Source: a virus. Taken from it: a stretch of DNA of 21,603 nucleotides. Positions 1-21,603 of the stretch are shown piece after piece. The DNA lies in the IMG/VR virus record IMGVR_UViG_3300025133_000687, positions 1 to 21,603 of that record; one strand, written 5' to 3'. The translations under genes and the position numbers were made by a program. Within the stretch, counting starts at the first letter, position 1, and every line of letters begins with the position of its first letter. The notes beneath the pieces were generated by a model. That model was not told where the DNA came from and made no database searches. It saw only the letters and a program-made list of their open reading frames with translations.

Positions 1-1400
1 TCGGCTATGTTGGTTGCCTTCTCGGCATCGCCTAATACACGCCGCACAAATTTCGATTCGTCGGCGCCGAACATCTCCGCTGCATACCGCATGGCCTCGC
101 CACCGCGTTGCCTTGCCACCTCGCTGTCGGTGCCGCCGCCGGCTTCGAGGAAAGCGTTCTCGTCGGCCTTGAGCGCCGCATAGAGCTTTTCAAACAACCC
201 TTCTACGCCCTTGCTCATCTTGGTGGGGTCTGTTTTCGCCATGTCGGCTTCGTCAAAGATGCCCTGGCGTACTACCTGTAGGGTGGTGTAGTTGTCTATC
301 GCAGATGCTTCTTCGAGCGCATTCTCGAGCGCCGCCCTGCCTGTCGTACCCGACTTCTGGCGCTTCATTATGTTCGAGTTCAGTATCTCACTTATTGCCG
401 TATCGGTGTTGGTCATATCGGGCAGCACGCTGGGGTCGATGACCTCTTCAAATCCCTCGTAGAGCCCGGTGCGGGTGCCTCGGCGTTGCTGCTGGGTGGC
501 TGTGACCGCATCGCGTAGCATACTGCCCACTTCTTCTCGGGAACGCCGCGTAGCCGTTGGTCCCTCGCCGGGTAGCCATTCGCCGATCTTGTCCATTGCG
601 TTGGCGATCTCTTCTCTAAACGGTATGTCTACTTGATCGCGTATCGTCGCCCCATATTGATCATCCTCGCGTAGTCGCTGCGCCCAGGCGGGCATCATAT
701 CGCCCGATACCGTAGCCTCTAAGGGGGCGGTGCCGGCCAGGTTGGTCTCTAAGTCTGCGTCGAACCGTGCAACATCCTCGCTCAACTTTTGAAACCCGGG
801 CGCTTGCACGCTCTCGCGTAGTGGTCCCTTCAACGCTTTCGACGCCACCGCGCCACCCGCCTCGCCTAAGAGGCTGGTGCCGCCTTCGATGGCCGTCTGC
901 CCGAGGTCGTAGTCTCTCTTAGACCCGAACTGCTGGGCCACCTTCTGGCGTATTGCATCGCCGGCCATACCACCCGCTACCGCGCCGGCGCCACCGGATA
1001 TAGGTCCACCGCCGGCCAATCCACCTAAGATCGACAGGATCGTCGCCGGCGCCTCACCGCCCAAATCTGCTACATCGCCCGGGAAGTCAAACCCCGCGGG
1101 ATCCACCGGCGTCTGCCCCTGTGGCGTCTGGTAGACCACCTCGTCGCCCTTAATAGATGCCGGCACCCCCTGTTCCTGGTATATCTGCGCTTCGCTTAAT
1201 GGATCGCTGGCGAAGCCGGCCTGTAGGCGCTGTAGGAACGTAGGCGGCTTGGGACCAGCTTTCCATACCTCTACAACCGCTGGTTTGCCAGCGCCGGCAA
1301 TAAGCCTATCTAACGCTGATGAATCGCCGAGCTGCTGAAGCTGTGTATACGCCTGGTGTACCTCGTTGTAGGTTGGCCTACCCCCCGAATAGCGTCCCAT
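1..1400 (-). CDS. Large virion/ejection protein candidate, 3' end cut off by the window
   Basis: This frame is open from the ATG at 1400 to the left edge (466 codons, no stop seen), so the C-terminus is missing. The start overlaps the stop of the upstream 452-residue gene (TAATG), typical of coupled phage genes. The product starts MGRYSGGRPTYNEV. It has a proline/glutamine-rich stretch around residues 85-110, then a glycine/alanine-rich hydrophobic segment at about 117-150 (ILSILGGLAGGG and following) that could be a membrane-active or amphipathic region. A charged, helix-rich remainder follows. Such Gly/Ala-rich hydrophobic segments are common in internal virion proteins of short-tailed phages, and the place after the nozzle and the 452-residue gene matches that of the T7 internal core genes. 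No enzyme domain was recognised in the visible part; one may lie beyond the edge. The gene is solid, the function is an inference from position. Confidence 0.8.
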   Translation of the reverse strand, partial: MGRYSGGRPTYNEVHQAYTQLQQLGDSSALDRLIAGAGKPAVVEVWKAGPKPPTFLQRLQAGFASDPLSEAQIYQEQGVPASIKGDEVVYQTPQGQTPVDPAGFDFPGDVADLGGEAPATILSILGGLAGGGPISGGAGAVAGGMAGDAIRQKVAQQFGSKRDYDLGQTAIEGGTSLLGEAGGAVASKALKGPLRESVQAPGFQKLSEDVARFDADLETNLAGTAPLEATVSGDMMPAWAQRLREDDQYGATIRDQVDIPFREEIANAMDKIGEWLPGEGPTATRRSREEVGSMLRDAVTATQQQRRGTRTGLYEGFEEVIDPSVLPDMTNTDTAISEILNSNIMKRQKSGTTGRAALENALEEASAIDNYTTLQVVRQGIFDEADMAKTDPTKMSKGVEGLFEKLYAALKADENAFLEAGGGTDSEVARQRGGEAMRYAAEMFGADESKFVRRVLGDAEKATNIA

Positions 1401-2758
1401 TACCGGCCCCTCCGGCGATATACGCCTGTCCCTGGCGCCATTCGATTAGGTTCATATCCCTCGAGAAAACTCAGAATTTCTGCATGTGTGCTACCAGAGC
1501 CTGTGGGCGATTGCTCAAGCGCTTGGCTATTTTTAAGGATTTCGTCAAAGCGATCTAAGTTCACTGTGTAATCCATAACTATATTTCGTGCGTCGAGATT
1601 TTCTCGCCCGGCAATTGCGGTATAGTTATCAGCGATGTTTGCATACGCCGGCAGCCTCGCATCGTATAGGTTCTTGGCTTGAGATAGAAATATTGGTCGA
1701 TTTACCGTCAGCCGCTGACCATCCCAAAACCGACCAATTATATTTTGCACTTTATCGGGCAATGCCCCCGCTTGTTCAACCTGGGCAAATTCACTCTCGC
1801 GCACCGTAGATGTGGGATCGAGCATCTTCATAAATGCGAAGATCAACGATAGATCTGATGCGGCTGTTGGATTTTCCGCACCGGCCATTATCGTGTTGAA
1901 CGAGTCGCCCACGGCGCGAAAGTTTTTAGTCAATGCGTTAAAGTCTTTAGCTAATGCCCTCTCGGCAGACATCCTATCTTTTTGCGACAATTGGTTCAGG
2001 TTCGCTGTTTTGTCTTGGAAGATTTTCATCTTTAAATCCAAGTCAGCCGCTTCCAGAAATTGTTTGTTCAGCGCCTGTTGATTATCCCACGCTTGCTGTT
2101 GAGCCGCACTCTGCGCTGCTGCCCTGGCTGCTATCTGTTCGTTTTGTGCCGCGCTGAACGCCGCTTGCCCCACATCGGACAACCCACCTGGCGCTACGCT
2201 GCCGCCCATCGTAATGTCTGCCGGGCTCACTCTGAGATCAGATGCGATAGGTGGTGTCTGCTGCGGCATAAATCGGCTGGGATCGGTGCGGCCAGCTCTG
2301 CCGCCCGTAGTAACCGGTGCCGACAACTTAGGCGCGATGGTGCTGGTCTGCGGTAGGGTCGAACCCGCACCGAGGGTGGCGCCGCGGGTGATGTCATCGG
2401 CTAACTGCCGTGAATCCATCTGCCCTTGGACGTTCAGCTTTTGCAAATCACGCAGCTTCTTGGCATCGTATAAGCCATATGCCTGTGACGCGAGGCCGGC
2501 GGCATCGCCAATCCTCGACAGCAGCGTAGTGCCGAACCCGGGGTCGAGCTTGGGCTGCACCATCTCCACGGATGGGTTGCCACCAAACGCTTGCCGTAGG
2601 TTGGCTTGTGCCATTATTTTTCGGTTTTCTTCTTCGGCCTTGTTCATAGCATCTTTAGCGTCATTGCGGCCCAATAAGCCGCTGCCGAGCTTGGCTAAAG
2701 TAGATGCAATTGATAAAGATAGGCCGGGGTTAGCGGCGATGAATGCGGGTATAACCAT
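1400..2758 (-). CDS. Internal virion protein candidate, 452 residues
   Basis: The ATG at 2758 lies 12 nt after the stop of the 1,409-residue gene, with a purine-rich AAGGTAATAGG just upstream. The N-terminus has a short hydrophobic stretch (about residues 11-30), followed by charged helix, a Pro/Gly/Thr-rich linker (about 125-195) and an Ala/Gln-rich helical segment (about 200-275). The most telling part is residues 309-324, FMKMLDPTSTVRESEF, preceded by SDLSLIF. I recognise this conserved block from virion or internal proteins of many environmental tailed phages, where its biochemical role is unknown to me. Position (after the nozzle, before another large Gly/Ala-rich protein) fits a DNA-ejection protein comparable in place, not in proven homology, to T7 gp14-gp15. 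It ends in TAA, overlapping the next ATG by one base. Confidence 0.85.
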   Translation of the reverse strand: MVIPAFIAANPGLSLSIASTLAKLGSGLLGRNDAKDAMNKAEEENRKIMAQANLRQAFGGNPSVEMVQPKLDPGFGTTLLSRIGDAAGLASQAYGLYDAKKLRDLQKLNVQGQMDSRQLADDITRGATLGAGSTLPQTSTIAPKLSAPVTTGGRAGRTDPSRFMPQQTPPIASDLRVSPADITMGGSVAPGGLSDVGQAAFSAAQNEQIAARAAAQSAAQQQAWDNQQALNKQFLEAADLDLKMKIFQDKTANLNQLSQKDRMSAERALAKDFNALTKNFRAVGDSFNTIMAGAENPTAASDLSLIFAFMKMLDPTSTVRESEFAQVEQAGALPDKVQNIIGRFWDGQRLTVNRPIFLSQAKNLYDARLPAYANIADNYTAIAGRENLDARNIVMDYTVNLDRFDEILKNSQALEQSPTGSGSTHAEILSFLEGYEPNRMAPGTGVYRRRGR

Positions 2759-2770
2759 TGTTGTTACCTA

Positions 2771-5700
2771 TTACCTTATTGGTCCCTTACGGGGGTTTGC
2801 GCTTCCTTTTTGTTCTACTACGATATGTTCTCCTGCTCTACGGTTTACCTCCCCCATCGGGGATTTCGCTTCACGATCAAACTCGCCTGTAGATTCATTA
2901 AATGCACTCGAAGGACCGGTTATTATTCGACCATCGGGGTAAGTCACTCGTATCTGACGAGCCCCATTTAGATAAGGGGTGTCATCGAGTACGACAACGC
3001 CACCATTTTCCCGTGTTGGGATTTCAACCGGCTCATCTGTAGTTGTTCGCGTTACGTTTCCAAATGCCTCGGTTAACGCGGGATCATCTAACCGTTCCAA
3101 TAGATATTCAACCAAACCATCAGCGCGGCCTTCAAGGTTTTTGTCGCCCGCCGCCAGTATCTGGTCTATAGAGCGATCCGCCAAGTCGCGTGTTTGAGCA
3201 GTCTCAGCCCGCGTGTCGGCGTTACGCGCCAGCGTTGCTTCCAGTGTACTCCGCACCGTAGGATCGGATCCCTCGCCGCCCACCTCGCCAAACAGCGCCG
3301 CATCTTGAGCCTGGCCCGCCCGCCTATCAGCAGACCTCGCAAACTGACGGTTTAGGGATGCCGTAGTTAGATCGTCAGCCATCGCTTCACGCTGGCTCTC
3401 TGCGGTCAATAGATCACTGGTTAATCCTCGCTCGGCTCGTTCATCCGCCGTACCAGCCAACCTTCGGTTTGTCCGGTCTGTTGCCAATCCCGACTGTGTT
3501 GTCATCGCCGCCCGGGTATCCGCTCGACCCGCTAATTTTCTGTTTAAAGCCGCCGTAGTTAGATCGTCGGCCATAGCCCCCCGCTGGCTCTCTGCGGTCA
3601 GTAGATCGCTTGTTATTCCCCGCTCGGCTCTATCATCTGCCGCACCAGCCAATGTATCTTCGTCTTTATACAGTCCAGTTAATCCAGCTTCGGTCACTTC
3701 TCGATTAAATTTATCCAACTCGCCCTGGCGCGTTGTTCGCACCGTAGGATCGGACCCTACGCCGCTTACTTCACCAAATAGATCGGCCTCTAAGACCTGG
3801 CCCGCCCGCCTATCCGCAGACGTAGCAAACTGACGGTTTAGCGCCGCCGTAGTTAGATCATCGAGCATCGCTGCACGTTGGCTCTCTGCGGTCAATAGAT
3901 CGCTGGCCAATCCGCGCTCACCCAATGTGTCTTCGCCTCGGAACTGTCCCGTCAGGCCGGCCTCGGCCACCTGTCGATTGAACCTGTCCAACTCACCCTG
4001 GCGTGTGGGCGCCCTATCGTAGACCCCCGTCACATCGGCTTCTGCTAACTCGCGCTGCAACCGATTCGTCAGCTCACTCTCACGCAACGCCCTCTCGGCC
4101 CTATCCTCTGTTGTCTCAAACTGTTGACCCGCCAATGTCTTTCGCATGGTTGGATCAGATCCCGAACCGGCTATTTCACCAAACAGATCCGCTTCCATCA
4201 CCTGGCCCGCTCGTCTATCCGCAGACCGTGCCAACTCGCGCTCTAAGGTTCCAGATAAGACCGACTCGTCAAGCTGCTGCCGAGCCATTGTATCCTCGCC
4301 TTCAAACGTCCCTGTCAATCCCGCCCGAGCCAATGCTTGGTTAAAGGCGTCCATCTCGGCGCCGCGGGTCTGCCGCGCTGGTGCCGAACCTTGGCCGGCT
4401 ACCTCGCCAAACAACTCCGCTTCTTGTGCCTGGCGTTGTAGTAGGCGATTCTGCTGTGCGCTGAGTAGATCGTCGGTCAGGGCGCGACCCTGTAGGGTGC
4501 TAATACCATCATACTGACCCGTCAGTTGTGCCTCGGCCAGCGCATCGGCAAAAGACTGTCGCGTCTGCCGTGCTGGTGCCGAGCCACGCCCGGCGACCTC
4601 GCCAAACAGATCGCCCTGCAAGGCTTCCTCGGCGCGTAGGTCGCCGCGTTGTGCGAGGCGCCGCTGTAGCTCTTGGTTGAGTATGTCTTGCTCTGCTGAC
4701 TGACCGGTAAGGGTCTGCCGCGCCGGCGCCGAGCCGCGCCCGGCGACCTCTCCAAACAACTCGCTCTGTATACCCTCTTCAGCGCGTAGATCGGCCCGGG
4801 TGGCCAACCCCTCGCCAAAACGCGACTGCCTAACCCCTTCCTCGAAGCGTTCGCGCTGTGTGGGCTCTGTCTGCGTCAGCAGCCGCGCCAGCGTCCTGTC
4901 GGCAACATCTTGCTGTAGGTTGGCTGCATCGAACTGAAGGCCCGCCTGGGCCATCCTCGCCGGCAGCGTAGCCTCGCCGCGGATCGCGCCGGTCAACTGC
5001 GACTCAGCAAAATCCCGATTATCTATCATGCCCTGGCGCCCCAGCGCATCACTGATGGCAGCCCGCTGTAGGTCTTGCTCGGCCAGCCCTATCGCATCGC
5101 GCCGCTGCTGGAACGGTAGCGTATCGGCTATGGCCTGGCGCCGTAGCCCTTGCTCGGCTATCGCCCTATCGTCCCGCTGACCCGCTAACCCCGCAACATC
5201 GCTGATGGCGCCGCGCTGTAGCGCTTGCTCGGCGGCTGTGCGCTGGTCGCGCTGCCCGGCCAAACCCGCCACATCGCCAATAGCGGCCCGCGCCAGCTCT
5301 TCGTTAGCCAACCCTAACTGGTCGCGCCTACCCTGGTAGCCCAGCGCATCGGCAATAGCTTGCGACTGTAGGTCGAAGCCCATAGCGTCAACGTCGAGCA
5401 GTTGCTGGTCGCGCCCCCGGGTCAGCTCGTTAAATACATCGGCGGTGTCGCCGCCGCGTAATACGCCGAGGCGATTGAGATATTCGCGCCCCTCGTCCAT
5501 CGAAGTGCCGTAGCGCTCTTCAACGCGGGCGCGTTGTGCGGCCAGCATGGGGTTCTCGCCCCCGAGTAGCCTGTCGCGTATAACGTCTTCGGCGCTCATC
5601 GCCAGGTTGCGGCCAATGGTGCCGTCTGCGTTAGTCCGAACACCTTCGATGTCTACGCCCGAGCCCCCTTCTTGCATACGCGCCAACGCTGCCGCCTCTG

Positions 5701-7000
5701 CTGCGACTAAGCCGGTATTTGCACCCAAGAGGCTGTCGTTAGTCATTCGATCCAATGCCCGGCGCTCGGCAGCGTCGAGACCCGCCGAGCCACCCAGGAA
5801 GTTGTCTTGCTGTAGGCGCTCAAGCGCTTGGGCCTCGGCCTCGTTGGTTAGGGCCGACTGTGGATCCAAGAACTGGCCGCCGGTAAGGCGATCTGTCAGG
5901 CGGGTGTCTATCGCCTGTTCCATCGTAGACATTTCCCGCGCTGGGATATTCGTCTTAGTCAGGTCAGGCAAGATCAAGTCCGTGACCGCACTCTTACCCG
6001 CCGCTTCGGCCTGGTTGGATAACTCGGCCAAAAGCGCTTGCTGGTTACGCCGTAGCTCGTCGTTAGACTGAAGGTCAAGCGCCGCCGTATCGGCCAATTG
6101 TTCGTTGATCGCTGTATTTAATCCGGTGTTTTGGTTAGCCGTTAGCCCACCTACGCCGGCCACTACGTTAGCCGCGCCGGTAACCGCTGGCGCCGCTTGT
6201 TCTATTGCTGCCGTCGAGTCTTGTATCGTCGGCGCTGCTTGCTGGGCAGCTAACGCCGCCGCAGCGTCTGCCTCGCGCTTGGAGCGGGCTGCGGCCTCGG
6301 CTTGTGCTGCTCGTTCCCGCGCCTGTTGCTCTTGTCGCACCCGCTGTAGCTGTGTGTTGGGGTCAGCGTCTTGGGCGGTACCTAAGAGCTGGGCATATTC
6401 ACCGCCGCCCAGAAAGGTGTTCATCTGATCTTGTGTGCTTTGCGACAACTCGTTGAGCGATAGCCCGCCGCTGGTGCGATAATTCAATAAATTAGCACCC
6501 CCATGAAATGCCATTGGATTGCTGCGTATGGCTTCCATGACTTCGCTTAAATTAGCAGCCTCTTGTTGCCTTCGAGCATCCTCCGCTGCCGCCGCCGCCG
6601 CCGCCGCAGCTTTTGCCTCTTGCTCCCTTCGAGTAGCCTCCGCTGCCTCTTGTTCCCTTCGAGCAATCGCCGCTGCCCCTTCTTCAGTTGATACACCTTG
6701 GGTATAAGGCCCAACAGCCGGTGCCGGTGGGGGCGGTGCGCTTTGGTCAGGTCGTTGGCTTTGGTCAAGATTCATCCGTTCCCCTACCGCATCCGCCGTA
6801 GAGGTCAGATAAGACGGCGTAAAACCGCCCATAGTACCAGTTGTCTGGTCTAAAGCACTAAAGACATCGTCCATCGAAGTCTGAGCGCCAGGCGTTGCTT
6901 TCTTAAATGCACTAACCGCTCCACTTAACTGGTCTGCTGATTCAAAAAACGCATCAAAAGCCGATTTCTTCTTTTTAGGTGAACCTATAGTTAGTGCCAT
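2771..7000 (-). CDS. Giant repeat-rich virion protein, 1,409 residues
   Basis: The start ATG at 7000 directly abuts the TAA of the nozzle-like gene (TAAATG). The N-terminus is short and basic (KKKK at residues 9-12). It is followed by a coiled-coil-like Glu/Arg/Ala region with a run of nine alanines near residue 131. The middle holds five tandem 25-residue repeats (residues 548-672). From about 740 to 1,260 there are six spaced modules with the core LFGEVxGxGSxPxxRxT, interleaved with copies of SDLLTAESQR..M.DDLTTA.LNR and AGLTG.F.GEDT. The C-terminal ~130 residues are non-repetitive and look like a small beta-rich domain. No catalytic motif is visible. Size, helical repeats and position next to the nozzle suggest an elongated tail or ejection component built of repeated helices. 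A tail-fibre or tape-measure-like role cannot be excluded. Repeat copies are also similar at DNA level. Leu CTA and Ile ATA codons occur often here. Confidence 0.85.
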   Translation of the reverse strand: MALTIGSPKKKKSAFDAFFESADQLSGAVSAFKKATPGAQTSMDDVFSALDQTTGTMGGFTPSYLTSTADAVGERMNLDQSQRPDQSAPPPPAPAVGPYTQGVSTEEGAAAIARREQEAAEATRREQEAKAAAAAAAAAEDARRQQEAANLSEVMEAIRSNPMAFHGGANLLNYRTSGGLSLNELSQSTQDQMNTFLGGGEYAQLLGTAQDADPNTQLQRVRQEQQARERAAQAEAAARSKREADAAAALAAQQAAPTIQDSTAAIEQAAPAVTGAANVVAGVGGLTANQNTGLNTAINEQLADTAALDLQSNDELRRNQQALLAELSNQAEAAGKSAVTDLILPDLTKTNIPAREMSTMEQAIDTRLTDRLTGGQFLDPQSALTNEAEAQALERLQQDNFLGGSAGLDAAERRALDRMTNDSLLGANTGLVAAEAAALARMQEGGSGVDIEGVRTNADGTIGRNLAMSAEDVIRDRLLGGENPMLAAQRARVEERYGTSMDEGREYLNRLGVLRGGDTADVFNELTRGRDQQLLDVDAMGFDLQSQAIADALGYQGRRDQLGLANEELARAAIGDVAGLAGQRDQRTAAEQALQRGAISDVAGLAGQRDDRAIAEQGLRRQAIADTLPFQQRRDAIGLAEQDLQRAAISDALGRQGMIDNRDFAESQLTGAIRGEATLPARMAQAGLQFDAANLQQDVADRTLARLLTQTEPTQRERFEEGVRQSRFGEGLATRADLRAEEGIQSELFGEVAGRGSAPARQTLTGQSAEQDILNQELQRRLAQRGDLRAEEALQGDLFGEVAGRGSAPARQTRQSFADALAEAQLTGQYDGISTLQGRALTDDLLSAQQNRLLQRQAQEAELFGEVAGQGSAPARQTRGAEMDAFNQALARAGLTGTFEGEDTMARQQLDESVLSGTLERELARSADRRAGQVMEADLFGEIAGSGSDPTMRKTLAGQQFETTEDRAERALRESELTNRLQRELAEADVTGVYDRAPTRQGELDRFNRQVAEAGLTGQFRGEDTLGERGLASDLLTAESQRAAMLDDLTTAALNRQFATSADRRAGQVLEADLFGEVSGVGSDPTVRTTRQGELDKFNREVTEAGLTGLYKDEDTLAGAADDRAERGITSDLLTAESQRGAMADDLTTAALNRKLAGRADTRAAMTTQSGLATDRTNRRLAGTADERAERGLTSDLLTAESQREAMADDLTTASLNRQFARSADRRAGQAQDAALFGEVGGEGSDPTVRSTLEATLARNADTRAETAQTRDLADRSIDQILAAGDKNLEGRADGLVEYLLERLDDPALTEAFGNVTRTTTDEPVEIPTRENGGVVVLDDTPYLNGARQIRVTYPDGRIITGPSSAFNESTGEFDREAKSPMGEVNRRAGEHIVVEQKGSANPRKGPIR
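3230..4780 (-). repeat. Interspersed LFGEV modules and related repeats
   Basis: Six copies of the LFGEV.G.GS.P..R.T core begin at residues 748, 798, 863, 939, 1074 and 1236 of the 1,409-residue protein, so spacing grows from 50 to 162 residues. The later gaps hold further repeats (SDLLTAESQR, DDLTTAALNR, AGLTG..GEDT). At DNA level the blocks starting near 3363, 3555 and 3849 share long identical stretches such as TGGCTCTCTGCGGTCA. This is coding repetition rather than a non-coding array. Confidence 0.85.
4985..5359 (-). repeat. Five tandem 25-residue (75-nt) repeats in the giant protein
   Basis: Residues 548-672 of the 1,409-residue product divide exactly into five 25-residue units, each beginning with AIADALG, AIGDVAG, AISDVAG, AIADTLP and AISDALG respectively. 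Each has an RD or similar pair near position 12 and a helical A.EELARA-like second half (for example NEELARA, EQALQRG, EQGLRRQ, EQDLQRA). The exact spacing points to a helical solenoid or stalk made by unequal duplication. Confidence 0.85.
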
Positions 7001-8563
7001 TTAGAGCTGCCCCGCTTTTTGTTTCCTATGTCGCCCTATCACCGTGTATTGCAGATGGGTGCGACGAACGCGATAGGGTTGGTTGATCGTATTGTTGGTA
7101 AAAGTCAAGCTGCTATGGGGGTCGTAGCCCCGTAGATCGGTGTCTTTCGATACCATGCGAACCGTGCCGAGGGCGTCCGTGCCAAGCGTAAAGGTATCGA
7201 GGGCGCCGCCGCCGGTGATGGTCTCCAGAGTGCCGCTATGGACGCCCACGCCCTGGCTCTCCTGGTCCACTGTCAGCGTATAGGCGCCCAGCGCATCGAA
7301 ATACGTTTTGGCGTATAGCCAGCGTAGGTCAACGTCAGATCCGAACGGTGCGATGGCCGAGGTCTCGAAATAGCTGCCGTAGGCCGCGCCGCCATCGTTA
7401 TAGGTATTACCCGGCGCATGGTCGAAGACAAGACCATCATAGTCGCCGGCATGGGGCTTGTTGTCGATGATCGCCGCGCAGTTGCGCTCGAAGCTGCTGC
7501 CGTTCTCATACGGCCCATACCACGCCATACGGGTCTCGCCCGTCGAGGCGTCTTGATACAGATGCTTGGTCGATAGGATCATAACGTGGTTGAACTTGGT
7601 CTGCCCGGTGCCATACGCCAGGAAGAACCATACCTCGTCCTCGGTGGCGTAATAGATCGCAAAAGACTCGGCCAGCCTACTTGCCACCAGGCTATCCCAA
7701 TAGCCCTCGTCCAGCGCGTAGCTCACCTTGTCTATCGTATCGCCACCACCCCACATATAGATGCCGTCTTCGAGCGGGAAGACCTGTATGTTGCCGGGTA
7801 GTACTACTACCGCCCTGCCCGAGATCGTGCCGCCTCGCTGCGGGTTGCGCGGGTCCGAGCTGGTGCGTTGCTGCCGCTGGTAGGGTATCGTCGCGTTGCC
7901 GGTAGGTATGAGGGTGTATATCGCATCCTCGGTATGGACCGAGAGCGCGTTCTGCATCGGCACAATGGCCGTAATCGGCGCCCCAAAGTTATAGAAGCTC
8001 GTACTACCCCAGGTCTCGGGGTCGCCGGCATCGCTATACCAGAGCCTGTCGCTGTTGGCATTGGTGTTGCCCAACCATACCCGGTTGTCCCAATAGCCTA
8101 CATGGGAAGCGGTGGTGAACCGGCTGTCTACGTCTAACGCCGTCACGTTGCCGGTCCCGGTCCATTTGATAGGCGCGTCTACGCCGTTGGTGAGAATGAG
8201 CTTTTGAAAGCCCCGCACCCACTCGAACGTGTTATCGTCGCCGGCGGTGATCGTGACCGAGCCGGTGCGGTCTGTCCAGCCACTGTCATACTCATAGAAT
8301 ACGGCACCGGCCACGGCGAAGACCTTCGCCGCACCCCCGGGTATCTGGAACTCACCCAGCGCGGTGAAGGTAGGGCTGCCGCTGATAGCCGATTGGCTTT
8401 TGTAGCTGGCAGTACCCAAGCGCCGCTCTACCGCCGCCGCCGCATTAAGCCGCGTATTAGACATCTTACGCAGCCCGTTAGGCGTAATATCTTCGGGCGG
8501 TAGGTCGTAGCGCACCCCCTGCGACCAGGGTCCGTATTTAATAGTCTCGGCTTGTATCGCCAT
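7001..8563 (-). CDS. Tail nozzle / DNA-stabilisation-like beta-propeller protein, 520 residues
   Basis: The ATG at 8563 follows the adaptor gene's TAA by 4 nt. The product is almost wholly beta-strand-like, with repeated short blades and aromatic-rich turns: GVDAPIKWTG, HVGYWDNRVWLGNTN, SDRLWYSDAGDPETW, and later a DGIYMWGG turn. The pattern 'local value, then is it a valid unit, then wall position' of WDNRVW..N..S.RLWYSD is typical of the beta-propeller tail proteins of short-tailed phages (nozzle proteins in the place of T7 gp12 or P22 gp10, which extend the portal-adaptor channel and help retain packaged DNA). Its place right after the adaptor gene supports this. The C-terminus is basic. 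Family assignment rests on pattern and position, not on a search. Confidence 0.8.
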   Translation of the reverse strand: MAIQAETIKYGPWSQGVRYDLPPEDITPNGLRKMSNTRLNAAAAVERRLGTASYKSQSAISGSPTFTALGEFQIPGGAAKVFAVAGAVFYEYDSGWTDRTGSVTITAGDDNTFEWVRGFQKLILTNGVDAPIKWTGTGNVTALDVDSRFTTASHVGYWDNRVWLGNTNANSDRLWYSDAGDPETWGSTSFYNFGAPITAIVPMQNALSVHTEDAIYTLIPTGNATIPYQRQQRTSSDPRNPQRGGTISGRAVVVLPGNIQVFPLEDGIYMWGGGDTIDKVSYALDEGYWDSLVASRLAESFAIYYATEDEVWFFLAYGTGQTKFNHVMILSTKHLYQDASTGETRMAWYGPYENGSSFERNCAAIIDNKPHAGDYDGLVFDHAPGNTYNDGGAAYGSYFETSAIAPFGSDVDLRWLYAKTYFDALGAYTLTVDQESQGVGVHSGTLETITGGGALDTFTLGTDALGTVRMVSKDTDLRGYDPHSSLTFTNNTINQPYRVRRTHLQYTVIGRHRKQKAGQL

Positions 8564-8567
8564 TGTA

Positions 8568-9482
8568 TTAACTCGCTACTACCAGCGTACTATCAACGAC
8601 GATCTCAAAGGGCTGCCGGCTCGACGGCGGTGCCGCGGGATAGGTCCGGTTGCCTTGCATATGTAGGTTTTGACGCAACGCCAGATCGACTACGCGCCCC
8701 AGCTCCGCCGCTTCACGCGCAGCCCCTTGATCGTCTGCTTTTTCCTGTAGGTATAACTTGGTTGCCCCGTAGACTACGGCACTCTCGAGGATCTGCGGCA
8801 GACCGAGCGCCAGCAGGGTCGAGGTGTCGTTGCCACTGGGCCACGCCGTCATAGCGATGCGGTAGCGCACCCTTATGGTCTCGTTGGTCGTATCGGGCAC
8901 CCGCCATAGCTCTACCTCGGGATAGCCGGTGGTCGTATCGACGCCGCCGACCATCACCGCCTCTACTGAACCCGTATCCGAGTAGTCTTCGCTCAACAAA
9001 TCATACTCGTTAGGGCCGACGATACGCAGCGGGTGTTCGTTGGTCTGATCGTAGAAGCTATACCAGCTTCCTACGCCGCTTGAGATAGGCGTATAGATCC
9101 TGGTGCCGGCGGTGGACGCATAGGCTGCCGTAGCGCCGCTGGTGCCGCCTGTGACGGTCTCAGTGGCCGTGAAGTCAGCCGAGGGCGAGTATATGTATAT
9201 CTCTTTAGGAGAGGCGCTATAGCCGTCTACGGTGGCCGTAGAGCCGCTGGTGCCGCCGGTGATGGTCTCGCCGGCGACAAAGGTTCCCGAGCCGCCCGAT
9301 ACCGTAAAAGTCTCGGTGGTCTTGAACGAGGTCACACGGTCCAACCACCACCAATCGACCAGCGCCGAAATCTCTGCCGCCGTCAGGTTGATGTAGTTAC
9401 GCGCCTCGTTCTTGAAATCGGCGTTGGTCGTATCCAACCCAACGCGATTCAAAACCATCGTTATCGCTTCGCCAAGTGTCAT
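8568..9482 (-). CDS. Head-tail adaptor (connector) protein, 304 residues
   Basis: I place the start at the ATG at 9482, giving MTLGEAITMVLNRVG. It overlaps the preceding TGA as ATGA and has GGGTGGA upstream. A TTG at 9497 would add five residues but is less likely. The N-terminal ~55 residues are helical with a WWWLDRV motif. The C-terminal third is helical again (PQILESAVVYGATKLYLQ). This helix-beta-helix layout, with YPEVELWRVPDT.E.IRVRYR before the last helices, resembles the adaptor proteins that dock under the portal (T7 gp11 / P22 gp4 position). Between the helical parts sit two copies of an ETxTGGTSGxTA motif, unusual for a compact adaptor. The nozzle-like gene follows 4 nt later. Function is inferred from fold pattern and order. 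Confidence 0.8.
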   Translation of the reverse strand: MTLGEAITMVLNRVGLDTTNADFKNEARNYINLTAAEISALVDWWWLDRVTSFKTTETFTVSGGSGTFVAGETITGGTSGSTATVDGYSASPKEIYIYSPSADFTATETVTGGTSGATAAYASTAGTRIYTPISSGVGSWYSFYDQTNEHPLRIVGPNEYDLLSEDYSDTGSVEAVMVGGVDTTTGYPEVELWRVPDTTNETIRVRYRIAMTAWPSGNDTSTLLALGLPQILESAVVYGATKLYLQEKADDQGAAREAAELGRVVDLALRQNLHMQGNRTYPAAPPSSRQPFEIVVDSTLVVAS

Positions 9483-9751
9483 ATCATATCCACCCAACTA
9501 CTGGCCTCATAAGCCTGTAGCTTGTTTGTGCTCGTATTGTAAATTATCATTCCCGGTAAAGCGGTCAGTGCATTGCGCTCGGTGGTCGTAAGATTGGCCA
9601 CGCGCAGCGTCGAGCCTATCGCCAGGGTGTCGATGTCCGCCGCCCCTACGAGCGCCGTCTGCCCGAAAAAATTTGCGGCATTCTGCTGCCCCTGCGTAGT
9701 CTCGTCGCGCCGCACGATGTTGTCGCGCAAAAACGAATGGCCCAACTCCAT
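9479..9751 (-). CDS. Small phage structural protein with TTxxRNAL..GMIIYNT motif, 90 residues
   Basis: The ATG at 9751 comes 2 nt after the TAG of the 194-residue gene, and the TGA overlaps the adaptor start (ATGA). The C-terminal half carries TTTERNALTALPGMIIYNTS, then NKLQAYEASSWVDM. I recognise this motif from the ends of many phage tail-fibre and virion proteins, where it forms a small beta unit. The N-terminal half is polar with no recognised domain. It may be a minor virion or tail-attachment protein. The motif is clear, the role is not. Confidence 0.75.
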   Translation of the reverse strand: MELGHSFLRDNIVRRDETTQGQQNAANFFGQTALVGAADIDTLAIGSTLRVANLTTTERNALTALPGMIIYNTSTNKLQAYEASSWVDMI

Positions 9752-9753
9752 CG

Positions 9754-10338
9754 CTATACCGCCACCCCTACATCGCCGGGCGTAAACTGATCGGCCTCGA
9801 TGTCAAAGCGGACGTTGCCGCCCAAGCGCTTGCCGTTTGCCTTGGCGTCCAGGTGAGACTTGTATTCTTCGGTTTTAACCGGCTTACCCGCGGCATCCAG
9901 CTTGGCCAGCCTGGGATCGTCGGTCTTGCCCGTTTCGGCGTCTTCTGCAACAAACTTGGTCAGATAACCCGGCGGCAGCGGCTCAAATCCTTTAGGATGC
10001 TCTACCTCAACGCCACCATAGACGCGCAGCGCCGGCTCGGCATGGTAGTTGCGCTCGTAGTGGCCGCTGGGTGGGACCGAATCTGCCGGCAGATTGAGGA
10101 TCTTACGTAGGCCGGGATCCTGGCTGGCCGTAGCCACGAACTCTTTGGCCAGCTCGGGGTCTTTCAGCGCTTCGCGGATCTGAGCTTTTATATCGGGTGC
10201 CGCGGCCTTGGCTTTGGCCTTGGGCTTGGGCGCCACATCGACCAGTGGCGTGAGCGTAGAGGGCTCGGCGCCCTGGGTCTCGTCCCGAGGCGCACCTACC
10301 GGCTGCCCCATCGCATCAAACTCTTCTTTTTTTGCCAA
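9754..10338 (-). CDS. Uncharacterised phage protein, 194 residues, TTG start
   Basis: The start is a TTG at 10338 (MAKKEEFDAMG). It is supported by AGGAG nine bases upstream, in the same geometry as the scaffold gene's AGGAG and ATG; the first downstream ATG would drop nine residues and lose the ribosome site. The protein has an acidic N-terminus, a Pro/Lys/Ala linker near residues 37-48, a helical part with DPELAKEFVATASQDPGL, and a polar C-terminus. I do not recognise a family. It is the first gene after the second leader copy and is tightly linked to the 90-residue gene and adaptor, so it probably belongs to the head-tail or tail assembly set. Confidence 0.75.
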   Translation of the reverse strand: MAKKEEFDAMGQPVGAPRDETQGAEPSTLTPLVDVAPKPKAKAKAAAPDIKAQIREALKDPELAKEFVATASQDPGLRKILNLPADSVPPSGHYERNYHAEPALRVYGGVEVEHPKGFEPLPPGYLTKFVAEDAETGKTDDPRLAKLDAAGKPVKTEEYKSHLDAKANGKRLGGNVRFDIEADQFTPGDVGVAV

Positions 10339-10344
10339 ACTATG

Positions 10345-10397
10345 TATCTCCTGTCGTTTTGCGAGGCTGGAGAGGCGCGATCCGCCAAGAGTCGCGG
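10345..10397 (-). promoter_or_regulatory. Leader element, copy 1 (upstream of the 194-residue gene)
   Basis: This 53-nt block is nearly identical to 12957-13009 (two small indels or mismatches). Read on the minus strand it starts CCGCGACTCTTGGCGGATCG and ends in GACAGGAGATA, so it includes the ribosome site. CGCGA and TCGCG can pair around an 11-nt loop. It ends 6 nt before the TTG start, the same distance as in copy 2. It could be a phage-specific promoter with a shared leader, or an RNA-level control element. Confidence 0.7.
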
Positions 10398-10423
10398 CCT
10401 GTTGTCCATTACGTTACGTGAGC

Positions 10424-10459
10424 GGTAGCTGAGAGTAGATTGCTCTACCCCCAGCTACC
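10424..10459 (-). terminator. Strong 36-nt stem-loop after the decoration gene (processing site or Rho-independent-like structure)
   Basis: On the minus strand GGTAGCTG pairs with CAGCTACC (8 bp). Inside, GTAGA pairs with TCTAC around a GCAA tetraloop of the GNRA type, and the GGG/TCT between them can pair with wobbles, giving up to 16 continuous pairs. It lies 17 nt after the stop of the decoration-protein gene. There is no T-run after it, so it is not a standard intrinsic terminator; it may protect or mark the 3' end of the capsid mRNA. Called as terminator-like only. Confidence 0.5.
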
Positions 10460-10476
10460 CTCGTTACTTACCGCTA

Positions 10477-10980
10477 CTAATTATCAAGCCCGTCAGATAC
10501 GGACGGACGATTAAGCTGGAACTCAGCCAAACCGCTTGATGGTGTATCTCTCGCAGATACCGACACGGCGCCCAAAACAAAATCGCCGGCTACATCGGCA
10601 TCATCGAGACTACCTGCCGTTGAAGTCAAAAACCCAGCGCTTGTCGTAGCGACAAACCCCGTCAGCACTAAACCGGCAGCCTGGCCACCGATCTGGTACC
10701 AACCCCATTGGCTGGCTACATTAGCACTCATAGCAACAGCCACCTGGCCAATACCATCGGCAACGGCCAGTGCAGTGGTCTGGTTGTCGGCAATCGTCAC
10801 CCACGACCCTACCGCAGTTGAGGCAACACCCGCGAGATAGATAAACTCACCCACGCCGTAGCCCGTAGATGCTTGGTCTTCCGCCAGGACAATCATGCCC
10901 AGCGGCGCCTTCTGTGTGGTGCTGGTTTCGTCTATCGCCTGGTCAAATGTGACCGGGCCGATAATCTTGAAATCACTCAT
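10477..10980 (-). CDS. Capsid decoration / head protein, 167 residues
   Basis: The ATG at 10980 has AGGAAGG upstream and follows the capsid gene by 19 nt. The sequence is small-residue-rich and beta-like: YGVGEFIYLAGVASTAVGSWVTI, then IGQVAVAMSANVASQWGWYQI, and an AGFLTSTAGSLDDAD stretch. I recognise the VAVAMSANVA..WGWYQI block from small proteins coded directly after the major capsid gene in environmental phages; these are thought to bind the outer capsid. Position and composition agree with a decoration or cement protein. A direct structural role has not been shown here. Confidence 0.8.
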   Translation of the reverse strand: MSDFKIIGPVTFDQAIDETSTTQKAPLGMIVLAEDQASTGYGVGEFIYLAGVASTAVGSWVTIADNQTTALAVADGIGQVAVAMSANVASQWGWYQIGGQAAGLVLTGFVATTSAGFLTSTAGSLDDADVAGDFVLGAVSVSARDTPSSGLAEFQLNRPSVSDGLDN

Positions 10981-10999
10981 TTTAAATTACCTTCCTGGC

Positions 11000-11980
11000 C
11001 TATATGCCGGTGATAGCCGTAGCAACGCCAGAGCGCCTACGATTATTTGTGCAGAGCTGCACCCCAGCGACCATGTAACTGAGCTGTGCCAATTGTCCGT
11101 TGCTCTGAAGCGATACGAACGGCGTCTTCTTGAAGTTCGCTTGCTTCATCACACGCAGCTTAATTGAATCGGTGTCCACCATGTAGCTGTGGAGCGACGC
11201 GCAGTCGTTATCGGCCACTACCTGGGCGCCCATATAACTCGGGAACTCAGGGCCACTAACGCCTTTGATATTTGACAAGGTGGTCTCAGCATATCCCGTA
11301 GAGGCGATTGCTGTGCGATATGCCGCGGCAATAGAATAGGTGGTCACGATAGCGTTGTTACGACCACCCTGCTTGCGGCAATCGTCCATGATCGTGTTCC
11401 AAGCCAACATACCGTCAAAGACGTTGTTGTTTTGGTCCGTGAACGTCTTGCTGGTGGTATACTTCTGGTTTTGCCAGAAGGTCGAGGTGGAGCTGTTGAT
11501 GCCCCCGACAGTACCCGTGCCAGCGTCAGCGATGATGTCTTGATAGCCGAGCATCGTCTTGCCGCTCTGAGCGCTGAGAAGATCCTCGTTGATCGCCTTC
11601 AAGAGCGAGTTCATCGCGTTGTTACCCAGCGCATCGAGCAAATCAAAAACCTGCTCTTCGCCGCTGTTTTCCCAGTTGGTCGTATCGTCCAATACAATCG
11701 GCACCGCGTAATAGCGCCGCTTGTAAAAGGCCGACTCGAATGGGTCCACCGGGCTCTTGCTCAACGGGTCATAGCCGTCGAACGTCTCTGCGGTGCCGGC
11801 AGAGCTTTCCAGTATCACCTGGATCTCCTTGCCGCCGCCGTCTACCATCTGCATACCGCGCTTGCGGTGCATCGCCAAGGCTTTATACGCCTCGAACGTG
11901 TTGTCGATCACCTGGGGCGCTATGGTTCGACGGGTCGAACTCCAGCGCGAGTCCCAAGTCTCTGAGGTTGATTGTGCCAT
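11000..11980 (-). CDS. Major capsid protein, 326 residues
   Basis: The ATG at 11980 is preceded by AAAGGA eight bases upstream, one of the best ribosome sites in the window, as expected for the most abundant virion protein. The sequence fits an HK97-fold capsid protein: an N-terminal helix (TIAPQVIDNTFEAYKAL), a beta region with KRRYYAVPIVLDD, a long helix with EEQVFDLLDALGNNAMNSLL, then WNTIMDDCRKQGGRN, PEFPSYMGAQVVADNDC and a C-terminal KTPFVSLQSNGQLAQLSY. The QVVADNDCA..HSYMVD.DS.KL pattern is typical of phage capsid proteins that end in this beta-hinge. It lies between scaffold and decoration genes. No N-terminal protease-cleaved delta domain is apparent; the separate scaffold supports that. 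Confidence 0.9.
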   Translation of the reverse strand: MAQSTSETWDSRWSSTRRTIAPQVIDNTFEAYKALAMHRKRGMQMVDGGGKEIQVILESSAGTAETFDGYDPLSKSPVDPFESAFYKRRYYAVPIVLDDTTNWENSGEEQVFDLLDALGNNAMNSLLKAINEDLLSAQSGKTMLGYQDIIADAGTGTVGGINSSTSTFWQNQKYTTSKTFTDQNNNVFDGMLAWNTIMDDCRKQGGRNNAIVTTYSIAAAYRTAIASTGYAETTLSNIKGVSGPEFPSYMGAQVVADNDCASLHSYMVDTDSIKLRVMKQANFKKTPFVSLQSNGQLAQLSYMVAGVQLCTNNRRRSGVATAITGI

Positions 11981-12011
11981 TATTGCTTTCCTTTAAGCAA
12001 AATTCCCATCA

Positions 12012-12950
12012 TCACATCGTTGCCTTGATCTCTGACATCGCTTGCGCTTTAGAGATCACGCCCGCCGTTTCCGTTAGCGGTGGACTGCCGGCTTGCGTAG
12101 CCGTAGAGCGCTTGGCGTTGTTACGCGCCTGGCGCTGCTGCGTCACGGCACTCCCTTGATCGGTTAGGCGCCGCCCCGTAGCCAGAGACATAGCCTCGGC
12201 TACAGTAAACGCTTCCCCGGTGTCAGGGTTTTCGTGCCGCGTCAGGGCGCCGACAATACCGCGCTGGCTCTCGGTCCATGCGTCGACCTTACCGAAGACC
12301 GCTTCCGCGGCCTCGATCTGAGCATTTGCGTTACTGCGGTGGACAGCCGTCTGCTGCTGCTGCAACTGATCCACTACGCCTATCGTAGAGTTCAACCGCT
12401 CCAGGTCAGGACGCAGCGGGCCGATTTGCTCTTCTATCAGCTTCGTTGCTATCTCTTGCGCTCTTTCCTGTACCAGTTGATCTACTACGGTCAGCCCCCG
12501 AGCCTCTTCCGGTCCCAATTGGGCCGCCAGTTGCTCTAAGGGGTTGGCCTGTGGCGGCTGCGATGCTCTGGCCTGGGCCTCGGCGTAGATACGCCGCTCC
12601 TCGGCTATCTGAGCCCGCTCTGCCGCCACCTGACGCTTATCGGCAGCTACTTCTCGCCGCTCGTCGGCTACCGCTTGCGTCTTGCGGGTATAATCCGCTA
12701 AACGCAAGCCATCGCCGCTATCGTCATCGGCTTGCTGCTGTGATGGTGATGGGGTGTCGTTGGTTGGTTGAAGTGGTGGTGCTGCTACCTCACCGTCACC
12801 CGCTGCCGGTTGCTCTGCGCTTGCATCGCCAGAATCGGGCGCATCCGTTGCCTCGATGAACCCCATACCCATCTCGGATATGGATTCACTCGGCGCCGCG
12901 TCACCCGGTTGCTCTGCCGTTGCCGCAGAATCGACTGCGATCTCGGTCAT
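12012..12950 (-). CDS. Scaffolding protein candidate, 312 residues
   Basis: The ATG at 12950 has AGGAG nine bases upstream, inside the shared leader. The N-terminal ~85 residues are acidic, rich in Pro, Ser, Ala and Gln and likely disordered. Residues ~90-130 form a strongly charged coiled coil (DERREVAADKRQVAAERAQI). Further helices follow, including an EEARGLTVVDQLVQERAQE part, and a basic/Gln-rich segment (TQQRQARNNAKR) lies near the C-terminus. This build (acidic, helical, basic tail, directly before the capsid gene) is that of podovirus scaffolds, which guide procapsid assembly and then leave. No protease was seen in the window, so the scaffold would probably be released uncleaved. Confidence 0.8.
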   Translation of the reverse strand: MTEIAVDSAATAEQPGDAAPSESISEMGMGFIEATDAPDSGDASAEQPAAGDGEVAAPPLQPTNDTPSPSQQQADDDSGDGLRLADYTRKTQAVADERREVAADKRQVAAERAQIAEERRIYAEAQARASQPPQANPLEQLAAQLGPEEARGLTVVDQLVQERAQEIATKLIEEQIGPLRPDLERLNSTIGVVDQLQQQQTAVHRSNANAQIEAAEAVFGKVDAWTESQRGIVGALTRHENPDTGEAFTVAEAMSLATGRRLTDQGSAVTQQRQARNNAKRSTATQAGSPPLTETAGVISKAQAMSEIKATM

Positions 12951-12956
12951 AGTATT

Positions 12957-13009
12957 TATCTCCTGTCTTTTGCGAGGCTAAAAGAGGCGCGATCCGCCAA
13001 GAGTCGCGG
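12957..13009 (-). promoter_or_regulatory. Leader element, copy 2 (upstream of scaffold and capsid genes)
   Basis: Second copy of the 53-nt block at 10345-10397, again ending 6 nt before a start codon (ATG at 12950) and including its AGGAG. In this copy CGCGA/TCGCG is followed by CCTCTTTT, making it mildly terminator-like, and GGAGGA lies just upstream at the 5' side. That GGAGGA sits nine bases before a TTG that could open a short leader reading frame ending at the TAA in the ribosome site. The short frame is not kept in copy 1, so I do not call it a gene. Confidence 0.7.
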
Positions 13010-13029
13010 TCCTCCGAAATACGTCTAAA

Positions 13030-13072
13030 TGTTCCAAAATCTTGTTCCGCTAAAATCAGCGATTGGAACATT
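13030..13072. repeat. 43-bp intergenic repeat, copy 1, with inverted ends
   Basis: Begins TGTTCCAAAATC and ends GATTGGAACATT, so its ends are inverted copies of TGTTCCAA. An extra GTTCC lies 13 bp inside. It matches the copy at 13116-13158 at 41 of 43 positions. It lies upstream of the leader and the scaffold gene. It could be an operator pair for a dimeric repressor, a recombination or nuclease site, or a pair of RNA hairpins. Confidence 0.75.
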
Positions 13073-13115
13073 AATCCTTCGGTTCTTTATTTACAGCAAG
13101 TTACGTTGTTCGGTT

Positions 13116-13158
13116 TGTTCCAAAATCTTGTTCCATTAAAATCAGCGATTGGAACATT
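13116..13158. repeat. 43-bp intergenic repeat, copy 2, with inverted ends
   Basis: Same layout as copy 1 and 86 bp away from it (start to start). The only differences are two adjacent bases (GC in copy 1, AT in copy 2) near the middle. It starts 12 bp downstream of the zinc-ribbon gene's stop codon as read on the minus strand. The 43-bp segment between the copies is unrelated, so this is not a simple tandem run. Confidence 0.75.
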
Positions 13159-13169
13159 GCTATTTTTAC

Positions 13170-13670
13170 CTACGCATCCTCTCTAAAGGGAGACCATCCT
13201 TCTCCGGTATCCCTGTTCATATCGCCCGTAGCGCCATGATCTATCCTACTCTGGTCTATCTGCCCGACGATCTCATCGACGCTATCGGCCTGTAATACGC
13301 CGCCCCTGTCGCCCTCGCGCTCTACCTGGTCGCGCTGGGCGCTCTCAGCATCGGCCATGATATGATCGTGCTTCTGGCTGGCACCGGTCTCTTCCATCCC
13401 CATATCCGCCAATACGCGCTGGCGGTGGGCGTAGCTGGTATACTCGACGCCGGTCTGTGGATCGGCATAGCCCTTGTTGTAGCCGCGGGCGCTGCTCGAG
13501 AAATTCCACCGCACCATCGAGTTGAACCCCCCGAAATACATCGGCGCCGCCCCCTTGCATTTAGGGCATTCGATCTGGCGCTGTATATCCGCCTTGCGCT
13601 CGACCATATGGTCTTGCACCAGGTGGTCGCACTCGCTGTCGCTGCATCGGTAGTCGTGGAAGACCGGCAT
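13170..13670 (-). CDS. FmdB-type zinc-ribbon protein, 166 residues
   Basis: Starts at ATG 13670 (MPVFHDYRC); only a weak GAAAGA ribosome site is seen. The N-terminal ~45 residues match the FmdB zinc-ribbon pattern: MPxFxYxC start, cysteines at 9 and 14 (CSDSEC) and at 35 and 38 (CPKC). The rest is unlike cellular FmdB: a YGxFNSM..W.FSSSARG patch, then YTSYAHRQRVLADMGMEE, and a polar acidic tail. Such long FmdB-like proteins occur in phage head modules with no assigned job; zinc-ribbon binding to nucleic acid or protein is the general expectation. It stands alone between the antisense gene and the intergenic repeats. Confidence 0.75.
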   Translation of the reverse strand: MPVFHDYRCSDSECDHLVQDHMVERKADIQRQIECPKCKGAAPMYFGGFNSMVRWNFSSSARGYNKGYADPQTGVEYTSYAHRQRVLADMGMEETGASQKHDHIMADAESAQRDQVEREGDRGGVLQADSVDEIVGQIDQSRIDHGATGDMNRDTGEGWSPFREDA

Positions 13671-13676
13671 CTATAA

Positions 13677-13705
13677 TTGTCTTTCGTCGTTATATTTCGT
13701 ATATT
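13677..13705 (+). promoter_or_regulatory. Sigma70-like promoter for the plus-strand gene
   Basis: TTGTCT (-35) and TATATT (-10) are separated by exactly 17 bp, the optimal spacing. The -10 matches the consensus at five of six bases, the -35 at four of six. Transcription would start near 13712 and run into the 86-residue gene, giving a leader of about 60 nt. It lies in the gap between two divergent genes. Confidence 0.55.
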
Positions 13706-13774
13706 CTATGTGTGGGCGATTTGCTTCCAGCTTGCGGCCCACGTTAAACATTCACCGCTAAAAGGAGAGTAGCT

Positions 13775-14035
13775 ATGTCCCTCGAAAAACCTAAGACGCC
13801 GCCTGAGAGGGTGGAGAACTTCGACGCCGTTTACGAGATCATTCCCGACTCGGAAGATTTTCCCGAAACGGAAACGGCTTTTGGTGGCCCGCACTATACG
13901 CGCAATGGCCTGGGTCGATGGGCTTCGCCCAACGGGCTCTTTCGATCCTTCACCCCCGCCCTCGGCTACATCACCGAGGAAGAAGCCGAGAGGTGGAACT
14001 ACCCTTCTACAATTCATTCGACGTTTCGCTCGTAA
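13775..14035 (+). CDS. Plus-strand orphan gene, 86-residue acidic protein
   Basis: The only supported gene on the plus strand. Its ATG has AAAGGAG seven bases upstream, a near-perfect ribosome site, and a 17-bp-spaced promoter lies further upstream. It fills the 336-nt space between two minus-strand genes that would otherwise be empty, and its last 29 bp overlap the 3' end of the 874-residue gene tail to tail. The product is acidic at the N-terminus (ENFDAVYEIIPDSEDFPETE) and rich in aromatic, Gly and Arg later (HYTRNGLGRWASPNGLFR). All four leucines are CTC or CTG and no ATA is used, unlike the large neighbours. I do not recognise a family. A small self-transcribed gene against the operon is the pattern of a moron or of an early regulator. 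Confidence 0.75.
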   Translation: MSLEKPKTPPERVENFDAVYEIIPDSEDFPETETAFGGPHYTRNGLGRWASPNGLFRSFTPALGYITEEEAERWNYPSTIHSTFRS

Positions 14036-16631
14036 AGAGTTGCGTTAGTATTAAGCCGGCGCCGGCGGGCAGGGCGATCTTTCCTATGAGGTCGAGAGAT
14101 TCCCTGCCCCGCCCGTCCCGAATCAGCGTCAGCCAGTTGATCAAGTCATCGCGCTGCGGCGTACCCAACTGCTGGCTAAAAGTCTCGTAGACATCTATAA
14201 TCCGCCCCGCCTCTTTTTGCACCTGTGGACTGTCGAGGATCTCGATAAGCCTGGGTGCATCAGTTTTAGTCAGTGCGTCCTTGACCGCTTGCACTGAAGT
14301 GCCTTGCCCCGCGTATTTTATATCAGACAACCCTGGAGTAAGAGAGCCGTGGGCAAACGCGGGCTCAAATGCACCCATCTTGCCGAAGATTCTTTCCAGG
14401 TGGGGTTGCAGCCGGTCCACCATCTTTTTCTGATCACCCGCCTTAACTACCGCCGGCCCAAAGTCATCGCCCAGGTTAATCATCGTAATGCCATCGCCCG
14501 TATCGACCAGGATGTCGGCAGCGCTCTGATACGGCAAATCGGCAAATTCATCGCTGGTCAATACCTTGTTTAACTCACCCAACTGATCGGGCGTAGGGCG
14601 ACTCGGCAACGCGACTCTCAGCGACCCTGTGGCGCCCGCTTTGGCGCCCGAGGACCGTGGGAAAGGCTTATGGTAGCCTATGCCCTCCTGGCCCAGCATA
14701 ACCGCTCTGAGGGTCTCTACGCCTTCCATAATATCCGCGCTCGGTTGATCCATAGCGCGGCCCGTTGGCGCCGTAGGATCTATACCCACCAGTGGTCGAG
14801 CTACTCGCCCTGGGTTAGCCTCGATGCCGCCGGCCTCGTTGCGATAGAATCCCTGCGTTGGCTGCGTTGAGCGCGTCTGTATGCCGAGCGCATCGTAGAA
14901 GAGGTCGCGCCCTTGAGGATCTACAGAAGTAAGCGCCTCAGTAAATTCCTCTTTTATATCGTCGCCCGCTTCTAACATCGCCGGCAAATGACCGGTCTTG
15001 TCGCCCGGTATCGCTTCGTAATTGGCAAAAGCGGTATGCTTATCGAAGAAGTCAGTATACGTCTTCGCTGCTTCAGCGCGGGCTGCGTCGATGTCGTAGC
15101 CTCGCTCGTTGGTTACAATGTCCATCGCCTGTTGCCAGGTGGGAACAGTCACCGAACGATCCTTGGCTTTCGCCTTCTGTGCTGCCTCAATTATGGTGGT
15201 GGCTTTTCTGTCTATTAAACCTTTCGCCTTACCCTCGACCCACGGCGCCGCTTGAGCGGTGGCCGCGTTCCAATCGGTTTTGCCGTTTATTTGTCTTACA
15301 TTAGCTCGATGGACCGCCAGCATCGTTTCACCATCTAAGAAAGCGTGTTGCGCTGGGCTTAGTCCGCTATTCCAAATAGAGCCGTCCACTTCTTTATACC
15401 CCCATGCGCGGGCATGCCATATGTCATTGACGCCGGTAGTCGCATAAGGAACATTCGGGTTAATATTCGTACCAAAAACGCCTAATTTTTGCAGATCCTC
15501 GGTCTGCCGTACTCCCCCAAGCAGGGTATCTTCTATTTTCTTATTGATTGCCGGCATGGTGCCAGTCAACGATGGCTTACCTACCGCGGCTTGGTTTATC
15601 ATCTTAGTGGCTACACCTAAATTGACCTCGGGTGTCCGCTGGGCCGAGGTCATGCCCCACGTATCAGCAACCACATCGCCTTTGGTCATCTTTGGCTGTA
15701 GGTTCGAGGGCGCCATTGGGTCGCCTGTCACCTCGATGTTGCCCTGCCTTGAACGGTTATACCAATCGGCGCCCAGGGCGGCGTCCTCCAGTTGCCTGTC
15801 ATAGCTTTCGCGCAATGCGTTTAACTTCGCCGGCGTATTGACGCCTCTCGGAGCCCCTACATACTGACCTGTCTTGTCTCGCTTGAGATGAACGCCTTTT
15901 ATCGAGGCCGCTATAGCATCGTCTTGTGATAATTCTCTAAGGTTCGTTTCCGTTATTGATCGCTGCGTTGGGCCTTTTGTTGGATGCTTGAATACTTTCA
16001 AGTCCATCCGACCAGGAGTTGCCGCAGCCGCAGCCACTTTCCCCACCTTGCCCATCGCCGGCGCCGCCATACCGAGCGCCGCCAGAAACTTACCCCCGGG
16101 AATAAGGTTCTCCGGTCCCAAAAAAGCCGCAAAGCCCCGCTCGTCTATTTGCTGGCCAATACCTTCGCCAGCAGCCCGCAGCCCCCGGGTGGCAACCTCC
16201 ATCGGTCCTTCTTGCCCTATAAGATCCGCCAACCCACTGATACCCTCGCGCACCGCGGCACCCGCTTGCCGGCCAGCTCCCTGGCGTTGCGTAGACGATA
16301 ACGCCAATGGATCCGCCATATCCACCGCCGCCGGCACATCCTCACTCACTATGGCGCCGAGGCCCGCCGGCGTTGCCGTTGCCATCTCGCCTATCTTGGG
16401 CGCCATCTTGTCTATGGCAAAATCCATCGTAGGCTTTACTACATCTTGGCCGTAGCTGCTTTGAGGGCGATAGGCTTGCCGCGCCGCATCTACCAACCCC
16501 GATAACGATACCTGGCGGTTTTCATCCTCAGTAGTCAGGTAGTCTGCCAACGTCGATAGCGATACCTTGCTATCCCCCTTGAGGTAGTCCACCAGGGGCG
16601 CTAATGAGTCAAAAACGGCACTACGGGCCAT
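14007..16631 (-). CDS. Large uncharacterised head-module protein, 874 residues, enzyme-like core and C-terminal membrane segment
   Basis: ATG at 16631, 4 nt after the 63-residue gene, with GAGAGG upstream. Residues 1-205 are low-complexity and Gly/Ala-rich with helices. The core at about 285-475 has an ordered set of conserved-looking motifs: WY at 290-291, TSAQRTPEVNLGVA at 328-341, GVNDIWHARAWGY at 400-412, SPAQHAFLDGE at 425-435 and AATAQAAPWVEGKAKG around 455-470. This order resembles a recurrent phage domain (W-Y, TSxQxxPxxN, D-x-W, QAxxW) of unknown activity that looks enzymatic. Residues ~500-830 are polar and mixed. A hydrophobic stretch LIGKIALPAGAGLILTQLF lies within the last 30 residues. 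Sited between portal and scaffold, it could be an ejected internal protein or a maturation factor. It is too long for a scaffold and shows no MuF or protease motif that I can see. Confidence 0.8.
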   Translation of the reverse strand: MARSAVFDSLAPLVDYLKGDSKVSLSTLADYLTTEDENRQVSLSGLVDAARQAYRPQSSYGQDVVKPTMDFAIDKMAPKIGEMATATPAGLGAIVSEDVPAAVDMADPLALSSTQRQGAGRQAGAAVREGISGLADLIGQEGPMEVATRGLRAAGEGIGQQIDERGFAAFLGPENLIPGGKFLAALGMAAPAMGKVGKVAAAAATPGRMDLKVFKHPTKGPTQRSITETNLRELSQDDAIAASIKGVHLKRDKTGQYVGAPRGVNTPAKLNALRESYDRQLEDAALGADWYNRSRQGNIEVTGDPMAPSNLQPKMTKGDVVADTWGMTSAQRTPEVNLGVATKMINQAAVGKPSLTGTMPAINKKIEDTLLGGVRQTEDLQKLGVFGTNINPNVPYATTGVNDIWHARAWGYKEVDGSIWNSGLSPAQHAFLDGETMLAVHRANVRQINGKTDWNAATAQAAPWVEGKAKGLIDRKATTIIEAAQKAKAKDRSVTVPTWQQAMDIVTNERGYDIDAARAEAAKTYTDFFDKHTAFANYEAIPGDKTGHLPAMLEAGDDIKEEFTEALTSVDPQGRDLFYDALGIQTRSTQPTQGFYRNEAGGIEANPGRVARPLVGIDPTAPTGRAMDQPSADIMEGVETLRAVMLGQEGIGYHKPFPRSSGAKAGATGSLRVALPSRPTPDQLGELNKVLTSDEFADLPYQSAADILVDTGDGITMINLGDDFGPAVVKAGDQKKMVDRLQPHLERIFGKMGAFEPAFAHGSLTPGLSDIKYAGQGTSVQAVKDALTKTDAPRLIEILDSPQVQKEAGRIIDVYETFSQQLGTPQRDDLINWLTLIRDGRGRESLDLIGKIALPAGAGLILTQLFTSETSNEL

Positions 16632-16635
16632 CCGC

Positions 16636-16827
16636 CTATACCTCTCCCGCTAACTGCTTGAGTATCTCAAAATCGGGCGCCGTCACGATATAGACTGCTA
16701 CATCGCCCGCATTCGCCGGCCTTGCCCGAGATACGATGTCGCCCAAAATGGCGCTATCGGTCTTGGCCGCCGGCGTCTTACCCTTGGCTTTAGCCTTGAG
16801 CTTCGCCGCTACCTTCTCTTTTGCCAT
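16636..16827 (-). CDS. Small basic protein, 63 residues
   Basis: The ATG at 16827 follows AGGGGGAG, and the TAG is 4 nt before the 874-residue gene. The first ~22 residues are very rich in Lys and Ala (AKLKAKAKGK), the rest is a small mixed alpha/beta piece (DVAVYIVTAPDFEILKQLAG). No family recognised. The basic end could bind DNA or the portal. Its start region is one copy of a duplicated 21-nt sequence whose other copy is the end of the portal gene. Confidence 0.7.
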   Translation of the reverse strand: MAKEKVAAKLKAKAKGKTPAAKTDSAILGDIVSRARPANAGDVAVYIVTAPDFEILKQLAGEV

Positions 16828-16876
16828 CTCAACTCCCCCTTACCAATTTTTCTATCATCTCAACTCCCCCTTACCA
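16825..16876 (-). repeat. 21-nt perfect direct repeat at the portal/63-residue-gene junction (31-nt period)
   Basis: 16825-16845 and 16856-16876 are identical. The upstream copy (minus strand) encodes the portal's last residues MVRGS and stop; the downstream copy supplies the ribosome site and ATG of the next gene. Between them the duplication leaves a nine-codon frame. Confidence 0.85.
16829..16858 (-). other. Micro-ORF of nine codons (MIEKLVRGS) between portal and 63-residue gene
   Basis: An ATG one base after the portal stop begins MIEKLVRGS and stops in TGA one base before the next gene's ATG. Its ending copies the portal's ending (VRGS), and its ATG matches the next gene's start context, as expected from a tandem duplication. 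It has the same AGGGGGAG ribosome site. Most likely a duplication by-product that keeps translation coupled; a functional peptide is not implied. Confidence 0.35.
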
Positions 16877-18980
16877 TCTCGTTCGCCTCGACCTGGGTGG
16901 CCTGGGCTGTCTTCTGCGCGTTCGATTGCACCTGTCCTAATAGATCCTCGGCACCTACCGACCCGCCGCCGCCACCGGACGGCCTACCCGCGGCGCCCTG
17001 CTCCTCTGCCGCCAACATCTCTTGATGCGACTGTACATGAGCCATTACCATTTGGTCGATCATCTGCATCTGCTGCGCCGCTTGCATATTGAGCGGCTGC
17101 CCGGTAGGACCAACCATCTGAGCCCCCTGCATAAGCTGCTGGTAGATCGGATTCTCCCGGTAGGTCGCGTGTATCTCGGCGTGGGTGTTGTGATCCTGGC
17201 CTTCTAAGACCTCGGTATCGACGCCCTGCACAAATCGGTCATTCTCGAGCTGTGCCGCCCGCTGCGCCTCGACGTTGTTGTCTGTGACCATCAGCTTCTC
17301 GATGTCGACAATGTCGAACGCCGCCGCCATAGCCTTGTCGAGTTCCATCTGGTCGAAATTGGGCCGGTTAGCGGCTCTGTCGTAAAACGCCAGGAAGCGG
17401 TCTTGCTCGAGCTGCTCGAAGAGCGGCTGCGTCGAGCCCACCCGGGTGTGGATGCGGTAATTCCACAAGAAATCGCTGTTGCGTAGCGCCCGCACCATCA
17501 TGCTCTGACCGTCCGGTGCTATGTTGATGGCGAAGTTCTCCGGTGTATACCTCGGGTCGCCCATGACCTGGAATGCGTTACGCACTACCAGCTCGTAGGC
17601 GCCGGCTACCTTGCTCTCCATCCAGTTGCCATTGAGCTGCGCTGCTGCCGCCACCACTGCCGCCTCGGTGGCGCTATCGGCCTCGCCGGCGGTAGGCGGC
17701 TGCACCGCCGCGATCTGGTCCTCATACGCCAACAGGCTCTGCTCATGGCGGTATAGGTCCGCCGGCACACTGGCGAAGTCGAGCTGCTTGATGCCGTTGA
17801 TGTCTTGCATCGTCTGAAACTCGCCGTCCCTCCCCTTGCGTAGTCGCTCGAGTAGATCGGGGTTGGCCAGCGCTTCAGACTCGTTGACTACACCCTGGCG
17901 GGCGGTGCGCTTGAGTATGTCGGCCCGCCGGCTAACCTGTTCGATAATGCCGTTTTGGATGTCTTCGAGATACGCCATCTGCGGCTGCGGGTAGTAGCTA
18001 CTCGCATTCATATCGAACTTGATCGGCACAAAAGGGAAGCCGCTCTCAACCAAGAATCCCGCTGCCGGCTCTCCCGCCTCGAGGTCCAGCACCGGCTCGG
18101 TGAGCTGGCCGGTCTCGTCTTCCTCGAAGATCAACTGGCCTATGCTATTAACCATCTGCGGGAAACTCATCTTGACGAACGGATGCTCCTTCTCGAGGAT
18201 CGGCTCGTCTACGTTATCCGCGAACATGATCAGCTTGCGGTTGATCCTATCGTGGATGCGATCCACCAGGACGAAGTCGCCGTTGTCTACGCTTTCTTTG
18301 AGCGCTTGCATCTCTTCGGTGTCGGTCTGCACCCCCATGACCTCGCCAAACGCCAGCTCATCGTCCGAGCCTACCGAGGTCGCCTTGAGCTGCTTCTTCT
18401 GCTGTATCTCGGGATCGTCCTTCAAAAACTTCAGCGGCACCCACATACGCTCTCGTATATACCGCGCCGTGCCGAGGCGATGCGGCGCCGCGGTGGGATC
18501 CACATGGACAAACCCGGGCGCTACCCTACTAACGCTAACCATGTCCTCGGCCATATCGTCGTTGGTCACATACGGCGCCACCATACTGTCGCCGGGTGGG
18601 TTGAAGTCGAGCCGCAGCCAGCCTACACCCGTAAAGAGCGCGTCAAATATTGCCTGGTGGACATGGTCCTTGACGTTAGCAAGCTGCATGAACGCCGCAG
18701 ACGCCCGCTCGAGCAGCTCGGCCACATCGTCGCCCTCTTCATCTTCGATGATGAAGAACTGCTTGGGATACCTAAAGGCGATGGTGCTGACGATCTGCCT
18801 GACAATCGGATAGAAGCGGCTCACCCGCACCAAATCTTGCGGGTCGAGGTCGCGTATCCGCTGGTCGAACTTGAGGTCGTAGAGGTCCGTCAGGCGCTGC
18901 CAATCGCGCATCCGATCTCGGTATAGGCGATCCAACATCTCACGCTCTGACTTCCAGAATACCAACTGCTGCTTATTCAT
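16860..18980 (-). CDS. Portal protein, 706 residues
   Basis: ATG at 18980, overlapping the terminase TGA as ATGA. The portal forms the ring at one capsid vertex through which the terminase drives DNA. The length is close to that of P22-type podovirus portals. The N-terminus is helical (KSEREMLDRLYRDRMRDWQRL); a mixed alpha/beta core follows with FDALFTGVGWLRLDFNPPGD and VHVDPTAAPHRLGTARYIRE, a pattern typical of these portals (the 'fixed-point' Asp-Pro near residue 170). The C-terminal ~100 residues are Gln/Met-rich helix ending in a Gly/Ser patch, suited to a barrel or crown. Position after the large terminase is classic. The assignment is firm, the exact family is not searched. Confidence 0.9.
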   Translation of the reverse strand: MNKQQLVFWKSEREMLDRLYRDRMRDWQRLTDLYDLKFDQRIRDLDPQDLVRVSRFYPIVRQIVSTIAFRYPKQFFIIEDEEGDDVAELLERASAAFMQLANVKDHVHQAIFDALFTGVGWLRLDFNPPGDSMVAPYVTNDDMAEDMVSVSRVAPGFVHVDPTAAPHRLGTARYIRERMWVPLKFLKDDPEIQQKKQLKATSVGSDDELAFGEVMGVQTDTEEMQALKESVDNGDFVLVDRIHDRINRKLIMFADNVDEPILEKEHPFVKMSFPQMVNSIGQLIFEEDETGQLTEPVLDLEAGEPAAGFLVESGFPFVPIKFDMNASSYYPQPQMAYLEDIQNGIIEQVSRRADILKRTARQGVVNESEALANPDLLERLRKGRDGEFQTMQDINGIKQLDFASVPADLYRHEQSLLAYEDQIAAVQPPTAGEADSATEAAVVAAAAQLNGNWMESKVAGAYELVVRNAFQVMGDPRYTPENFAINIAPDGQSMMVRALRNSDFLWNYRIHTRVGSTQPLFEQLEQDRFLAFYDRAANRPNFDQMELDKAMAAAFDIVDIEKLMVTDNNVEAQRAAQLENDRFVQGVDTEVLEGQDHNTHAEIHATYRENPIYQQLMQGAQMVGPTGQPLNMQAAQQMQMIDQMVMAHVQSHQEMLAAEEQGAAGRPSGGGGGSVGAEDLLGQVQSNAQKTAQATQVEANEMVRGS

Positions 18981-20368
18981 CCCGCATACCTATATTTGGG
19001 TTCATCGTCATTGCCTAACAGGTCCAGAAGTCGCTGCCCATCGCCGTCTGGCTTGGTGGGCGCCTTACGCGCCTTATACGTGTGATTAATGCCATAACGC
19101 AGCCCGTCAGCAGGGTGATCGTTACCACCCTTGAGAACGTCTTCGGGATCCTTCGGGTCGCGCTGGACCGTCGAAAGACTCTGCACCACTTGGTCCGTCC
19201 GCCCCTTAAAAAACTTGAGCCGCCCCGCATACATTAGATCCTTTATATTGCGCCATCCGTTCACCCGGGCGCTGTTGGCCCGCGTCAGGTGGAGACCGAT
19301 AGCCTCGAAGCTGTCCTTGGGCGCCAGCGCCTGACTCGCCTCGCCCGGCGCCCGCTTAGTCCACATATCCGCCGGCGCCAGGTTGAGCCGCGGCCTCTCG
19401 GTCACATAGGGGCAGTTGTCTATCATCGCCTTGATGCCTCGCGCATGATCGGCGCCGCCGGCACCCTCCCGGTAATACTCATCTACCACCCATATATCGT
19501 CATCGTAATCGACGGCTATGATGCCCGCCCAGGTCGCGTTGTGTTCGCCGTAGTCCATGCAAATAAACGTGGGCCAGGTGGGTGGTATCTTATAGGGCTC
19601 TACCTCGCATTCGCGCCGGCTGAACATCGAGAAGTAGCTGCCTATGATCGCATCCCAATCGCCCTCTTTCCATGCCTTGACCAGCTCGGGGTCGCCCAGG
19701 CCGTCGAGGCGCTGCTCGTAGCCCGGGTCCGCCGCCAGCCCGATCTTGTTATCGTGGATGCGCGAAGGCACGAACATCCTGACCATGCCGCTGGCGCTAT
19801 CCTCGAGCGGCACCATGCCGTCAGGGTAGCCGCTGATGCCGAAATGCTCGGCCACCTCCTGGTGGCAACGCCCGCCCGGGTTGCCGGTAGCTCTGACCCT
19901 CTTATGCTGGGCCGGCCCGCGTAGTCTCGACAACATCATCTTATAAGGTCTCATGCTCTCCCACATCGGCAGCTCGTCCCACCCGATCCAGCTCAACGAC
20001 CAGCCCATATACTTGGAGAAGTCGGTCTCTTTCTCGAGGTGTCGCAGCCGAAGGATCGAGCCCCCGGGGAACTTCCAAGTATATTTGCCAACCAGGTACT
20101 CCCCGCCTACATATGGGTATATCTCATGCGATTGATCTATGATCTCTTCCAGATCGGGGTAGCTTTGTCGAAACAGCACCCCACGCCAGTTCTCTCCTTG
20201 CGCTAAGTCTTGCGCGAAATCACCGAGCAAATAGCTCGTCTTACCGCCAAAGACGGCGCCACCATAAAACAGCTCTTGCACCGCCTCGCCCATCCAGATC
20301 GCCGTGCGCTGCGGTCCCTCCTGGGCAGCCCAGGCATAGCTCTCAGGCGCTACTACGGCGCTACTCAC
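18977..20368 (-). CDS. terL: Terminase large subunit, 463 residues, GTG start
   Basis: ATP-driven motor and nuclease for DNA packaging. The start is GTG at 20368 because a TAG lies two codons upstream in frame and no other start is near. Walker A is GGAVFGGKTS at residues 36-45. Walker B is SWIGWDE with catalytic Glu at 132. The coupling motif TGNP is at 161-164. The C-terminal nuclease has its acidic residues in FICMDYG (Asp 272), VVDEYY (Asp 296) and DHPADGLRYG (Asp 417 and 421). All key motifs are intact and the length is normal. It is separated from the small subunit by 23 nt holding a micro-ORF, and overlaps the portal gene by 4 nt. Confidence 0.95.
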   Translation of the reverse strand: MSSAVVAPESYAWAAQEGPQRTAIWMGEAVQELFYGGAVFGGKTSYLLGDFAQDLAQGENWRGVLFRQSYPDLEEIIDQSHEIYPYVGGEYLVGKYTWKFPGGSILRLRHLEKETDFSKYMGWSLSWIGWDELPMWESMRPYKMMLSRLRGPAQHKRVRATGNPGGRCHQEVAEHFGISGYPDGMVPLEDSASGMVRMFVPSRIHDNKIGLAADPGYEQRLDGLGDPELVKAWKEGDWDAIIGSYFSMFSRRECEVEPYKIPPTWPTFICMDYGEHNATWAGIIAVDYDDDIWVVDEYYREGAGGADHARGIKAMIDNCPYVTERPRLNLAPADMWTKRAPGEASQALAPKDSFEAIGLHLTRANSARVNGWRNIKDLMYAGRLKFFKGRTDQVVQSLSTVQRDPKDPEDVLKGGNDHPADGLRYGINHTYKARKAPTKPDGDGQRLLDLLGNDDEPKYRYAG

Positions 20369-20399
20369 CCTCTACTACCTTTGCCACCGTGCTACTCAT
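20361..20399 (-). other. Micro-ORF of twelve codons (MSSTVAKVVEGE) bridging small and large terminase genes
   Basis: Its ATG lies inside the last codons of the small-subunit gene and its TAG lies inside the first codons of the large-subunit gene, overlapping each by 8 nt. The start MSS copies the large subunit's MSS, and the end VEGE copies the small subunit's VEDE. This is the layout expected after a diverged 31-nt duplication. A short frame here could couple translation of the two genes. No separate ribosome site was identified. Confidence 0.35.
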
Positions 20400-20838
20400 C
20401 CTCTACCAGTTCCGCTACCCTGTTGCCACTGAGCGCTGCCTTGAGATCCGACAGTGCGGGCCGGCCTTCGGTCTTGATCTGCCGCACTTCGATAGCATCG
20501 CCATCCTTGCCGGTGGTCTCGATGCGCTCGGTGAACCCGCGGCTCTTGGCTTGTGTCTTTAGATAGAATATGACGGCGCCCAGGTTGCCATCCCTGACCA
20601 GCCGGTGAAGCTGGCCCACCGCCTCGTCGGCCATCTTCTCCCGGCTCTGGTCGAGTACCTCTTGCAGCTTGTAGCGCTCGATATAGTCGTATACCACCGC
20701 CCGAACGACCCCGAGCTTGTCGGCGGCAGCGGTCAAGTTGCCATCGCAAGCAATCAGCGCCGCGGTCACCTGTTCCGCGGTGCATTTGACCGGGCGCCCC
20801 TTGGGGTTGCGGTTGTAGTTTATTTTCTTTGTGGTCAT
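20392..20838 (-). CDS. terS: Terminase small subunit, 148 residues
   Basis: DNA-recognition partner of the large subunit. ATG at 20838. Residues 21-56 form a helix-turn-helix (AALIACDGNLTAAADKLGVVRAVVYDYI) of the kind found in small terminases, then a coiled region with MADEAVGQLHRLVRDGNLGAVIFYLKTQAKSRGF, the oligomerisation helices. The C-terminus (ALSDLKAALSGNRVAELVEDE) is acidic and likely contacts the large subunit. The 21-nt gap before the ATG is AT-rich with no ribosome site, so it may depend on coupling to the winged-helix gene or on an unstructured leader. Order small then large terminase then portal is classical. Confidence 0.9.
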   Translation of the reverse strand: MTTKKINYNRNPKGRPVKCTAEQVTAALIACDGNLTAAADKLGVVRAVVYDYIERYKLQEVLDQSREKMADEAVGQLHRLVRDGNLGAVIFYLKTQAKSRGFTERIETTGKDGDAIEVRQIKTEGRPALSDLKAALSGNRVAELVEDE

Positions 20839-20859
20839 TTGTAGTTGTTTATAAGTCTG

Positions 20860-21186
20860 TTAATGCGCTAACTTCCACACTTTGATCGGTGCCGCATGGT
20901 TGCGGCGGATCTTACTATTTACGTAATCGCCGGTCCACGTAAACCGCGAGTCTCTAAATATCGAGCCCATCCAATTTTGACTATCTCTCTTATTGCTCGG
21001 CGCCAGGTTGAGGCGATACCTTACATCATCCGAGGTTACAACTCCATTGAATCGGGCAATTTCCTCGGCCACATCTCTCGATAGCTCTAACATCTCTTGC
21101 TTGTTAGTCGCTGCCCGAGCCATCCCTTCTTCTCGTAGCTCTACGCCGCCGTCGAGGTCCAGCTCTAACTGACTCATGTCGGCCAT
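20860..21186 (-). CDS. Winged-helix-like DNA-binding protein, 108 residues
   Basis: Its ATG overlaps the peptidase TGA by one base (TGATG). After an acidic N-terminus, residues ~35-107 match a small phage family: VTSDDVRYRLN, then NWMGSIFRDSRF, and NHAAPIKVWKLAH at the end. I know this layout as a winged-helix-like domain found near replication or recombination genes in many phages. Here it lies next to the small terminase, so a role in DNA metabolism or in packaging control is possible. No catalytic residues are evident. Confidence 0.7.
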   Translation of the reverse strand: MADMSQLELDLDGGVELREEGMARAATNKQEMLELSRDVAEEIARFNGVVTSDDVRYRLNLAPSNKRDSQNWMGSIFRDSRFTWTGDYVNSKIRRNHAAPIKVWKLAH

Positions 21187-21590
21187 CAGTAGCTCCAGAT
21201 CGTCGGCCTGGGCGCCGTATGCTCTCCCGGCTTGAGATCGTCCAGGTGCAAGAACCGGTGTTCGCCCTTCTGCTTTACGCCGATCCCGGTGAACCCTACC
21301 ACCAGCGCCTCGGTCAGTATCTCGAACGCATCAACGCCGGCGCAAGCAATGTCAGCAGCTCTCCCCATTGCGTGGGTGCCTGGTGCTGCCTTGGCGGCCT
21401 CGATGCTATGGCGCGGGCTGCGGTAGCCACTGGTGATCGTCAACGGTAGTCCGTAATGATCCCGCAGTAGTTGCAGCCGGTCCATCGTCGCCTTGTCCAT
21501 CGCGCACTCGCCGGTCTCCTGACAGGCCATCTCGGCGAAGGCGAAGTTAGGCCAGCGGTCTGTTGGCCAGGTGTCGGCGGTATAGCTCAC
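21186..21590 (-). CDS. M15-type peptidoglycan endopeptidase (endolysin candidate), 134 residues
   Basis: Cuts peptide cross-links of the cell wall, most likely for lysis. Zinc-ligand pattern: THAMGRAADI (His 73, Asp 80) and RFLHLD (His 115), after TITSGYRSPRH, a typical M15 SGYR motif. Length fits single-domain phage M15 enzymes, and the N-terminus MSYTADTWPTDRWPNFAFAE matches the usual FaEmaC start. The first available start in the window is GTG at 21590 with GGA seven bases upstream. The frame stays open to the right edge, so a longer form is possible. There is no signal peptide; holin and spanin genes, if any, lie outside. The next gene overlaps its stop by one base. Confidence 0.85.
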   Translation of the reverse strand: MSYTADTWPTDRWPNFAFAEMACQETGECAMDKATMDRLQLLRDHYGLPLTITSGYRSPRHSIEAAKAAPGTHAMGRAADIACAGVDAFEILTEALVVGFTGIGVKQKGEHRFLHLDDLKPGEHTAPRPTIWSY

Positions 21591-21603
21591 CTTATTTCCG
21601 CTT

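What the first reader, a model, noticed from the sequence alone, without database searches (positions are those of the whole stretch)
10345..13009. Same 53-nt leader placed identically before the capsid and tail transcription units
The blocks at 10345-10397 and 12957-13009 are nearly identical (they differ only by two small changes) although the genes that follow are unrelated. Each ends exactly 6 nt before the start codon and includes the ribosome site and a CGCGA/TCGCG stem. The first serves a TTG start, the second an ATG. Conservation of about 53 nt, longer than a promoter core, suggests RNA-level control or a phage promoter plus fixed leader. It would tie scaffold-capsid and tail expression together. 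I know no named element with this sequence.
Basis: partly seen in the sequence, partly recalled or inferred. Interest (0 to 1): 0.6.

Follow-up and report, generated by a model that had tools for sequence, protein, structure and literature searches.

The report
Shared RNA hairpin leader of phage genes
Two nearly identical leaders in an uncultivated phage turn out to be copies of an apparently undescribed RNA hairpin that sits directly before the ribosome-binding sites of portal, scaffold, neck and early genes across a group of related phages, which suggests that these phages control several genes through one shared RNA signal.

Summary
The repeat is real: a 27-nt identical core plus a near-identical flank, each copy ending 6 nt before a start codon, far beyond chance. 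It is one lineage's version of a wider element. A scan of 2.9 million viral contigs with its 3' half found the same element before different genes in related phages. The element is a hairpin showing the hexaloop UUGGCG (variants UUAGCG, UUGCCG, CUGGCG), a spacer, the anchor GCCUCGCA, then the Shine-Dalgarno sequence. It precedes scaffold genes (20 contigs), the gene in the neck position (13), one portal gene and an early gene (5); single contigs hold up to three copies. Stems change in sequence but keep pairing: own arms pair best among all 720 permutations. Rfam 15 has no match. I read it as a cis-acting RNA element that controls translation, probably through a factor that recognises loop and anchor; factor and effect are inferred. 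The window's neck copy is probably a recent gain: a sister contig identical in scaffold and decoration gene lacks it. Promoter, terminator and mobile-element readings fit less well.

The parts
12951..13015 (-). Scaffold-gene leader copy of the element: hairpin, anchor, SD and spacer up to the ATG
   Evidence: R1 match 12960-13020 at 84.7 bits; independent models R2 and R3 also hit it (E 2.6e-4 and 0.06)
12983..13015 (-). Hairpin of the scaffold copy: outer stem GGAGG/CCTCT (13011-13015 with 12983-12987), bulge AC, inner stem CGCGA/TCGCG
   Evidence: folds and arm tests
12995..13000 (-). Hexaloop TTGGCG (scaffold copy)
   Evidence: conserved in all copies as TTGGCG, TTAGCG, TTGCCG or CTGGCG
12968..12978 (-). 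Anchor GCCTCGCAAAA (scaffold copy)
   Evidence: GCCTCGCA present in every copy
12960..12964 (-). Shine-Dalgarno AGGAG of the scaffold gene
   Evidence: sequence
10339..10403 (-). Neck-gene leader copy of the element, up to the TTG start
   Evidence: R1 match 10348-10408 at 72.6 bits; R2 E 5.8e-6; R3 E 4.4e-4
10383..10388 (-). Hexaloop TTGGCG (neck copy)
10357..10367 (-). Anchor GCCTCGCAAAA (neck copy)
10348..10352 (-). Shine-Dalgarno AGGAG of the neck-position gene, predicted to pair with a CUCC that only the neck copy has
   Evidence: GGAG unpaired probability 0.01, against 0.48-0.69 in the window's scaffold copy
12012..12950 (-). Scaffolding protein gene behind the first leader
   Evidence: phrog_3927, E 3.5e-6
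11000..11980 (-). Major capsid protein gene, next in the cassette
   Evidence: phrog_9953, E 6.7e-35
9754..10338 (-). Gene in neck position (TTG start), 194 aa, no family match, behind the second leader
   Evidence: same position as the motif-bearing 158-aa gene in L107
10420..10462 (-). Older long boundary hairpin directly upstream of the neck copy; present in all relatives with or without the element
   Evidence: mean z -5.0 over 15 distinct leaders

Best explanation
The block is a copy of a cis-acting RNA element in the 5' leaders of several genes of one phage group. In the mRNA it forms a stem-loop that shows an invariant hexaloop, UU(G/A)GCG or a close variant. A single-stranded spacer and the invariant anchor GCCUCGCA(A) follow, 2-7 nt upstream of the Shine-Dalgarno sequence. 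Shown by comparison: the stem is kept as a stem while its sequence changes, loop and anchor are kept as sequence, and the element is always in sense orientation next to the SD of portal, scaffold, neck or early genes. Inferred: a trans-acting factor, most simply a phage-encoded RNA-binding protein, reads loop and anchor together and sets how well ribosomes start on these genes, so the genes are adjusted jointly. In the window the scaffold copy is the inherited one; the neck copy was most likely gained recently, and its two differences let the leader cover its own SD (predicted).
For: (1) 24 contigs carry it. It lies before scaffold in 20, before the neck-position gene in 13, before portal in 1 and before an early gene in 5; L107 and L098 hold three copies each. 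(2) All 19 distinct copies fold into a hairpin with the same hexaloop at its tip although stem types share no sequence (GGAGG..CCTCT, GGGGGG..CCCCCC, GGTCTG..CAGACC, GGGTTCG..CGGACCC, CCGTTGCT..AGCAACGG). (3) Own arms pair best of all 720 permutations among six representatives, and best of 24 within the window's clade. (4) A model built only from the early copies (R2) finds the window copies at E 5.8e-6 and 2.6e-4. (5) Among GCCTCGCA sites in all loci fetched, 74 of 82 with a nearby SD also have the hexaloop upstream, against 4 of 54 without an SD (loci are redundant). (6) Anchor and SD stay adjacent while the hairpin-anchor spacer varies, as expected for an RNA acting on initiation.
Against: No expression data exist. 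Folding energy is not clearly below dinucleotide shuffles for single copies of the window's clade (z about 0.4 to -1.5). Column-wise covariation is weak on sequence alignments because the stems slip in register. The independent lineages are few (about six stem types). The motif was found by requiring the exact anchor, so anchor variation is under-sampled. No trans-acting factor is identified. Loop and anchor could also form a pseudoknot without any factor.
Confidence: 0.62

Rival explanations
1. Passive boundary hairpin: an intrinsic terminator, processing site or 5' stabiliser in front of gene cassettes, with no specific recognition.
For: Some copies have hairpin plus U-tract (L014 CCUCUUUUUU). 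More distant relatives have unrelated hairpins or real terminators at the same place before scaffold (L019/L034, L026, L030-L033), and every relative has a long hairpin before the neck gene.
Against: U-tracts are missing in L015, in the window's neck copy and in the L093/L107 and early types. The scan of the region did not list the blocks as terminators. A passive hairpin would not keep hexaloop and anchor sequence across different genes.
Confidence: 0.14
2. DNA-level element: a phage promoter or operator with fixed initial transcribed sequence.
For: Several copies per genome before gene cassettes, always in the same orientation, as phage promoters are. Most of the genome beyond the structural genes is unseen for the window's clade.
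Against: Stem sequence is free but complementarity is kept; the spacer between the conserved parts varies; there is no T7-type RNA polymerase in 14 related records including a 69.5-kb one, with T7 as positive control; only 20-45 nt of gap remain before some copies (L040, L014); no sigma-70-like site lies at the blocks.
Confidence: 0.12
3. Ligand- or temperature-sensing pseudoknot (riboswitch-like) without a protein: the hexaloop UU(N)GCG pairs with CGCAA of the anchor next to the SD.
For: The three commonest loops, UUGGCG, UUAGCG and UUGCCG, can all pair with CGCAA with one bulged base; 16 of 19 copies can form all five pairs and 3 form four (by inspection).
Against: No compensatory change between loop and anchor was seen; the duplex energy is small and its preferred register differs between variants. 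Genes as different as portal and early gene make a metabolite ligand less natural.
Confidence: 0.09
4. Small mobile or recombinogenic palindrome spread by copying, without regulatory role.
For: Presence or absence at the neck leader between L007 and L014, which are otherwise identical over scaffold and decoration gene.
Against: Every copy sits next to an SD in sense orientation; no copies elsewhere in about 440 kb of relatives; exact-pattern hits in bacterial genomes lie in coding sequence without the rest of the motif.
Confidence: 0.03

Closest known systems
[quoted passage not shown] PMC11373665)
   Same: Short sequence that includes the SD, repeated a few nt before the start codons of many phage genes, about half with an inverted repeat just upstream; role in initiation proposed, mechanism unknown.
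   Different: Sequence unrelated (GGGATAGGAGCCC). SAS are restricted to the half of the genome with non-structural genes, here mostly structural genes. The authors found that ESAS repeats do not support RNA pairing, and later work reads ESAS as holding promoters; here the stem pairing is kept while its sequence changes.
T7 gene 10 leader (own knowledge, not tested)
   Same: Stem-loop, unpaired stretch and SD in front of a head gene; raises translation and stability.
   Different: One T7-RNA-polymerase transcript leader with AU-rich enhancer; no shared hexaloop or anchor; not repeated with conserved loop before other genes.
P22 scaffolding-protein autoregulation (own knowledge; no open paper found)
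   Same: Post-transcriptional control of a scaffold gene in a phage with the same gene order (portal, scaffold, coat).
   Different: No defined shared RNA site that I know of; here the element is also before portal, neck and early genes.
Marine and phage cis-regulatory RNA motifs such as manA, wcaG, PhotoRC-II (PMC2864571)
   Same: Structured 5'-UTR elements known mainly from marine metagenomes and phages.
   Different: Other structures and genes; no Rfam model hits the element.

Membership tests
SAS/ESAS | 13-bp GGGATAGGAGCCC next to the start codon | tested here: not met
   the sequence around the SD is GCCTCGCAAAAGACAGGAG (SAS sequence)
SAS/ESAS | repeated before start codons of several genes, includes the SD | tested here: met
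SAS/ESAS | upstream inverted repeat whose changes do not support RNA pairing | tested here: not met
   pairing is kept: best of 720 permutations
Any Rfam 15 family | match at gathering score | tested here: not met
   no match in the window; permissive search gives only CRISPR-DR31 at 18.3 bits against a cut-off of 35, and hits far below cut-off elsewhere in L106
Intrinsic terminator | GC-rich hairpin followed at once by a U-run | tested here: not met
   U-run present in L014, L018 and the window's scaffold copy, absent in L015, the neck copies, portal and early copies
Single-subunit phage RNA polymerase promoter | cognate RNA polymerase gene in the phage group | tested here: inconclusive
   PF00940 absent in 14 related records, T7 control positive; the records are fragments
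Single-subunit phage RNA polymerase promoter | conserved contiguous double-stranded sequence with start site at its end | tested here: not met
   stem sequence and internal spacing vary between copies
CsrA/RsmA site | GGA in the apical loop of a hairpin near the SD | tested here: not met
   loops UUGGCG, UUAGCG, UUGCCG; no GGA in the L093/L107 loops
Riboswitch | ligand binding that changes expression | not testable with these tools
   needs in-line probing or reporters

The most novel reading that the evidence does not exclude
An undescribed RNA regulon of tailed phages: one hexaloop-plus-anchor RNA element placed before early, portal, scaffold and neck genes lets a phage-encoded factor (for example an early protein, or free scaffold or capsid protein) adjust translation of the assembly genes together, an assembly-feedback system that uses a shared RNA operator in a DNA phage.
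Probability: 0.3. Interest if true: 0.82.

Novelty: new variant of a known kind. Interest (0 to 1): 0.63.

Why it matters
Post-transcriptional control of structural genes in tailed DNA phages is poorly mapped, and repeated leader elements such as SAS have stayed unexplained for over a decade. A compact element with evolving stem pairing, an invariant loop and an invariant anchor in front of defined genes gives a direct handle: a factor can be fished with the loop, and the stoichiometry of portal, scaffold and neck proteins can be tested as an RNA-controlled trait. It is also a usable sequence signature for an uncultivated phage group.

Tried and rejected
Leader peptide in the block: the reading frame is broken by 1-nt length changes of the U-run. 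Coding on the opposite strand: the frames differ between the two copies. Intrinsic terminator: no U-run in many copies. Simple two-state SD switch in which the 3' arm alternates between 5' arm and SD: predicted for L035 and L040, marginal for L014, not for the window, L018 or L015, so not general. Bacterial prophage copies: pattern hits in genome contigs lie in coding regions without the rest of the motif; R3 in 385 genomes of one bacterial class gave only three weak hits without loop and anchor. Isolated or named phages with related capsids (Ruegeria 45A6, Bradyrhizobium ppBjS10J-1, MW202803) lack it. A second hit in L109 (7854) has the anchor but no hairpin and is probably a gene end. L046, L047 and L049 were first counted as relatives and then dropped as coding matches. 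RNAalifold on a plain alignment gave another, weaker structure because stems slip in register. A first model built only from the window's clade (R1) found no further copies; the wider family appeared only after scanning with the anchor.

Full report
WHAT IS THERE. The window is a 21.6-kb IMG/VR virus record with its structural genes on the minus strand: terminase, portal, an 874-aa protein, a zinc-ribbon-like protein, scaffold, major capsid, decoration-type protein, a 194-aa protein with a TTG start (called neck gene here), a 90-aa protein, an SU10-type adaptor and further tail genes. The two blocks are identical over 27 nt and nearly so over 53 nt, and each stops 6 nt before its start codon. 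Shuffles give no such match.

CLOSE RELATIVES. A capsid search gave 30 related loci. The block stands before the scaffold gene in every contig of the window's own clade whose scaffold leader is held, including L015-L017, L035 and L040; the L015 and L035 scaffolds are only 61-63% identical in protein to the window's. It stands before the neck gene only in the window, L006, L007, L008 and L009; L014 and L018 have the same neck leader without it. L007 and L014 are 100% identical over scaffold and decoration gene, yet one has the neck copy and the other not. The neck copy in this clade is therefore most likely a recent gain. More distant relatives have other hairpins or terminators in front of scaffold, and all relatives have a long hairpin in front of the neck gene (mean z -5.0).

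THE WIDER FAMILY. In the clade's copies the sequence GCCTCGCAAAA next to the SD never changes while stems do. A scan of 2.9 million viral contigs with this anchor, an SD and a start codon gave 32 stretches. Besides the known relatives and nine that look like chance, twelve share the rest of the element. A relaxed search in the fetched loci added further copies. These phages are related to the window phage but distant: L107 capsid protein 37%, portal 36%, scaffold 28% identical; L109 belongs nearer, with portal and terminase 86%. In L107 the element precedes portal, scaffold and the gene in neck position; in L098 scaffold, neck gene and an early gene on the other strand; in L109, L106 and L111 an early gene. 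The window ends before the region where its own early copy, if it has one, would lie.

ANATOMY. From 5' to 3': a stem of 7 to about 15 pairs, sometimes with a small bulge; a hexaloop UUGGCG, UUAGCG, UUGCCG or CUGGCG closed by C-G or U-G; a spacer of roughly 5-20 nt; the anchor GCCUCGCA followed by A-rich letters; 2-7 nt; the SD; 4-10 nt; AUG, UUG or GUG. All 19 distinct copies fold this way with the hexaloop at the tip. Own arms pair better than any other assignment of arms among six representative copies (best of 720) and within the window's clade (best of 24). A model made from the early copies alone recovers the window copies at E 5.8e-6 and 2.6e-4, and a model made from the L093/L107 type recovers the neck copy at 4.4e-4; part of that score comes from the shared anchor.

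HOW IT PROBABLY WORKS. Stem pairing kept while stem sequence drifts, loop and anchor kept as sequence, fixed adjacency to the SD and sense orientation point to action in RNA on translation initiation. What reads the loop and anchor is unknown. The simplest proposal is a trans-acting protein. A loop-anchor pseudoknot is an alternative: 16 of 19 copies can form all five pairs UU(N)GCG with CGCAA, but without any compensatory change as proof (inspection; weak duplexes). In the window the two copies are predicted to differ in effect: the SD of the neck copy is almost always paired with a CUCC that exists only there, while that of the scaffold copy is about half open.

ALTERNATIVES. A promoter or operator would conserve the stem as sequence, needs room that L040 and L014 lack, and no T7-type polymerase was found although the T7 control rang. 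A terminator needs a U-run that many copies lack. A mobile palindrome would also sit elsewhere; it does not in about 440 kb of relatives.

KNOWN OR NEW. Rfam has no match. The nearest described idea is SAS/ESAS of cluster K mycobacteriophages, which resembles it in placement but differs in sequence, in target genes and in the lack of RNA pairing. Named phages with related capsids lack the element. I rate it a new variant of a known kind (phage start-associated leader elements and cis-regulatory RNAs).

LIMITS. All records are fragments; copies cluster into about six stem types; the anchor was required by the search; there are no expression data.

Noticed in passing
window 13030-13072 and 13116-13158 (minus sense): Two 43-nt repeats AATGTTCCAATCGCTGATTTTARYGGAACAAGATTTTGGAACA just upstream of the scaffold leader. 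In L018 and L035 the inverted arms change together (TGTTCGAC/GTCGAACA, TGTTCCAA/TTGGAACA); L014, L040 and L015 lack the whole stretch of about 150 nt. Operator array or small insertion.
   Followed up: partly
window 10420-10462 (minus sense): Long hairpin between decoration and neck genes, kept in structure but not in sequence in all relatives (mean z -5.0), mostly without U-run; similar place to the T7 terminator after the capsid gene (own knowledge).
   Followed up: partly
window 12924-12941 (minus sense): Codons 4-9 of the scaffold gene (ATCGCAGTCGATTCTGCG) are nearly unchanged at synonymous sites in the clade and form a second small hairpin CGCAG/CUGCG.
   Followed up: partly
window 10477-11980: Mosaic head cassette: the decoration gene is 86-87% identical to L010/L015 but 67% to L007/L014, although the scaffold is 97-98% identical to L007/L014.
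   Followed up: partly
L093:10193, L098:13917, L106:5818, L109:6964, L107:749; window 10338: Many genes behind the element start with TTG or GTG (early genes, the L107 portal, the window's neck gene).
   Followed up: no
window 2771-7000: A 1409-aa protein gene with many imperfect internal repeats (families D1-D7).
   Followed up: no
L030, L031, L032, L033, before scaffold: More distant relatives have strong hairpins with U-runs (intrinsic-terminator-like) shortly before the scaffold SD, in place of the element.
   Followed up: no
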